A stretch of 64,000 nt of DNA from Seohaeicola zhoushanensis (GTDB lineage Bacteria; Pseudomonadota; Alphaproteobacteria; Rhodobacterales; Rhodobacteraceae), in the NCBI RefSeq assembly GCF_014656415.1, contig NZ_BNCJ01000002.1, positions 278,213-342,212 of the forward strand, in the 5' to 3' direction. A program made the position numbers and the translations under genes. Shown here in pieces: positions 1 through 64,000 of the stretch (position 1 is the first letter of the stretch; every line of letters begins with the position of its first letter). A model generated the notes under the pieces. It was not told the origin of the DNA. It saw nothing but the letters and a program-made list of their open reading frames with translations, and made no database searches.

Positions 1-29
1 CCCCCGACCCGGCAGCCAGAGGCGTGGAC

Positions 30-1262
30 ATGAAACGAGAGAGCTTCTTCGCCCGAAATCCCTCGGTACTGGTCTTCATCGCCATCCTTGCGCTCTTCAC
101 CCTTGGCGTGACGCTGGCCTCCGAGGCCTTCGGCGCCGGGCTGATCTCGACCTCCTTCATCAAGACGCTCGGCAAGACGCTCTGCCTCTGCCTGATCGCG
201 GTGGCGATGGACCTGGTTTGGGGCTTCGCCGGCATCCTCAGCCTTGGCCATTTCGCCTTCTTCGGGCTGGGCGGCTACATGGTCGGCATGTGGCTGATGT
301 ACGAGCGCACCCGCGACATCGTCGTCGCCTCCATGGCCAATGCCCCGATCCCGCCGACCCCGGCCGAGATCGACGCCGCCATCGGCACTCAGATCTTCGG
401 GGTCGTCGGATCGTCCGAATTCCCGGCGATCTGGTTCTTCTCCGGCAGCCTGGTGATGCAGCTGCTGCTGGTGCTGCTGGTGCCGGGGCTGCTGGCGCTG
501 ATCTTCGGCTGGCTCGCCTTCCGCTCGCGCGTGACCGGCGTCTATCTCTCGATCCTGACCCAGGCGATGACCCTGGCCCTCGCGCTCTACCTCTTCCAGA
601 ACGACTCCGGCCTGCGCGGCAACAACGGGCTGTCGGGGTTGCAGAACCTGCCCGGCGTCACCGCGTCGCAGGCGGTGGTCTCGGTCTGGTTCCTCTGGGC
701 CTCGGCCCTGGCGCTGGGGCTCGGCTACCTGCTCGCGGCCTGGGTGGTCTCGGGCAAGTTCGGAAGCGTCATCCGCGGCATCCGCGACGACGAGGCGCGG
801 GTGCGCTTCCTCGGCTATTCGGTCGAGGGCTACAAGCTGTTCATCTTCACCCTGACGGCGCTGATCGCCGGCATCGCCGGGGCGCTCTACTACCCGCAGG
901 CGGGCATCATCAACCCCGCCGAGGTCGCGCCCATCGCCTCGATCTACCTCGCCGTCTGGGTCGCCATCGGCGGGCGCGGGCGGCTCTATGGCGCGGTGAT
1001 CGGCGCGGCCTTCGTCTCGCTGGTCTCGAGCTGGTTCACCGGCGGGCAGGTGCCCTCGGTCAACCTCGGGGTCTACACGATCAACTGGGTCGAATGGTGG
1101 CAGGTGATCCTGGGCCTGTCCTTCGTGCTGGTCACGCTCTTCGCGCCCAAGGGCATCGGCGGGCTGTTCGACCTGGCGCAGGGCCGGCTGGTGCCCAACC
1201 GGCACGGTGCCGACTACGGCCCCGACCAGGGCGCGCTGATGGAGCGGGAGGGCCGCGAATGA
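30..1262 (+). CDS. urtC: Urea ABC transporter permease UrtC
   Basis: This is a 410-residue polytopic inner-membrane permease of the branched-chain amino acid (LivM) type, the UrtC half of the urea importer. It has many hydrophobic segments, the early signature LSLGHFAFFGLGGYMVG, and the EAA-like loop GSVIRGIRDDEARVRFLGY before the last membrane segments. The ATG at 30 is preferred over the GTG at 24 because AGAGG lies about 7 nt upstream of it. The stop overlaps the urtD start in an ATGA. urtA and urtB should lie just left of the window. UrtC rather than LivM is inferred from the long loop near residues 95-125 and from the UrtD/UrtE-like ATPases that follow. Confidence 0.93.
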   Translation: MKRESFFARNPSVLVFIAILALFTLGVTLASEAFGAGLISTSFIKTLGKTLCLCLIAVAMDLVWGFAGILSLGHFAFFGLGGYMVGMWLMYERTRDIVVASMANAPIPPTPAEIDAAIGTQIFGVVGSSEFPAIWFFSGSLVMQLLLVLLVPGLLALIFGWLAFRSRVTGVYLSILTQAMTLALALYLFQNDSGLRGNNGLSGLQNLPGVTASQAVVSVWFLWASALALGLGYLLAAWVVSGKFGSVIRGIRDDEARVRFLGYSVEGYKLFIFTLTALIAGIAGALYYPQAGIINPAEVAPIASIYLAVWVAIGGRGRLYGAVIGAAFVSLVSSWFTGGQVPSVNLGVYTINWVEWWQVILGLSFVLVTLFAPKGIGGLFDLAQGRLVPNRHGADYGPDQGALMEREGRE

Positions 1263-1999
1263 GCACGCTGCTCGAAGTCTCCGGCGTCTCCGTCACCTTC
1301 GACGGCTACCGCGCCATCCGCAACCTGTCGTTCAACATCGGCCCGGCCGAGATGCGCGCGATCATCGGCCCGAACGGCGCCGGCAAGACCACCTTCATGG
1401 ACATCGTCACCGGCAAGACAAGGCCAGACGAGGGCCGCGTGCTCTGGGGCGAGAAATCCATCTCGCTCACCCGGATGAGCGAGGCGAAGATCGCCCAGAT
1501 CGGCATCGGCCGGAAGTTCCAGCGCCCCACGGTCTTCGAGGACCAGAGCGTCTTCGACAACCTGCTGCTCTCGCTCAAGAACAAGCGCGGGCCCTTCTCG
1601 GTGCTGTTCTACCGCAAGACGCCCTCCGATACCGAGCGGGTGCACGCCCTGGCCGAGGAGATCGGGCTGGCCGACCAGCTGCCGCGCAAGTCGGGCGAGC
1701 TGAGCCACGGCCAGAAGCAATGGCTCGAGATCGGGATGCTGCTGGCGCAGGAGCCGCAGCTGCTGCTGGTCGACGAACCGGCGGCGGGCATGACGCCCGA
1801 AGAGCGCGAACATACGACCTCGTTGCTGGTGCAGGCCGCCAAGACCCGCGCGGTGGTGGTGGTCGAGCACGACATGGAATTCGTGCGCCGGCTCGACTGC
1901 CGGGTGACGGTGCTGCACGAGGGCTCGGTGCTGGCCGAGGGCAGCCTCGACCACGTCACCGCCAACCAGCAGGTCATCGACGTGTATCTGGGGAGGTGA
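1259..1999 (+). CDS. urtD: Urea ABC transporter ATP-binding protein UrtD
   Basis: A 246-residue cytoplasmic ATPase of the LivG/UrtD type. It shows Walker A GPNGAGKTT, the signature LSHGQKQ typical of UrtD, Walker B LLLVDEPAAGM and the switch histidine in VVVEHDMEF. The start codon is embedded in the urtC stop (ATGA), so translation is probably coupled. It should pair with UrtE to power urea import. The stop is followed by a 208-base spacer containing an inverted repeat before urtE, which is unusual because genes in this operon type are normally tightly packed. Confidence 0.95.
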   Translation: MSTLLEVSGVSVTFDGYRAIRNLSFNIGPAEMRAIIGPNGAGKTTFMDIVTGKTRPDEGRVLWGEKSISLTRMSEAKIAQIGIGRKFQRPTVFEDQSVFDNLLLSLKNKRGPFSVLFYRKTPSDTERVHALAEEIGLADQLPRKSGELSHGQKQWLEIGMLLAQEPQLLLVDEPAAGMTPEEREHTTSLLVQAAKTRAVVVVEHDMEFVRRLDCRVTVLHEGSVLAEGSLDHVTANQQVIDVYLGR

Positions 2000-2038
2000 G
2001 GGACATGAGCGCAACCCAACCCATATCTCCTCTTGCCC

Positions 2039-2187
2039 GGCGGCACGCCGGGCAGCGCCTGCCTGCCCCCCGGCAGGCGCTTTCGACCTCTCCGCCTGTG
2101 GCCACGCTGGTCTGGTGCGCGCGCGCCCGCCGCTTTGACCGTCACGCCAAAGCGCCTACCCAGGCAGGCGCTGCCCGGCGCGCCGCC
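2039..2187. repeat. Long inverted repeat between urtD and urtE
   Basis: The arms 2039-2065 and 2161-2187 are 27-base inverted copies with a single mismatch. An inner 9-base pair (AGGCGCTTT at 2075-2083, its complement at 2149-2157) is nested inside. The transcript could fold into a long two-step hairpin. A good ribosome site (GGAGG at 1992-1996) followed by ATG at 2005 opens a 69-codon frame through the repeat that ends at 2214, overlapping the urtE start. Its translation is low-complexity and I do not call it a gene. The element may be a mobile-repeat relic or an mRNA-stability element. Confidence 0.75.
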
Positions 2188-2207
2188 TCCGTTTCGGGAG
2201 ACCCCTC

Positions 2208-2903
2208 ATGCTGAAGGTCGACAACCTCTGCCTGCACTACGGCGGCAGCCAGATCCTCTACGACATCTCGATGACCGCCGATTACGGCAAGGTCACCTGC
2301 GTCATGGGCACCAACGGCGTCGGCAAGACCTCGCTCCTGAAGGCGCTCTCGGGCACGCACCAGCGCACCAGCGGCGAGATCAGCTTCGACGGCAAGGCCA
2401 TCGGCAAGCTACCCTCCCACGCGCTGGCGCGCATGGGGGTGGGCTATGTCCCGCAGGGCCGGATGATCTTCCCGCTGCTGACCGTGCGCGAGAACATGGA
2501 AACCGCCTATGCCTGCCTGCCGCGCTCCGAACACGTCATCCCCGACGAGATCTACGAGCTCTTCCCGATCCTGAAGGAATTCCTCCACCGCCGCGGAGGT
2601 GACCTCTCGGGCGGGCAACAGCAGCAGCTTGCCATCGCCCGCGCCCTGCTGACCAAGCCCAAGCTCCTCCTGCTGGACGAGCCGACCGAGGGCATCCAGC
2701 CCAACATCATCCAGCAGATCGGTGAGGTGATCCGCTATCTGCGCGACAAGGGCGACATGGCGATCATCCTGGTCGAGCAGTATTTCGACTTCGCCCACCG
2801 CATCGCCGACAGCTTCGTCGTGCTGAAACGCGGCGCGGTCACCCAGCGCGGCACCCATGACGACCTCAGCCGCGAACAGCTTCTGGCGGCGATCTCGGTC
2901 TAG
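2208..2903 (+). CDS. urtE: Urea ABC transporter ATP-binding protein UrtE
   Basis: A 231-residue ATPase of the LivF/UrtE family, the second nucleotide-binding subunit of the urea importer. Walker A is GTNGVGKTS, the signature is LSGGQQQQLAIARAL, Walker B is LLLLDEPTEGI and the H-loop lies in ILVEQYFDF, where Gln replaces the usual His as is common in LivF/UrtE proteins. It begins with ATG after GGGAG. It follows urtD after the palindromic spacer and appears to be the last gene of the operon, since the next gene is on the other strand. Confidence 0.95.
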   Translation: MLKVDNLCLHYGGSQILYDISMTADYGKVTCVMGTNGVGKTSLLKALSGTHQRTSGEISFDGKAIGKLPSHALARMGVGYVPQGRMIFPLLTVRENMETAYACLPRSEHVIPDEIYELFPILKEFLHRRGGDLSGGQQQQLAIARALLTKPKLLLLDEPTEGIQPNIIQQIGEVIRYLRDKGDMAIILVEQYFDFAHRIADSFVVLKRGAVTQRGTHDDLSREQLLAAISV

Positions 2904-3041
2904 CCCTTCGCCGCCACGGCCTGCACCTTGACCTTGCCGCGAAAGGGCAGTCTCGCCGCCTGGCAGATTCTGCGTGCCGCACGCCTGCCTTCGACGCTTC
3001 AGGAGCTGGATAGCTGCGAGCCCCCTGATCGGGATGTTCCG

Positions 3042-4361
3042 TCATACCGTGCGCTGTCGCGTCCGAGAAGCCGCCCCAAGGACGAGCGCGAGCAGCAGCA
3101 GGGCGGCGGCGGTGCCGAAGGTTGCCCCAAGCCCGGTGGCCATCGCCTCGGGCGTCGGGCCCGAAGCGGCGGCGAACACCGCGCCCAGAACCGCCGCGCC
3201 GGTGATGAAGCCGAGGTTGCGCGAGAGGTTCAGCAGGCCCGAGACGAGGCCCTTCCGGGCGGGGTCGACCTCGGCCATCACGGCGGTGCTGTTCGCGGCG
3301 AAGAACAGCTGGAACCCCGGCGTCAGCATCATCAGCGCAAGGATATAGCCGGGGGTTCCCAGCAGCGGCGGCAGGCTGGCGAGCGCGATGGTGCCGCCAA
3401 GGCTCACCAGCAGGCCCAGCCGCAGCGTCAGGGCGGGGCCGAGCCGGTCGGTCACGCGCCCCGCCGGAATGCCGCTGAGCGCAGCGGTGGCCGGGCCGAC
3501 GGCCATCACCAGGCCCATCGTCGCCGCGCCGAGGCCGAGCCCCGTGGTCAGGTAGAACGGCCCCACCACCAGCGTCGACATCATCACCGTGGCGACCAGC
3601 GTGCTCATGGCGAGGGCGGCGGCGAGACCCGGCTCGCGCAGCAGCGCGGGCGGCAGCAGCGGCGCGGCGGCGTGCGTCTCGATCCAGAGGAAGGCGACAA
3701 GGCCCAGGGCAGCGGGCAACAGCAGCCAGGGCGCACCCAGCGTGGTGGCCAGCGCATAGGCGGCCAGCGTCAGCCCGAGGGCAAGCGTGCCGGGCAGGTC
3801 GAGCCCGCCACTCCGGCTGGCGGTTTCGCGCGGCAGGCGCAGGGCGAGCGCGAAGGCCAGCACGCCAAGCGGCACCAGCACCAGGAAGACCGCGCGCCAG
3901 CCGAACTCGGCCAGGACCAGCCCGCCCGCCGATGGCCCCAGCGCGGTGCCGAAGGCCGAGACCGAGCCGAGCAGCCCCATCGCACGGCCGGTGCGCTCGG
4001 GCGCCACGATGTCGGGCACGAAGGAGAGCGGCAGCGCCATCAGCACGGCGGCCCCGACACCCTGCGCCGCGCGGGCGGCGATCAGCGCGCCAAAGCCGGG
4101 GGCCAGCGCCGCCGCCAGCGAGGCGACGGCGAAGAGCGCGATGCCGGCCAGCAGCACCTCGCGGCGGCCGAGCACGTCGCCCAGCCGGCCGGCCAGCACG
4201 CTCGCCACCGTGGTGGCCAGCAGATAGGCGAGCACCACCCATTGCGCACCCGCCATCGGCACCGCGAAATCGGCGGCGAAGGCGGGCAGGGCGACGGCGG
4301 CGATGGAGACGCCCAGCGATGCGGAAAGCACGCAGAGCGCGAGGGAGAAAAGGGCGATCAT
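3042..4361 (-). CDS. MFS transporter, drug-efflux type
   Basis: A 439-residue inner-membrane protein with about 12-14 hydrophobic segments. The MFS motif A is visible as GRLGDVLGRREV after the second segment, and a motif-C-like stretch SAFGTALGPSAGG lies near residue 140. This pattern fits drug:H+ antiporters (DHA family). It is transcribed away from a MerR-family gene and its promoter carries the long spacer used by MerR activators, so it is the probable regulatory target. The substrate cannot be read from sequence. The 138 bases between its stop and urtE hold no gene I can support. Confidence 0.88.
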   Translation of the reverse strand: MIALFSLALCVLSASLGVSIAAVALPAFAADFAVPMAGAQWVVLAYLLATTVASVLAGRLGDVLGRREVLLAGIALFAVASLAAALAPGFGALIAARAAQGVGAAVLMALPLSFVPDIVAPERTGRAMGLLGSVSAFGTALGPSAGGLVLAEFGWRAVFLVLVPLGVLAFALALRLPRETASRSGGLDLPGTLALGLTLAAYALATTLGAPWLLLPAALGLVAFLWIETHAAAPLLPPALLREPGLAAALAMSTLVATVMMSTLVVGPFYLTTGLGLGAATMGLVMAVGPATAALSGIPAGRVTDRLGPALTLRLGLLVSLGGTIALASLPPLLGTPGYILALMMLTPGFQLFFAANSTAVMAEVDPARKGLVSGLLNLSRNLGFITGAAVLGAVFAAASGPTPEAMATGLGATFGTAAALLLLALVLGAASRTRQRTV

Positions 4362-4395
4362 GGCAGGAAACCTCTTGGCAGGAACGAGTCGCGCC

Positions 4396-4429
4396 GGCAG
4401 GCTACGAATTCAAGTCAACTTGAGGTCAA
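4396..4429 (-). promoter_or_regulatory. MerR-type promoter and operator for the MFS gene
   Basis: Read on the minus strand, TTGACC (4429-4424) and TAGCCT are separated by 19 bases, the extended spacing used by MerR-family activators. The spacer holds the dyad CAAGT-N2-ACTTG (plus-strand 4411-4422). The core CCTCAAGTTGACTTGA closely resembles the known SoxR box. The operator overlaps the ribosome site of the divergent MerR gene, whose ATG is at 4432, so binding could also limit regulator synthesis. Confidence 0.7.
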
Positions 4430-4431
4430 GC

Positions 4432-4848
4432 ATGAAGGTGATGGATATCGGAGAGGTCGCCTCGGCCTCGGGCGTGCCGCCATCGACGCTGCGCTACTAC
4501 GACGAGATCGGGCTGGTGCCCTCGATCGGGAGGAAGGGGCTGCGGCGGCAGTACGGGCCGGATGCGCTCTTGCAGCTCACGCTGATTTCGCTGGGGAAAA
4601 TGGCCGGATTCTCGCTCGACGAGATCTCCGGCATGTTCGGCAGGAACGGTGCCGCGGATCTGCCGCGCGCGGCCCTGCACGAGCGCGCCGAGGCGCTGGA
4701 CCGCCAGGTCCGCGACCTCGCCGCGCTGCGCGACATGGTGCGCCATGTCGCCGACTGTCCCGCGCCCTCGCACCTGGAATGCCCGCGTTTCCGCAAGCTG
4801 GTGCGAATCGCGGGGCGGGGGGTCAGTTCCCCTCGCTCATCTTCTTGA
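4432..4848 (+). CDS. MerR family transcriptional regulator
   Basis: A 138-residue DNA-binding regulator. The N-terminal winged-helix MerR domain reads MDIGEVASASGVPPSTLRYYDEIGLV, containing the family's hallmark LRYYDEIGL. It is followed by the RQY wing and a dimerisation helix. The C-terminus carries a short cysteine motif, CPAPSHLECPRF. This is not the four-cysteine 2Fe-2S motif of SoxR, although the operator looks SoxR-like. The start at 4432 is chosen because upstream extensions lack MerR homology and would cover the promoter. Its 3' end overlaps the convergent dehydrogenase gene by 26 bases. Confidence 0.88.
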   Translation: MKVMDIGEVASASGVPPSTLRYYDEIGLVPSIGRKGLRRQYGPDALLQLTLISLGKMAGFSLDEISGMFGRNGAADLPRAALHERAEALDRQVRDLAALRDMVRHVADCPAPSHLECPRFRKLVRIAGRGVSSPRSSS

Positions 4849-5659
4849 TGTATTGCACCCCGCTCACGCCCAGCGGCACGGTGGCAAACGGCCCGCCGTG
4901 GCACATCTGCGCCTTGTCCAGCGGGTCGGCCTTGGGCGTCTTCGCCAGGATCGCCTCGGCGAATTCCTCGGCGTTGTCCTTCGGGCGGTAGCCGAGGAAG
5001 GCGGCGGCCGAGTTGTCGACGGGCGAGCGGTCGTTGTTCGACACGCCGTAGATCACGGTGAAGCCGACCACCGGCGTGTCGACCGAGCGTTGCACCAGCT
5101 GCACGCAGTCGTCATAGCTCAGATACGACCCCAGCGCGCGCGCGTTGGCCACCGACCCCGGCGCGGAATAGATTCGCAGGCAGACCGCCTCGATCCCGTA
5201 TTTGTCCCAATACATCCGGCCCATGTCCTCGGCGAAGCATTTGGAGAGGCCATAGAACGAGTCCGGGCGGTGCGGCATGTCGCCGGTGATGCGGGTGGTC
5301 TTGGGATACATCCCCATCGCGTGGATCGACGAGGCATAGACGATCCGTCGCACGCCATGCTTGTGGGCGGCGTTCCAGACATTGTAGGCACCCATGAAGT
5401 TCGAATGCATGATCTGCTCGAAGGGCGCCTCGTCGGCGATGGCGCCGAAGTGGACGACCATCTCGGCCCCTTCGATCAGCGCCATCATCTCCTCGGCATT
5501 GCCGACATCGGCCTTCACGTAGGTCTCGTTGTCGGCCACCCCGTCCAGCGCCGCGGCGAGGTCGGTGGAGACCAGCGTTTCGCACATGGCGGCCAGCGGC
5601 GCGCGCAGGCGCGAGCCCAATGCGCCGGCGGCGCCTGTCAGAACGATCTTCTTCAGCAT
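4823..5659 (-). CDS. NAD-dependent epimerase/dehydratase, uronate dehydrogenase-like
   Basis: A 278-residue extended short-chain dehydrogenase with a Rossmann fold. The nucleotide motif is GAAGALG at residues 9-15, and the catalytic YxxxK is in FYGLSKCFAED. The segments YASSIHAMGMYP and the near C-terminal FLGYRPKDNAEEF match the layout of bacterial uronate dehydrogenase, which oxidises galacturonate or glucuronate to aldarolactones with NAD+. It is the last gene of a four-gene minus-strand operon with a DAO-type oxidoreductase and HyuA/HyuB-like subunits. The true substrate may therefore be different, so I give no symbol. Confidence 0.8.
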   Translation of the reverse strand: MLKKIVLTGAAGALGSRLRAPLAAMCETLVSTDLAAALDGVADNETYVKADVGNAEEMMALIEGAEMVVHFGAIADEAPFEQIMHSNFMGAYNVWNAAHKHGVRRIVYASSIHAMGMYPKTTRITGDMPHRPDSFYGLSKCFAEDMGRMYWDKYGIEAVCLRIYSAPGSVANARALGSYLSYDDCVQLVQRSVDTPVVGFTVIYGVSNNDRSPVDNSAAAFLGYRPKDNAEEFAEAILAKTPKADPLDKAQMCHGGPFATVPLGVSGVQYIKKMSEGN

Positions 5660-5677
5660 GTCGGGTCTCCCGTTATC

Positions 5678-6898
5678 TCAGATAATGGCTTTTTCAAGCA
5701 GCAGGCGGTTTTCCGCAATCCGCTCGAAGGCGAAGGGCGTCAGGTCCAGCGTGCGGTATTCGCCGAAGACCAGCATCTCGGCCATGCCGCGCCCGATGGC
5801 GGGCGATTGCTGCAACCCGTGCCCCGAGAAACCGTTGACGAAGTGGAAGTTCGTCACGACCGGATGCGGCCCCACAATCGCGTTCTGGTCCAGCGTGTTA
5901 TAGGCGTAATGCCCGGCCCAGCTGTTCACCACCTTCACCGCCTCGAACTGTGGCACGCGGGTGGCGACGGCGGGCCAGATCTTCTCTTCCCAGATCGAAT
6001 GATCCATGTCGAAATCGGTGTAATCGACCGCGTGGTCGTCATCCGGCGGGCATCCGCACATGTAATAGCGCCCGTCGCTGCGCATATGCACGCCCGAGGG
6101 GTCGATGGTCAGCGGCAGCGCCCGGTCGAGCGGCTTCTCGGCGTCGAAGATGAAGGTGAAGCGCTTCCGCGGCTCCACCGGAATCTCGATGCCCGCCATC
6201 CGCGCCGTCAGCACCGCCCGCGGGCCCGAGGCATTGACCACCTGGCCGCAGGCCACCGTCTCGCCCGACTTCAGCGTGACCGATTCCACCCGCGTGCCGG
6301 CGGCGTTCAGCGTCATCGCCACCGCCTCGTTGTGGATATACTCCACCCCCCGCTCGCGGCCCACGCGCTTGAACCAGTCGAAGATCGTCGCGCCGTCGAA
6401 ATAGCCCTCGTTGACCAGGTTGTGGTTGCCGCCCAGGATGCCGTCGAGGTTGTAGAAGGGATAGGCCTCGGCGATCTCGTCGACCGACCAGAACCGGGTC
6501 GCCGCCCCGCATGCCGCCTGCACCGCCTGCGCCGCCTTCAGCGCCTCGGCGAAGGCCGGCGTATCGGCCAGGTAGAGATAGCCGAAGCTTTGCAGCACGA
6601 TCGGCGGCACCCGCTCGTCGCCGCCCATGAACTGCTTGAAGTTATGGATGAACTCGGCCCCGAACCGGCTGATCTCCACGTTGATCGCCTGGCTGTATTG
6701 CTGGCGGATGCTCGAATTGGTGTGCGAGGTCGAGGCGAAATTATAGGCCGGGTCGCGCTCGATCACCAGGATGCGGCCCTTGAAGTCGGGCATTCCCGAC
6801 AGCCACCACGAGACCGAGGCGCCATACATGGCGCCTCCGACGATCACCACGTCATAGGCCGCGTGTTTCGGTGTCGCGGCCCAGCCCTTTGCGCTCAA
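5678..6898 (-). CDS. FAD-dependent oxidoreductase, DAO family
   Basis: A 406-residue flavoprotein of the D-amino-acid/sarcosine-oxidase fold. The FAD-binding motif VVIVGGAMYGASVSWWL lies at residues 17-33, followed by the glutamate of the second strand (VIERDP). A C-terminal FAD-contacting segment reads NGFSGHGLQQSPAIG. It likely oxidises a secondary amine or N-substituted amino acid. Its ATG overlaps the hyuB-like stop by 4 bases, a coupled operon arrangement. The pairing with an ATP-dependent amidohydrolase suggests sequential breakdown of a cyclic nitrogen compound. Confidence 0.87.
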   Translation of the reverse strand: MSAKGWAATPKHAAYDVVIVGGAMYGASVSWWLSGMPDFKGRILVIERDPAYNFASTSHTNSSIRQQYSQAINVEISRFGAEFIHNFKQFMGGDERVPPIVLQSFGYLYLADTPAFAEALKAAQAVQAACGAATRFWSVDEIAEAYPFYNLDGILGGNHNLVNEGYFDGATIFDWFKRVGRERGVEYIHNEAVAMTLNAAGTRVESVTLKSGETVACGQVVNASGPRAVLTARMAGIEIPVEPRKRFTFIFDAEKPLDRALPLTIDPSGVHMRSDGRYYMCGCPPDDDHAVDYTDFDMDHSIWEEKIWPAVATRVPQFEAVKVVNSWAGHYAYNTLDQNAIVGPHPVVTNFHFVNGFSGHGLQQSPAIGRGMAEMLVFGEYRTLDLTPFAFERIAENRLLLEKAII

Positions 6899-8604
6899 AT
6901 CGTCTCTCCCCGTTCGGTTGCCGCCATCACGGCGTCGATCCTGTCCTGGCTCATTCCGTAGATCTCCCGCGCCGCCTCGGCCGAGATGTACCCGCGCGCG
7001 AGGTCGCGGCGCACGGCTTCCGGATCGCGGTCGCTTGCGGCACCGTAGCCGGCGCCCCCGGGGAAGGCGAGCAGGACGCGGGTGCCGGCAGGCACGAACT
7101 GCTTGCCCTTGCCCTTCATTTGGGCGCCGTCCGCACGGGCGATGGTGGTCGGCGCGCCATTGCCGCCGCCGTTGCGCCCGCGCGCCGGGTGGTTCACCCG
7201 GTCGAACATCGCCTGGAAGTCGAACTCATAGCCCTCGGTCGCGCCCACTTCCATGTATTGTCCAAGGCCGCCGCGATAGGCCCCGGCGCCGCCCGAGTCG
7301 GGCCGCAGCTCCTTGCGCCAGATCAGGATCGGCCCGGTCTGCTCGGTCGCCTCGACCGGCATGGTCATCACACCCGAGGGGAAGGCGGTGGCGCTCATCC
7401 CATCCATCGCGGGCCGCGCCCCGGACCCGCCCGAGTTGAAGGTCAGCACCTCGGCGCGCGGCGCATCCTTCGGCAGCCCGCCATCGGCGGCAGGCCGCAG
7501 CGAGACCTGGAAGTTGCAGAGGCACCCGGCACCCTCGGCCGGCACCGTGGCGGGCAGCAGCTTGTCGAGCGCATCATAGACCGTGTCCGGGATCATGTGC
7601 CCGATGATATGGCGCAGCGCCACCGGCGCGGGATGGGGCGCGTTGACGATGCTATGCTCGGGCGCGGTGATCTCGAAAGGCGCCAGCGAGGCCGCGTTGT
7701 TCGGAATCTCCGGCGCGATCGCGCATTTCAACGCATAGCAGGCATAGGCCTTGGTATAGACCAGCGGAACGTTGATGCCCTTGGCATCCACCCCGCTGGT
7801 CCCGGCGAAATCGCAGGTAATCCGGTCCTGCTCGATGGCAACCTTGACCTTCAGGTGGATCTCCCGGTCATAGCCGTCGATCGACATGCTCCCCGAGGCG
7901 CTCGCGCGGGGCAGGGCGTTGATCCGCTCCAGCGTCGCGCGCAGCGAATTGTCGAGGATGAATCCGGCAATCTCTTCCAGATCCACCAGCTTGAACTCCC
8001 GCATCATGTCGATCAGGCGGCGATGCCCGGTCTCGTTGCAGGCGGCCAGCGCATAGATGTCGCCGATCAGCTGGTCGGGCTGGCGCACGTTGCCCCGCAC
8101 GATCTGCACCAGCGTGCGGTCCACCTCGCCCCGCTCGGCGAACTTCATGATCGGCAGGTAGATGCCTTCCTCATAGACCGAATGCGCATCCGCCCCGAAC
8201 CCGCGCCCGCCGACGTCGACGACATGCGCGGTGCAGGCAAAGAAGCCGACCAGCTGCCCGTCGAGGAAGGAGGGCGTCACCACCGTGATGTCATGCAGGT
8301 GGCCGGTCCCCTCCCAGGGATCGTTGGTCAGGTAGACGTCGCCTTCGAACATGTTCTGCCGCCCGATCCGGCGGATGAAATGCGCCACCGCGTCGGCCAT
8401 GGCGTTGACGTGGCCCGGCGTGCCGGTGACGGCCTGGGCCAGCATCCGGCCCTTGGCGTCATAGACCCCTGCGGACAGGTCGCCCGCCTCGCGCACCGAG
8501 GTCGAAAAGGCGGTGCGCACCAGCGCCTGCGCCTGTTCCTCGACGATGGAGATCAGGCGGTTCCACATCACCTGGTGCGAGACGGCCTTGCTGACGGAAC
8601 TCAT
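6895..8604 (-). CDS. Hydantoinase B/oxoprolinase family protein
   Basis: A 569-residue protein with the HyuB architecture. It starts with an N-terminal segment ending AFSTSVREAGDLSAGVYDAKGRMLAQ and has a central LTNDPWEGTGHLHDITV motif. The C-terminal part is glycine-rich (SGGAGAYRGGLGQ, FPGGAGYGA), as in hydantoinase B and 5-oxoprolinase. These subunits act with a HyuA partner to open cyclic amides or carboxylate ketones at the expense of ATP. A strong AAGGAG precedes the ATG at 8604. The partner HyuA-like gene lies 4 bases upstream. Confidence 0.9.
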   Translation of the reverse strand: MSSVSKAVSHQVMWNRLISIVEEQAQALVRTAFSTSVREAGDLSAGVYDAKGRMLAQAVTGTPGHVNAMADAVAHFIRRIGRQNMFEGDVYLTNDPWEGTGHLHDITVVTPSFLDGQLVGFFACTAHVVDVGGRGFGADAHSVYEEGIYLPIMKFAERGEVDRTLVQIVRGNVRQPDQLIGDIYALAACNETGHRRLIDMMREFKLVDLEEIAGFILDNSLRATLERINALPRASASGSMSIDGYDREIHLKVKVAIEQDRITCDFAGTSGVDAKGINVPLVYTKAYACYALKCAIAPEIPNNAASLAPFEITAPEHSIVNAPHPAPVALRHIIGHMIPDTVYDALDKLLPATVPAEGAGCLCNFQVSLRPAADGGLPKDAPRAEVLTFNSGGSGARPAMDGMSATAFPSGVMTMPVEATEQTGPILIWRKELRPDSGGAGAYRGGLGQYMEVGATEGYEFDFQAMFDRVNHPARGRNGGGNGAPTTIARADGAQMKGKGKQFVPAGTRVLLAFPGGAGYGAASDRDPEAVRRDLARGYISAEAAREIYGMSQDRIDAVMAATERGETI

Positions 8605-8608
8605 CGGC

Positions 8609-10684
8609 TTACTCCTTGGGGCTCAGGTCGATGCAGCCATCGGGCTGCCGGACGGCGCGGCGCGACGAGGGCACGATCACCGTCGTCTCGTTCTCGGTAA
8701 TGGCGGCGGGGCCGTTCACGCCTGCGCCGCTCTCCAGGCTGGCGCGGGCGATGATGCCCGCCTCCACCCGCTGCCCGATGGCCGGGTCCAGGATCGCGCG
8801 CACCTCCGGTGCCTCCACCGTCCGCCCGCGCGTCACCGCCTCGACCGGCGTCGCCGGCTGCGACGGCGTGGTGGCATTGACCGACCAGACGGCAATCTCG
8901 ACATCCAGCCCCTCGACCGTGCGGCCGAACAGCTGGGTGTATTCCGTCTCGAACAGCGCCAGGAACCGCTCGGCGCTGGGCCTTGCCGCATCCTCGCGCG
9001 TCAGCGGCACCGGGATCTCCCAACCCTGCCCGCGATAGCGCATGTAGACCTTGTAATCGCATTCGATGGGCGAGGTCGCATCGCAGGTCCGCACGAACCG
9101 CGTCGCCTCTCCCTCCAGATCACCCAGCAGCGCGCTGACCTTGCCCGGCTCGAAATCCGACAGCCGGGTATAGACGCTCCGGTTCGCCTCGAAACTGAAC
9201 GGCGCCCGCAGGAAGCCGATGGCGCTGCCCACACCCGCCCCCGGCGGCACCAGGCAACGCGCCACCCCCAGCTTCTCGCAAAGCCGCCCGGCGTGCAGCG
9301 GCGCCGCGCCACCAAAGGCGATCATCGTGTATTCGCTCAGATCCTCGCCGTTCTCCACCGCATGGACCCGCGCCGCATTGGCCATGTTCTCGTCGACCAC
9401 TTCCGACAGTCCGAAGGCCGCCGCCTCGGCGTCCATCTCCAGCACCCCGCCGATGGCCGCATCCAGCGCCGCCGCCGACTGCTCGGGATACAGCGGGATC
9501 GACCCGCCCGCGAAATTCGCCGGATCCAGCCGGCCCAGCGTCAGGTCCGCATCCGTCACCGCCGGCCGTTCCCCGCCGCGCCCATAGCACGCCGGCCCCG
9601 GCTCCGACCCCGCCGATTCCGGCCCCACCCGGATCTGCCGCATCGCGTCCACATGGGCGAGCGACCCGCCCCCGGCGCCGATCTCCACCATGTCGATGAC
9701 GGGTATCGAGATCGGCATACCCGACCCCTTCTTGAACCGGTAGGACCGCGCCACCTCGAACACCCGCGCCGTCTTGGGCGCCAGGTTGCGGATCAGGCAG
9801 ATCTTCGCCGTGGTGCCGCCCATGTCGAAGCTCAGCACCTTGTTCAGCCCGTACCGCGCCGCGATATGCGCGGCAAAGACCGCGCCGCCCGCCGGCCCGG
9901 ATTCCACCAGCCGCACCGGAAACTCCGCCGCGCTCTCGATCGAGATGATCCCGCCGCCCGAATGCATCAGGAAGACCGGGCAATTCACACCCTCGGCCCG
10001 CAGCCGCGCCTCCAGCCGCCCGAGATAGCTCTTCATCAGCGGCTTGATATAGGCGTTGGCAATCGTCGTGTTGAACCGCTCGTATTCCCGCATCTGCGGG
10101 CTGACCTCGGACGAGAGCGAGATCATCGCCTCGGGCAGCCGCTCGGCCAGCACCTCGCGCACCATCCGCTCATGGGCATCGTTCTGGTAGGAATGCAGCA
10201 GCCCCACCGCGACCGAGGTGAAGCCCGCCAGCTTCAACCGATCCGCCAGCGCCTCGATCTCCGACCGCTCCAGCGGGATCAGCACATTGCCCTGCGCATC
10301 CATCCGCTCGCGCAGCGTATAGCGGAACTGGCGCGGCAGCAGCGGCTCGGGCAGGGTCAGGTTCAGGTCATACTGCTCGAACCGGCTCTCGGTGCGCATC
10401 TCGATGACGTCGCGGAAGCCCTCGGTGGTGATCAGCGCCGTCTTCGCCCCGCGCCGCTCGATCAGCGCATTGGTGGCGAGCGTCGTGCCATGGATGATCT
10501 GCCCGATCTCGCCGGGGCCGATCCCGGCCTGCCCGCAGACCCGGTGAATGCCCTCGACGATGGCATCCTCGGGGGCGGCATAAGTCGTCAGCACCTTGGT
10601 CGAAAAGGCCCGCGCGCCGATCTCGAGCACCACATCGGTAAAGGTGCCGCCGATATCGATTCCCATGCGGATCGTCTGTGCCAT
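8609..10684 (-). CDS. Hydantoinase/oxoprolinase family protein, HyuA-like
   Basis: A 691-residue ATP-binding subunit of the hydantoinase A family. The actin-like nucleotide motif MGIDIGGTFTDVVLE begins at residue 8, and GTTLATNALIERRG plus SFDMGGTTAKICLI are the second and third conserved motifs. The pair with the HyuB-like protein would form an ATP-dependent hydrolase acting on N-methylhydantoin, oxoproline or a related compound. It is the first gene of the four-gene operon. AGGGA sits before its ATG. Confidence 0.9.
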   Translation of the reverse strand: MAQTIRMGIDIGGTFTDVVLEIGARAFSTKVLTTYAAPEDAIVEGIHRVCGQAGIGPGEIGQIIHGTTLATNALIERRGAKTALITTEGFRDVIEMRTESRFEQYDLNLTLPEPLLPRQFRYTLRERMDAQGNVLIPLERSEIEALADRLKLAGFTSVAVGLLHSYQNDAHERMVREVLAERLPEAMISLSSEVSPQMREYERFNTTIANAYIKPLMKSYLGRLEARLRAEGVNCPVFLMHSGGGIISIESAAEFPVRLVESGPAGGAVFAAHIAARYGLNKVLSFDMGGTTAKICLIRNLAPKTARVFEVARSYRFKKGSGMPISIPVIDMVEIGAGGGSLAHVDAMRQIRVGPESAGSEPGPACYGRGGERPAVTDADLTLGRLDPANFAGGSIPLYPEQSAAALDAAIGGVLEMDAEAAAFGLSEVVDENMANAARVHAVENGEDLSEYTMIAFGGAAPLHAGRLCEKLGVARCLVPPGAGVGSAIGFLRAPFSFEANRSVYTRLSDFEPGKVSALLGDLEGEATRFVRTCDATSPIECDYKVYMRYRGQGWEIPVPLTREDAARPSAERFLALFETEYTQLFGRTVEGLDVEIAVWSVNATTPSQPATPVEAVTRGRTVEAPEVRAILDPAIGQRVEAGIIARASLESGAGVNGPAAITENETTVIVPSSRRAVRQPDGCIDLSPKE

Positions 10685-10794
10685 GTCTCTGTCCCTGCTG
10701 GAGTCGCGGCTCAGCCTAGGACCGGCAGATAATCAGGGCAAATTATTTGATTTTTTGGATTGGATAAAGAAATTCTATCCTCCGACGCGCCCCG

Positions 10795-10863
10795 CCCCCT
10801 GGCTTCTCTTCTTCAACAAATACCTCCGGGGGAGCCGCCGAAGGCGGCGGGGGCAGCGCCCCC
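10795..10863 (-). repeat. Dispersed intergenic repeat, copy A
   Basis: This element lies between the HyuA-like gene and the glutamine-synthetase-like gene. Read on the minus strand it has a GGGGGC...GCCCCC hairpin, a GCCGCC-TTC-GGCGGC hairpin, then CCGGAGGTATTTGTTGAAG and AGAAGCCAGGGGG. A relative with the same order (GC hairpin, GAGTATTT, AGAGAAGAAGC, AGGGGC) occurs at 34336-34390. Rhodobacterales genomes are known to carry many such intergenic elements. It may serve as a terminator or mRNA end signal. Confidence 0.6.
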
Positions 10864-10891
10864 AATCAACGCCGGCCAGCGGGCGTTGACC

Positions 10892-12211
10892 TCAGACCGC
10901 CTCGAGATAGGTCAGCCAGTGCTGTTCCGGCGCCACCTCGGCAAAGCGGCGGATCTCCTGCCGCTTGGTCATCACCATCAGGTCGACCAGCTCGGGCGGC
11001 AGGATCCGCCGCATCATCGGGTCGTGCTCGAAAAGATCGACCGCCGCCTCCCAGCTCGCGGCCAGCCGTGGCACGCCGGTGATCTCGTAGGCATTGCCGG
11101 TGATCGGGGCCGAGGGCTCCATCGCGTCCTCGATCCCCGCCAGCGCCGCGCCCAGGATCACCGCCATGGCGAGATAGGGGTTCACGTCGCCCCCGGCGAC
11201 CCGGTGCTCGATCCGCCGCGCCGCGGGCGAGCCGCCGGGAATGCGGATCGCCGCGGTGCGGTTCTCATAGGCCCAGACCGCGCTCACCGGCGCATGGGCC
11301 CCCGGCACCAGCCGGTCGTAGGAATTGCCGTTCGGCGCGAAGATCAGCGTGCTCGCCGGCATCGCCGCCAGGCAGCCCGCCACCGCGTGGCGCAACAGGT
11401 CGGTGCCCTCGGGCCCGCCGTTGTCGAAGATGTTGCGCCCGTTGCGGTCGATCACCGAGAAATGCAGGTGCATCCCGTTGCCGCTGTCGTCCGGATAGGG
11501 CTTGGCCATGAAGGTCGCCGCGAACCCCTGCTTGCGCGCCAGCCCGCGCACCAGCGTCTTGAACAGCCAGGCGTCATCGGCTGCCAGCATTGCCTCCTGG
11601 TGGCTCAGGTTCACCTCGAACTGGCCGATCCCGCTTTCCGAGATCACCGTGTCCGCCGGGATGTCCATCTCCTGGCAGGCCTGGTAGAGTGCGGTGAAAT
11701 AGTTGTCGAAGGCGTCGAGCTGGCGCAGCGAGAGGATGGCGCTCGATTGCAGCGGCCGCCCGGTGATCGGGTTGATCGGCGCCAGCGGCGCGCCGTTGCG
11801 GTCGTCGATCAGGGTGAATTCCATCTCGGTCGCCGCGATCACCGTCCAGCCCCGCGCCGAATAGCGGTCGATCACCGCCTGCAGCGCATGGCGCGGGTCG
11901 CCGGCAAAGGGGATGCCCTTGTCGGTATACATCGACATCGGCACCAGCGCCGAGGGCACGTCGAGCCAGGGCATCGGCACCGGCCCGCGTGGCGTCGGGC
12001 GCAGCACCCCGTCGGCATCGCCGCTGTCGAAGACCAGAGGGCTGCCGACGATGTCATCGCCCCAGAGATCGACGTTCAGCACCGAAAGCGGCATCCGGAC
12101 AATGTCCTGGTCCAACCGCTTGGCATAGGCCGAGGGCACGCGCTTGCCCCGCATCTGGCCGTTCAGGTCGCTGGCGGCCACCCGGAAGGTGGCGAATTGT
12201 CTTAGGTCCAT
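10892..12211 (-). CDS. Glutamine synthetase family protein (gamma-glutamyl ligase)
   Basis: A 439-residue enzyme of the glutamine synthetase fold, similar in length to PuuA and glutamylamide ligases. Metal and substrate regions visible include EMEFTLID, ESGIGQFEVNLSH, GNGMHLHFSV, and the C-terminal RIPGGSPAARRIEHRVAG and DVNPYLAMA. It probably ligates glutamate to an amine using ATP. GAGGGAAC lies just before the ATG. It is separated from the HyuA-like operon by a repeat, so it may form its own transcript, but the neighbourhood (amine oxidase-like flavoprotein, amino acid transporter) fits amine nitrogen assimilation. The exact amine is unknown. Confidence 0.87.
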   Translation of the reverse strand: MDLRQFATFRVAASDLNGQMRGKRVPSAYAKRLDQDIVRMPLSVLNVDLWGDDIVGSPLVFDSGDADGVLRPTPRGPVPMPWLDVPSALVPMSMYTDKGIPFAGDPRHALQAVIDRYSARGWTVIAATEMEFTLIDDRNGAPLAPINPITGRPLQSSAILSLRQLDAFDNYFTALYQACQEMDIPADTVISESGIGQFEVNLSHQEAMLAADDAWLFKTLVRGLARKQGFAATFMAKPYPDDSGNGMHLHFSVIDRNGRNIFDNGGPEGTDLLRHAVAGCLAAMPASTLIFAPNGNSYDRLVPGAHAPVSAVWAYENRTAAIRIPGGSPAARRIEHRVAGGDVNPYLAMAVILGAALAGIEDAMEPSAPITGNAYEITGVPRLAASWEAAVDLFEHDPMMRRILPPELVDLMVMTKRQEIRRFAEVAPEQHWLTYLEAV

Positions 12212-12507
12212 GTTCCCTCGGAAGTGGTTTCCATGCGCGTTCCCGAAGCCTAGCCAAGCCGTTCCGGGCTGTCACCGATAATTTGATCAAATCCTGCGTG
12301 CCGTCCCGTCGCAAACCGCGCTTCGACCAAAGTTGCGCCATCGCGCCACCGCATTTTCGCCATCTTCCGGCGGATCATGGCGATTTGGTGTTCCCGCCTG
12401 GCCGGCCCGGCAACCGGGTCCGCTTGCGGGGGAAACGCCTCGAAGGCGCCGGCAGAGCGCCGCCAGGACCTCTCGGGCAGGGACCGCGACTGGCACAGGA
12501 TATGGCG

Positions 12508-13077
12508 ATGAACTCGATTGCGAAGACATTCGAACCCGGCCCGGCCGTCACCGGGGCCGAAACCGCAACCGACCCCGAGATGGTCGCGATGATCCGCCGG
12601 GTGACCGGCACCACCGAAGGGGCGGAAGAGGCGCCACCCAACGGCTGGGACCGGCTGAAACAGGTGACCCGCTCGGCCGCCGCGCCGCGCAGGCCGCATC
12701 GCGACGCGGCGCGCAACCGGAAACGCACCCGCGCGCTGGCCATCACCATCGCCGTCTTCGCGGTGGTGCCGCTGCATCTGCTGGCGATCCTCGCGCTGCT
12801 CGTCCTGCTCGCCTGCGCGGGTCTTGCCTGGGGGCTCGGCCACGACCGCATTCGCCGCATGGTGCTTGCGCGCTTCCACGCGATCCAGGCCGCCGACCCG
12901 GCCCGCGCCGAGGCGCTGCGCCTGCGCGCGGCCGGCCTCTCGCGCCGTCTCGACCATATGCTCGGCTATCTGCCCGACCGCTGGACCCGTGGCCTCTACC
13001 TGCCCGATTTCGAACCCGAGGAGGCCCCGGAAGCGTTTTCCGCCGACCCCTTCGACCGGCTCGAACGCGGGGCCTAG
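12508..13077 (+). CDS. Hypothetical membrane protein
   Basis: A 189-residue protein I do not recognise. The N-terminal ~75 residues are acidic then basic and probably cytoplasmic. Residues 76-110 form a long hydrophobic stretch that could be one or two membrane passes, followed by an arginine-rich cytoplasmic tail. The ATG at 12508 is preferred over 12502 because AGGA lies 7 bases upstream of the former and only 1 base from the latter. Its end overlaps the convergent ABC permease stop by 4 bases. The 296 bases upstream, to the divergent ligase gene, contain no other gene I can support. Confidence 0.65.
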   Translation: MNSIAKTFEPGPAVTGAETATDPEMVAMIRRVTGTTEGAEEAPPNGWDRLKQVTRSAAAPRRPHRDAARNRKRTRALAITIAVFAVVPLHLLAILALLVLLACAGLAWGLGHDRIRRMVLARFHAIQAADPARAEALRLRAAGLSRRLDHMLGYLPDRWTRGLYLPDFEPEEAPEAFSADPFDRLERGA

Positions 13078-13880
13078 CGGATCAGCTTCGGCCGATACTT
13101 GATCTTCGCGCGCCGCTCGGCCGGCAGGTGCCGGTTCAGGTGGCGGTTCACCAGCCCGAAGCCCCCGACGATCACCAGCGTGAACAGGATGAAATACATC
13201 GCCAGGATCGGGTAGGGGATGAAGGGGTTATAGGTCTTGTCGGCGAAGTAATTGGCGTAATAGAGCGCGTCGCCCCGCTGCTGCCAGGCCGGGAAGGCCG
13301 AGAAGAACACCAGCGTCGTGGCGTGGAACAGGAAGATCGCCTCGTTGGTATAGGCCGGCCAGGCCAGCCGCAGCATGGTCGGCCAGACGATCCGCCGGAA
13401 CCGCGGCCAGCCCGACATGCCATAGGCGTCCGCCGCCTCGACATCGCCCTTCGGGATCGACCGCAGCGCGCCGTAGAAGATCTCGCCGCTATAGGCCGAG
13501 GTGTTCAGGAACAGCACGATCAGCGCGCCCAGCCAGGCGGCCGTGAAGGCGTCGAAGAAGGCATATTGCCCCTTCAGCCCGAGGAAGAAGAAGTAGGCAA
13601 AGAAGAACTGGATGAACAGCGGCGAGCCACGGAAGACGAAGATGAACCACTCCGCCGGCTTGCGCGCCCAGGGATTGGCCGCCCCCTTCGCCACCGCCAG
13701 CGCCGTGGCCAGGAAGAAGCCGGAAGCCAGCGCCATCAACGCGAAATAGATGTTCCAGATCATCCCCGAACCGATCAGCACGAAGTGATCGCAGAGGGTG
13801 AAGTCGCTCCTCGGCAGCAGCCGCTCCCCGATCCCGATCGAGCGCAGCGCATAGGCCTGGAAGGTCTCGAAACAGGTCAC
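13074..13880 (-). CDS. Polar amino acid ABC transporter permease (HisM-like)
   Basis: A 268-residue inner-membrane permease of the histidine/glutamine importer class. The segment FRGSPLFIQFFFAYF and the EAA-like loop ALRSIPKGDVEAADAYGMSG match HisM/ArtM-type subunits. The start is a GTG at 13880 with GGAGG 5 bases upstream. That ribosome site lies in the 3' arm of a hairpin (13882-13902). It is the last gene of the order ATPase, binding protein, permease, permease. Substrate specificity cannot be read from the permease. Confidence 0.88.
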   Translation of the reverse strand: MTCFETFQAYALRSIGIGERLLPRSDFTLCDHFVLIGSGMIWNIYFALMALASGFFLATALAVAKGAANPWARKPAEWFIFVFRGSPLFIQFFFAYFFFLGLKGQYAFFDAFTAAWLGALIVLFLNTSAYSGEIFYGALRSIPKGDVEAADAYGMSGWPRFRRIVWPTMLRLAWPAYTNEAIFLFHATTLVFFSAFPAWQQRGDALYYANYFADKTYNPFIPYPILAMYFILFTLVIVGGFGLVNRHLNRHLPAERRAKIKYRPKLIR

Positions 13881-13881
13881 C

Positions 13882-13902
13882 GGCGCCTCCGCAAGAGGCG
13901 CC
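13882..13902 (-). promoter_or_regulatory. Hairpin covering the ribosome site of the downstream permease
   Basis: On the minus strand GGCGCCTC-TTGCG-GAGGCGCC forms a perfect 8-base-pair stem with a 5-base loop, directly 5' of the GTG start. The Shine-Dalgarno GGAGG consists of the last loop base plus the first four bases of the 3' arm. Folding would therefore hide it. This is a structural observation; regulation is inferred. Confidence 0.65.
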
Positions 13903-13992
13903 GCGTGCGCGAAAGCGGGCGCAAGGCGCCTGCGTGCGGCACCCGCTCGAGGTCGCAGCCGGGCTGCAAGGGCGAAAAACGTCCGATCCGCA

Positions 13993-14874
13993 TCACGCCG
14001 CCTTCCTCTGGGCTTCGCCGCCGGTGGTCGCCTGCCCGTGGGTCAACCGCTTCATCAGCCGTTCCAGCACCACCTCCGACACCCGGGTGAAGCCGAGGTA
14101 GAAGACCAGCAGGAAAAGGAAATACCACATCCGCCAGTCGCCATGCGGATAGTCGGTGAACTGCGCCGTCTTGGTGCCCCCGAGCGAGCGCGCCCAGTAG
14201 ACGATATCGTCGATTCCCAGCAGGAACAGCAACGGCGTCGCCTTGATCAGCACCATCCAGGTGTTCGACAGGCCGGGCAGGGCATAGACCCACATCTGCG
14301 GCACCAGCACCCGCCAGAAGGTCTGGCGATGGCTCATGCCATAGGCCTCGGCGGTCTCCAGCTGCGCCCGCGGCACCGCACGCATCCCGCCGTAGAGCAC
14401 ATTGGCCGCGAAGGCCCCGAAGACGATGGCGAAAGTCACCACCGCCAGGAAGAAGCCATAGGTCTCATGCACCCATTCCGGGCTCGTCCCCAGCGGCAGC
14501 TTGGCCGCCGGGCAGACGATGAAATCGTTGCCCTGCCGCACCGGCCCGGTCCAGTCGGGGCACTTGATCCGGTGGCGGACATATTCGAACAGCTGGTCCA
14601 GCGCGATCACGAAGAACAGGAAGAAGGCGATGTCCGGCACGCCGCGCACGATGGCGATATAGCCCCGGCCCAGCCAGGACAGCGGCAGGATATGCGACCG
14701 CGCGGCCATGGCGCCCAGAAAGCCGAAGGCCAGCGCCACCGGCGCGGTGACGGCAAGCAGGCCCAGCACCTTCAGGAAGGCGAGATAAAAGGAGAGATGG
14801 ACACCCGTCGTCAGGTAGCAGCTGAGCCAGGCCAGCTGCCCAAGCGTGTCCGGATCGGTGCAATAGGAGAACAT
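13993..14874 (-). CDS. Polar amino acid ABC transporter permease (HisQ-like)
   Basis: A 293-residue permease partner. The hallmark IVRGVPDIAFFLFFV and the loop AVPRAQLETAEAYGMSHRQTF match the HisQ family. It is longer than typical HisQ (about 230) because of an extra segment around residues 95-130, containing two cysteines and probably periplasmic. It is separated from the next permease by 112 bases of GC-rich dyad sequence rather than the usual few bases. It works with the neighbouring binding protein and ATPase. Confidence 0.88.
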   Translation of the reverse strand: MFSYCTDPDTLGQLAWLSCYLTTGVHLSFYLAFLKVLGLLAVTAPVALAFGFLGAMAARSHILPLSWLGRGYIAIVRGVPDIAFFLFFVIALDQLFEYVRHRIKCPDWTGPVRQGNDFIVCPAAKLPLGTSPEWVHETYGFFLAVVTFAIVFGAFAANVLYGGMRAVPRAQLETAEAYGMSHRQTFWRVLVPQMWVYALPGLSNTWMVLIKATPLLFLLGIDDIVYWARSLGGTKTAQFTDYPHGDWRMWYFLFLLVFYLGFTRVSEVVLERLMKRLTHGQATTGGEAQRKAA

Positions 14875-14924
14875 CCGCCCTTACGCGAAACGGGGCCGGA
14901 CGGCTTGCGCCCGGCCCCTGGGGC

Positions 14925-15653
14925 TCAGTAGGTGGCCACTTCGTCGCCGAACCACTTCTTCAGAAGCGTGTTCAGCGTGCCGTCGGCCTTCATCGAGGTG
15001 ATGGCCGCGTCGAACTTGCCCAGCAGCTCGGCGTCGCTCTGGCGCAGGCCCATGCCGACACCGCCGCCCAGCGGCACGCGGTCGCCCACGAAGACCAGCT
15101 CGCCGTTGCTCTCGGCCACGATCGGGGCAAGGTAGTCATAATCGGCAAATACCGCGTCGGCCTCGCCGTTGCGCACGGCGGCGATGGTCTCTTCCGGGGT
15201 CGCGAATTCCACCAGCGTCGCGCCGCTCTCGGCGACATGGCCGGCCTGGATCGTCGCGGTCTGCGCCGAGATCACGCCGCCCTTCAGGTCGACGCTGTCC
15301 GAGGCCGCCACATAGGCGGATTCGGTCGGCGGATAGTAATCCTGGGTGAAGGAGATCACCTTCTTGCGCTCGTCGGTGATGCTCATGCCGGCGATGATGG
15401 TGTCATAGTTGCCGCTGACCAGGTTCGGGATGATCGAATCCCAGTCGTTCTTCACCCATTCGCAGGTCAGCTCGGCGCGCTTGCACAGCTCGTCGCCCAT
15501 CTCGCGCTCGAAGCCGTCGATCTCGCCCTTGTCGTTGATGAAGTTGTACGGAGGATAGGCGCCCTCGGTGCCCATGCGGATGGTCTTGCCTTCCGCGAAG
15601 GCCATGCCCGCGGCCACGGCGAGCGCGACGGTGCTGATGATCAGTTTCTTCAT
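14925..15653 (-). CDS. Polar amino acid ABC transporter, substrate-binding protein
   Basis: A 242-residue periplasmic protein. A Sec signal peptide (MKKLIISTVALAVAAGMAFA) precedes the family-3 solute-binding fold, which starts TIRMGTEGAYPPYNF and includes GFEREMGDELCKRAEL and the later DAVFADYDYL. This is the lysine/arginine/ornithine-histidine type. The start at 15653 is chosen because GGGAG lies upstream and the signal peptide begins there. An in-frame ATG 10 codons earlier overlaps the ATPase gene and is less likely. Cationic or polar amino acids are the probable ligands. Confidence 0.9.
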   Translation of the reverse strand: MKKLIISTVALAVAAGMAFAEGKTIRMGTEGAYPPYNFINDKGEIDGFEREMGDELCKRAELTCEWVKNDWDSIIPNLVSGNYDTIIAGMSITDERKKVISFTQDYYPPTESAYVAASDSVDLKGGVISAQTATIQAGHVAESGATLVEFATPEETIAAVRNGEADAVFADYDYLAPIVAESNGELVFVGDRVPLGGGVGMGLRQSDAELLGKFDAAITSMKADGTLNTLLKKWFGDEVATY

Positions 15654-15679
15654 GGGTAACTCCCTAGGTTTTTTATGGT

Positions 15680-16456
15680 TCACGCGGCGCGGGTCGCGGA
15701 AAGGAAACCGCGCAGACGTTCCGATTTCGGGGCGCCGAACACCGCGTCCGGCGCGCCCTGTTCCTCGATCAGGCCCTGATGCAGGAAGACCACGTGGTCC
15801 GATACATCGGCGGCCAGTTTCATGTCATGGGTGACGATCAGCATCGTCCGCCCCTCGTTGGCCAGATCCTTGATGACCTTGACCACCTCCTGTTCCAGTT
15901 CCGGGTCCAGCGCGCTGGTCGGTTCGTCGAAAAGCAGCGCCTGCGGCTCCATGCAGAGCGCCCGCGCGATGGCGGCCCGCTGCTGCTGCCCGCCCGAGAG
16001 CTGCGCCGGCCAGGCGTCGCACTTGTCGCCGATGCCGACCTTGGCAAGGTAACGCCGCGCGGACTGCTCGACCTCGCCCCTGTCGCGGCCCAGCACCGTC
16101 ACCGGCGCTTCCATCACGTTCTGCAGGATGGTCATATGGGCCCAGAGGTTGAACTGCTGGAATACCATCGACAGGTTGGTGCGGATCCGCAGCACCTGCT
16201 TGGCATCGGCCGGCCGCCGGGCCATCCCCGAGCCCTTCCACAGCACCGGCTCGCCCTTGAACAGGATCTCGCCCTGCTGGCTGTCCTCCAGCAGGTTGGC
16301 GCAGCGCAGCAGCGTCGACTTGCCCGACCCCGAAGAGCCGATCAACGAGACCACGTGGCCGGCGGGGGCGGTGATGTCGACACCCCTCAGAACCTCGAGC
16401 TCGCCATAGCTCTTGTGCAGGTTCCGGATCTCTATGACGGGCGTTGTGTCTGGCAC
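15680..16456 (-). CDS. Polar amino acid ABC transporter ATP-binding protein (HisP-like)
   Basis: A 258-residue cytoplasmic ATPase. It has Walker A IGSSGSGKST, Q-loop MVFQQFNLW, signature LSGGQQQRAAIARAL, Walker B LLFDEPTSALDPEL and H-loop IVTHDM, all intact. It is slightly longer than HisP, with an insertion around residues 70-90. It is the first gene of the operon, so its upstream region (16457-16721, shared with meaB on the other strand) should hold the promoter. I cannot point to a convincing box. Confidence 0.92.
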   Translation of the reverse strand: MPDTTPVIEIRNLHKSYGELEVLRGVDITAPAGHVVSLIGSSGSGKSTLLRCANLLEDSQQGEILFKGEPVLWKGSGMARRPADAKQVLRIRTNLSMVFQQFNLWAHMTILQNVMEAPVTVLGRDRGEVEQSARRYLAKVGIGDKCDAWPAQLSGGQQQRAAIARALCMEPQALLFDEPTSALDPELEQEVVKVIKDLANEGRTMLIVTHDMKLAADVSDHVVFLHQGLIEEQGAPDAVFGAPKSERLRGFLSATRAA

Positions 16457-16721
16457 GGCTTGTCCGCGTGTTGGCGCTCACTAGTTGGCTAATAGGGCGG
16501 AATTCCGGCCATATTGCAATCGCCAATACGACCCCGAAGGCGCACAAACCGGCCGCTTGACGACAGGGAATGCGCATTCTGCCGCCTTTTCGGGCCTTGT
16601 TGCCGGCCCGTCTGCGCCCCGTCGTTGCTCCGTCCGTGCCTCGTCCTTGCCCTGTCCGGGCCGGTCTGGACAAGCGCCCGCGCCCGCGGCATTACCCCCC
16701 GAAGCACCGGAGACAAGCTGC

Positions 16722-17699
16722 ATGGACATCAAGGCCCTCAGCGAGAACATCCTCGCCGGCGACCGCCGCGCGCTGGCCCGCGCGATCACCCTGGTGGAAA
16801 GCGGCCGCGCCGATCACCGCGCCGCCGCGACCGAGCTTCTCGCGCTGCTGGCGCGCTCGGGGCGCGAGGCGCTGCGCATCGGTCTCTCGGGTACGCCGGG
16901 CGTCGGCAAGTCCACCTTCATCGAATCCTTCGGCTTGATGCTGACGGGGCAGGGGCTGCGCGTCGCCGTGCTGGCGGTCGACCCCTCCAGCGCCCGTTCT
17001 GGCGGCTCGATCCTGGGCGACAAGACCCGGATGGAGCACCTCGCCCGCGACCCCAACGCCTTCATCCGCCCCTCGCCCAGCCAGACCCACCTCGGCGGCG
17101 TCGCCCGCCGCACCCGCGAGGCAGTGGCGCTCTGCGAGGCCGCCGGCTACGACGTGGTGCTGATCGAGACGGTGGGGGTTGGCCAGTCCGAGACCGTGGT
17201 GGCCGAGATGTCGGACCTCTTCCTGCTGCTGCTCGCGCCTGCGGGCGGCGACGAACTGCAGGGCGTCAAGCGCGGCATCATGGAGATGGCCGACCTGATC
17301 CTGGTCAACAAGGCCGACGGCGACCTGAAGGCCACGGCCACCCGCACCTGCGCCGATTACGCCGGCGCGCTGCGGCTGCTGCGTAAGCGGGTGCAGGATC
17401 CGCCGGGCTTTCCCAAGGCGATGACCGTCTCGGCGGTGGAACAGACCGGCCTGGAATCGGCCTGGGCCGAGATGCGCGCCCTGGCCGACTGGCGCCGCGA
17501 ACACGGCCACTGGGCCAACCGCCGCGCCGAACAGGCGCAAAGCTGGTTCGTCCAGGAGGTGCGCCAGGCGCTGCTCGCCCGGCTCGAAACGCCACAGGCG
17601 CGCGCGCTGATGACCAGCTTCGGCGCTCAGGTGGCCGAAGGCGCGCTCGGCCCGGTGGCGGCGGCGCAACAGGTGCTCGACGCGCTGCCCGAAAGGTGA
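16722..17699 (+). CDS. meaB: Methylmalonyl-CoA mutase-associated GTPase MeaB
   Basis: A 325-residue G3E-family GTPase that protects or reactivates B12-dependent methylmalonyl-CoA mutase. The P-loop is GTPGVGKST. The other G3E motifs are DPSSARSGGSILGDKTRM, ETVGVGQSE and the specificity motif NKAD. The ATG at 16722 follows GGAG. The mutase itself is not in the window. The gene is followed by a perfect palindrome and an intergenic repeat. Confidence 0.93.
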   Translation: MDIKALSENILAGDRRALARAITLVESGRADHRAAATELLALLARSGREALRIGLSGTPGVGKSTFIESFGLMLTGQGLRVAVLAVDPSSARSGGSILGDKTRMEHLARDPNAFIRPSPSQTHLGGVARRTREAVALCEAAGYDVVLIETVGVGQSETVVAEMSDLFLLLLAPAGGDELQGVKRGIMEMADLILVNKADGDLKATATRTCADYAGALRLLRKRVQDPPGFPKAMTVSAVEQTGLESAWAEMRALADWRREHGHWANRRAEQAQSWFVQEVRQALLARLETPQARALMTSFGAQVAEGALGPVAAAQQVLDALPER

Positions 17700-17706
17700 G
17701 GGGTAG

Positions 17707-17724
17707 GGCGGGGTTTACCCCGCC
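17707..17724 (+). terminator. Palindrome after meaB, possible terminator
   Basis: GGCGGGGT and ACCCCGCC are separated by two bases, giving a strong hairpin 8 bases after the meaB stop. There is no T-run, so intrinsic termination is uncertain. It may be the edge of the repeat that continues to about 17830. Confidence 0.45.
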
Positions 17725-17743
17725 ACCCGCACGGGGCTGAACC

Positions 17744-17827
17744 GGGGTCAAACTGGTGTCCCGGATTCACTCCCCGGAAATGTCGTTTGATTCCAGTGGC
17801 CTGACCCCCCGTCCTAGCTGGGACACC
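17744..17827. repeat. Intergenic element with interleaved inverted repeats
   Basis: GGGGTCA (17744-17750) pairs with TGACCCC (17802-17808), and GGTGTCCC (17755-17762) pairs with GGGACACC (17820-17827). The pairs are interleaved (a-b-a'-b'), the arrangement of a pseudoknot, not of nested hairpins. It lies between the convergent genes meaB and the DUF2948 gene. It could be a dispersed repeat or a decayed mobile-element end. Confidence 0.5.
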
Positions 17828-17837
17828 GGAAACGGGT

Positions 17838-18308
17838 CTAGTCTTCGTGCCCCGGCACATGCCCCGAGGGGGCCTTGTAGGGCCGGGTCACATCCTTCAG
17901 CGTGACCTCCAGCGCCTCGACCTCCAGCCGGATCGCCCCGTCGCCCGCCAGCGTCAGCAGCACCTGCCCGGCCTCGTCCTCACCCGGCTCGAAACTCACC
18001 GAGAGCAGCGAAAGCACCAGCCCGCGGTCCTTGCGGTCGATGCCCTGGCTCGCCACCCGGATCACGTTGTCGACCACCAGCAGCGCCCGCACCCGCTCGG
18101 GCCCGTGCCGCTCGCGGCCGCCATCTTCCCAGCGAAACCGGTTGACCAGCAGCGCCAGCCGCCGCGCGGCCGGCTGCCACGAGATCTCGGTGATCGGCAG
18201 CACCGCGTCCTGCACCAGCGCCGAGATCACGCCCAGGTCGTCGGCATCCATCGCGCCGAGGTTCAGCGGGCGCTCGGCGCCCTCTTCAAAGCTCGCATCG
18301 CCGCTCAA
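17838..18308 (-). CDS. DUF2948 family protein
   Basis: A 156-residue cytoplasmic protein of unknown function, matching the pattern of the alphaproteobacterial DUF2948 family often found next to murA. Recognisable parts are [20 protein letters not shown] near the N-terminus and [18 protein letters not shown] in the middle. Its ATG overlaps the murA stop by 4 bases, so it is the last gene of a murA operon. No catalytic motif is visible. Confidence 0.82.
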
Positions 18309-19573
18309 CTGCCGTGTACCCTCTCGATCTTGGCGCCCACGCCCTCCAGCTTGCGCACCACGTGCTCATAGCCCCGGTCGAGGTGATAGACCCGCGCCAC
18401 CCGCGTCGTCCCCTCCGCCGCCAGCCCGGCGAGAATTAGCGAGACGCTGGCCCGCAGGTCGGTCGCCATCACCGGCGCGCCCTTCAGCTTCTTCACGCCC
18501 GTCACCGTGGCAGTGCCGCCATGCACGTCGATCTTCGCCCCCATCCGCATCAGCTCGGGCGCATGCATGAAACGGTTCTCGAAGATCTTCTCCTCCAGCA
18601 CCGAGACCCCCTCGGCGGTGGTCAGCAGCGCCATCATCTGCGCCTGCAGGTCGGTCGGGAAGCCGGGGAAAGGCTCGGTGGTGACGTTCACCGCCTTGAT
18701 GTGATCCGCGCGCCGCTTCACCAGCAGGCCCTTCTCGGTCTCGGTCACCTCGATCCCGGCCTCGTCCAGCTTGTCGCAGAAGGCGGCGAGCAGGTTGCGC
18801 CGTCCGCCCAGCAGCTCGACCTCGCCGCCGCAGATCGCCGGGGCCAGCATGTAGGTGCCCAGCTCGATCCGGTCGGTCACCACCGGGTGAGTCGCGCCGT
18901 GCAGCCGGTCGACGCCCTGGATGGTGATCGTGTCGGTGCCCTCGCCCTCGATCTGCGCGCCCATCTTGCGCAGGCACTGGGCAAGGTCGACGATCTCCGG
19001 CTCGCGCGCGGCGCGCTTGAGGACGGTGGTGCCCTTGGCCAGCGTGGCCGCCATCAGCGCGTTCTCGGTCGCCCCGACCGAGACGAAGGGAAACTCGACC
19101 ACGCCGCCCTTCAGCCCGCCCGGCGCCTTCGCGTGGACATAGCCGTCGCGCAGGTCCAGCTCGGCGCCCATCGCCTCCAGCGCCCGCAGGTGCAGGTCGA
19201 CGGGCCGCGCGCCGATGGCGCAGCCGCCCGGCAACGAGACCACCGCCTCGCCGTAGCGGGCCAGCAGGGGCCCCAGCACGAGAATCGAGGCGCGCATCTT
19301 GCGCACGATGTCATAGTCGGCGGTATGGCTGGTGAGGTCATGGCTCGACATCGCCAGCACCTTGCCCTCCTGCAGCGCCGAGACCTCGGCGCCCAGCGAT
19401 TGCAGCAGCGTCGTCATCGTGGCGATGTCGCTCAGCCGCGGCGCATTGGTCAGCGTGAGCGGCTCGTCGCTCAGAAGCGTCGCCGGCATCAGCGCGAGAC
19501 AGGAATTCTTCGCCCCGGCGATCGGGATCTGCCCTGCCAGCGGGCCGTTTCCGGTCACAATGATCGAATCCAT
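18305..19573 (-). CDS. murA: UDP-N-acetylglucosamine 1-carboxyvinyltransferase MurA
   Basis: A 422-residue cytoplasmic enzyme that transfers enolpyruvate from PEP to UDP-GlcNAc, the first committed step of peptidoglycan synthesis. The N-terminal [14 protein letters not shown] provides the conserved Lys and Asn. The catalytic cysteine is C118 in [13 protein letters not shown], so the protein has the fosfomycin-target form. The C-terminal half contains [12 protein letters not shown] and the closing [13 protein letters not shown]. The ATG at 19573 follows AGGAGCAG. It shares one base with the stop of the small upstream gene (TGATG). Confidence 0.97.
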
Positions 19574-19734
19574 CAGTCCTGCTCCTCGTGCTTGCCCGCG
19601 GCCACTCCGCCCTCCGCCCGTGCCCGCGCCTGCGCCTTGCGCCGCGCCAGATTCGCCTTGAGCGCCGCCTTCAGCCGTTCGTCGCGGCTCGGTTCGGTTT
19701 TCGCGCCCTTGGTGGGGGTCGGTTTGTCTGCCAT
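19573..19734 (-). CDS. Small basic protein upstream of murA
   Basis: A 53-residue frame, [12 protein letters not shown] to GKHEEQD, very rich in Lys, Arg and Ala and lacking cysteine or membrane segments. The stop codon shares its last base with the murA start (TGATG), so the two are probably translationally coupled. The sequence looks like a disordered, nucleic-acid-binding-like small protein. I do not know a function. The tight coupling is the main support for it being real. Confidence 0.6.
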
Positions 19735-19891
19735 GCACCCTCTCTAACGCAGGGCGCAAAAAGCGTCCAGATTGCCCTTGCGCCCTGCTTCGAATGCGTC
19801 TAATCACCCGCCACGCCGCCAAGGCGCGCCGCCCTCCGGGCCGCGCCGGCGAGGGTCGCACAAGCGGGTCTCGGGGGGCAGACAACAGCGG

Positions 19892-19966
<75 letters not shown>

Positions 19967-20250
19967 TCCAACTCATAGAAAACAAACACTTTCCGGCAAG
20001 AGCAGGAAAGCCCCGCCGCCCGGTCAATCGGATCGGTGCAGGAATGCGCGTCGGCTATTGGCGAGAACCTGGCGAACTTGCCGGGGCAGGGGATTCTGCG
20101 ACGTCAACAGCCCTTCCAGAGCGCGGACACGCCGTGCGCTGCGACCAAACCTTCGAGTTCGGTGCAAGCCAAAGGGAACGGGGAAGGGCAACCCTGATCC
20201 CGCGATGAGATCGAATGGCTGCGCGGGCGGTTCCCGATCCGCTCAGGCGT

Positions 20251-20454
20251 TCAGTGGGCCTCTGCCCGCGGTGCGTGGCGCATTTCGTCTACGCCGATGG
20301 TTGCGTTCTTGAAGTATGAGCGCCGCCCGCACTTCTCGCATCGGACGTAGACAATCGGTCCGTCCGAACCGGAGTCGTTTTCGTATACGGACTGCGAGGT
20401 GGGTATCCACTTGTGCGCGCAGCCATGAAGCAGAAACTGGAACAACCTTATCAT
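20251..20454 (-). CDS. Small phage-like zinc-ribbon protein
   Basis: A 67-residue protein. The N-terminus MIRLFQFLLHGCAHKW is followed by VRCEKCGRRSYF, a Cys/His arrangement (C-x-H then CxxC) typical of small phage-encoded zinc-binding proteins. AAGGAG lies 9 bases upstream of the ATG. It is the last of several tiny minus-strand frames in the patch beside tRNA-Thr. The amber-interrupted frame at 21110-21343 has a comparable H-W/CxxC layout. Function unknown. Confidence 0.65.
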   Translation of the reverse strand: MIRLFQFLLHGCAHKWIPTSQSVYENDSGSDGPIVYVRCEKCGRRSYFKNATIGVDEMRHAPRAEAH

Positions 20455-20494
20455 ACCGTCTGTCTCCTTCGTTGGGGGCGGATTACAAAAGCCT

Positions 20495-20674
20495 TCAATA
20501 CATTTCCGCGCTACCTTCGGGTCTTGCTACTCGCCACCGACGATCGGCCTGTCTAGGCTTCGGATCCGATCGTTGCACCCCGTCGTGGTGGCTTTTGGCT
20601 GCTTGGAAAGTTCGAAAGGTTCCGATTTGTGCACGAGTGAGTTTTCGTTTTGCCGCATTTGGACTATCGGCCAT
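20495..20674 (-). CDS. Possible small hypothetical protein
   Basis: A 59-residue frame starting MADSPNAAKRKLTRAQ, rich in Arg and Lys. Its ATG overlaps the end of the preceding 39-residue membrane protein by 11 bases, which could allow coupling, with GAGG just ahead. I recognise nothing in it. It lies within the small-gene patch and its reading frame may be accidental. Confidence 0.3.
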   Translation of the reverse strand: MADSPNAAKRKLTRAQIGTFRTFQAAKSHHDGVQRSDPKPRQADRRWRVARPEGSAEMY

Positions 20675-20783
20675 CCTCGCCATCGAAAGGATCCACGAAC
20701 CAGGGCAGCAGAATCAGAAAGATGATCCAGGCCGCATAGGCAATTGCTACCCCGCCGAAAACCCACAGGATGATCTCAAGCAT
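20664..20783 (-). CDS. Tiny single-span membrane protein
   Basis: A 39-residue frame: MLEIILWVFGGVAIAY, then AAWIIFLILLPWF, then an acidic tail ending DPFDGEDGR. Almost the whole length is one membrane helix. The ATG overlaps the end of the upstream 105-residue frame, and AAGGCGAG precedes it. Phage operons often contain such peptides (holin- or spanin-like or unassigned), but I cannot assign a role. It is below usual gene-calling length limits. Confidence 0.5.
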   Translation of the reverse strand: MLEIILWVFGGVAIAYAAWIIFLILLPWFVDPFDGEDGR

Positions 20784-21093
20784 GTCTCGCCTTCACGGCT
20801 TTCAGGATTAGCAGCAAGAATGCGTATGCTGGGATTTCGTGGGAGGCCCTGTGTTCAACGCGTCCCCGAGAAGCCCAGAAGACGCCTTTGAAGGCGCGCC
20901 CCCAATTCCACCCAGGCAGCAGTTCGTTGAACAGTGCCTCGGCGTCGTCTACTGCTTGAAGGTTGTCCCGATCGATGATTTCGGAGAACTTGCGCTGGTA
21001 TTCGGAGTGCCCAAAAGCTGCCAAATGCTGCTCGTGAGTTCCTGGGCAGCCTGCGGCCACCGCTTCGCTCAGGGATTCGAAATCAGGCATGAG
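20776..21093 (-). CDS. Hypothetical protein of the tRNA-adjacent patch
   Basis: A 105-residue frame from the ATG at 21093. It begins MPDFESLSEAVAAGCPG, has a middle part HLAAFGHSEYQRKFSEIID, and then a tryptophan-containing stretch NELLPGWNWGRAFKGVFWAS. It ends in a hydrophobic helix (YAFLLLILKAV). No clear ribosome site is seen, so it may depend on upstream translation. I do not recognise the family. Its stop is overlapped by the next tiny gene. Confidence 0.5.
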   Translation of the reverse strand, partial: LMPDFESLSEAVAAGCPGTHEQHLAAFGHSEYQRKFSEIIDRDNLQAVDDAEALFNELLPGWNWGRAFKGVFWASRGRVEHRASHEIPAYAFLLLILKAVKARHA

Positions 21094-21109
21094 GCGTCGT
21101 ACGGTTTGT

Positions 21110-21343
21110 TTATCCACTGGACCGGCGATCCATGATCGTGCGGTCTGGATCCTTTGCAAGCGCGTGGATCTGGTCAGTGGCTCGGGTCGAGATTGCGGGT
21201 TCGCCGGTGGACTGGTTGTGTTCGACCCGCTCGCACACCGAGCAGCGTCGCATGTTCCCGCGTTCGTTTTTGATCCATCGATGCCTGTGGAAGACAAGGA
21301 GGACAGAGCGCTAGATATCGGCGAGAAATTCGGTATTTGTCAT
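21110..21343 (-). pseudogene. Zinc-ribbon-like frame interrupted by an amber codon
   Basis: An AGAGGTGA ribosome site stands about 5 bases before the ATG at 21343. The frame reads MTNTEFLADI and then meets TAG at 21313-21311. The same frame stays open for 66 more codons to TAA at 21110. It encodes VFHRHRWIKNERGNMRRCSV followed by CERVEHN, a His/Trp plus CxxC pattern like the small zinc-ribbon gene at 20251-20454. The coding-like sequence after the stop suggests a nonsense mutation, a sequencing error or readthrough. Reinitiation at the ATG of MRRCSVC is possible but lacks a good ribosome site. Confidence 0.55.
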
Positions 21344-21359
21344 GGAATCACCTCTTTCT

Positions 21360-21414
21360 TTAACTAACCTTTATGTCCGTTAACATGGCAAGTGAAATTA
21401 ACAGGTTGCGTTAA
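21360..21414 (-). promoter_or_regulatory. Repeated TTAAC/GTTAA operator-like sites
   Basis: Just upstream of the first frame of the patch, TTAAC occurs at 21360-21364, the palindrome GTTAAC at 21379-21384, and TTAAC-N7-GTTAA at 21398-21414. The surrounding DNA is much more AT-rich than the rest of the window. Repeated half-sites near a promoter suggest a repressor-controlled phage-type promoter. The regulator is not visible here. Confidence 0.5.
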
Positions 21415-21960
21415 GAAAATTACAAATTCTACCTATAGGCGTAATTTCATGGTTCTCGACCTCCAGGCCGTGTGCTCGCCCACTTCTCGCAATCTCCGTT
21501 GCGGCCTAGTCGGAGGGCGGAAATGTCCATCTGTGAACCTGTTCTCTATGCAAAATGCGGCATTTGGTATTATCGCGACTGCACCCTGAGTTTGACGCAT
21601 GGCAAACCAGTTTGGCCTAACGCAGACACCAAAGAACGGATTGATTGAGAAAACGCCAGGGCTGGGGGTGTCATGGTTTGGGTGTTTTTCAGGAATTCAC
21701 CTGATTTGACATGGCGTCCCACGGGAGAACGAAAACCCTGTCATTGAACCCCGCCGATCCCCCCGCGATGCCCCGCCTTCGGCCAAGGGATCTGAGACGC
21801 CTGCCTCGTGCCGCAGCCCTGCGTGTGGCCGCCCGCGTGCTTTCCGCACCGGCTCAGGATGGCCAGGAGCCCAATTTCCCGATTTTGTGCTAGTATGCCT
21901 GGGTGACAATGGTTGCGGTCGACCTTTCGCGGCGGGCAGCCACAACAGGGGGACGATCCG
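21415..21960. other. Gene-poor interval before the TPR gene
   Basis: About 550 bases without a gene I can support. The left part (to about 21710) is AT-richer and contains the short dyad TCAGG-N6-CCTGA at 21689-21704. The right part is GC-rich and holds short open frames on both strands with arginine-rich, low-complexity translations. GGGGGA before 21961 is the ribosome site of the TPR gene. The GC shift near 21710 may mark the right edge of the acquired patch. Confidence 0.5.
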
Positions 21961-23607
21961 ATGGGGGCGCATTTCGATCTCGGCACCTATTCCCGCAAGG
22001 TCACCGCCGCCAGCGCCGAGGCGCAGGCGGCTTTCGATCGCGGGCTGGTCTGGCTCTATGGCTACAACCACGAAGCGGCGGCGGCGGCCTTCCAGGAGGC
22101 GGCTCAGGCCGATCCCGGCTGCGGCGCCGCGCTCTGGGGATTCGCCTATGCGATCGGCCCCAATTACAACAAGCCCTGGGAATTCTTCGACGCCGACGAG
22201 CGCAAGTCGTCACTGGCCACGGCACATGAGGCGATTGGGGCCGCCAAGACGGCCTCTCCCAGGCTGACGGCGGTGGAGCGCGACCTAATCGCCGCCCTGG
22301 CCGAACGCTATCCGACCGATCCGGGCATCGACGACTATGGCCCGTGGAACGACGCCTTCTCCGAGGCGATGCGCAAGGTCTATGCCGCCCATCCCGACGA
22401 TCTCGACGTTGTGGCCATCTTCGCCGAGGCGCTGATGAACCGCACGCCCTGGCAGCTCTGGGATCTCAAGACGGGCGGCCCCAAGGAGGGCGCTTCGACG
22501 CTCGAGGCGCAGGCGGCGCTGGAGCGCGCCTTCGAGACACTGCCGGGCGCCTGGGACCATCCCGGCCTGCTGCACATGTACATCCACCTGATGGAAATGT
22601 CGCCGACGCCCGAGAAGGCGCTGAAACATGGCGACCGGCTGACCCTGCTGGTGCCCGATTCGGGCCATCTCGTGCATATGGCGACGCATATCGACGTGCT
22701 CTGCGGCGACTACCAGAACGTGGTGGCACGCAACCATGCCGCCGCCGAGATCGACCGGAAATACGAGGCGGAGGCAGGCTCGCAGAACTTCTACACGCTC
22801 TACCGGATCCACAACGTGCACTTCGTATCCTACGGCGCGATGTTCCTCGGCCAGCCCGAGGTCGCGCTGAAGGCCGCCGAGCGGCTGATGGAGATGCTGC
22901 CCGAGGAGGTGGTCCGCTTCATGCCCGAGCTGTTCGAGAGCTTCTACGGCAAGAAGATCCACGTGATGGTGCGCTTCGGCCAGTGGCAGGCGATTCTCGA
23001 CGAACCCTTCCCGAAGGACCGCGACCTCTACCGCTATACAACTGCCGCCATGCACCAGGCGCGGGCCACGGCGCTGGCGAACCTGGGGCGGCACGACGAG
23101 GCAGTGGTGGAACGCGAGCTGGCCGTGAAGGCCCGCGAGAGCATCCCCGAGGACTGGATGGTCTTCAACAATACCGCCAACGACGTGCTGCTGGTCGGCG
23201 AGGCGATGATGGACGGCGAGATCGCCTTCAAGTCGGGCCGCACCGACGAGGGACTCGACCACCTGCGCCGCTCGGTCGAACTGGACGACAACCTGCTCTA
23301 CGACGAGCCCTGGGGCTGGATGCAGCCCGCGCGCCACGCCCTCGGCGCGCTGCTGATGGACGCACGGCTGCTGGACGAGGCCGAGGCGGTCTACCGCGCC
23401 GATCTGGGCCTCGACGACACGCTGGCGCGGCCCTGCCAGCACCCCCGCAACGTCTGGAGCCTGCACGGCCTGCACGAATGCCTGGTGCATCGCGGCGAAC
23501 TGACCGAGGCGCGGCACCTGAAGCTGCTGCTCGACCAGGCCGTCGCCCGCGCCACCGTGCCGATCCGCGCCTCGTGCTACTGCCGCAAATCCGCCAGGGC
23601 GGCGTGA
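21961..23607 (+). CDS. Tetratricopeptide-repeat protein
   Basis: A 548-residue protein without a signal peptide, built of helical TPR-like units. An early unit reads AFDRGLVWLYGYNHEAAAAA and later ones include HQARATALANLGRHDEAVVE and LLDEAEAVYRADLGLDD. The middle contains HPGLLHMYIHLMEMS and SGHLVHMATHIDV, histidine-rich motifs also seen in uncharacterised bacterial TPR proteins of this length. The C-terminus has CYCRKS. TPR domains bind proteins, but the partner is unknown. The ATG at 21961 follows a GGGGGA site. Confidence 0.8.
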   Translation: MGAHFDLGTYSRKVTAASAEAQAAFDRGLVWLYGYNHEAAAAAFQEAAQADPGCGAALWGFAYAIGPNYNKPWEFFDADERKSSLATAHEAIGAAKTASPRLTAVERDLIAALAERYPTDPGIDDYGPWNDAFSEAMRKVYAAHPDDLDVVAIFAEALMNRTPWQLWDLKTGGPKEGASTLEAQAALERAFETLPGAWDHPGLLHMYIHLMEMSPTPEKALKHGDRLTLLVPDSGHLVHMATHIDVLCGDYQNVVARNHAAAEIDRKYEAEAGSQNFYTLYRIHNVHFVSYGAMFLGQPEVALKAAERLMEMLPEEVVRFMPELFESFYGKKIHVMVRFGQWQAILDEPFPKDRDLYRYTTAAMHQARATALANLGRHDEAVVERELAVKARESIPEDWMVFNNTANDVLLVGEAMMDGEIAFKSGRTDEGLDHLRRSVELDDNLLYDEPWGWMQPARHALGALLMDARLLDEAEAVYRADLGLDDTLARPCQHPRNVWSLHGLHECLVHRGELTEARHLKLLLDQAVARATVPIRASCYCRKSARAA

Positions 23608-23670
23608 GGGGCGCGCGAAACGACAGCCCCGGAAAGGCAGGGAGCAATCGTCTGGGACTTTGGGAAATTT

Positions 23671-23747
23671 TGGTAGCGGAGGAGGGACTTGAACCCCCGA
23701 CACGCGGATTATGATTCCGCTGCTCTAACCAACTGAGCTACTCCGCC
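23671..23747 (-). tRNA. tRNA-Met (CAT), elongator type
   Basis: A complete cloverleaf on the minus strand. The acceptor GGCGGAG faces CTCCGCT and the D arm is GCTCAGTTGGTTAGAGC. The anticodon stem GCGGA/TCCGC has loop ATCATAA, anticodon CAT, and the T arm carries TTCAAGT. CCA is encoded. The 5' end pairs fully, unlike initiator tRNA. tRNA-Ile2, which also has CAT in the gene, cannot be completely excluded. Confidence 0.92.
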
Positions 23748-23802
23748 ACAGGCGAGGCCGGACCTAAGGCAGGCCGCGGGGGGCGTCAAGAGACAATCTG
23801 CA

Positions 23803-24831
23803 CTATCCGCCGCGAACCACGTCGATCATGCGCTGGACGTTGGCGGGGTCGGCGTCTGGCGTGATGCCGTGGCCGAGGTTGAAGATATGCGGGCCGCCCC
23901 GGAAGGCCGCCACGATCTCGCGCACGGCGGTGTCGAGCGCCGCTCCGCCGGTCACCATGTGGCCGGGCGCGAGGTTGCCCTGCACGCAGCCGTCCTTCTG
24001 CACATGCGCTGCCGCCCAGGCCGCGTCGACCGAATTGTCGAGCGCCACGCAGTCGGCGCCGGTGGCGCGGGCGAATCCCTCGTAGGCGGGGCCGGCCTCG
24101 CGCGGGAAGGCGATCACCGGCACCTCCGGGTGCATTGCCTTGAGCGCGGCGATGATGCGGCGGGCGGGGTCGACCGCATAGGCCTCGAAATCCGCGCCCT
24201 TGAGCGAACCGGCCCAGCTGTCGAACAGCTTCACCACCTCGGCCCCGGCCTCGATCTGCGCCGAGAGGTAGAGGATCGTCGCCTCGGTGATCCGCGCCAG
24301 CAGCGCCTCGAACAGCGCGCGGTTCTCGGCCTTGAGCGCATGGGCCGGGCCCTGGTCGGGGGTGCCGCGCCCGGCGATCATGTAGGTGGCCACGGTCCAG
24401 GGCGCGCCGGCAAAGCCGATCAGCGCCGTTTCCTTTGGCAGCTCGCGGGTCAGGATGCGCAGCGTCTCGTAGATCGGCGACAGGGTCTCGTGGATATCGG
24501 CGGCGGGCCCCAGCTTGTCGAAATCGGCCTGGGTGGTGACGGTCGACAGGCGCGGCCCCTCGCCGGTGACGAACCACAGGTCCGCGCCCAGCGCCTGGGG
24601 CACCAGCAGGATGTCGGCAAACAGGATCGCGGCGTCGAAGCCATAGCGGCGGATCGGCTGCAGCGTCACCTCGCCAGCGAGCTCGGGGTTGTAGCAGAGC
24701 GACAGGAAGTCCCCGGCCTTCTCGCGGGTCGCGCGGTATTCGGGCAGGTAGCGCCCGGCCTGCCGCATCATCCAGATCGGTGGCGTGTCCAGCGTTTCTC
24801 CCGCCAGCGCCCGCATCAGTTTCTTGGCCAT
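23803..24831 (-). CDS. hemE: Uroporphyrinogen decarboxylase HemE
   Basis: A 342-residue cytoplasmic enzyme that removes four acetate carboxyls from uroporphyrinogen III to give coproporphyrinogen III. The N-terminal signature [17 protein letters not shown] and the second signature [14 protein letters not shown] are present. The substrate-binding Asp lies in [10 protein letters not shown], and the C-terminus has [18 protein letters not shown] precedes the ATG. It is divergent from hemC, so the 110 bases between them probably serve both heme genes. Confidence 0.97.
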
Positions 24832-24941
24832 GCTCTTTCCCTCGCTACCGGACGTTCATCGACTGGGGCGATGCGTCACGGTCGGCGGGCCGAATGTCAA
24901 GCGCCGGGGCCGTTGTCAGGGCAATCTGACGCGTCTAAGAG

Positions 24942-25907
24942 ATGGCCATGACCCTATTGCTCCCCACGCCCGATGCACCGCTGAAGATCGGCACCCGCGG
25001 CTCGCCGCTGGCGCTGGCGCAGGCCCACGAGACCCGCGACCGGCTGGCCGCCGCCTTCGGGCTGGCGCCCGAGGTCTTCGAGATCGTGGTGATCAAGACA
25101 AGCGGTGACGATGCCGCGCTGATCGCCGCCGACCGGCCGCTCAAGGAGATCGGCAACAAGGGGCTGTTCACCAAGGAGATCGAGGAGGCCCTGCTGGCGG
25201 GGCGCATCGATATCGCGGTGCATTCGATGAAGGACATGCCGGTCGCCCAGCCCGAGGGGCTGGTGCTCGACTGCAACCTCCCGCGCGAGGACGTGCGCGA
25301 CGGCTTCGTCTCGGAAACGGTCCGCCGGATCGCCGAGCTGCCGCCGGGTGCGGTGGTCGGCACCTCGAGCCTGCGGCGCCGGGCGCAGCTTTTGCACCGC
25401 CGCCCCGACCTGAAGGTGGTCGAGTTCCGCGGCAACGTGCAGACCCGTCTGAAAAAGCTGTCGGAAGGCGTGGCGAGCTGCACCTTCCTCGCCATGGCCG
25501 GGCTGAACCGGCTGGGGCGCAGCGACGTGCCGGCAACCCCCATCGAGCCCGACGACATGCTGCCCGCCATCGCGCAGGGCGCCATCGGGATCGAGCGGCG
25601 CGGAAATGACGCCCGCGTGGCCGAGATGCTGGAGGCGATCCATGACGCGGTGACCGGCCAGCGCCTCGCCGCCGAACGCGCGCTGCTGGCGGCGCTCGAC
25701 GGCTCCTGCGAGACGCCCATTGCCGGCCTGGCCGAGATCGAAGGCACGACCCTGCGCCTGCGTGGCCAGGTTCTGCGCCCCGACGGCTCGGCGGCGATCT
25801 CCGACGAGCGAAGCTGCGCGGTGGCCGATGGCGCCGCCATGGGCCGCGAGATGGCGGCGCATCTGCTGAAAGAGGCGGGCCCCGGCTTCTTCGCCTGGCG
25901 CGGGTAG
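24942..25907 (+). CDS. hemC: Hydroxymethylbilane synthase HemC
   Basis: A 321-residue cytoplasmic enzyme that polymerises four porphobilinogen molecules. It has KIGTRGSPLALAQA near the start, IAVHSMKDMP, VGTSSLRRRAQLL, and the dipyrromethane-cofactor cysteine in LDGSCETPIAG. The start could be the ATG at 24942 or the one at 24948, which has the better-spaced AAGAG. Together with hemE and hemF it gives three heme-pathway genes within 5 kb. Confidence 0.96.
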   Translation: MAMTLLLPTPDAPLKIGTRGSPLALAQAHETRDRLAAAFGLAPEVFEIVVIKTSGDDAALIAADRPLKEIGNKGLFTKEIEEALLAGRIDIAVHSMKDMPVAQPEGLVLDCNLPREDVRDGFVSETVRRIAELPPGAVVGTSSLRRRAQLLHRRPDLKVVEFRGNVQTRLKKLSEGVASCTFLAMAGLNRLGRSDVPATPIEPDDMLPAIAQGAIGIERRGNDARVAEMLEAIHDAVTGQRLAAERALLAALDGSCETPIAGLAEIEGTTLRLRGQVLRPDGSAAISDERSCAVADGAAMGREMAAHLLKEAGPGFFAWRG

Positions 25908-25961
25908 TTGCACTTTCCGCTCCGGCATGGATCATCGCATCGGCACAGGGAGGCAACAGGA

Positions 25962-26516
25962 ATGGCCACGCAATACGACTCGCTCAACGCGGATCTGCGG
26001 GACTTCATCCTGCGTCAGCACATCTTCTTCACCGCTTCGGCGACCGCCTCCAGCCGGGTCAACCTGACCCCGCGCGAGATCGGCGCGCTGCGCATCCTCG
26101 ACGACAACACGGTCTGCTACCTCGACCGCACCGGCAGCGGCAACGAGACGGCGGCGCATATGCTGGCCGACGGGCGGCTGACCATCATGGTCTGCGCCTT
26201 CGCGGGCCCGCCGCAGATCCTGCGGCTCTACGGGCACGGGGAATCGCTGGGCTGGGACAGCGACGGCTTCCGCGAGGTGATCGCCGCGCAGTATGGCGAG
26301 GTGCCGCTTGGCACCCGCCAGATCATGAAGCTGCATGTCGAGCTGGTGCAGACCTCCTGCGGCTACGGCGTGCCGCTGTTCGACTACAAGGGCGAACGCG
26401 CCTCGCTCGAGAACTGGCACAACAACAAGGGCCCCGAGGGCCTGCGCGACTACTGGGCCGAGAAGAACCTCACCAGCCTCGACGGGCTGTCGACCGGGTT
26501 GCACGTGCCCGAGTGA
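25962..26516 (+). CDS. Pyridoxamine 5'-phosphate oxidase-like FMN-binding protein
   Basis: A 184-residue protein with the split-barrel flavin fold. Segments FILRQHIFFTASATASSRVN, CYLDRTGSGNETAAHMLADG and IMVCAFAGPPQILRLYG are typical of the uncharacterised PNPOx-like family. A second part binds or dimerises around LVQTSCGYGVPLF. The family binds FMN, F420 or heme. The true reaction is unknown, and it is not PdxH. The start at 25962 follows CAGGGAGG; a longer upstream frame lacks homology. Confidence 0.85.
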   Translation: MATQYDSLNADLRDFILRQHIFFTASATASSRVNLTPREIGALRILDDNTVCYLDRTGSGNETAAHMLADGRLTIMVCAFAGPPQILRLYGHGESLGWDSDGFREVIAAQYGEVPLGTRQIMKLHVELVQTSCGYGVPLFDYKGERASLENWHNNKGPEGLRDYWAEKNLTSLDGLSTGLHVPE

Positions 26517-26581
26517 CGCCGCGCTCCGGTTGACAGGCCGCGGGGCGGGGGCAGAGACTTGCCGCCGGGGAGGAACGCGAC

Positions 26582-27526
26582 ATGACACCTGGCAAGTCCT
26601 ATCTGACGAGCGAGGAGATTCGTCCGTTGGCCGAGCGGTCGAACCTGATGGGCGCCTGGCTGGTGGCCCATTGCTGGGGCACCATCGCGCTGGCGGTTTC
26701 GCTCTTCGCGCTCTGGCCCAACCCGCTGAGCTTCCTGATCGCGGTCATGGTGATCGGCTCGCGCCAGCTGGGCCTTGCCATCCTGATGCACGAGGCGGCG
26801 CATAACGCGCTGTTCCGCAACCGCGCCTGGAACGAGTTCGCCGGCGAATGGCTCTGCGGCCGCCCGATCCTGGCCGAGCTTGCCGCCTACCGCCACTACC
26901 ACCTGACCCACCACCGCTTCACCCAGACCGAGAAGGACCCCGACCTGGTCCTCTCGTCCAAGTTCCCGACCACCCGTGCCTCGCTGATCCGCAAGTTCGT
27001 GCGCGACCTGACCGGACAGACCGGCTACAGGCAGCTCGCCGCGCAGGTGTTGATGTCCTTCCGGCTCGCCGGCGACGACGACGCGAAAAAGGCCGCCGCC
27101 TCGGATTTCGCCCAGGCCTTCAAGGCGCGCGACCTCTGGCTCTCGCTGCCGGTCTTTCTGGCGGTGATGGCCGCGATGGGGCTGCTCGGGCAGTGGTGGT
27201 ACGGCTTCGCCTTCTGGCTGCTGCCCTATCTCACCTGGTTCCAGTTCGTCCTGCGCGTGCGCAACATCGCCGAACACGGCGCGACCGAGGTCTCGCCCAA
27301 CCCGCTGCAGAACGTACGCACCACGCTGGCCGGGCCGCTGGAACGGCTCTTCGTCGCGCCCTACTGGGTCAACTACCACCTCGAACATCACATGGTGATG
27401 CACGTCCCCTGCTGGCGGCTGCCGCGAATGCACGCGCTGCTGCTGGGCAAGGGGCTGGGCGGGCAGATGCGGGTTGCCAGCGGCTATAGCGCGGCGCTGG
27501 CTGAGGCCGGTTGGACCAACCGCTGA
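26582..27526 (+). CDS. Fatty acid desaturase family protein
   Basis: A 314-residue membrane di-iron enzyme. The three histidine boxes are HEAAHN (near residue 76), HYHLTHHR (near 105) and the C-terminal NYHLEHHMVMH. Four hydrophobic segments flank them. Such enzymes desaturate or hydroxylate membrane lipids or related substrates using O2. GGGAGGAAC precedes the ATG. The next gene, a small membrane protein, starts 2 bases after its stop, so they are co-expressed. Confidence 0.9.
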   Translation: MTPGKSYLTSEEIRPLAERSNLMGAWLVAHCWGTIALAVSLFALWPNPLSFLIAVMVIGSRQLGLAILMHEAAHNALFRNRAWNEFAGEWLCGRPILAELAAYRHYHLTHHRFTQTEKDPDLVLSSKFPTTRASLIRKFVRDLTGQTGYRQLAAQVLMSFRLAGDDDAKKAAASDFAQAFKARDLWLSLPVFLAVMAAMGLLGQWWYGFAFWLLPYLTWFQFVLRVRNIAEHGATEVSPNPLQNVRTTLAGPLERLFVAPYWVNYHLEHHMVMHVPCWRLPRMHALLLGKGLGGQMRVASGYSAALAEAGWTNR

Positions 27527-27527
27527 G

Positions 27528-27779
27528 ATGCACGCCTATGACATCATGGTGCTGGTCTCGACCGCCTGCATGGTGGCCTTCGTCTCGATGATGGCCAGCC
27601 GCGAGAGCCTGGCGCTTTACCTCGCCTATGTGGTCGCGGCGGTGGGCGGCACCTTCGGCGGCGGCTGGGCCGGCTTCCACCTGCTGCCGATCCACCCGCA
27701 ATTCGCGCTGATCTTCGGGGCGCTGGTCGGCGGGGCGCTCTGCGCGATGCTGGCGGCGCGGCTGATGCGCGGGCGCTAG
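27528..27779 (+). CDS. Small multi-span membrane protein
   Basis: An 83-residue protein with three probable membrane helices (about residues 5-22, 28-48 and 58-78) and a basic end, LMRGR. It starts 2 bases after the desaturase stop and GCTGAG is the only ribosome-site-like sequence, so coupling is likely. I do not recognise a domain. Co-transcription with the desaturase suggests a membrane-related accessory role, which is only inference. Confidence 0.7.
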   Translation: MHAYDIMVLVSTACMVAFVSMMASRESLALYLAYVVAAVGGTFGGGWAGFHLLPIHPQFALIFGALVGGALCAMLAARLMRGR

Positions 27780-27896
27780 GGCGCACGGCCCTCGGGTGTG
27801 GCTGCCAAACGACTCGGCTGCATCGTCGATGTGGTCACCGCTTGCAGCCGATGGGGAGCATTGCTTAGCTCGACGGAACGGCAGGGGGAGTGCCTC

Positions 27897-28709
27897 ATGA
27901 ATATCTGGCGGCGGCTGTTCTACAAGAAACGCAAGTTCTACGACGACGATTTCGATTGGGACAATTACACGTCGGACAGCTACCAGCGCCGGCTGGAAGG
28001 CGATGTCGAGACCAATTACCGCGCGGTGTCCGAGGCCGGCCAGCTGCGCTTCGACAAGGCCAGCGGCACGGTGATCTCGGAGGGTACTCCGATCCACCCC
28101 AACCAGCAGCTGATCCTCGAGGTCATCGGCCGCCTCGGCCCTGCCTCGGTGCATGAGGTCGGTTGCGGCGGCGGCGATCACATCGCCAATGTCGCGCGCC
28201 TCTATCCGCAGGTCCGCGTCAGCGGCGGCGACCGGGGCGACACCCAGCTCGAACTCGCCCGCGAACGGCACCCCGAGCTGGTGGGCAAGCTGGGCCTGCA
28301 GGACATCACCATGCCCTTCAGCCACCACTGGCCGGGGGCCGAGCTGGTCTATTCCCAGGCGGTGGTCATGCATATCCACACCGCCGTCAGCCATTTCGTC
28401 GCCCTGTCGAACATGGTGCGGCAGGCGTCGAAATACGTGCTGCTGATGGAAAACCACCAGTGCCACAACTTCGTGGCCGACCTGCAGCTGCTGTTCGAGA
28501 ACGGACACCTGGCCTGGGATACGCTGCACATCCACCGCTTCGACGGCTCGACCGGCGCGCGCGCGGCGCTGCTGTCGAAAACCGCGCTCGACCTGCCGGT
28601 GCTTAAATCCGACGTCCAGCTGCGCGAAGGGCTCGACCCCTCCTATCGCCGGCTAAGGCGGGCCGACGAGGACAGCGCGCGGGCGATCGCGGGGTTCCGC
28701 CGGCCCTAG
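27897..28709 (+). CDS. Class I SAM-dependent methyltransferase
   Basis: A 270-residue cytoplasmic protein. The SAM-binding motif I is VHEVGCGGGDHIANVARLYP (near residues 82-101), followed by the acidic/Asp motif SGGDRGDTQLELAR and then LVYSQAVVMHIHT. The N-terminus is basic and aromatic (MNIWRRLFYKKRKFYDDDF). The substrate is unknown. Similar folds occur in glycan- and lipid-modifying methyltransferases. AGGGGGAG precedes the ATG. It ends one base before the convergent hemF stop. Confidence 0.82.
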   Translation: MNIWRRLFYKKRKFYDDDFDWDNYTSDSYQRRLEGDVETNYRAVSEAGQLRFDKASGTVISEGTPIHPNQQLILEVIGRLGPASVHEVGCGGGDHIANVARLYPQVRVSGGDRGDTQLELARERHPELVGKLGLQDITMPFSHHWPGAELVYSQAVVMHIHTAVSHFVALSNMVRQASKYVLLMENHQCHNFVADLQLLFENGHLAWDTLHIHRFDGSTGARAALLSKTALDLPVLKSDVQLREGLDPSYRRLRRADEDSARAIAGFRRP

Positions 28710-28710
28710 G

Positions 28711-29604
28711 TCAGACCCACTTGGCCAGCGGCGGCAGGCTCATCAGCACGGCATTGGCGTCATGGCCGGTCTCCAGCCCAAACTTGGTGCCCCGGTCATA
28801 GACCAGGTTGTATTCGGCATAGAGGCCCCGGTGCACCAGCTGGGTGTCCTTGTCCGCCTCGCTCCAGTCCTGCACGCGGCGCTTCTCGACCAGCGGCAGG
28901 AAGGCGGGGAGGAAGGCCAGCCCGATATCGCGGATCAGCGCGAAATCGGCGTCCCAGTCGCCGGTGCAGTGGTCGTCAAGGAAGATCCCGCCGACGCCGC
29001 GCGCGCGCTTGCGGTGGGGGATGTAGAAATACTCGTCGGCCCAGGCCTTCAGGCGCGGATAGTGCCCGGCCCCGTGCGGGTCGAGATGCGCCTGCTGGGT
29101 GGCGTGGAAATGGGCGGTGTCCTCGGCATATTCGATGCAGGGGTTGAGGTCCGAGCCGCCGCCGAACCACCAGGCGTGCGGGGTCCAGAACATCCGGGTG
29201 TTCATGTGCACCGCCGGCACATGCGGGTTCTGCATATGGGCGACCAGGCTGATGCCCGAGGCCCAGAAGCGCGGGTCCTCTGCCATGCCGGGAATGCCCT
29301 TGCGCGCCGCCATCGCCTGCTGCGCCCTTGCGCCCAGCGTGCCGTAGACGGTCGAGACGTTGACGCCGACCTTCTCGAACACCCGGCCGCCGCGCATCAC
29401 GCTCATCAGCCCGCCGCCGGCATCGCCGCCATCCTCGGCGGCGCGGTGCGTTTCGGTCACCTCGAAGCGGCCCGGCGCGGCATCGGCCAGCGGCCCGGTG
29501 GCATGGCTGTCCTCCAGCCCCTCGAAGGCGGCGACGATACGGTCGCGCAACTCGCGGAACCAGGCCGATGCAACGGCCTTCTGCTCGGTGAATGTCTCGC
29601 TCAT
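28711..29604 (-). CDS. hemF: Oxygen-dependent coproporphyrinogen III oxidase HemF
   Basis: A 297-residue enzyme converting coproporphyrinogen III to protoporphyrinogen IX with O2. Family motifs visible are GGGDAGGGLMSVMRGGRVFEK-like glycine segments, HMNTRMF, WFGGGSDLNP and GIFLDDH, and the C-terminal YNLVYDRGTKFGLETG. It lies 7 bases after an SDR gene and is probably cotranscribed. Heme-supply genes here are consistent with the cbb3 oxidase encoded further right. Confidence 0.97.
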   Translation of the reverse strand: MSETFTEQKAVASAWFRELRDRIVAAFEGLEDSHATGPLADAAPGRFEVTETHRAAEDGGDAGGGLMSVMRGGRVFEKVGVNVSTVYGTLGARAQQAMAARKGIPGMAEDPRFWASGISLVAHMQNPHVPAVHMNTRMFWTPHAWWFGGGSDLNPCIEYAEDTAHFHATQQAHLDPHGAGHYPRLKAWADEYFYIPHRKRARGVGGIFLDDHCTGDWDADFALIRDIGLAFLPAFLPLVEKRRVQDWSEADKDTQLVHRGLYAEYNLVYDRGTKFGLETGHDANAVLMSLPPLAKWV

Positions 29605-29611
29605 CTCTGCC

Positions 29612-30412
29612 TCAGTGCGCCGGGGCCGCGACCGGGTCGAGCAGGGTGCGCCCGCCGTCCAGCGTCAGGATCTGCCCGGTCATGAAACCCGATGCATCCG
29701 AGGCCAGGAATTGCGCCGCTTCGGTCACTTCGGCGGCAGCGGCGATCCGACCCATGGGGGTAAAGGCCTCGATCCGGTCGCGGTATTCGCGGTTGTCCTT
29801 GAGCACGTTCAGCAGCGAGGCGCTCATGACCGAGCCGAAGGCCAGCCCGTTGACCCGGATGCGGTGCGGCGCCAGCGCCACCGCCAGCGAGCGGGTCATC
29901 TGGTCGAGCGCGGCGGTGGCCACCGAATAGGCCATCAGGTCGGCCTGGGTGCGCCGCGCCGCGATCGAGCTGAGGTTGACGATGGTGCCGGCGTTGCCCT
30001 CGGTCTGGCCCTCGCTCTGCTTGATCATCCGCCGCGCGACGACCTGGCTGAGGCGCAGCGCCGGCAGCAGGTTCTGTTGCAGCGAGGCATTGACCGCGTC
30101 GTCGTCCGGGTCGAGAGGGTCGGTCAGCGTGACCTGCCGGGCGCCGTTCACCAGGATGTCGATCTGGTCGAAACTGTCGAGCGTGGCCGAGATCAGGTTG
30201 GCGATGGTCAGCCGTTCGCGCAGGTCGCCGGCGAAATAGCGGATGTTGCCTTCCTCGGGCTGTTCGCCCAGCTCGGCCACCAGCGCCTTTTCGTCCATGT
30301 CGACGAACATGACATTCGCGCCCTTGGCGGCGAAGGTGCGGCCGATGGCCAGCCCGATCCCGTAGGCCGAGCCGGTGACGATGGCCGTCTTGCCAGCGAT
30401 GGAAAAGGACAT
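29612..30412 (-). CDS. SDR family protein with altered catalytic lysine
   Basis: A 266-residue classical short-chain dehydrogenase fold. The cofactor motif TGSAYGIG (residues 13-20) and the active-site serine in NLSSIAARR are present. The tyrosine motif reads Y162-SVA-T166, so the Lys expected four residues after Tyr is Thr. The usual NNAG is NGAR. The C-terminal FMTGQILTLDGG is normal. Loss of the lysine usually abolishes ordinary oxidoreductase activity, so this may be a binding or regulatory protein or use another mechanism. It sits directly upstream of hemF. Confidence 0.85.
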   Translation of the reverse strand: MSFSIAGKTAIVTGSAYGIGLAIGRTFAAKGANVMFVDMDEKALVAELGEQPEEGNIRYFAGDLRERLTIANLISATLDSFDQIDILVNGARQVTLTDPLDPDDDAVNASLQQNLLPALRLSQVVARRMIKQSEGQTEGNAGTIVNLSSIAARRTQADLMAYSVATAALDQMTRSLAVALAPHRIRVNGLAFGSVMSASLLNVLKDNREYRDRIEAFTPMGRIAAAAEVTEAAQFLASDASGFMTGQILTLDGGRTLLDPVAAPAH

Positions 30413-30442
30413 GCGCGTCTCCCTGTGTGGTTGCGCGTGGTG

Positions 30443-31432
30443 TCAGGCCGTGCGGTTGCGCAGCGGCCGCGTCGCGTGATGCACCTTGAAGCGGGTATCA
30501 CCCGCCGCCTCGCGCACTTCGCCAAAGCACTGTTTCAGCGCCGACTCATAGGGCAAATGCCGGTTCGCCACCATCCAAAGCTGCCCCGAGGGCGGCAGGA
30601 GGCGGGCGGCTGCCTGAATGAAGGCACGTCCCAGCCCCGGTTCAGCGGCGCGCCCGGTGTGGAAGGGCGGATTCATCACCACCGTGTCGACGCGCCCCTG
30701 GGCGGCCCAGCTGCGGGCATCGGCCCAGTGGAAATGCGCGCGCGGGTCGGTGACGTTCAGCCGCGCGCAGTCGAGCGCGGCGTGGTCGGCCTCGACCAGG
30801 TCGATCCGTTCGACGCCGGGGCGTTCCAGCACGCGCGTGGCCAGATAGCCCCAGCCCGCGCCCAGGTCGACGACGCGGCGGCCCAGCTCGGCGGGCAGCG
30901 CCTCGGCCAGCAGGCGCGAGGCCGGGTCGATCCCGTCGGCCGAGAACACGCCGGGAGCGGTCACGAAGCCCTCGACCGGGGCAGGGGCAGGGGGCAGCCA
31001 GTCGTCGAACAGCCCCGCCGTCGGGGCGAACCAGAACAACTTGCCATGCGCCTTGACGATCGGCCCCTCGACGGCAACCCGCTTGCGCACCTCCTTCAGC
31101 ACCGCGTCGACGCCATCGGTCTTGGCACCGTCGACGATGACTAGCGGCGCCACCGCCGCCGCCTGCGCGATCAGCGCATGGGCCAGCGCCTTGGCGCGCG
31201 GCAGGATCACCACCGCGGCGGCCAGCGGTTCCTCGGGCAGGGCGACCGCGCAGGTCCAGCCGGCAGCGGCGAAAGCGGCGTGATCGGGGTAGATCGGCTG
31301 CACAACCACCACCCGGTCGCGCGGCAGCGCGCCGAGGTCGGCCTCGGCCGAGGGGTGCAGAACGGCAATGCGCCCGGCGTGCGGCAGCGCAAGGCCACCG
31401 TCCTCCAGGGCCAGGGTCAGGCGCGCGGACAT
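30443..31432 (-). CDS. Class I methyltransferase, RsmC-like
   Basis: A 329-residue protein with a degenerate N-terminal half and a C-terminal SAM-dependent methyltransferase domain. Motif I is VVDLGAGWGYLATRVL and the catalytic NPPFHTGRAAEPGLGRAFIQ matches RsmC/RlmG enzymes that methylate guanine N2 in rRNA. The ATG at 31432 is selected because upstream in-frame sequence belongs to clpS. It begins 7 bases after the clpS stop. RsmC versus RlmG is not resolved. Confidence 0.87.
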   Translation of the reverse strand: MSARLTLALEDGGLALPHAGRIAVLHPSAEADLGALPRDRVVVVQPIYPDHAAFAAAGWTCAVALPEEPLAAAVVILPRAKALAHALIAQAAAVAPLVIVDGAKTDGVDAVLKEVRKRVAVEGPIVKAHGKLFWFAPTAGLFDDWLPPAPAPVEGFVTAPGVFSADGIDPASRLLAEALPAELGRRVVDLGAGWGYLATRVLERPGVERIDLVEADHAALDCARLNVTDPRAHFHWADARSWAAQGRVDTVVMNPPFHTGRAAEPGLGRAFIQAAARLLPPSGQLWMVANRHLPYESALKQCFGEVREAAGDTRFKVHHATRPLRNRTA

Positions 31433-31439
31433 GTTGTGT

Positions 31440-31781
31440 TTATTCTTCCTTTTCCATCGTGCACTGCAACGGGTGCTGATGGCGGCGGGCAAAGTCCATG
31501 ACCTGACCGACCTTGGTCTCGGCGATCTCGTGGCTGAACACGCCGACCACAGCGACACCCTTCTTGTGCACGGTCAGCATGATCTCGAAGGCATGGGCAT
31601 GGGAGAGGTGAAAGAACCGCTCCAGCACATGGACGACGAATTCCATCGGCGTATAGTCGTCGTTCAGCAGCAGGACCTTGTAGAGCGGCGGGCGGCGGGT
31701 CTTCGCCTTCGGTTCGACAAGCGTCGAGGTATCGCGCCCGTCATCGGGAGCGTTCGACATCATCGGAGCAAAGGGTGCCAT
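31440..31781 (-). CDS. clpS: ATP-dependent Clp protease adapter ClpS
   Basis: A 113-residue adapter that delivers N-degron substrates to ClpA-ClpP. The conserved core is [17 protein letters not shown], with the Asp-Asp pocket residues, then [20 protein letters not shown] and the C-terminal HQHPLQC. The start is uncertain: ATG at 31781 is used. ATGs at 31763 and 31760 and a TTG at 31808 are in frame, and none has a clear ribosome site. The disordered N-terminal extension is usual for this family. Confidence 0.94.
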
Positions 31782-31880
31782 GGCGTGCAGCAAACCGGGT
31801 CTCGTCAAGCTTTGGAGATTTCAGCTTATATATCGTCGCGGCGGGATTTGGAAAGACCAGGCTGAAAGGAAGATGGTGCA

Positions 31881-32579
31881 ATGCGGAATCTGACGACAAT
31901 CGGCTTCGATGCCGACGATACGCTCTGGCACAATGAACGGTTCTTCAAGCTGACCCAGGCCCGCTTCGCCGAACTGTTGGCCGATCACGCCGATCCCGAC
32001 CACCTGGCCGAGCGCCTTCTCGCCGCCGAGCGGCGCAACATCGGGCAGTATGGATTCGGCATCAAGGGATTCGTGCTCTCGATGATCGAGACCTCGATCG
32101 AGGTCACCGAGGGCCGGGTGCCCGCCGAGGTGATCTCCCAGCTCCTCGCGGCGGGCCGCGAGATGCTGGCCCACCCGATCGACCTTCTGCCCCATGCTGC
32201 CGAAGCGGTCGCGGCCATGGCCGAGAGCCACCGCGTGGTTCTGGTGACCAAGGGCGACCTGCTCGACCAGGAGCGCAAGCTGGCGCAGTCGGGCCTGGGC
32301 AACCTGTTCGACGCGGTCGAGATCGTCTCGGACAAGACCCCCGACCGCTACCGCGCCATCTTCGAGCGTCACGGCGACGGGGCAGGGCGGGCGATGATGG
32401 TGGGCAACTCGATGAAGTCCGACGTGGTGCCGATGATTGAGGCCGGCGGCTGGGGCGTGCATGTGCCCCACGACCTGGCCTGGGATCTCGAACATGCCGA
32501 GACACCCTCGCAGGCACCGCGATTCCGGCTGCTCGGCGATCTGCGCGGACTGGCCGAACTGGTGGAAGAGATCGGCTGA
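31881..32579 (+). CDS. HAD family hydrolase
   Basis: A 232-residue phosphatase-like protein. Motif I is IGFDADDTLWHNERFF (nucleophile and acid Asp residues), motif II is VVLVTKGD, motif III is the lysine in SDKTPDRY and motif IV is MMVGNSMKSDVVP. A helical cap lies between motifs I and II. It probably dephosphorylates a small metabolite; the substrate is unknown. It is divergent from clpS, with only about 100 bases between them. Confidence 0.88.
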   Translation: MRNLTTIGFDADDTLWHNERFFKLTQARFAELLADHADPDHLAERLLAAERRNIGQYGFGIKGFVLSMIETSIEVTEGRVPAEVISQLLAAGREMLAHPIDLLPHAAEAVAAMAESHRVVLVTKGDLLDQERKLAQSGLGNLFDAVEIVSDKTPDRYRAIFERHGDGAGRAMMVGNSMKSDVVPMIEAGGWGVHVPHDLAWDLEHAETPSQAPRFRLLGDLRGLAELVEEIG

Positions 32580-32781
32580 GGCTTCGCCACATTTTCGCCA
32601 CAATCGAACGTCTCGCAGGCGGTTTCCCGCGCGCCACAAGATCTGGGCTGCACTTGGGCAACAAATTCAACTTCCGCCGCCAAGCGCCGGGTTTATTTTG
32701 GATATTTGCTGTGTTAGCCTGCGGTCACTAACAAAGAATGCCAGCCGGAAAACCGGCGGCGCGAGGCAGTAAAAAGGCGAC

Positions 32782-34323
32782 ATGATCGTGCAGGTACGGC
32801 GTATCAGCCAGGCCCGTTGGGCTATCTATGCATTCACCCTTCTGTGGCTGCTCCTGGTGCTGCCACTTTCCGTGGCCGCCGCCCCCTATGCCGACCACGT
32901 GATCGACGCCCGCACCGGCGAAGTCCTGCATTCGCAGAACGCCGACACCCGGCTGCACCCCGCCTCGCTCACCAAGATGATGACCCTCTACATTGCCTTC
33001 GAGGCGATCAAGAACGGCGAGATCACGCTCGACACGCCGGTGCGCATCTCGAAGCACGCCGCCTCCGAACCGCCCTCCAAGCTGGGCCTCAAGTCGGGCC
33101 AGACCATCGCGCTGCGCTACCTGATCCGCGCCGCGGCGGTGAAGTCGGCCAATGACGCCGCCACCGCCATCGGCGAGGCCATCGAGGGCAGCGAAGCCGC
33201 CTTCGCGCGGCGCATGAACCGCACCGCCAAGGCGCTCGGCATGACCCGGACCACCTTCAAGAACGCCAACGGCCTCACCGAAGAGGGCCACCTGTCGACC
33301 GCGCGCGACATGACCACGCTGGGGCGGCACCTGTTCTACGACTACCCGCAGTATTACAACATCTTCTCGCGCCGCTCGACCGATGCGGGCGGCAAGACCG
33401 TGTCGAACACCAACCGCAGGCTGCTGCAGGATTACGAAGGCGCCGACGGCATCAAGACCGGCTATACCGTCGCTGCCGGCTTCAACCTCGTCGCCTCGGC
33501 GCAGCGCGGCAACGAGCGTATCATCGCCACCGTCTTCGGCGGCAGTTCGACCGCCTCGCGCAACAACAAGGTGGCGGAGCTGCTCGACCTGGGCTTCCGC
33601 CGCGCGCCCTCGAAAGCGCCGGTTCGGGTGCCCGAGGCCCCGGCCTATGTCGCCAGTGCGGACCAGGGCGATGTCGAATCCGACCGCGTCGCCGCCGGCA
33701 AGACCATCCGCGTCGCCGGCACCGTCACGACCAGCCTGCGCCCGAAGGCGCGCCCCTCGGTCCCGGCCGCCGTGGTCGCCAGCGCGCGCGAGAACTCGGG
33801 CCAGATCAGCGCCGATATCGCCGAGCTGGTGGCGCAGGTCGCCGAAGCGCCGGCCGCGACCGCCAGCACGACGATGACCGCCAGCACCTCGGCCCCGGCC
33901 AAGGCCACCGCCGAAGCGCCCGCCGCCACCGCCCCCGTCGAAACGAAAACCGCTGCGGCCGATACCGGCCTGACCGTGGTGCCGCGCCCCACCGCGCGGC
34001 CCAAGGACATCGTCCTGGCCTCGGTCGAGACGGCCAAGGCCGAGGAACCCGACCAGGAGATCGTCACCCGGCTCTCCACCTCGGGCGGCCACCTCTGGGG
34101 CATCAACCTCGGCCGTTACCCCAGCCGCTACGACGCCGAGAAGGTGCTGCTGCGCACCGCGCTCTCCGAGATGGCCACGCTCGACGGCTCGCTGCGCAAG
34201 GTCGCCAAGACCAACCGCGGCTTCGAGGCCAACTTCCTCGGTATGACCCGCGAGAACGCCGACCTCGCCTGCCGCCGGCTAGCGGCGCGCAACGTGTCGT
34301 GCTTCATGATCGGGCCGTCCTGA
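32782..34323 (+). CDS. D-alanyl-D-alanine carboxypeptidase with SPOR-like C-terminus
   Basis: A 513-residue periplasmic penicillin-binding protein of the DacA/DacC class. A signal anchor covers residues 12-33. The serine motif is SLTK, the second motif SAN (in VKSANDAATAIGE) and the third KTG (in DGIKTGYT). A long Ala/Pro/Thr-rich linker (about residues 275-410) leads to a C-terminal domain starting HLWGINLGRYPSRYDAEKVL, which resembles a SPOR peptidoglycan-binding fold. It trims the terminal D-Ala from pentapeptides. Upstream (32580-32781) an AT-rich stretch and a small GCCGG-AAAA-CCGGC dyad precede the start. Confidence 0.93.
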   Translation: MIVQVRRISQARWAIYAFTLLWLLLVLPLSVAAAPYADHVIDARTGEVLHSQNADTRLHPASLTKMMTLYIAFEAIKNGEITLDTPVRISKHAASEPPSKLGLKSGQTIALRYLIRAAAVKSANDAATAIGEAIEGSEAAFARRMNRTAKALGMTRTTFKNANGLTEEGHLSTARDMTTLGRHLFYDYPQYYNIFSRRSTDAGGKTVSNTNRRLLQDYEGADGIKTGYTVAAGFNLVASAQRGNERIIATVFGGSSTASRNNKVAELLDLGFRRAPSKAPVRVPEAPAYVASADQGDVESDRVAAGKTIRVAGTVTTSLRPKARPSVPAAVVASARENSGQISADIAELVAQVAEAPAATASTTMTASTSAPAKATAEAPAATAPVETKTAAADTGLTVVPRPTARPKDIVLASVETAKAEEPDQEIVTRLSTSGGHLWGINLGRYPSRYDAEKVLLRTALSEMATLDGSLRKVAKTNRGFEANFLGMTRENADLACRRLAARNVSCFMIGPS

Positions 34324-34335
34324 GCGGGTGGAACG

Positions 34336-34390
34336 CGCCGGGGCCTTGCCCCGGACCCCGAGTATTTTCGAAGAGAAGAAGCAGGGGCGC
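34336..34390 (+). repeat. Dispersed intergenic repeat, copy B
   Basis: This element follows the carboxypeptidase stop. A GGGGC-CTT-GCCCC hairpin is followed by GGACCCCGAGTATTTTCG, then AAGAGAAGAAGC and AGGGGCG. It matches, in the same order but with different detail, the minus-strand element at 10795-10863. Both lie directly after gene ends, consistent with a 3'-end or terminator-associated repeat. Confidence 0.6.
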
Positions 34391-34412
34391 GGTTCTCATT
34401 CGATGGCCGCGC

Positions 34413-34571
34413 TCACGGTTTTGGATGGTCGTCCCATTCGTCCGAGAGGATCCGGCGGCTGTCGCCCTCGGGGTCGTCATACTGGTTCGAGCGCACGGTA
34501 TAGATGAAGGCCACCAGGCCCACTGCGCCCAGCGTCAGCGAGATCGGGATCAGGTAGGTCAGGATGCTCAT
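34413..34571 (-). CDS. ccoS: cbb3-type cytochrome oxidase assembly protein CcoS
   Basis: A 52-residue membrane protein: MSILTYLIPISLTLGAVGLV, a short FIYTVRSNQYDDPEGD motif that is the CcoS hallmark, and an acidic tail. It is needed for cofactor insertion into the cbb3 oxidase. The ATG overlaps the ccoI stop by 4 bases. It is the last gene of ccoGHIS. Confidence 0.93.
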   Translation of the reverse strand: MSILTYLIPISLTLGAVGLVAFIYTVRSNQYDDPEGDSRRILSDEWDDHPKP

Positions 34572-36754
34572 TTCGTCCCCTTCAGCCGCAGCGCGTTCAG
34601 CGAGACCGTGATCGACGAGGCCGACATCGCCAGCGCCGCGATCAGCGGCGTGGCCAGCCCGGCAATCGCCAGCGGCACCGCCACGAAGTTGTAGAGTATA
34701 GCGATGGCAAAGTTCTCGCGGATGCGGGTCGTGGCCGAGCGCGCGGTGACGCAGGCGCCCGCGATGGGCGCGAGACTGCCGCCCAGCAGCACCATGTCCG
34801 AAGCGGTGCGCGCGGCGTCGAGCGCGCTGGCCGGCGAGATCGAGACATGCGCCGCGGCCAGCGCGGCGGTGTCGTTCAGCCCGTCGCCGACCATCAGCAC
34901 CTTGTGCCCCTCCTGGCCCAGGCGATGCACCAGCGCCGCCTTGTCGGCGGGCAGGGCGCCGGCGGTCCAATCGGCGATCTCCAGCCGCTCGGCCAGGGCG
35001 CGCACCGGCCCCTCGCCATCGCCCGAGACCAGCATCACCCGTTTGCCCGAGGCGGCGAGCGCGGCGACCGTCTCGGCGGCGCCGGGGCGCAGCGCATCGT
35101 GGAAACGGAAGGGGCGCGGCGTGCCCTCGCCATCGGAGAGCCAGGCGGTGGTGCGCGCCTCTTCCGGGGCGCCCACCCAGGCGGCGCGGCCCAGCCGCAC
35201 GGTGCGGCCCTGCCATGTGGCCTCGGTGCCGAAGCCCGGCACCTCGCGCAGGTCCTCGACCTCGACCGGGGTGACCCCGGCGGCCCGCGCAGCGCGGGTC
35301 AGCGCCACCGACAGCGGGTGGCGCGATCCCTGCGCCAGCGCCAGCGCCAGCGGCAGGTCGTCGGCGTGGTCTCCCAGGTTCTCGACCTCGGGCGTGCCCG
35401 CGGTCAGCGTGCCGGTCTTGTCGAAGACCACGGTGTCGGCCTCGGCCAGCCGTTCCAGCGCGGTCGGATGCTTGATGAGCAGCCCCTTGCGGAACAGCCG
35501 CCCCGAGGCGGCGGTGGTCACGGCGGGCACCGCCAGCCCCAGCGCGCAGGGGCAGGTGATGATCAGCACCGCCGCCGCGATGTTCAGCGCCAGCCGCAGG
35601 TCGCCGGTGAAGAGATACCAGCCGAGGAAGCTGGCGCCCGAGAGGATGTGAACGGCAGGCGCATAGCCGCGCGCCATGGCGTCGGCCAGGGGCGTGTAAT
35701 TCGCGCGCCCCGACTCGGCCACCGCGACCAGGTCGGCCATGCGGTGCAGCGAGGTATCCTGCCCCACCGCGCTGGCGCGGATGGTCAGCGGGCCGGTGAG
35801 GTTCACCTCGCCGGCGCTGACCACGAGGCCCGGCGCGGCGAAGACCGGCAGCGTCTCGCCCGTCAGCAGCGAGCGGTCGATCTCGGACTTGCCCTGCACC
35901 ACCTCGCCATCGACCGGCATCCGCCCGCCGGGGCGCACCAGCACCAGGTCGCCGACGGCCAACTGCGCCACCGGCACTTCGGTCTCGGCCCCGTCGGTGA
36001 CGCGGGTTGCACGGGGCACTTCGAGCGCGGTCAGCTCCTCGGCCGCCGACCGGGCAATCGCGCGCGAGCGGTGGTCGAGGTAGCGCCCGGCCAGCAGGAA
36101 GAAGGTCAGCGTCAGCGCGGCGTCGAACCAGGCATGGTGCCCCGAGAGCGATGTCTCCCAGAGCGAGGTCACGAGCGCCAGCACGATCCCGAGCGAGATC
36201 GGCACGTCCATGTTCAGCCGCCGCGCCCTCAGCGCGCGATAGGCCCCGATGAAGAAGGGCTGCCCGGCATAGGCAATCGCCGGCAAGGCGATCATGGCCG
36301 AGATCCAGTGGAACATGTCCCGCGTCGCATCGCTCGCCCCGGACCAGACCGAGACCGAGAGCAGCATGACGTTCATCGCGGCAAAGCCCGCCACTGCCAG
36401 CCGCACCAGCAGGGCACGCCCGGCGGCATCGGTCTTGGTGGCGGCCAGCGCGCCGGCGTCCAGCTCGTGCGCCTCATAACCGACACCCTGCAGCAGGCTG
36501 GCCAGGTCGGCGGCCCGCACCTCGGGGTCGGCCTCGACCATCGCGCGCTTCAGCGTCAGGTTCACCCGCGCCGATTTCACCCCCGGCGCGGCGCTCAGCG
36601 CCCGCTCGACCGTCGAGATGCAGGCCTGGCAGTGGATGCCTGGCAGCGACAGGGCGATGCGCGCCTCCTCGGGCGGGGGCGCGGGCATCTCGGCCGGGGT
36701 GGCAACGCACCCAGGGCAGGCAGCGGCAGGCATCGGACGCGCAAGCGCGGTCAT
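34568..36754 (-). CDS. ccoI: Copper-translocating P-type ATPase CcoI
   Basis: A 728-residue P1B-type ATPase (CcoI/FixI) that supplies copper to the cbb3 oxidase. An N-terminal CPGC is followed by a heavy-metal domain with GIHCQACIS. The membrane CPC motif is in ITCPCALGLAVPAV, the phosphorylation site is DKTGTLT, and the hinge motif is MVGDGLNDTAALAAA. It has about eight membrane helices. It starts 4 bases after ccoH and is co-transcribed with ccoG, ccoH and ccoS. Confidence 0.96.
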   Translation of the reverse strand: MTALARPMPAAACPGCVATPAEMPAPPPEEARIALSLPGIHCQACISTVERALSAAPGVKSARVNLTLKRAMVEADPEVRAADLASLLQGVGYEAHELDAGALAATKTDAAGRALLVRLAVAGFAAMNVMLLSVSVWSGASDATRDMFHWISAMIALPAIAYAGQPFFIGAYRALRARRLNMDVPISLGIVLALVTSLWETSLSGHHAWFDAALTLTFFLLAGRYLDHRSRAIARSAAEELTALEVPRATRVTDGAETEVPVAQLAVGDLVLVRPGGRMPVDGEVVQGKSEIDRSLLTGETLPVFAAPGLVVSAGEVNLTGPLTIRASAVGQDTSLHRMADLVAVAESGRANYTPLADAMARGYAPAVHILSGASFLGWYLFTGDLRLALNIAAAVLIITCPCALGLAVPAVTTAASGRLFRKGLLIKHPTALERLAEADTVVFDKTGTLTAGTPEVENLGDHADDLPLALALAQGSRHPLSVALTRAARAAGVTPVEVEDLREVPGFGTEATWQGRTVRLGRAAWVGAPEEARTTAWLSDGEGTPRPFRFHDALRPGAAETVAALAASGKRVMLVSGDGEGPVRALAERLEIADWTAGALPADKAALVHRLGQEGHKVLMVGDGLNDTAALAAAHVSISPASALDAARTASDMVLLGGSLAPIAGACVTARSATTRIRENFAIAILYNFVAVPLAIAGLATPLIAALAMSASSITVSLNALRLKGTK

Positions 36755-36758
36755 CTCT

Positions 36759-37217
36759 CTATTCCTTGACGTGCAGGATCACCCGCTGGGTGAATTCTGT
36801 ACCATCCAGTGCACGGGCGTCCATGCGGACGTTCCAGTTGCCCGGCCCCAGCTCCAGCGGCGCGACATAGCGGGTGCCGTCGAAGGCGAAGTCCGGCGTC
36901 ACGTCGTCGCGCACATGGGTGGCGCGCCCGACCACGGCGTCGAGCGAGGCGACCTGCACCGGCTTGCCCTCCCGGTCGGTGATCGCCAGGAAGATCTCGC
37001 CATCCCGCTCGTCGGCGCGCACCGTCCAGCCCAGCGCCAGCTGCTCGTGCAGCCGCGTGTTGAACTCCTGGCTTGCGACATAGGAGTTCTTCACCTCCAG
37101 CCCCGGAAAGGTCTTCACCGCGCTCACCGCCAGGGCGATATTCACCGCGATGATGACCCCGAAGGCACCGACGAAGATCGCCGCGACATGCCGGCCGGTC
37201 AGTTGACGCTCGCTCAT
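36759..37217 (-). CDS. ccoH: cbb3 oxidase assembly protein CcoH (FixH family)
   Basis: A 152-residue protein with one N-terminal membrane anchor (GRHVAAIFVGAFGVIIAVN) and a periplasmic beta-rich domain containing FPGLEVKNSYVASQEFN, the FixH hallmark, and a late GNWNVRMDA. It assists stable assembly of the cbb3 complex. The ATG overlaps the ccoG stop by 4 bases. Confidence 0.93.
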   Translation of the reverse strand: MSERQLTGRHVAAIFVGAFGVIIAVNIALAVSAVKTFPGLEVKNSYVASQEFNTRLHEQLALGWTVRADERDGEIFLAITDREGKPVQVASLDAVVGRATHVRDDVTPDFAFDGTRYVAPLELGPGNWNVRMDARALDGTEFTQRVILHVKE

Positions 37218-38647
37218 GGCCGTGCTCCCGCTCCGCTGAAGGTGCTGTCCTTGTAGGCCCGCTCGCCGCTGGTCTGGTCGACCACCCAGAAGCGGAACTC
37301 GCTGCGTTCGGCCTCGGCCGGGGCCGAGCCCGGCGGGGTGATGACATAGGCGCGCTGCAGGTAGGCGGTATCGGCCGGAACCGTCACCACGTTGCCCTGC
37401 ACGCCCTCCAGCTCGACCCGCAGCCCGAGGTCGCCGATCAGGCTGACGGCAAAGTCGCGCGGCTCGCCGTGCTTGTTGCGCAGGCGCAGGTCATAGGTGT
37501 TGCGGATCGACCCGTCGGACATCGTCACGTAGACCGGGTTGCGGATCGGCGCGACGGTCATCTCGATATCGGGGCGGATGAACAGGGCAAAGACCAGCCC
37601 GAAGCCGACCAGCGACCAGAGCACGGTATACATGATCGTGCGCGGCCGCAGGATGTGCTGCCACACCGGGCGCGGCGCGTGGCCCGACCGCTCGCGGTTC
37701 TCGTCCGAGAGCGCCATGTAGTCGATCAACCCGCGCGGGCGGCCGGTCTTCTCCATGATCTCGTCACAGGCGTCGATGCAGAGGGCGCAGGTGATGCACT
37801 CCAGTTGCTGCCCGTCGCGGATGTCGATGCCCATCGGGCAGACGTTGACGCAGGCCATGCAGTTGATGCAGTCGCCCTGCGGCTCGCCCGCCTTGACCGC
37901 TTCCGAGCCCTTGCGCGGCTCGCCCCGCCACTCGCGATAGCCGACGACCAGCGTGTCCTCGTCCATCATCGCCGCCTGGATGCGCGGCCAGGGGCAGGCA
38001 TAGATGCAGATCTGCTCGCGCGCGAAACCGCCGAAGACAAAGGTCGTCGCGGTCAGCACCGCCATTGTCGTATAGGCGATCGGGTGGGCATTGCCGGTGA
38101 CAAGGTCATGCGCCAGCGTCGGCGCATCGGCAAAGTAGAAGACCCAGGCGCCGCCCGTGGCCAGGCCGATCAGCAGCCAGACCACCCATTTGGTCAGCCG
38201 CAGCCGGGCCTTGCGCAGGTCCCATTTCTGCCGGTGCAGGCGCAGACGGGCGTTGCGGTCGCCCTCGATCCAGCGTTCGACCAGGATGAAGAGGTCGGTC
38301 CAGACGGTCTGCGGGCAGGCATAGCCGCACCAGACCCGTCCCAGCGCCGAGGTGAAGAGGAACAGCCCGAGGCCCGCCATGATCAGCAGGCCGGCCACGA
38401 AGTAGAACTCGTGCGGCCAGATCTCGATCCAGAAGAAGTAGAACCGCCGGTTCGCCATATCCAGCAGCACCGCCTGGTCTGGCAGGTTCGGGCCGCGGTC
38501 CCAGCGAATCCAGGGCGTCAGGTAGTAGATGCCGAGCGTCACCACGAGGATGACCCACTTCAGATTGCGGAAGGGACCGTAGACGCGCTTGGGAAAGATC
38601 GGCTCGCGCGCGGCATAGAGGCTCGGGGGGGTGCTGGTATCTGACAC
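37214..38647 (-). CDS. ccoG: cbb3 oxidase accessory ferredoxin-like protein CcoG
   Basis: A 477-residue membrane protein (CcoG/RdxB/FixG). It has about five membrane helices, CGYACPQTVW in the first part, and two 4Fe-4S motifs (CINCMACVNVCP and CITCALCIDACD), followed by an Ig-like periplasmic C-terminus. It reduces copper during assembly of the cbb3 oxidase. I choose the GTG at 38647 because the protein then begins MSDTSTPPSLYAAREPIFP as in relatives. A TTG at 38707 or GTG at 38656 would extend it but have no clear ribosome site. An FNR box lies about 85 bases upstream. Confidence 0.93.
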   Translation of the reverse strand: MSDTSTPPSLYAAREPIFPKRVYGPFRNLKWVILVVTLGIYYLTPWIRWDRGPNLPDQAVLLDMANRRFYFFWIEIWPHEFYFVAGLLIMAGLGLFLFTSALGRVWCGYACPQTVWTDLFILVERWIEGDRNARLRLHRQKWDLRKARLRLTKWVVWLLIGLATGGAWVFYFADAPTLAHDLVTGNAHPIAYTTMAVLTATTFVFGGFAREQICIYACPWPRIQAAMMDEDTLVVGYREWRGEPRKGSEAVKAGEPQGDCINCMACVNVCPMGIDIRDGQQLECITCALCIDACDEIMEKTGRPRGLIDYMALSDENRERSGHAPRPVWQHILRPRTIMYTVLWSLVGFGLVFALFIRPDIEMTVAPIRNPVYVTMSDGSIRNTYDLRLRNKHGEPRDFAVSLIGDLGLRVELEGVQGNVVTVPADTAYLQRAYVITPPGSAPAEAERSEFRFWVVDQTSGERAYKDSTFSGAGARP

Positions 38648-38725
38648 GTTCTTCACATTGTCTGGGACCCGGAGAGGGGTCGCGGGTTTCTGCCAGCCTT
38701 TTCCCAAATGCGGCCCGGGTCAACA

Positions 38726-38739
38726 TTGACCTGAGTCAA
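38726..38739 (-). promoter_or_regulatory. FNR/FnrL box upstream of ccoG
   Basis: TTGAC-CTGA-GTCAA is a perfect dyad of the FNR family type (consensus TTGAT-N4-ATCAA). It is centred about 85 bases before the proposed ccoG start, consistent with activation of ccoGHIS at low oxygen by FnrL. Confidence 0.85.
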
Positions 38740-38996
38740 AAAAAGCGCATTGGCCGGGCACATTTTGCCGCACCCGCGAAAAGATGGGCCGCCCGCTAAG
38801 GAGGATACGAAAATTCGCCGCAATCAGCCACCTCGCCCGCAAATTGCCCGAGAGAGGGCCCCGGGGCCTTGACCCCGCGCGGCAGGTCGGGGCTATTCGG
38901 GGAGGGGACAGCCAAGATTTGGAACCCTCGCGGGCAAGGTCTTGCCACAGTTTCTGCGCATAAGACCCGCAATAAGTGTCAGGAGAGTGCCGCCCC
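38740..38996. other. Intergenic stretch between ccoG and the protease gene
   Basis: These 257 bases carry no gene I can support; with the ccoG leader the gap is about 350 bases. It contains GGCCCCGGGGCC (a palindrome near 38857) and several short GC-rich dyads. AAGGAGGATACGAA near 38799 looks like a ribosome site but no start codon follows. The promoter of the protease gene should be here; AGGAGAG at 38981-38987 is its ribosome site. Confidence 0.5.
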
Positions 38997-41099
38997 ATGT
39001 GTGGAATTTGTTCGTCGTTTCGTCCCTACAGCGAAGACTGCGACTACCAACAGTTCGCGGCGACGACGATCACCGAGGGCGTCGATGCGGCCGCCGGAAC
39101 CAGCACGATCTATTCCATGTCGCCGGGCGACACCTTCCTCGGCAACCTCGGCAGCGCGGGCGATAGCGACTGGGTCGCCATCCAGCTGGTCGCCGGCCAG
39201 ACCTACAACCTCGACGTCAAGGGATCGCCCAGCGGCGTCGGGACGCTGGCGGATCCGATCACCTCGATCCACGACAGCGCGGGCAACCAGCTGGCGACCA
39301 ATGACGATGGCGGCGCGGGTTACGAATCGCATCTGTCGTTCACGGCAACCTACAGCGGTACCTATTACGTCGTGGGCCGCGGCTTGTCGACCTCGACCGG
39401 CACCTACCAGCTCACCATGGCCGAAGCCTCGCTTGCCGAGCGCGGCAGCAGCGGCACGATCGACACGATGGCCGCCTACCTGACCGACGGCTACTGGTAC
39501 GACACCGGGTCGTCGCCGCACCAGTTCAGGACCATTTCGAGCAACCAGATCACCGTCAACCTCACCGGGCTGACCGCGGACGGCCAGAAACTGGCCCGCT
39601 GGGCGTTCGAGGCCTGGGAATCGGTGGCCAACCTCGAATTTGTCGAGACCACGGGCAGCGCCGACATCACGCTCGACGACAATTCCGACGGCGCCACGGC
39701 CAACGCCACCTGGTCCGGCGGCTACACTAAATCCGCGACGGTCAACATCGGCACCGGATGGCTCAGCCACGGCACCCAGATCGGCTCCTACAGCTTCCAG
39801 ACCTACATGCACGAGATCGGCCATGCGCTCGGCCTCGGGCACCTGGGCGACTACAATGGCGAAGCGGTCTACGGGTCCGACAATACCTTCATCGAGGACA
39901 GCTGGCAGATGTCGGTGATGTCCTACTTCGACCAGTACGAGAACACCGAGATTTCTGCCTCCAAGGCCCACACGGTGACCCCGATGATCGTCGACGTGCT
40001 GGCGATCCAGGAGCTCTACGGGGCGGCGGGGGCCGGTTCGCTCACCGATGGCGACACGGTCTATGGCGTCGGTCACACGCTGGGCGACAGCTGGCTCGGC
40101 CAGATGTACAGCGCCATCAACGGCACCGGCGACACCTCGGTCTTCGATTTCGAGGCGATCACCTTCACCTTCTGGGATCGCGGCGGCTATGACGTGATCG
40201 ACTTCTCGAACGAGACCGCCGCCCAGGCCGTGGACCTGCGGGCCGAGGCGATCTCCAGTGTTGGCGGCAAGAGCAACAACATGCTGATCGCCCGCGGCAC
40301 GGTGATCGAGGGATTCCGCGCCGGGTCGGGCAATGACACCGTGCAGGGCAACAGCGCCGACAACGTCCTGAAGGGCAACGCCGGCATTGACAGCCTGTTC
40401 GGCGACGCGGGCGACGATACCCTGCAGGGCGGCACCGGTGCCGACACCCTGGACGGCGGCACCGGCACGGATGCCGCCGACTATTCCAACGCCACCGTCA
40501 GCAATCGCGTCGACCTGCTCAACAATGCCAGGAACTCCGGCGATGCGCTGGGCGACGTGCTGATCTCGATCGAGAACCTCTTCGGCGGCACCTATCGCGA
40601 CGTCTTCTTCGGCGACGGGCAGGTGAACGAGCTGCGCGGCTCGGGCGGTCGCGATCTCCTCAACGGGCGGAACGGCAGCGACCGGCTGCTGGGCGAAGGC
40701 GGCAGCGACAAGCTTGTCGGCGGCGGCGGCCGCGACATCTTGCGCGGCGGCAACGGGTCCGACCGCCTTTTCGGCGGCTCCGGCAATGACAAGCTCTACG
40801 GCGACGCCGGAAACGATATCCTGGACGGTGGCAGCGGCAACGACATCCTGACCGGTGGCAGCAAGGTCGATACATTCATCTACAACGCCGGCGCCGACAT
40901 CATCACCGACTTCGACGGCGACCTCCTGCAGATCGACGCCGCTCTCTGGGGCGGTGCCTCCAGGACCGCCGCCGAGGTGTTGGGCTTCGCCGGCGTGATC
41001 GGCGGCGACACGGTTTTCGACTTCGGCGGCGGCGACAGTCTGACGCTGCGGGGGTTCACAGATGTCGCAAGTCTGGAAAGCGTCCTGACGATCATCTGA
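38997..41099 (+). CDS. Serralysin-like M10 metalloprotease with RTX repeats
   Basis: A 700-residue secreted protease. It starts MCGICSSFRPYSEDCDYQ without a signal peptide. Residues about 45-145 resemble a pre-peptidase (PPC) domain. The zinc site is HEIGHALGLGH at 272-282, followed by the Met-turn SVMSYF. The second half holds RTX nonapeptides such as GGSGNDKLYG and GDAGNDILDG, and the end is hydrophobic (SLESVLTII), as in type I secretion substrates. No type I secretion genes are in the window, so export must rely on a distant system. The ATG at 38997 fits the AGGAGAG; a GTG at 38976 is less likely. Confidence 0.93.
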   Translation: MCGICSSFRPYSEDCDYQQFAATTITEGVDAAAGTSTIYSMSPGDTFLGNLGSAGDSDWVAIQLVAGQTYNLDVKGSPSGVGTLADPITSIHDSAGNQLATNDDGGAGYESHLSFTATYSGTYYVVGRGLSTSTGTYQLTMAEASLAERGSSGTIDTMAAYLTDGYWYDTGSSPHQFRTISSNQITVNLTGLTADGQKLARWAFEAWESVANLEFVETTGSADITLDDNSDGATANATWSGGYTKSATVNIGTGWLSHGTQIGSYSFQTYMHEIGHALGLGHLGDYNGEAVYGSDNTFIEDSWQMSVMSYFDQYENTEISASKAHTVTPMIVDVLAIQELYGAAGAGSLTDGDTVYGVGHTLGDSWLGQMYSAINGTGDTSVFDFEAITFTFWDRGGYDVIDFSNETAAQAVDLRAEAISSVGGKSNNMLIARGTVIEGFRAGSGNDTVQGNSADNVLKGNAGIDSLFGDAGDDTLQGGTGADTLDGGTGTDAADYSNATVSNRVDLLNNARNSGDALGDVLISIENLFGGTYRDVFFGDGQVNELRGSGGRDLLNGRNGSDRLLGEGGSDKLVGGGGRDILRGGNGSDRLFGGSGNDKLYGDAGNDILDGGSGNDILTGGSKVDTFIYNAGADIITDFDGDLLQIDAALWGGASRTAAEVLGFAGVIGGDTVFDFGGGDSLTLRGFTDVASLESVLTII

Positions 41100-41140
41100 T
41101 CGGCGGGGCGTCCACGGGCCGCGGAGGGCATATCCCGAAG

Positions 41141-41189
41141 CCCGGAGGCGGCGAGGCGTCCCGCAAGGGGCGCCTCGTTCGACTCCGGG
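41141..41189. terminator. Large dyad between convergent protease and lysR genes
   Basis: CCCGGAG (41141-41147) pairs with CTCCGGG (41183-41189), enclosing GAGGCG (41153-41158) paired with CGCCTC (41171-41176). The hairpin sits between two converging stops and ends right at the lysR stop. No T-run is present, so it could be bidirectional but weak. Confidence 0.45.
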
Positions 41190-41190
41190 C

Positions 41191-42069
41191 CTATCCCGCG
41201 CGGGCCGCGCGTTTCAGCCAGGTGACGAAACTGCGCGCCGCCGGCCGCAGCACGCCGGGGCGGGTGACGATGTGATAGCCGGTGGAGTCGTCGCGGTCCT
41301 CGAACAGCACCACCAGCCGCCCCGCCGCCACGTCGGCCTCGACGAAGAGCCGCGTCGTCACCGCCACCCCCTGACCATCGCGCGCCCCGTCCAGCACCAG
41401 GTTGCCCGGCACCTGCACCCGGTTGCGCGCCTCCGAGGCGACAACGCCGTGCGTCTCGAGCCAGCGCGTCGCCTCGGTGGTGCCCAGCTCCTCCAGCCAG
41501 GGCACCCGCACCAGGTCCTCGACCGAGCGCACCGGATGCCGCGCCACCAGCGCCGGCGCGCCGACGACGACCATATGCGTGGGCAAGAGCATGTCGACCT
41601 CCAGCCCCGGCCACCTGCCGTCGCCATAGCGCAGGGCGACGTCGATGCCGCCGGGTGCCAGTTCGGCCAGCACCGGCGTCGGGTCGATGGTCAGGCTGAT
41701 CCCCGGATGCGCCATGCGGAACTCCGACAGGCGCGGCATCAGCCAGGCGGCGGCGAAGGAGGGCGTGACCGAGACATGCACCGGCCGCGCCGCGTCACGC
41801 CCGCTCAGCTCGCGCAGGGCGGTCTCGATAGCGCCGAACCCCAGCGCCAGCGCATCGGCCAGCCGGCGGCCCTCTTCGGTCAGCTCCAGCGCCCGGCCCG
41901 ACCGGTCGAACAGCGCGACGCCAAGCGCGCGCTCCAGCGCGCGAAGATGCTGGCTTATGGCAGCATGGGTTACATTCAGCGCCTCGCCCGCCCGTTCCAT
42001 GTTCCCGTGCTCGACAAAGGCCGAAAAGGCCCGCAGAGCGGCGAGGGGAGGCATTTCGCGCCAGTTCAT
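41191..42069 (-). CDS. LysR family transcriptional regulator
   Basis: A 292-residue regulator. The N-terminal winged helix is visible as LAALRAFSAFVEHGNMERAG, then ALNVTHAAISQHLRALE. The type 2 periplasmic-binding-fold effector domain follows, starting VHVSVTPSFAAAWLMPRLSEF as in GcvA-like members. The ATG at 42069 is chosen by family alignment; the upstream frame is not LysR-like. It is divergent from a 48-residue gene, and a TGTAA-N7-TTACA dyad lies 2 bases upstream of the start. Confidence 0.9.
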   Translation of the reverse strand: MNWREMPPLAALRAFSAFVEHGNMERAGEALNVTHAAISQHLRALERALGVALFDRSGRALELTEEGRRLADALALGFGAIETALRELSGRDAARPVHVSVTPSFAAAWLMPRLSEFRMAHPGISLTIDPTPVLAELAPGGIDVALRYGDGRWPGLEVDMLLPTHMVVVGAPALVARHPVRSVEDLVRVPWLEELGTTEATRWLETHGVVASEARNRVQVPGNLVLDGARDGQGVAVTTRLFVEADVAAGRLVVLFEDRDDSTGYHIVTRPGVLRPAARSFVTWLKRAARAG

Positions 42070-42070
42070 C

Positions 42071-42087
42071 TGTAATCCAGACTTACA
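42071..42087. promoter_or_regulatory. LysR-type binding dyad
   Basis: TGTAA-TCCAGAC-TTACA is a perfect inverted repeat with a 7-base centre, giving the T-N11-A pattern of LysR boxes. It lies directly beside the lysR start codon and about 86 bases from the divergent small gene. Binding could repress the regulator and act on the neighbour. Confidence 0.6.
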
Positions 42088-42172
42088 TTTTGAATATCTG
42101 TTTGAATCGCATCCAACCCGGTTTCGGTCAAGTATGGGATCAACGAAACACGCAACGAGAAGGAGCTGACAG

Positions 42173-42319
42173 ATGCTCGGAATACTGGCCCATACCTTCC
42201 TGACCGCCACACGTCACGACACGCAGCGCCTGCGCCCGCTGCCGCCGCGCAAATGGCGCTGGCTGCCCGGCGGGCATTGGTGGCTGGAGCGCCCGCGCGG
42301 CCACCGCCACGACCTCTGA
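42173..42319 (+). CDS. Small basic protein divergent from the LysR gene
   Basis: A 48-residue frame beginning MLGILAHTFLTATRHD and ending in a Trp/His/Arg-rich tail (PGGHWWLERPRG, then HRHDL). It has a near-ideal AAGGAG 8 bases before the ATG and is divergently transcribed from the LysR gene, a standard target arrangement. It is too short for most gene callers. I recognise no domain. Confidence 0.55.
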   Translation: MLGILAHTFLTATRHDTQRLRPLPPRKWRWLPGGHWWLERPRGHRHDL

Positions 42320-42327
42320 AACGAAAA

Positions 42328-42352
42328 CACCCCGCAGAGGCTCTGCGGGGTG
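42328..42352 (-). terminator. Intrinsic terminator after ccoP
   Basis: CACCCCGCAG and CTGCGGGGTG form a 10-base-pair stem with a 5-base loop. Read on the minus strand it is followed by TTTTCGTTT, the expected U-rich tail, so it should end the ccoNOQP transcript. It can also form in the opposite transcript, 9 bases after the 48-residue gene. Confidence 0.75.
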
Positions 42353-42453
42353 GGAAAGTTTCGGCGCCGGCCACTCAGGAAACGCGCGAACAGATCGAGA
42401 GGCCGGCGCCGCCTCCCGGTGCCGAGGGCGCCGGGAAAGCGGTGGGGCAGGGG

Positions 42454-43323
42454 CTATTCGCCGCCGCCCAGCTGGTGGACGTAGAGCGCGACGGCGCGGA
42501 CCTCGGCCTCGGACAGGCGGCCGGCCCAGGCCGGCATCACGCCGAAGCGGGCATTGGTGATGGTCTGCACCAGGGTGGCGTGATCGCCGCCATAGAGCCA
42601 GATCGCATCCGAGAGGTTCGGCGCGCCCTGTTCGCGCATCCCTTCACCCTTCTCGCCGTGGCACGAAGCGCAGTTGTCGGCAAAGACCGTGGCCCCGGCC
42701 TCGACCTTCGAGGCGTCGTCCGGCGTGCCCGAGAGGCTCTGCACGAAGTTCGCCACCTCGTCGATCTGCGCGGGCTCGAGCAGCCCGTCGCGACCGAAGG
42801 CCGGCATCATCGAATAGCGCGCCTCGTCGTCCTCGGTGTTGCGGATGCCGTGGCTGATCGTGGTGTGGATCGCCTCGATATCGCCGCCCCACAGCCAGTC
42901 GTCGTCCAGCAGGTTCGGATAGCCCTTGGCCCCGGCCGCACCGGCGCCGTGGCACTGGGCGCACCAGGTCTTGAAGACGGCGCCACCAGCCGAGACGGCA
43001 TAGCCGTTCAGCTCGGGGTCGCCCGACACGGCGGTCAGGTCGGCGGCCGCCAGCTTGTCGTTGATCGCCTTGTTGGCGGCGTCGACGGCAGCGATCTCCT
43101 CGGCCACCTGGGCGCGGGTCGAATAGCCCAGCACGCCGGCGGTGGCACCGTTGATCATCGGCCAGGCCGGATAGGCGATGGTATAGCCGATGCCCCAGAC
43201 GATGGTCAGGTAGAAGACCCAGACCCACCAGCGCGGCAGCGGATTGTTGAACTCCTCGATCCCGTCCCAGCTGTGGCCGGTCGTTTCCGGATCACCGGAG
43301 AGTTTCGGGGGAACTTTGCTCAT
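42454..43323 (-). CDS. ccoP: cbb3 oxidase diheme subunit CcoP
   Basis: A 289-residue membrane-anchored diheme cytochrome c that passes electrons to CcoO. One N-terminal helix ([17 protein letters not shown]) follows the [14 protein letters not shown] signature. Heme-binding sites are CAQCH at 121-125 and CASCH at 218-222, with distal Met regions SMMPAFG and GVMPAW. The ATG overlaps the ccoQ stop by 4 bases. Confidence 0.97.
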
Positions 43324-43505
43324 GTCCGCGTCTCCTCGGGATTGGCGGGTTTCTCCGCGTGACGGAACGGGATGTCGGCCGTGTCTGCGTAGGTCGTGCT
43401 GCTGCCGGGGCGGAACACCCAGGCGATGACGCCGATGAAGAAGGCGAAGAGCGCAAGCAGCATCCAGCTGTCCGCGAATTCGCGCAGGAAGGAATATTTC
43501 TCCAT
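43320..43505 (-). CDS. ccoQ: cbb3 oxidase small subunit CcoQ
   Basis: A 61-residue single-span membrane protein: a short N-terminus, a membrane helix ([19 protein letters not shown]) and a hydrophilic tail beginning [18 protein letters not shown]. Length and place between ccoO and ccoP identify CcoQ, which stabilises the complex in oxygen. Confidence 0.92.
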
Positions 43506-43517
43506 GATCCTCCCTCC

Positions 43518-44243
43518 TTACCGGCTTGCGTCAGGGGTGAAGGTCGAGAAGTCGACCAGCGTGCCCAGCATCTGCAGGTAGGCGATCAGCGCGTCGGCTT
43601 CCGAGATGCCCGGCTGGCCGTCGAAGTTGCGCACCTGCGCTTTCGGGTAGCGTGCCAGCAGCCCGTCCGAGTCGCTGTCGGCATCGGCCTGCGCGGTGAA
43701 GTCGGCCGCCGCGTTCTCGATCATCTCGTCCGTATATGGCGTGCCAAGCAGGCGGTGGGTCGACATCAGTTCGGCCACGTAGGTCGGCTCGATCATCCGG
43801 TTTTCGAGGAAGCCGTATTTCGGCATCACCGACTCCGGCACCACCGACTGCGGGTTGCGCAGGTGGTCGACATGCCATTCGTCCGAGTAGCGGCCGCCGA
43901 CGCGGGCCAGGTCAGGCCCGGTCCGCTTCGAACCCCACTGGAACGGGTGGTCGTACATCGACTCCGCCGCCAGCGAGTAATGGCCGTAACGCTCGACCTC
44001 GTCGCGCATCGGGCGGATCATCTGGCTGTGGCAGACGTAGCAGCCCTCGCGGACGTAGATCTCGCGCCCGGTCAGTTCCAGCGGCGAGTAGGGGCGCATC
44101 CCCTCCACCTTTTCGATGGTGTTCTCCAGGTAGAACAGCGGTGCGATCTGGACGATGCCCCCGATGGTCACGACCAGGAAGCTGAGCACCAGCAGGAGGG
44201 TCGCGTTGGTCTCGATGACCTTGTGTTTGTCGAGAAGTGCCAT
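43518..44243 (-). CDS. ccoO: cbb3 oxidase monoheme subunit CcoO
   Basis: A 241-residue membrane-anchored cytochrome c. The N-terminal anchor is followed by [20 protein letters not shown], which holds the heme site C68-Y-V-C71-H72. Further family motifs are [20 protein letters not shown] and [19 protein letters not shown]. It accepts electrons from CcoP and passes them to CcoN. Confidence 0.97.
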
Positions 44244-44258
44244 CTGTCTCGGCCCCCC

Positions 44259-45863
<1,605 letters not shown>

Positions 45864-45955
45864 ATTACGTCCCCTGACCTTGTCTCGGGCGGTTCTTCTG
45901 CCACCCGGACGGATTCGGAATGGTGGCTTGATGCAGGACCCTGCGCCGGAAAACC

Positions 45956-45969
45956 TTGATCTGCATCAA
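45956..45969. promoter_or_regulatory. FNR/FnrL box between ccoN and the usp gene
   Basis: TTGAT-CTGC-ATCAA matches the FNR consensus exactly. It lies about 100 bases from both divergent start codons (45863 and 46066), so one site may serve ccoNOQP and the stress-protein gene. Confidence 0.9.
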
Positions 45970-46065
45970 AACATTTCTGCCCCCGATATGTCAGCTTTGA
46001 AACCGTAAAAGTTGTAGGGCACCCCAATTTGTCGCTTGCCCAGGGATCATTCAGCGAGGATCAGA

Positions 46066-46905
46066 ATGGCTTACAAATCGCTCTTGAGTGTGGTCACCGA
46101 CCTTCGGTTCGCCGATGCGCCGCTGGCCGCGATGGCAACGCTCGCCGAGGCCGGCGATGCCCATGCCGACGCGCTCTGCCTGGGCGTGGACCGGACCCAG
46201 ACCGGCTATTACTACGCCGGCGCCAACGCCATGGTCCTGCAGGAGACGCTCCAGCGCGCCCATGCCGAAGCCGCCGAGATTCAGGAGCACGTGAACGCCA
46301 CCCTGGGCCGCACCGGCGCGCGCTGGGCCAGTGACAAGGGCGTGGTGCAGCTCGCTGACATCGGCCGTCACGTCGGCTTCCACGCCCGCTTCGCCGATCT
46401 CGTCGTGCTGCCCCGACCCTATGGCAAGGATCGCGGCCCCGAGGTCGAGGCGGTGGTCGAGGCGGCGCTGTTCGAAGGCCGTGCCCCGGTGCTGGTGGTG
46501 CCCGATACCGGCGCGGTCAAACCCGAGCCGGAAACCGTGCTGGTCGCCTGGAACGAAAGCGCCGAGGCGATGACCGCCATCCGCAAGGCACTGCCCTTCC
46601 TCAAGACCGCCAAGGTTGTGCGCATCGTGGTGATCGACCCGCCGGCGCACGGCCCCGAACGCTCCGATCCGGGCGGGCTGCTGGGCCAGATGCTGGCACG
46701 CCACGGCGTCACCTGCGAGATCGACGTGCTCTCCAAGACGCTGAACCGGGTCTCGGACGTAATCAACCGCCACGCCAGCGATACCGGTGCCGACCTGGTG
46801 GTGATGGGCGCCTATGGCCACTCGCGCTTCCGCGAGGCCATCCTTGGCGGCGCAACCCGCAACATGCTCGAAAAGGCTGCGGTGCCGGTCTTCCTGGCGC
46901 ATTGA
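46066..46905 (+). CDS. Universal stress protein, tandem Usp domains
   Basis: A 279-residue protein with two Usp-like halves. The second half has the ATP-binding pattern GADLVVMGAYGHSRFREAILGG near the end (G-2x-G-9x-G type); the first half is divergent. A Usp gene divergent from ccoN is a known Rhodobacter arrangement. The ATG at 46066 follows GCGAGGA. The shared FNR box suggests low-oxygen expression. Confidence 0.88.
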   Translation: MAYKSLLSVVTDLRFADAPLAAMATLAEAGDAHADALCLGVDRTQTGYYYAGANAMVLQETLQRAHAEAAEIQEHVNATLGRTGARWASDKGVVQLADIGRHVGFHARFADLVVLPRPYGKDRGPEVEAVVEAALFEGRAPVLVVPDTGAVKPEPETVLVAWNESAEAMTAIRKALPFLKTAKVVRIVVIDPPAHGPERSDPGGLLGQMLARHGVTCEIDVLSKTLNRVSDVINRHASDTGADLVVMGAYGHSRFREAILGGATRNMLEKAAVPVFLAH

Positions 46906-46926
46906 GCCATCAGGCTTGGCAAGAAC

Positions 46927-46953
46927 ACGGCCGCTCCCGGCGGGGGCGGCCGT
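46927..46953. terminator. Dyad between the convergent usp and GDPD genes
   Basis: ACGGCCGC and GCGGCCGT, with inner CCC/GGG pairs, form a strong hairpin between converging stops. No T-run follows on either strand. Confidence 0.5.
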
Positions 46954-46968
46954 ATCCCTTGACTGCGC

Positions 46969-48030
46969 TCAGGCGCTGCGGCGGCGCAGCACGGCGAAAC
47001 CGCCGAGACCGGCCAGCAGCAGCGGCAGACCGGCCGGCAGCGGAACTTCCGACACGGCATTGCGCTCGGCCAGGTAGTCCACGGCGAGATCGGTGTAGTT
47101 GGTGAAGATCCCGTCCATGCCGGCATCGACCCAGAACTCGTACTGGGCGTAGGCATCGTCCCGGTTGCTCTTGTTGAAGGTCCAGCCATGCACCGTCATG
47201 CCAAGGGCATGTGCGGCCTGGATGAACTCGGCACCCATCGCACTGCCCGACAGGCTCACGCCCAGGCCATCTGCGAAGACGGCGAGGTCGCTCAGCAGGC
47301 TGACCTGGCCGGTGGTCGCGTCGAGCAGGCCAAAGCCGTCATCGGTCAGCCGGGCATAGCCGAGCGCCGCGATGGTGTTGTCCATGCCCATCAGCGCCTG
47401 CAACTCGGCCAGCTCGCGCGCGCCGGCATGGCTGAAGGTCTGCAGGATTGCGTGATCCTCCGGCGCGTCGAAACCGGCGGCCTTCATCTCGTTCAGGATC
47501 TGCTGGTTCATCGCCGTGCTGTTCGGCGTCTTGGCCTCGGGATAGATCCCGATGTCGTCGCCGCTGGCAGTGTTGTGCGCGTTCACGAAGGCCATCACCT
47601 CGGCGAAGGTCGGCACCTTGAACGGGTCGGCCATCGTCGGCGTATAGCCGGGGTACGAGGTCGAGGCGGTCGAGGACGCAGGCTCGACGGTCAGCTGCTG
47701 GATCTCGGCATAGGTGTAGTCCGACACCTTGTAGCCGCCGTTGCGCATCCCCAGCACGGTCTCGACATTGGTGGTGCGGTTCAGCGTGCTGTCGTGCATG
47801 GCGATCAGGACGCCGTCGCTGGTGGTCTGCAGGTCGGGCTCGACGATGTCGGCGCCCATCCGGATCGCCAGTTCATAGGCGGCCAGGGTGTGCTCGGGCA
47901 GATAGCCGCTGGCGCCACGGTGGGCGATGACCAGCGGGGTCTCGCCGGAGAGCGTGTTGTACGAGGCAGCAAGGGCCGGGGCGGCCAGCAGCGCGGCCGC
48001 GGCAGCGCCGGCGAGGAAAGTGCGGTACAT
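46969..48030 (-). CDS. Glycerophosphodiester phosphodiesterase with VPLPA-CTERM anchor
   Basis: A 353-residue exported enzyme. A Sec signal peptide ends around APALAAS. The GDPD TIM-barrel motifs are VIAHRGASGYLPEHTLAAYE and GADIVEPDLQTTSDGVL followed by HDSTLNRTTN. It hydrolyses glycerophosphodiesters to glycerol-3-phosphate and an alcohol. The end reads VPLPAGLPLLLAGLGG and then a basic FAVLRRRSA, a VPLPA-CTERM sorting signal recognised by exosortase-type enzymes. No exosortase gene is in the window. Upstream (48031-48204) is AT-rich, with a single CTGTCAC that could be half of a Pho box. Confidence 0.92.
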   Translation of the reverse strand: MYRTFLAGAAAAALLAAPALAASYNTLSGETPLVIAHRGASGYLPEHTLAAYELAIRMGADIVEPDLQTTSDGVLIAMHDSTLNRTTNVETVLGMRNGGYKVSDYTYAEIQQLTVEPASSTASTSYPGYTPTMADPFKVPTFAEVMAFVNAHNTASGDDIGIYPEAKTPNSTAMNQQILNEMKAAGFDAPEDHAILQTFSHAGARELAELQALMGMDNTIAALGYARLTDDGFGLLDATTGQVSLLSDLAVFADGLGVSLSGSAMGAEFIQAAHALGMTVHGWTFNKSNRDDAYAQYEFWVDAGMDGIFTNYTDLAVDYLAERNAVSEVPLPAGLPLLLAGLGGFAVLRRRSA

Positions 48031-48204
48031 GGGAAATCCTGTCTTGGATATTGGCTAAAATGCGGCCGGAACATGGTCGCAATAGGGCAGTACGGTTGCC
48101 ATGTGACGGGACGATTAAAGGTTTGAGAAAAATATATTAATTTATTGTGACAGCCGGGGAGGGGCAGGGAGAACCACGCCCGGCGGCGCTGCCGCGCGCA
48201 CCGT

Positions 48205-49782
48205 TCAGGCGCTCAGGTAGGCCTCGAGCCGCGCGGCGGCGTCCGACCCAAGGTGCAGCCCCAACTTGGTGCGCCGCCAGAGCACGTCCTCGGCGGTCTG
48301 CGCCCATTCCCGCGCCTTCAGCCAGTCGACCTCGGCCGCGGTGAGCGTGGCGCCGAAATCCTGCCCGAGGTCGGCGGCGCTGGTGGCGGTGCCCAGGAAG
48401 GCCCGTGCCTCGGTGCCATAGGTGCGCACCAGCCGGCGCGCCCATTGCTCGGTGAGGAACGGATAGTCGTGGCGCAGCCCCTCGGCCAGGTCCGGCGCGC
48501 CATCGACCGGAAAGTCGCCGCCGGGCAGCGTTGCGCGGGCCGTCCATTCGCCCGAGGTGCCGGGAAAGAACGGCAGGATACGCGCCATCGCCGCCTCGGC
48601 CAGCTTGCGATAGGTAGTGATCTTGCCGCCGAAGACGCTCAGCAGCGGCGCACCGGCGGTGTCCAGGCTCAGGACGTATTCGCGGGTCGCCGCCGTGGCC
48701 GAGGAGGCCCCGTCGTCATAAAGCGGGCGCACGCCGGAATAGGTCCAGACGATGTCCTCGGCGCGGATGTCGGTCTTGAAATAGCCATTGGCGAAGGCAC
48801 GCAGGTAATCGGCCTCCTCGGGCGTGCAGACCGGGGCCACGTCCGGGTCGGGGTGGTCGTTGTCGGTGGTGCCGATAAGCGTGAAGTCGTCCTCGTAGGG
48901 AATGGCGAAGATGATCCGCCCGTCGGTGCCCTGGAAGAAATAGCACTTGTCGTGATCGAAAAGCCGGCGCGTCACGATATGGCTGCCGCGCACCAGGCGG
49001 ATGTTCTCCGACGAGTTGATCTTCAGCGTGTTGTGGATGACCTCGGAAACCCACGGCCCGCCGGCATTGACCAGCGTGCGGGCGCGGACGGTCTCCTCGC
49101 TGCCATCCGCGCGGCGCAGGTGGACATGCCAGAGATCGGCCTCGCGCCGGGCCGAGACGACACGGGTGCGCGGCAGGATACGCGCGCCGCGCTCGGCGGC
49201 GTCACGGGCGTTCAGCACCACGAGGCGCGAGTCCTGCACCCAGCAGTCGGAATACTCGAAGGCCCGCTCGAAACGGTCCTCGAGCGGCGCGCCCTCGGGC
49301 GTGCCCTGCAGCCGGATCGACCTGGTCCCCGGCAGGATCTCGCGCCCGCCGAGGTTGTCGTAGAGAAACAGTCCCAGCCGGATCAGCCAGGCCGGGCGGC
49401 GGCCCTTCATCCAGGGCATGAACAGCGTCATCAGCCGCGAAGTGGGCGTGTCACTCTCGAACCGCATGTCGCCCGAATAGGGCAGCACGAAGCGCATCGG
49501 CCAACTGATATGCGGCATCGCGCGCAGCAGCACCTCGCGTTCGCGCAGCGCCTCGCGGACCAGGCGGAATTCGAAGAACTCCAGATAGCGCAGGCCCCCG
49601 TGGAACAGCTTGGTCGAGGCCGAGGAGGTGGCCGAGGCCAGGTCGTTCATCTCGGCCAGCGTCACCGAGAGGCCGCGCCCGGCGGCGTCGCGGGCGATGC
49701 CGCAGCCGTTTATGCCGCCGCCGATGATGAAGACATCGCAGACCGCACCCGCGGGATCAGGCGGAGAGACTGCCGTGTTCAT
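48205..49782 (-). CDS. glpD: Aerobic glycerol-3-phosphate dehydrogenase GlpD
   Basis: A 525-residue membrane-associated flavoenzyme oxidising glycerol-3-phosphate to DHAP. The FAD motif is CDVFIIGGGINGCGIARDAA, followed by SSASTKLFHGGLRYLE and later TLVNAGGPW and VFGGKITTYRKLAEAAM. The ATG at 49782 is within the end of glpR (26-base overlap), so the regulator and enzyme are co-expressed. Confidence 0.97.
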   Translation of the reverse strand: MNTAVSPPDPAGAVCDVFIIGGGINGCGIARDAAGRGLSVTLAEMNDLASATSSASTKLFHGGLRYLEFFEFRLVREALREREVLLRAMPHISWPMRFVLPYSGDMRFESDTPTSRLMTLFMPWMKGRRPAWLIRLGLFLYDNLGGREILPGTRSIRLQGTPEGAPLEDRFERAFEYSDCWVQDSRLVVLNARDAAERGARILPRTRVVSARREADLWHVHLRRADGSEETVRARTLVNAGGPWVSEVIHNTLKINSSENIRLVRGSHIVTRRLFDHDKCYFFQGTDGRIIFAIPYEDDFTLIGTTDNDHPDPDVAPVCTPEEADYLRAFANGYFKTDIRAEDIVWTYSGVRPLYDDGASSATAATREYVLSLDTAGAPLLSVFGGKITTYRKLAEAAMARILPFFPGTSGEWTARATLPGGDFPVDGAPDLAEGLRHDYPFLTEQWARRLVRTYGTEARAFLGTATSAADLGQDFGATLTAAEVDWLKAREWAQTAEDVLWRRTKLGLHLGSDAAARLEAYLSA

Positions 49783-50548
49783 CTTGATCTTCCAGTGAAA
49801 TGATTTGGGTATTGCCGCGCAGCGCCGCCTCGACGAAGCCGCGCGGGGGGCGCTTGTCGGTGACGAAATAGTCCAGTTCGGCGACGTTGCAGATGCGCAC
49901 CGGCGCGGTGCGGTCGAACTTCGAGCTGTCGGCCACGCAGATGCGGGTGCGCGAATTGCGCAGGATCGCGCGCGCAACCGAAACCTCGCGGCTGTCGTAG
50001 TCGAGGATCGCCCCGTCCGTATCCAGCGCCGAGGCGCCGATCACCGCGAAATCGACCTTGTAGCGCGAGATGAACTCGACCGCGTCCTCGCCCACGATGG
50101 CGCCGTCGGTGGTGCGCACCGCGCCGCCCACCAGGATCAGCTCGCGCACACGGGTGCCCATGAGCTGGTTGATGATGTTGATGTTGTTCGAGACGACGAC
50201 CAGCCCGCTGTGCCGGGTCAGCGCCCGGGCGACTTGTTCGGTAGTGGTTCCGATGTTCAGGCAGAGCGAGCAATCGTTCGGGATCAGCCCCGCCGCCAGC
50301 GCGCCGATGGCCTCCTTCTCGGGGCCGTTCAGCATCCGGCGCTCGTGATACTGCCGATTCGCCACCGAGGCCACCTTGCGTGCCCCGCCATGGGTGCGCG
50401 CGGCCAGTCCGATGTCGCAAAGTTCGCCCAGGTCGCGCCGGATCGTCTGGCTGGTGACGTTGAATCGATTCGCCAGCGCCTCAACCTCCACGTGTCCCTC
50501 AACACGCAGAGATTCCAGAATTTCCTGCTGGCGACCGCTCAGTTCCAT
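49757..50548 (-). CDS. glpR: DeoR family regulator of glycerol use, GlpR
   Basis: A 263-residue repressor. The N-terminal DeoR helix-turn-helix runs through RQQEILESLRVEGHVEVEAL and FNVTSQTIRRDLGELCD. The sugar-phosphate-sensing domain has NIGTTTEQVARAL and VGGAVRTTDGAIVGEDAVEF. In the family, glycerol-3-phosphate is the inducer. The ATG at 50548 is chosen by homology. It is divergent from the glycerol transporter, and four TTCGTTT-type half-sites lie in between. Confidence 0.92.
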   Translation of the reverse strand: MELSGRQQEILESLRVEGHVEVEALANRFNVTSQTIRRDLGELCDIGLAARTHGGARKVASVANRQYHERRMLNGPEKEAIGALAAGLIPNDCSLCLNIGTTTEQVARALTRHSGLVVVSNNINIINQLMGTRVRELILVGGAVRTTDGAIVGEDAVEFISRYKVDFAVIGASALDTDGAILDYDSREVSVARAILRNSRTRICVADSSKFDRTAPVRICNVAELDYFVTDKRPPRGFVEAALRGNTQIISLEDQDEHGSLSA

Positions 50549-50615
50549 ACCCTGTCCAAAGCGCAATTCTTAACGCTCGTATAGGGGCAAAAGCGCGCAT
50601 ATTCCAAGAAGAACA

Positions 50616-50680
50616 TTCGTTTGACTTTCGTTTGTGTTCGTTTAAGCAAGGCGACGCAGGGTCACTTGCGCATAAACGAA
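50616..50680. promoter_or_regulatory. GlpR operator array
   Basis: TTCGTTT occurs at 50616-50622, 50627-50633 and 50637-50643 (11- and 10-base phasing), and its complement AAACGAA at 50674-50680, 17 bases before glpV. Known DeoR-family GlpR sites contain TTCG/CGAA cores. The helical phasing suggests cooperative binding on one DNA face. The array probably controls both glpRD and glpVSTPQ. Confidence 0.72.
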
Positions 50681-50697
50681 ACACAGGGAGGTGTGAG

Positions 50698-52434
<1,737 letters not shown>

Positions 52435-52481
52435 GGCCCGTTCCTCGGGCCGGACGGTCCTCTCGCCGGCCCGAACCACCG

Positions 52482-52501
52482 GGGCCCCCTTCGTGGGGCC
52501 C
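52482..52501 (+). promoter_or_regulatory. Hairpin between glpV and glpS
   Basis: GGGCCCC and GGGGCCC with loop CTTCGT form a stable hairpin in the 124-base spacer after glpV. An earlier GGCCCG/CGGGCC dyad lies at 52436-52451. Such structures after binding-protein genes often protect the 5' mRNA and give higher expression of the binding protein than of the downstream genes. No T-run is present. Confidence 0.55.
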
Positions 52502-52558
52502 TGGTCCACAACCGAAGACCGCGCCGGGGGCAGGGGCGCGCGAAGGGGGGGAGATATC

Positions 52559-53623
52559 ATGACCATCGAGCTGGAAAACGTCACCAAGCGCGTCGGCGCG
52601 GTGACCCATATCAAGCCGGTGACGCTGACGCTGAAGCCGGGGCAGTTCAACGTGCTGCTGGGCGAGACGGGCGCGGGCAAGACCTCGCTCATCAAGCTGA
52701 TGGCCGGGCTCGACCCGGCGGCAAGCGGCACCATCCGGATGAACGGCAAGGACGTCACGCATCTGTCGACGCAGAAGCGCAACATCAGCCTCGTGCACCA
52801 GTTCTTCGTGAACTACCCGCATATGAGCGTCTTCGACAACATCGCCTCGCCGCTGAAGGTGGCGGGCATGGCCAGGTCCGAGATCGAGGGCCGGGTCGAG
52901 CAGGCGGCGAAGCTCTTGCAGCTGACGCCGATGCTCAAGCGCCGTCCGCAGGAACTGTCCGGCGGCCAGCAGCAACGCACCGCGCTGGCCCGCGCCATCG
53001 TCAAGGAAAGCCAGGCGGTGTTCCTGGACGAGCCGCTCGCCAACCTCGACTACAAACTGCGCGAGGAGCTGCGCGACCAGCTGCCCGACCTCTTCGCGGG
53101 TCGCGGCGCGGTGGTGATCTATGCGACCTCGGAACCGGAAGAGGCGCTGATGCTCGGCGGGCGCACGGCGCTGATGCAGGACGGCCAGGTCGTGCAGTTC
53201 GGCCCCACCGCCGGCATCTATCGCCGCCCCGGCTCGCTGGCGGCGGCGCAGGTCTTCTCGAACCCGCCGATCAACACCGCCCCGATCACCAAGCGCGGCA
53301 GCCGCGCGCACATGGGGTCCGCGATCTCCTGGGAGCTGACCGGCGCGGCGGCAGACCTGCGCGACGGCGACTATACCGTCGCGGTGCGGCCCAACTACGT
53401 CCTGCCGGTGCGCGACCGCGGCGCCGATGTGCCGATGACCGGCACGGTGCTGGTGACGGAGCTCTCCGGCTCGGAATCGAGCGCGCATTTCAGCCTGCCG
53501 GGCGGCAGCTGGGTCTCGCTCTCGCCGGGGGTGCATCCCTATGAAGTCGGGCGCGACCACCAGTTCTTCATGGACGCCTCGCGCTGCTTCTATTTCGCGC
53601 CCGATGGCGCCCTTGCGGCCTGA
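52559..53623 (+). CDS. glpS: Glycerol ABC transporter ATP-binding protein GlpS
   Basis: A 354-residue MalK-type ATPase. Walker A is GETGAGKTS and the signature LSGGQQQRTALARA (133-146) and Walker B VFLDEPLANLD are intact. The H-loop reads YATSE instead of YVTHD, so the switch His is Ser191. It has a C-terminal TOBE-like regulatory domain (VAVRPNYVLPV). It is paired with GlpT, whose signature is degenerate, so the two probably form an asymmetric heterodimer. The ATG at 52559 follows a GGGGGGGAG run. Confidence 0.9.
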   Translation: MTIELENVTKRVGAVTHIKPVTLTLKPGQFNVLLGETGAGKTSLIKLMAGLDPAASGTIRMNGKDVTHLSTQKRNISLVHQFFVNYPHMSVFDNIASPLKVAGMARSEIEGRVEQAAKLLQLTPMLKRRPQELSGGQQQRTALARAIVKESQAVFLDEPLANLDYKLREELRDQLPDLFAGRGAVVIYATSEPEEALMLGGRTALMQDGQVVQFGPTAGIYRRPGSLAAAQVFSNPPINTAPITKRGSRAHMGSAISWELTGAAADLRDGDYTVAVRPNYVLPVRDRGADVPMTGTVLVTELSGSESSAHFSLPGGSWVSLSPGVHPYEVGRDHQFFMDASRCFYFAPDGALAA

Positions 53624-53632
53624 GGGGGCGGA

Positions 53633-54706
53633 ATGGCGAAGATCACGCTGGAAAATCTGCGGCACAGCTACCTTCCGAACCCCGCGGCCGAGGACGACTA
53701 TGCGCTGAAACGGATCGACCACGTCTGGGAGGACGGCGGCGCCTATGCGCTGCTCGGTCCATCGGGCTGCGGCAAGTCGACCCTGCTCAACATCATCTCG
53801 GGGCTGCTGGCGCCCTCGGAAGGGCGGATCCTGTTCGACGAGACCGACGTGACCCGCCTGCCGCCGGACCGGCGCAACATCGCGCAGGTGTTCCAGTTTC
53901 CGGTGATCTACGACACGATGACGGTCTACGACAACCTCGCCTTCCCGCTCAGGAACCGCGGCCGCAGCGAGGACGTGGTGGCCAGGCGCGTCACCGCGAT
54001 TGCCGAGATGCTGGAAGTGACGGCGATGCTGAACACCCGCGCGTCGCACCTCTCGCCCGACAACAAGCAGAAGATCTCGATGGGGCGCGGCCTCGTGCGC
54101 GAGGACGTCAACGTGGTGATGTTCGACGAGCCGCTGACGGTGATCGACCCGCACCTGAAGTGGAAGCTGCGCTCCAAGCTCAAGGAACTGCACCACCGGG
54201 TGCGGGCGACGATGATCTACGTCACCCACGACCAGACCGAGGCGCTGACCTTCGCCGACCAGGTGGTGGTGATGGACCTCGGCGTGATCGTGCAGATCGG
54301 CACGCCGGTCGAACTGTTCGAGCGCCCGGCCCATACCTTCGTCGGCCATTTCATCGGTTCGCCCGGCATGAACGTGCTGCCCTGCGAGGTGCGCGACGGC
54401 GCGGCCTTCTTCAACGGCGTTCAGGTGCCGCTCGAGGGGCGGATCACCGGCACCGGCGCAAGGACCGAGATCGGCATCCGCCCCGAGTTCGTGAGCCTCG
54501 CCCCCGGCGGGCTCGAGGGCCGGGTGCGCAAGGTCGCCGACCTTGGCCGCCACGCGGTGGTCGAGGCGATGGTGGGCGACACCCGCGTCTCGGCCATCGT
54601 CGAGGGCCCGGTCCCGGCGCAGGGCGAGGTGGTGTCGCTGGCGTTCCGGCCGGACCAGACGCGGCTCTATGCCGACGGCTGGCTGGCGACGGAGGCGGGG
54701 CGATGA
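53633..54706 (+). CDS. glpT: Glycerol ABC transporter ATP-binding protein GlpT
   Basis: A 357-residue MalK-type ATPase. Walker A GPSGCGKST, Walker B VVMFDEPL and the H-loop YVTHDQ (His199) are intact. The signature reads LSPDNKQKISMGRG (140-153) rather than LSGGQ. The C-terminal TOBE-like part contains EIGIRPEFVSLAPGG. It is 9 bases after glpS. A 262-base dyad-rich spacer separates it from glpP. The name here is the ABC ATPase, not the G3P antiporter GlpT of E. coli. Confidence 0.9.
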   Translation: MAKITLENLRHSYLPNPAAEDDYALKRIDHVWEDGGAYALLGPSGCGKSTLLNIISGLLAPSEGRILFDETDVTRLPPDRRNIAQVFQFPVIYDTMTVYDNLAFPLRNRGRSEDVVARRVTAIAEMLEVTAMLNTRASHLSPDNKQKISMGRGLVREDVNVVMFDEPLTVIDPHLKWKLRSKLKELHHRVRATMIYVTHDQTEALTFADQVVVMDLGVIVQIGTPVELFERPAHTFVGHFIGSPGMNVLPCEVRDGAAFFNGVQVPLEGRITGTGARTEIGIRPEFVSLAPGGLEGRVRKVADLGRHAVVEAMVGDTRVSAIVEGPVPAQGEVVSLAFRPDQTRLYADGWLATEAGR

Positions 54707-54853
54707 GGGGCGGGGCGCGACTTGCGCAAGCCGGGCGGGCGCCTGCCCGTGGGATGGCGCCGCAACGATTGAACGGCGCGCTTTATGCCGGCCACGTTCC
54801 TCCCCGTCCTGTGGCCTGGCCCGGCGTCGACAAAGCGCCAGCCCGCCGGGACG

Positions 54854-54934
54854 GTCGCCATTGGAGCGCCATTGGTCCGAGCGACAATGGCGACGCGCTC
54901 GCCCGGCGCCTTCGGCTTGATTCCGGGCGGGAGC
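54854..54934 (+). repeat. Double hairpin between glpT and glpP
   Basis: GTCGCCATTG (54854-54863) pairs with CAATGGCGAC (54885-54894), and GCTCGCCCGG (54897-54906) pairs with CCGGGCGGGAGC (54923-54934). They occupy the 262-base spacer between glpT and glpP. The spacer holds no convincing gene. It may reduce transcription into the permease genes or be a repeat insertion. Confidence 0.55.
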
Positions 54935-54968
54935 AAAGTTCCGACATTGCAATGAGGGGAAGCCAATC

Positions 54969-55832
54969 ATGAAGACCGTCAACCAGAAAGCCTGGTTCTT
55001 CGTCCTCCCCGTGCTCCTGCTCGTCGCCTTCAACGCGCTGGTGCCGATCATGACGGTGGTCAACTACTCGGTGCAGGAGACCTTCGGCAACAACCAGTTC
55101 TTCTGGGAGGGCCTGGGCTGGTTCCAGCAGCTCCTCCGCTCCGAACGCTTCCACGCCGCGCTGGGCCGGCAGTTCCTTTTCACAGGCATGATCCTCGCCA
55201 TCGAGATCCCGCTCGGCATCGTCATCGCCCTCTCGATGCCGAAGAAGGGCTTCTGGGTGCCGGTCTGCCTCGTCCTCATGGCGCTGCCCATGCTGATCCC
55301 CTGGAACGTCGTCGGCTCGATGTGGAACATCTTCACCCTGCCGGGCATCGGCCTGATGGGCTATTTCCTGAACGAGGTGCTGGGCATCCCCTATGACATG
55401 ACCCAGCAGCCCATTGCCGCCTGGATCACCATCATAGTGATGGACGTCTGGCACTGGACCTCGCTGGTGGTGCTGCTCTGCTATGCCGGTCTCGTCTCGA
55501 TCCCCGACGCCTATTACCAGGCCGCCAAGATCGACGGCGCCAGCCCCTGGAAGGTCTTCCGCTACATCCAGCTGCCGAAGATGCGCACCGTGCTGACCAT
55601 CGCGGTGCTGCTGCGCTTCATGGACAGCTTCAACATCTATACCGAGCCCTTCACCCTTACCGGCGGCGGCCCCGGCAACTCGACGACCCTGCTCAGTATC
55701 GACCTCGTCAAGATCGCCCTCGGCCAGTTCGACCTCGGCCCGGCGGCGGCGATGTCGCTGATCTACTTCGCCATCACGCTCTTCGTCAGCTGGCTGTTCT
55801 ACACGCTGATGACGCGCGACGACCAAAGGTGA
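54969..55832 (+). CDS. glpP: Glycerol ABC transporter permease GlpP
   Basis: A 287-residue inner-membrane permease of the MalF class with six hydrophobic segments. The EAA loop reads YYQAAKIDGASPWKVFRYIQ, followed by the last two helices. GAGGGGAAG precedes the ATG. It pairs with GlpQ, whose ATG is 5 bases after its stop. Confidence 0.92.
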   Translation: MKTVNQKAWFFVLPVLLLVAFNALVPIMTVVNYSVQETFGNNQFFWEGLGWFQQLLRSERFHAALGRQFLFTGMILAIEIPLGIVIALSMPKKGFWVPVCLVLMALPMLIPWNVVGSMWNIFTLPGIGLMGYFLNEVLGIPYDMTQQPIAAWITIIVMDVWHWTSLVVLLCYAGLVSIPDAYYQAAKIDGASPWKVFRYIQLPKMRTVLTIAVLLRFMDSFNIYTEPFTLTGGGPGNSTTLLSIDLVKIALGQFDLGPAAAMSLIYFAITLFVSWLFYTLMTRDDQR

Positions 55833-55837
55833 GCCCC

Positions 55838-56634
<797 letters not shown>

Positions 56635-56635
<1 letters not shown>

Positions 56636-57027
56636 TGCGCTATCTCCTGACCTTCCTGCTGCTGCCCGGCACCGCCTTTGCCCAGGGCTGGGGCAATGTC
56701 GCCAAGCAGGCCGAGCCCAAGGGCTTTTCCTGGACCGATCCGCTCTGGGGCGGGACCTGGATGGCCTGGACGGCGGCCACTGCCGCCCTCTTCATCGGCA
56801 TCTTCGCCGCGATGGCGGTGCTGGTGGTGCTGGAAATCCGCTGGCCCGGAGGGGCCGAACGGCGCGGCATCCTCGGGCTGACCACCACGCGGGGCGACCG
56901 GCTGTTCATCACGCTGCTGGGGTCCGTCTACATCTTCCTGGCCTGGCTCGGCCTGACCGACGCACTCTTGTGGACGCCTTTGGCTCTGGCCGTGCTCTGG
57001 GGCGTGTTCTGCTTCTGGAAGGTCTGA
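56635..57027 (+). CDS. DUF2160 family membrane protein of the glycerol operon
   Basis: A 130-residue protein with a possible N-terminal signal (MRYLLTFLLLPGTAFAQG) and two or three further membrane helices. GWPG-like and LTTTRGDRLFITLLGSVYIF segments are as in the DUF2160 family, which is regularly found in glpSTPQ operons. Its single-base coupling to glpQ supports a role in transporter assembly or glycerol sensing. The role is not established. Confidence 0.85.
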
Positions 57028-57032
57028 CCGCC

Positions 57033-57215
57033 TCAGCCCTTGCGCTCGGGCTTGCCCTTGCGCGGGGTCGAGGCCATCTCCTCCAGCTCCGCCTCGGTCA
57101 TCGAGTCGAACATATCCCGCGACGCCCCCTGCAACTCGCTCTTGTCCGTCTCGCCGCGCTTGGCGGACAGGGCCGCGCCGGCGGCGCGCTGCTGGGCCTT
57201 GGACTGGGCTTTCAT
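57033..57215 (-). CDS. DUF3008 family small protein
   Basis: A 60-residue basic, probably disordered protein, MKAQSKAQQRAAGAALSAKRG then a middle SKxLQGASRDMF-like part and a C-terminal ELEEMASTPRKGKP. This matches the DUF3008 pattern. The family is small and has no known function. The ATG at 57215 follows a GGGAGAG site. It converges on the DUF2160 gene with 5 bases between the stops. Confidence 0.82.
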   Translation of the reverse strand: MKAQSKAQQRAAGAALSAKRGETDKSELQGASRDMFDSMTEAELEEMASTPRKGKPERKG

Positions 57216-57277
57216 GGTCTCTCTCCCGATTTTGACAGGAGAACAACCGGCAGTGCCCGGCGGGGGTTCCCGCCGGG

Positions 57278-57982
57278 TCAGATCATCCGGATCACATCCT
57301 TGTCGATCGCCAGCATATAGCCGCGCCGGGCGATGTTCTTGACCAGCAACTCGCTCACCATCTGGTTGCCCAGCGTGTCGCGCAGCCGCTTGATCCGGGT
57401 CGCGCCCGCCGCCTCGTCGCAATCGGCGGCGTCCTTGCCCGAGATCACCGACTCGATCTCGGCCCCCGACAACACGTCGTCGTCCAGCCGCGCCTCGGCC
57501 AGCACCGCCAGAGTCTCCATCGCCGCCGCCGTCAGCTTGAAGCCGAAGTTGTTGAGATAGACGGTGTTCTCTTCCCGGCTGATCAGCAGCGAGTTGACCT
57601 GGATCCCCTGCCGCTCGATCTCGCCCATCTGGCGGTTCATCGCCACCAGCATGACCAGCAGCACCAGCGCAGCCACCACGGCGGCGGTGGCAAACAGCAT
57701 CAGCACGAAGATGATCATCCGATAGCCCGACAGCGTCTCGGAAAAGGCCGTGCCCGACTGCGCCAGGATCTCAAGCAGCTTGATCTCGGCCTGCCCGGTC
57801 AGCGCGTCGTTCTCGATGAACAGCTGTTCGACCCGCGCGTTGAAGGCATTGGCGTCGGGCAGGGCGAGCAGCAGCATCGCCCCGGCGGCGGCCAGGATCA
57901 GCACGATGGCCGCAATCCCGAGGGTGACGGTCCGGTTGCCGGACCGCCGCGCCTCAGAAGCGGAGAAAGAACTCTCCGGCAT
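57278..57982 (-). CDS. Membrane-anchored winged-helix protein with C-terminal DNA-binding domain
   Basis: A 234-residue protein. Three arginines precede the first membrane helix (TLGIAAIVLILAAAGAMLLL), so the N-terminus should be cytoplasmic. Residues about 42-87 form an extracytoplasmic loop, and a second helix (about 88-112) returns inside. The cytoplasmic C-terminus resembles an OmpR/PhoB winged helix: GFKLTAAAMETLAVLAE, LSGAEIESVI, ATRIKRLRDTLGN and the closing NIARRGYMLAID wing. ToxR-like regulators have the opposite order. AAAGGAGG precedes the ATG. Its start lies within the end of the exported-protein gene. Confidence 0.78.
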   Translation of the reverse strand: MPESSFSASEARRSGNRTVTLGIAAIVLILAAAGAMLLLALPDANAFNARVEQLFIENDALTGQAEIKLLEILAQSGTAFSETLSGYRMIIFVLMLFATAAVVAALVLLVMLVAMNRQMGEIERQGIQVNSLLISREENTVYLNNFGFKLTAAAMETLAVLAEARLDDDVLSGAEIESVISGKDAADCDEAAGATRIKRLRDTLGNQMVSELLVKNIARRGYMLAIDKDVIRMI

Positions 57983-58244
57983 TGGCCCTCCTTTGGTCCA
58001 GCCCCTCGGGGCCGAAGACCGAAACCACGTTCAGAAGCGTCCAGCCCTGAGCGGCGAGACGGGCAGAGACTTCGGCCTGGGCCGCGCTTTTCTGGCACGC
58101 CCCCTGCAATTGCATGACCCCGTAATGCAGGCGCATCGGGTTGCCCTGCTTGGCCTTGTAATCGGCATAGCAGTCCGCCGCAAAGGCCGGTTGGGCCAAT
58201 GCCATCGCGGCGGCGAGGATGAGATTTCGCATGATGTGCTTCAT
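57954..58244 (-). CDS. Small exported protein coupled to the winged-helix gene
   Basis: A 96-residue periplasmic protein. The signal peptide is MKHIMRNLILAAAMALAQPA with cleavage near AFAADC. The mature part starts CYADYKAKQGNPMRLHYGV and carries a second cysteine in GACQKSAA, so a disulfide is possible. The end is VFGPEGLDQRRANAGEFFLR. It overlaps the winged-helix gene by 29 bases, with its start upstream. I have no function; it could act as the sensing partner of that protein. Confidence 0.72.
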   Translation of the reverse strand: MKHIMRNLILAAAMALAQPAFAADCYADYKAKQGNPMRLHYGVMQLQGACQKSAAQAEVSARLAAQGWTLLNVVSVFGPEGLDQRRANAGEFFLRF

Positions 58245-58418
58245 GCCGCCACTCTGCGCCGGCGGGCCCGGATATTCAATGACAACAGGCCTTTGCGCCG
58301 CTGATATCGGATAACAGGGGGGCGATATTGCCTGTCCGGAGCACCTGGGGCCAGGGTTGGGACATCGCCGGTCGAGAGTGATCGGACACCGACATGCCAA
58401 CCTCGAAAGGAACGTCCC

Positions 58419-58931
58419 ATGCACCGCAAGTTCATCACGCTCATCGTCTCGGCCGCCGTTGCGGTTGCCGGCTTCAGTGCCCCCGCCCGTGCGGATGGTG
58501 ACGACATCGCCAAGGCTCTGATCGGGTTCACCGCGCTCGCGCTGATCGCCAAGGCGATCGACGACAAGAACGACCGGGCGACCACCCATTACCCCGCGCC
58601 GCCGATCTATGGCCAACCGGGCCGCCCCCCGATCTACGGCCAGCCGGGGCGTCCGCCGATCTATTCGCACCCGACCCGCCCGACCTACCCGCGCCCGCTG
58701 CCGCCGCAGGTCTCGCGCTATGACCTGCCTCAAAGCTGCCTGCGCAACTTCCGCGTCGACGGGCGGACCGTCCAGCTCTTCGGCCACGCCTGCATGAACA
58801 ACACCTACGCCTATGCCAACTCGTTGCCCAACGTCTGCCAATACGGCTTCCACACCGATCGGGGCCGTTCGCGGATCGGCTACGAACCGTTCTGCCTGAG
58901 CCAGAAGGGATACCGCACGGCACGGTTTTAA
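58419..58931 (+). CDS. Exported proline-rich repeat protein
   Basis: A 170-residue secreted or periplasmic protein with a signal peptide (cut near APARADG) and a second hydrophobic stretch (residues 31-46). It then has three tandem 9-residue repeats at 61-87, PPIYGQPGR twice and PPIYSHPTR. The C-terminal part has four cysteines in [30 protein letters not shown] and EPFCLSQK. It is divergent from the exported-protein/winged-helix pair. Function unknown. AAAGGAAC precedes the ATG. Confidence 0.72.
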
Positions 58932-59053
58932 GCCTGCGGAGATGGCGCGCCGGTATGCGCCGTCGGAAGGGGAGGGTCCGCGGGCCCTCCCTTTTCCTTT
59001 GCCCAAAGGCGCCGCCCCTTGCGCCGGCGGGCGGATTGCGCTCTGCAAGGGGC

Positions 59054-59684
59054 ATGAGCACACCTGACGACAGCCTTGAACGCGCCGCGATGGAGCGCGG
59101 CTTCCTCCGCATCGCCGGGGTCGACGAGGTCGGCCGCGGCCCGCTGGCCGGGCCGGTGACGGCGGCGGCGGTGGTGCTCGACTTCGCGCGTCTGCCGGCG
59201 GGGCTGAACGACTCCAAGAAGCTGACCGCCCGCCGCCGCGATGCCCTGGCCGAGGCGATCCGGGACTGCGCGCAGGTCGGCGTCGCCCATGCCAGCGTCG
59301 CCGAGATCGACGAGATCAACATCCTGCGCGCCAGCCATCTCGCGATGCTGCGCGCCGTCGCCCTGCTCGACCCTGCACCCGACTTCCTGCTGATCGACGG
59401 CAACCTGCTGCCCGCCGGGCTGACCATACCCGCGCAGGCTGTGGTCAAGGGCGATGCGCGCTCGCTCTCGGTCGCCGCCGCCTCGATCCTGGCCAAGACG
59501 GTGCGCGACGCCATCATGGTGGATTTGGCGCAACAGCATCCGGGCTACGGCTGGGAGAAGAATGCCGGATACCCAACAAAATGTCACACTCAGGCACTGA
59601 GCGACTTGGGTGTTACCCCACATCATAGGCGTTCGTTCAAACCTGTCCACAATATCTTGTATCAAGGCCAAACCATAACTGATT

Positions 59685-59686
<2 letters not shown>
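59054..59686 (+). CDS. rnhB: Ribonuclease HII RnhB
   Basis: A 210-residue nuclease cutting RNA in RNA:DNA hybrids. The catalytic [12 protein letters not shown] motif is seen as [17 protein letters not shown]. Further motifs are [34 protein letters not shown] and the closing [14 protein letters not shown] precedes the ATG at 59054. Immediately after it lies the GANTC cluster and ccrM. Confidence 0.96.
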
Positions 59687-60874
<1,188 letters not shown>

Positions 60875-60925
60875 TACGGACAGTTTACCGCCGGTGCCTG
60901 TGGCCTGACACGTGGCACTCACCTG

Positions 60926-60952
60926 GCCCCGCCTGTTCGGCGGGGCTTTTTT
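60926..60952 (+). terminator. Intrinsic terminator after ccrM
   Basis: GCCCCGCC-TGTTC-GGCGGGGC is followed directly by six T residues (60947-60952), a textbook rho-independent terminator 52 bases after the ccrM stop. Confidence 0.92.
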
Positions 60953-61011
60953 CTATGGAATGCCGCCGCGGGATGCCTATCTAGAGGAACGCAGCAGCGC
61001 AGGGGCGTCGG

Positions 61012-62421
61012 ATGGCACGCATACCCAATCCCTTCTCGATCTTCCGGGATCTCGACGAACCCATCATCGACACCGGCACGCTGAACCGCCACACCGAGGC
61101 GGTGCTGGAGCGGCACAAGCGCGAGGGGCTGGAGCTTGCCGTGCGGGCACGCTGGATCGCGCTGGCGGTGGTGGCGGTGATGCTGCCCTTCCTGAACCCG
61201 CGCTGGGACATGCTCTATTACGAGGTCCTGCTGCTGGCGATGGCCGGCGTCGGCTGGCTGCAGCGCCGGGTCGGCGTGGTCGGGCGGTCGCGGCGCGAAC
61301 TTGGCGTGCTGATGCTCGACATCCTGCTGATGACCTTCATCATCGCGGTGCCCAACCCCTTCGCCCCCGAGGACTGGCCCTCGGCCATGATCCACCGCTT
61401 CGGCGGCTTCGACTACTTCTACGTGCTGCTCGCCGCCGGCACGCTGGCCTATTCCTGGCGCACCATCCTGGCCTTCGGCTGGTGGACCTCGGCGCTCTGG
61501 GGGCTGGTGGCGCTGGCCGTCTGGCTCTTCGGGCGCCAGATCCCCGCGCTGGGCACAGCGGTGCAGGACGCGCTGGTCGACCATCCGATCATGGCGCGGA
61601 TGCTCGACCCGAACGCGCTGCAGGTCGACCTCAGGGTGCAGGAGATCGTGATCTTCCTGCTGGTCAGCTTCATCCTGGCGATGACCGTGCGCCGCTTCAG
61701 CCGGCTGCTGCTCAGCACCGCCCAGCTCGAACGCGAGCGCGAGAACCTGTCGCGCTATTTCTCGCCCAACGTGGTCGAGCAGCTCTCCCAGAACGACGAG
61801 CCGCTCAAGCAGACCCGAACCCACGACGCGGCGGTGCTCTTCGTCGATATCGTGGGCTTCAGCCATTACGCGGCCACCCATGACCCGCAGGAGGTCATCG
61901 CCACCCTGCGCAACTTCCACGCCCGGATGGAGGCCGAGGTCTTCCGCCACGGCGGCACGCTCGACAAGTATCTCGGCGACGGGATGATGGCGACCTTCGG
62001 CACGCCGGTGCCCTCGGAGCTGGACGCGATCAGCGCCCTGCGCTGCGTGCGGGCGATGCGCGAGTCACTGGCGCGCTGGAACGCCGAACGCGTGGCGGCG
62101 GGCGAACCGGCGATCATGGGCAGCTTCGGGCTTCACTTCGGCCCCGTGGTGCTGGGCGACATCGGCGCCAACCGGCTGGAATTCGCGGTGCTCGGCAATA
62201 CGGTCAACGTGGCCAGCCGGATCGAGAAGCTGACCCGCCCGCTGGTCGCCGAAATAGCCCTGAGCGACCAGATGCGCATCCGCGCCGAGGGGCAGGCGGG
62301 GCCGGGCGACCCGGCGCTCGAAGGGCTGTTCCGGCAGGAACCGCAGGCCGTGCGGGGCCTGGACGAGATGGTGACGGTCTGGACACTGTCCCGCCCCGAG
62401 GCGGCGCTCAGACCGAACTAA
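61012..62421 (+). CDS. Class III adenylate/guanylate cyclase, membrane-bound
   Basis: A 469-residue protein with about five or six N-terminal membrane helices (residues 48-230), a short linker (LERERENLSRYFSPNVVEQL) and a class III cyclase domain. Metal Asp residues are D279 (LFVDIVGF) and D323 (LGDGMMATFG). The base-selecting Lys is K319, and N399 and R403 in NTVNVASRIE are the transition-state pair. The second base-recognition residue, usually Asp or Thr, is N396. cAMP synthesis is likely but specificity should be tested. Its stop overlaps the convergent response regulator by 4 bases. Confidence 0.9.
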   Translation: MARIPNPFSIFRDLDEPIIDTGTLNRHTEAVLERHKREGLELAVRARWIALAVVAVMLPFLNPRWDMLYYEVLLLAMAGVGWLQRRVGVVGRSRRELGVLMLDILLMTFIIAVPNPFAPEDWPSAMIHRFGGFDYFYVLLAAGTLAYSWRTILAFGWWTSALWGLVALAVWLFGRQIPALGTAVQDALVDHPIMARMLDPNALQVDLRVQEIVIFLLVSFILAMTVRRFSRLLLSTAQLERERENLSRYFSPNVVEQLSQNDEPLKQTRTHDAAVLFVDIVGFSHYAATHDPQEVIATLRNFHARMEAEVFRHGGTLDKYLGDGMMATFGTPVPSELDAISALRCVRAMRESLARWNAERVAAGEPAIMGSFGLHFGPVVLGDIGANRLEFAVLGNTVNVASRIEKLTRPLVAEIALSDQMRIRAEGQAGPGDPALEGLFRQEPQAVRGLDEMVTVWTLSRPEAALRPN

Positions 62422-62822
62422 TGCAGCGTGATCTGCCTCGGCAGCGCCGAGGTGAAGGCAGAGGCGGTGAAGTCCGATTTCATCAGCACCTTGCGCACCC
62501 CGGCCAGCGCGGCCTTCTCCCACATGAAGGGCGAGGGCCAGTCCGACACGATGATCACCGGGATCCTGCCGTAACGGGCATCCTGCGCCAGCTCCATCGC
62601 GAAATTGGCGCCCTTGCCGTCGGGCAGGTTGTTGTCGAGCAGGATGAAGCTGACCCGGATGGTCGCCAGCGCCAGCCGCGCCTCCTCCAGCGTCGCGGCA
62701 AAACGCACCTCGACCGGCGACATCACCGCGCGAACGGTGCGGGCCATCATCCGCTGATCATACGTGCTGTCCTCGACGATCAGGCAGGTGCGCACGGACG
62801 CATTGCCGCTGGTCTGGGGCAA
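62418..62822 (-). CDS. Single-domain response regulator
   Basis: A 134-residue receiver domain without an output domain. The acidic pair is E17-D18 (LIVEDST), the phosphorylation site is D63 (ILLDNNLPDG), the conserved Ser/Thr is S93 and the lysine is K115 (VLMKSDF). It is probably a CheY-like phospho-relay or binding partner. It is convergent with the cyclase and overlaps it by 4 bases. No histidine kinase is in the window. Confidence 0.9.
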   Translation of the reverse strand: MPQTSGNASVRTCLIVEDSTYDQRMMARTVRAVMSPVEVRFAATLEEARLALATIRVSFILLDNNLPDGKGANFAMELAQDARYGRIPVIIVSDWPSPFMWEKAALAGVRKVLMKSDFTASAFTSALPRQITLH

Positions 62823-62889
62823 AGATGCTCTCCTCGATCCGGGCGATGCCCCGTTCTGCCAGCAAGCCGTTAAGAACTGCTGAACGGCC

Positions 62890-64000
62890 TCAGCGCGGCA
62901 GCGGCGTGGCGCCCTTGTTGTAGGGCGTCCAGTCGGTGATCTCGGGGTAATACATCGCCCGCCAGCGCCGCACCCTCGGGTTCATCACCCGCCGCCAGAG
63001 GCGCGGCATCAGCGCCAGCGTGGTCATCACGGCATAGCCATGTGGCAGCTGCGGCGCCTCGTCCTCGGTATAGTTCTGCAACAGCGGAAAGCGGCGGTTC
63101 GGCTTGTAATGATGGTCGGAATGGCGCTGCAGGTTGATGAGCAGCCAGTTCGACGCCTTCTGCGCCGCGTTCCAGGAATGGCGGGGCAGCACGTGTTCAT
63201 ATTTGCCATTGCCCAGGTGCTTGCGCGACAGGCCGTAGTGCTCGACGTAATTCACCATCTCCAGGTGAAAGACCGCGACAAAGGCCTGCAGCAGGAACAG
63301 CCCGACCCCGGCAAAGCCGCCAAGCGCGAAGGCCAGCGCGATGAACACCGCCTGCAACACCCAGTAGCGGAAGAAGGGGTTGGAGCGGTCGGTCCAGGGC
63401 AGGCCCCTGCGCGCCAGCTGCGCCTTCTCGGCCCGAAAGGCGGACTTGGCACATTGCACCAGCACCCGCCCGAAGAAACGCCAGAACCCCTCGCCATAGC
63501 GCGCTGTGACCGGGTCGCGCGGCGTGCCGACGTACAGATGATGCACCAGCAGGTGCTCCGAGCGGAAATGCGAATACATCACCATCGCCAGCAGGATGTC
63601 GCCCAGCCAGCGTTCGGCCCGCGCCTTCTGGTGCATCAGCTCGTGGCTGTAGTTGATCCCGATGGTCCCGGTGACGACGCCGACGCCGAAGAACAGCCCG
63701 ATCCGTTCCAGCGTGCCAAGGTGGTCGGCCCGCGTCGCGTACCAGATCAGGCTGAACAGGGTGACGAATTGCACTGGCACCCAGGCCCAGGTGAGCAGTT
63801 TGTACCAGGTCAACTGGTCCTCGGCCGTCTCGGGGTCGGCATTCTCCAGGTTCAGCCCCAGCACCTTGTCCAGCGCGGTATAGGCGTTCCAGGTCACCAC
63901 GACGACGAGCAGCACCCAGAGCCCGCCCATCATCGCCCCGAACCAGAGCAGCGGCACCAGGAGGAAGGAGGTGGCGAAGGGCAGCACGCTTTGCCAGCGG
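62890..64000 (-). CDS. alkB: Alkane 1-monooxygenase AlkB, 5' end beyond window
   Basis: At least 365 residues of a membrane di-iron hydroxylase. Histidine motifs are NYSHELMHQ, SEHLLVHHLYVGTP and LQRHSDHHYKP, plus the AlkB signature NYVEHYGLSR. It hydroxylates terminal carbons of alkanes with O2 and rubredoxin. The frame is open to the window edge; the GTG at 63987 is probably not the start since AlkB proteins usually have a further N-terminal residue stretch. No rubredoxin gene is seen here. Confidence 0.92.
   Translation of the reverse strand, partial: RWQSVLPFATSFLLVPLLWFGAMMGGLWVLLVVVVTWNAYTALDKVLGLNLENADPETAEDQLTWYKLLTWAWVPVQFVTLFSLIWYATRADHLGTLERIGLFFGVGVVTGTIGINYSHELMHQKARAERWLGDILLAMVMYSHFRSEHLLVHHLYVGTPRDPVTARYGEGFWRFFGRVLVQCAKSAFRAEKAQLARRGLPWTDRSNPFFRYWVLQAVFIALAFALGGFAGVGLFLLQAFVAVFHLEMVNYVEHYGLSRKHLGNGKYEHVLPRHSWNAAQKASNWLLINLQRHSDHHYKPNRRFPLLQNYTEDEAPQLPHGYAVMTTLALMPRLWRRVMNPRVRRWRAMYYPEITDWTPYNKGATPLPR

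Follow-up and report, generated by a model that had tools for sequence, protein, structure and literature searches.

A probable nonsense-interrupted orphan phage gene in a putative prophage remnant beside tRNA-Thr

Introduction

Genes interrupted by nonsense changes occur in decaying prophages, where small phage-type frames lie by a tRNA gene, the GC content is unlike that of the genome, and one of the frames contains an early stop. A short, well-started frame before a run of genes is also seen in attenuating leader peptides of the trpL type. Phage CxxC proteins of the P0004 type (MIRLFxFLxHGCWHKW...CxxC) are short, with an H-x-W followed by a CxxC. In addition, a case has been made that prokaryotes can read through stops lying in frame (PMC7918605).

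The window analyzed in this study is a stretch of 64,000 nucleotides from Seohaeicola zhoushanensis, in which an initial annotation had pointed to a frame, here named P0001, that is interrupted by an amber codon. Four explanations had been offered for it, namely a nonsense mutation, a sequencing error, suppression-dependent expression, and a leader peptide. Of these, the nonsense mutation fitted best, while suppression and attenuation by a leader gained no support. P0001 is probably an orphan phage gene cut by a nonsense change in a decayed prophage beside tRNA-Thr. Directly observed for this reading were the anatomy of the frame, the composition of the surrounding island, and the membership of the run's last gene in a phage family, and the TAG would be a later change.

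Results

The coordinates and frame originally given for P0001, with its ATG, ten codons, TAG, and 66 following codons, were all right (Table 1). The ten sense codons before the TAG encode the peptide MTNTEFLADI on the minus strand. The minus-strand sequence AGAGGTGATTCC directly precedes ATG 21343, and the strong ribosome site claimed for this start was borne out, as it has eight bases in common with the 16S-complementary sequence and sites of equal length were found at six of the 1,718 ATGs in the window. Another of these six, ATG 26293 on the plus strand, opens a frame of similar shape, in which 11 codons lead up to a stop and 158 open codons come after it, and it lies out of frame within a larger frame. 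An opening of at least 66 codons was observed in 19% of simulated sequences with similar composition, and hence the openness behind the TAG, taken alone, is no evidence of a gene. Decay was not visible in P0001 beyond the TAG. No ATG, GTG, or TTG was found in the P0001 frame from the TAG down to ATG 21253, and a start after the TAG would therefore drop the His/Trp part.

Table 1. Features of the island and of the interrupted frame (positions in the window).
Feature	Position	Strand	Description
tRNA-Thr (GGT)	19892..19966	+	one edge of the island
P0004	20251..20454	-	67-aa CxxC protein; family on 20 viral contigs
P0003	20664..20783	-	39-aa probable membrane frame; overlaps the end of P0002; stop is TAG
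P0002	20776..21090	-	104-aa frame; no relatives found; without clear ribosome site
P0001, interrupted frame	21110..21343	-	ATG 21343, ten codons, TAG 21313-21311, 66 codons, TAA 21112-21110
Ribosome site GAGGTGAT	21346..21353	-	upstream of ATG 21343
Five TTAAC/GTTAA half-sites	21360..21414		operator-like; pattern chosen after viewing
Divergent 41-aa frame	21523..21648	+	ribosome-site-like stretch before start

P0001 lies in an island of lower GC that starts where tRNA-Thr ends (19966) and reaches to about 21900, with a GC content of 46-63% vs 64-72% around it. The island contains four consecutive small frames on the minus strand (P0001, P0002, P0003, and P0004), the last three of which score as coding by codon score. 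P0002 starts 223 bases beyond the TAG and 19 bases past the end of the old P0001 frame. Between the minus-strand run and the 41-aa frame, the five half-sites are packed into 55 bases and resemble a phage repressor operator. Relatives of P0004 were found on 20 viral contigs, some of them near-identical, and in none of 29 candidate stretches of genome contigs; in PHROGs, P0004 had weak matches (best E 0.016) to families of unknown function. Because the P0004 family occurs on these viral contigs, the island probably represents what remains of a prophage; P0004 was the only gene of the island found to belong to a phage family. As for the island DNA itself, no match to phages was obtained, and 194 other genomes contained scraps only, of up to 44 bits.

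An attachment repeat of the tRNA was absent from positions 19700-22100, other matches in the own genome were other tRNAs, and no partial copy of the tRNA-Thr 3' end was seen there. In one genome of the same genus, a contig opens within tRNA-Thr, of which it retains the final 25 bases, and continues into another gene, which we take to be ribonuclease D. In two further relatives, the 3' end of tRNA-Thr was partially matched a second time near the full gene, at a distance of about 20 kb in G035 (loci L141 and L142) and about 3 kb in G009 (locus L143). ARAGORN identified a single tRNA in each of these stretches, and the partial copies possibly fit an integration site. Among the loci that are syntenic through the TPR gene, no tRNA was found in the eight scanned of 14, and thus no empty site was demonstrated.

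The frame behind the TAG had the best codon score of all six frames (-0.346), based on a codon table trained on 16 in-frame genes. This score was matched by 2.2% of simulated open sequences (p 0.022), while the ten codons before the TAG, scored alone, did not appear coding (p 0.108). The motif H.W.{4,25}C..C, which was defined after viewing the sequence, was found in two of the 992 stop-to-stop frames of the window, both in the island and both on the minus strand, and was expected 0.02 times per shuffled island. In loci picked for weak similarity, H-x-W...CxxC occurred out of frame four times in 1,798 frames. The post-TAG frame looks mildly coding and would once have been a gene. Regarding the usual marks of a pseudogene, the TAG stops an otherwise open frame whose coding signals are mild, and no intact homologue across the stop was found, as is possible for an orphan.

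The read-through protein was also modeled from its single sequence with AlphaFold2, giving a mean pLDDT of 73.9. The five models differed, ranging from 52 to 74. A helix of residues 3-20 spans the TAG position, after which the His/Trp part forms a hairpin and the CxxC lies at another helix, and the model slightly strengthens the reading of a gene cut by a nonsense change. Neither a zinc-ribbon nor a treble-clef fold was clearly matched by this single-sequence model: Foldseek returned no matches at E 0.001 or better against PDB and BFVD, and the best VIA structure comparison had a Z of 3.1. The P0001 product may have been a zinc binder.

These signals bear on the possibility that the ten codons form a minigene or leader for which the TAG is the intended end and which may load ribosomes onto the run, with the frame behind open by chance. 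While this would agree with the strong site and start, the operator-like region upstream, the 19% expectation of openness, and a post-TAG part devoid of homologues, it is opposed by the codon score and the motif of the post-TAG frame and by the modeled helix that crosses the TAG. Moreover, P0002 starts 223 bases further down and no hairpin or terminator was detected. An attenuator-like hairpin behind the leader was not found (fold z-score 0.13), the minus strand at P0001 contained no terminator-like site, and Rfam gave no match above cut-off save the tRNA, which leaves attenuation by a leader peptide unsupported. We regard the minigene or leader as unlikely.

Homologues of P0001 were searched for with the 66-residue part. 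Among 101 relatives, this part matched only itself. In 385 genomes of the class, searched with E up to 1, matches were obtained in 165; 29 other loci from these 165 genomes were aligned to the post-TAG part, and no homologue was established among the alignments listed. One of the candidates (L028) has HRW...RRCGEC at identical spacing, but this stretch overlaps a 307-codon frame in a different reading frame and was dismissed as chance. Among plasmids, two Rhizobium records (E 0.7) were dismissed likewise, as they matched only from near the second cysteine onward. No match was found in phages, viral and genome contigs, PDB, Pfam, PHROGs, PADLOC, or NCBIfam. Similarly, P0001, P0002, P0003, and the 41-aa frame had no homologue at loci around P0004 relatives and tRNA-Thr, with a best E of 0.56 in a set of 39 loci and of 0.087 (for P0002) in a set of 20 loci. 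At the DNA level, the 191 bases round the start matched only themselves in the own genome, besides a 16-base scrap, and 23 bases of the start region were absent from all viral contigs searched. A downstream part without homologues, which the initial annotation had named as evidence against its own proposal, is therefore what was found in relatives, class genomes, phages, and viral and genome contigs. This lack says little, because the searches with the neighboring P0002 also returned no homologue, and P0001 may just be an orphan protein.

The resemblance to a neighboring gene that had been proposed for P0001 was found to hold at the level of the motif, as P0001 and P0004 have H-x-W and CxxC in common and little besides. 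It did not extend to the sequences as a whole: BLASTP between the two gave an E of 0.18, and the P0004 family profile found a 2.4-bit domain in P0001 that ranked 14 among P0001 itself and 2,000 shuffles, which is not significant. In one of the 20 viral loci (L145), a second H-x-W...CxxC frame (3829-4068) was observed some 1 kb upstream of the P0004 relative. This frame may be due to chance, as the looser motif used on the viral loci was also met by 11 further frames outside the P0004 family among 3,821.

On the opposite strand, the plus frame 21038-21367, which is antisense to P0001, had a match to the LuxR ligand-binding domain under the threshold (Pfam PF03472, 15.2-15.7 bits, E 0.011-0.015). 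If genuine, P0001 would be antisense noise, with the plus strand retaining 50 residues of a former LuxR-type ligand-binding domain, and the ribosome site and ATG of P0001 would be the antisense of the HGIT codons in this remnant. The score of this frame against the domains of 29 relatives was reached by 11 of 3,000 whole-frame shuffles and by one of 3,000 shuffles of the chosen 50 residues. However, the Pfam cut-off of 23 was not reached, the E over the genome was 0.113, and one such value is unsurprising given that about 11 distinct frames from around P0001 were compared with Pfam. A 10-sequence profile and PDB gave no support, and a match in G006 (E 8e-6) was out of frame within another frame. 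The antisense frame was also only second on codons, though close (-0.413), and it was weakened slightly by a poor model (pLDDT 46.4). Altogether, this explanation appears improbable.

About equally improbable is an intact gene with a base error in the assembly. The assembly is a draft in 78 contigs and the remainder of the frame shows no visible decay, but polishing leaves few single substitutions in a draft.

Readthrough of the TAG, either at a low level or through a suppressor tRNA, would explain the retention of motif and codon character in the post-TAG frame. The suppression that had been proposed found no backing, as a CUA anticodon was present in none of the 40 tRNAs found, a set from which Tyr and Ile were missing. 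TAG also serves as the stop in three of 25 window genes examined, in addition to P0003, and mobile genes are named as likelier pseudogenes in the paper that argues for readthrough (PMC7918605). Readthrough is thus considered very unlikely. A combined scheme, in which the early amber is retained by design, with ribosomes supplied to the run by the ten-codon frame and a small metal-finger protein dosed by rare readthrough, is the least probable of all. Were it conserved and read through, the TAG would represent an unusual case of an amber codon programmed into an early phage gene.

Discussion

The favored reading is that of an orphan phage gene cut by a nonsense change. P0001 would have headed a short series of small phage-type genes on the minus strand, and its original product of about 77 residues may have formed a small zinc-finger-like hairpin. 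A single nonsense change at codon 11 of this dispensable gene would now stop translation after ten residues, within the would-be first helix, and the finger would not be made. P0002 may have relied on P0001, because it begins 19 bases past the end of the latter and has no clear ribosome site. As no homologue was found, an intact ancestor was not demonstrated. The nonsense change, as the best reading, draws on the start, the codon score, the motif, and the model. As it stands, P0001 would be a small broken orphan gene of little significance in a phage remnant. It also calls for caution: in the absence of relatives, several readings are compatible with a frame that starts strongly and stops early, even when the sequence behind the stop is open and contains a short motif.

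Compared with described systems, P0001 shares with trpL-type leaders the short well-started frame before a gene run, whereas it has neither an attenuator-like hairpin nor a regulatory codon run. With the P0004-type phage CxxC proteins it has in common the short length, the H-x-W followed by CxxC, and a place in the same run, while it differs in having no sequence similarity past the motif. Nonsense-interrupted genes of decaying prophages are set apart from P0001 by the intact ancestral copy, which was not found here, and by the remainder of the frame, which shows no visible decay; as in those prophages, however, the locus consists of small phage-type frames by a tRNA gene, with a GC content unlike that of the genome and an early stop in one of them.
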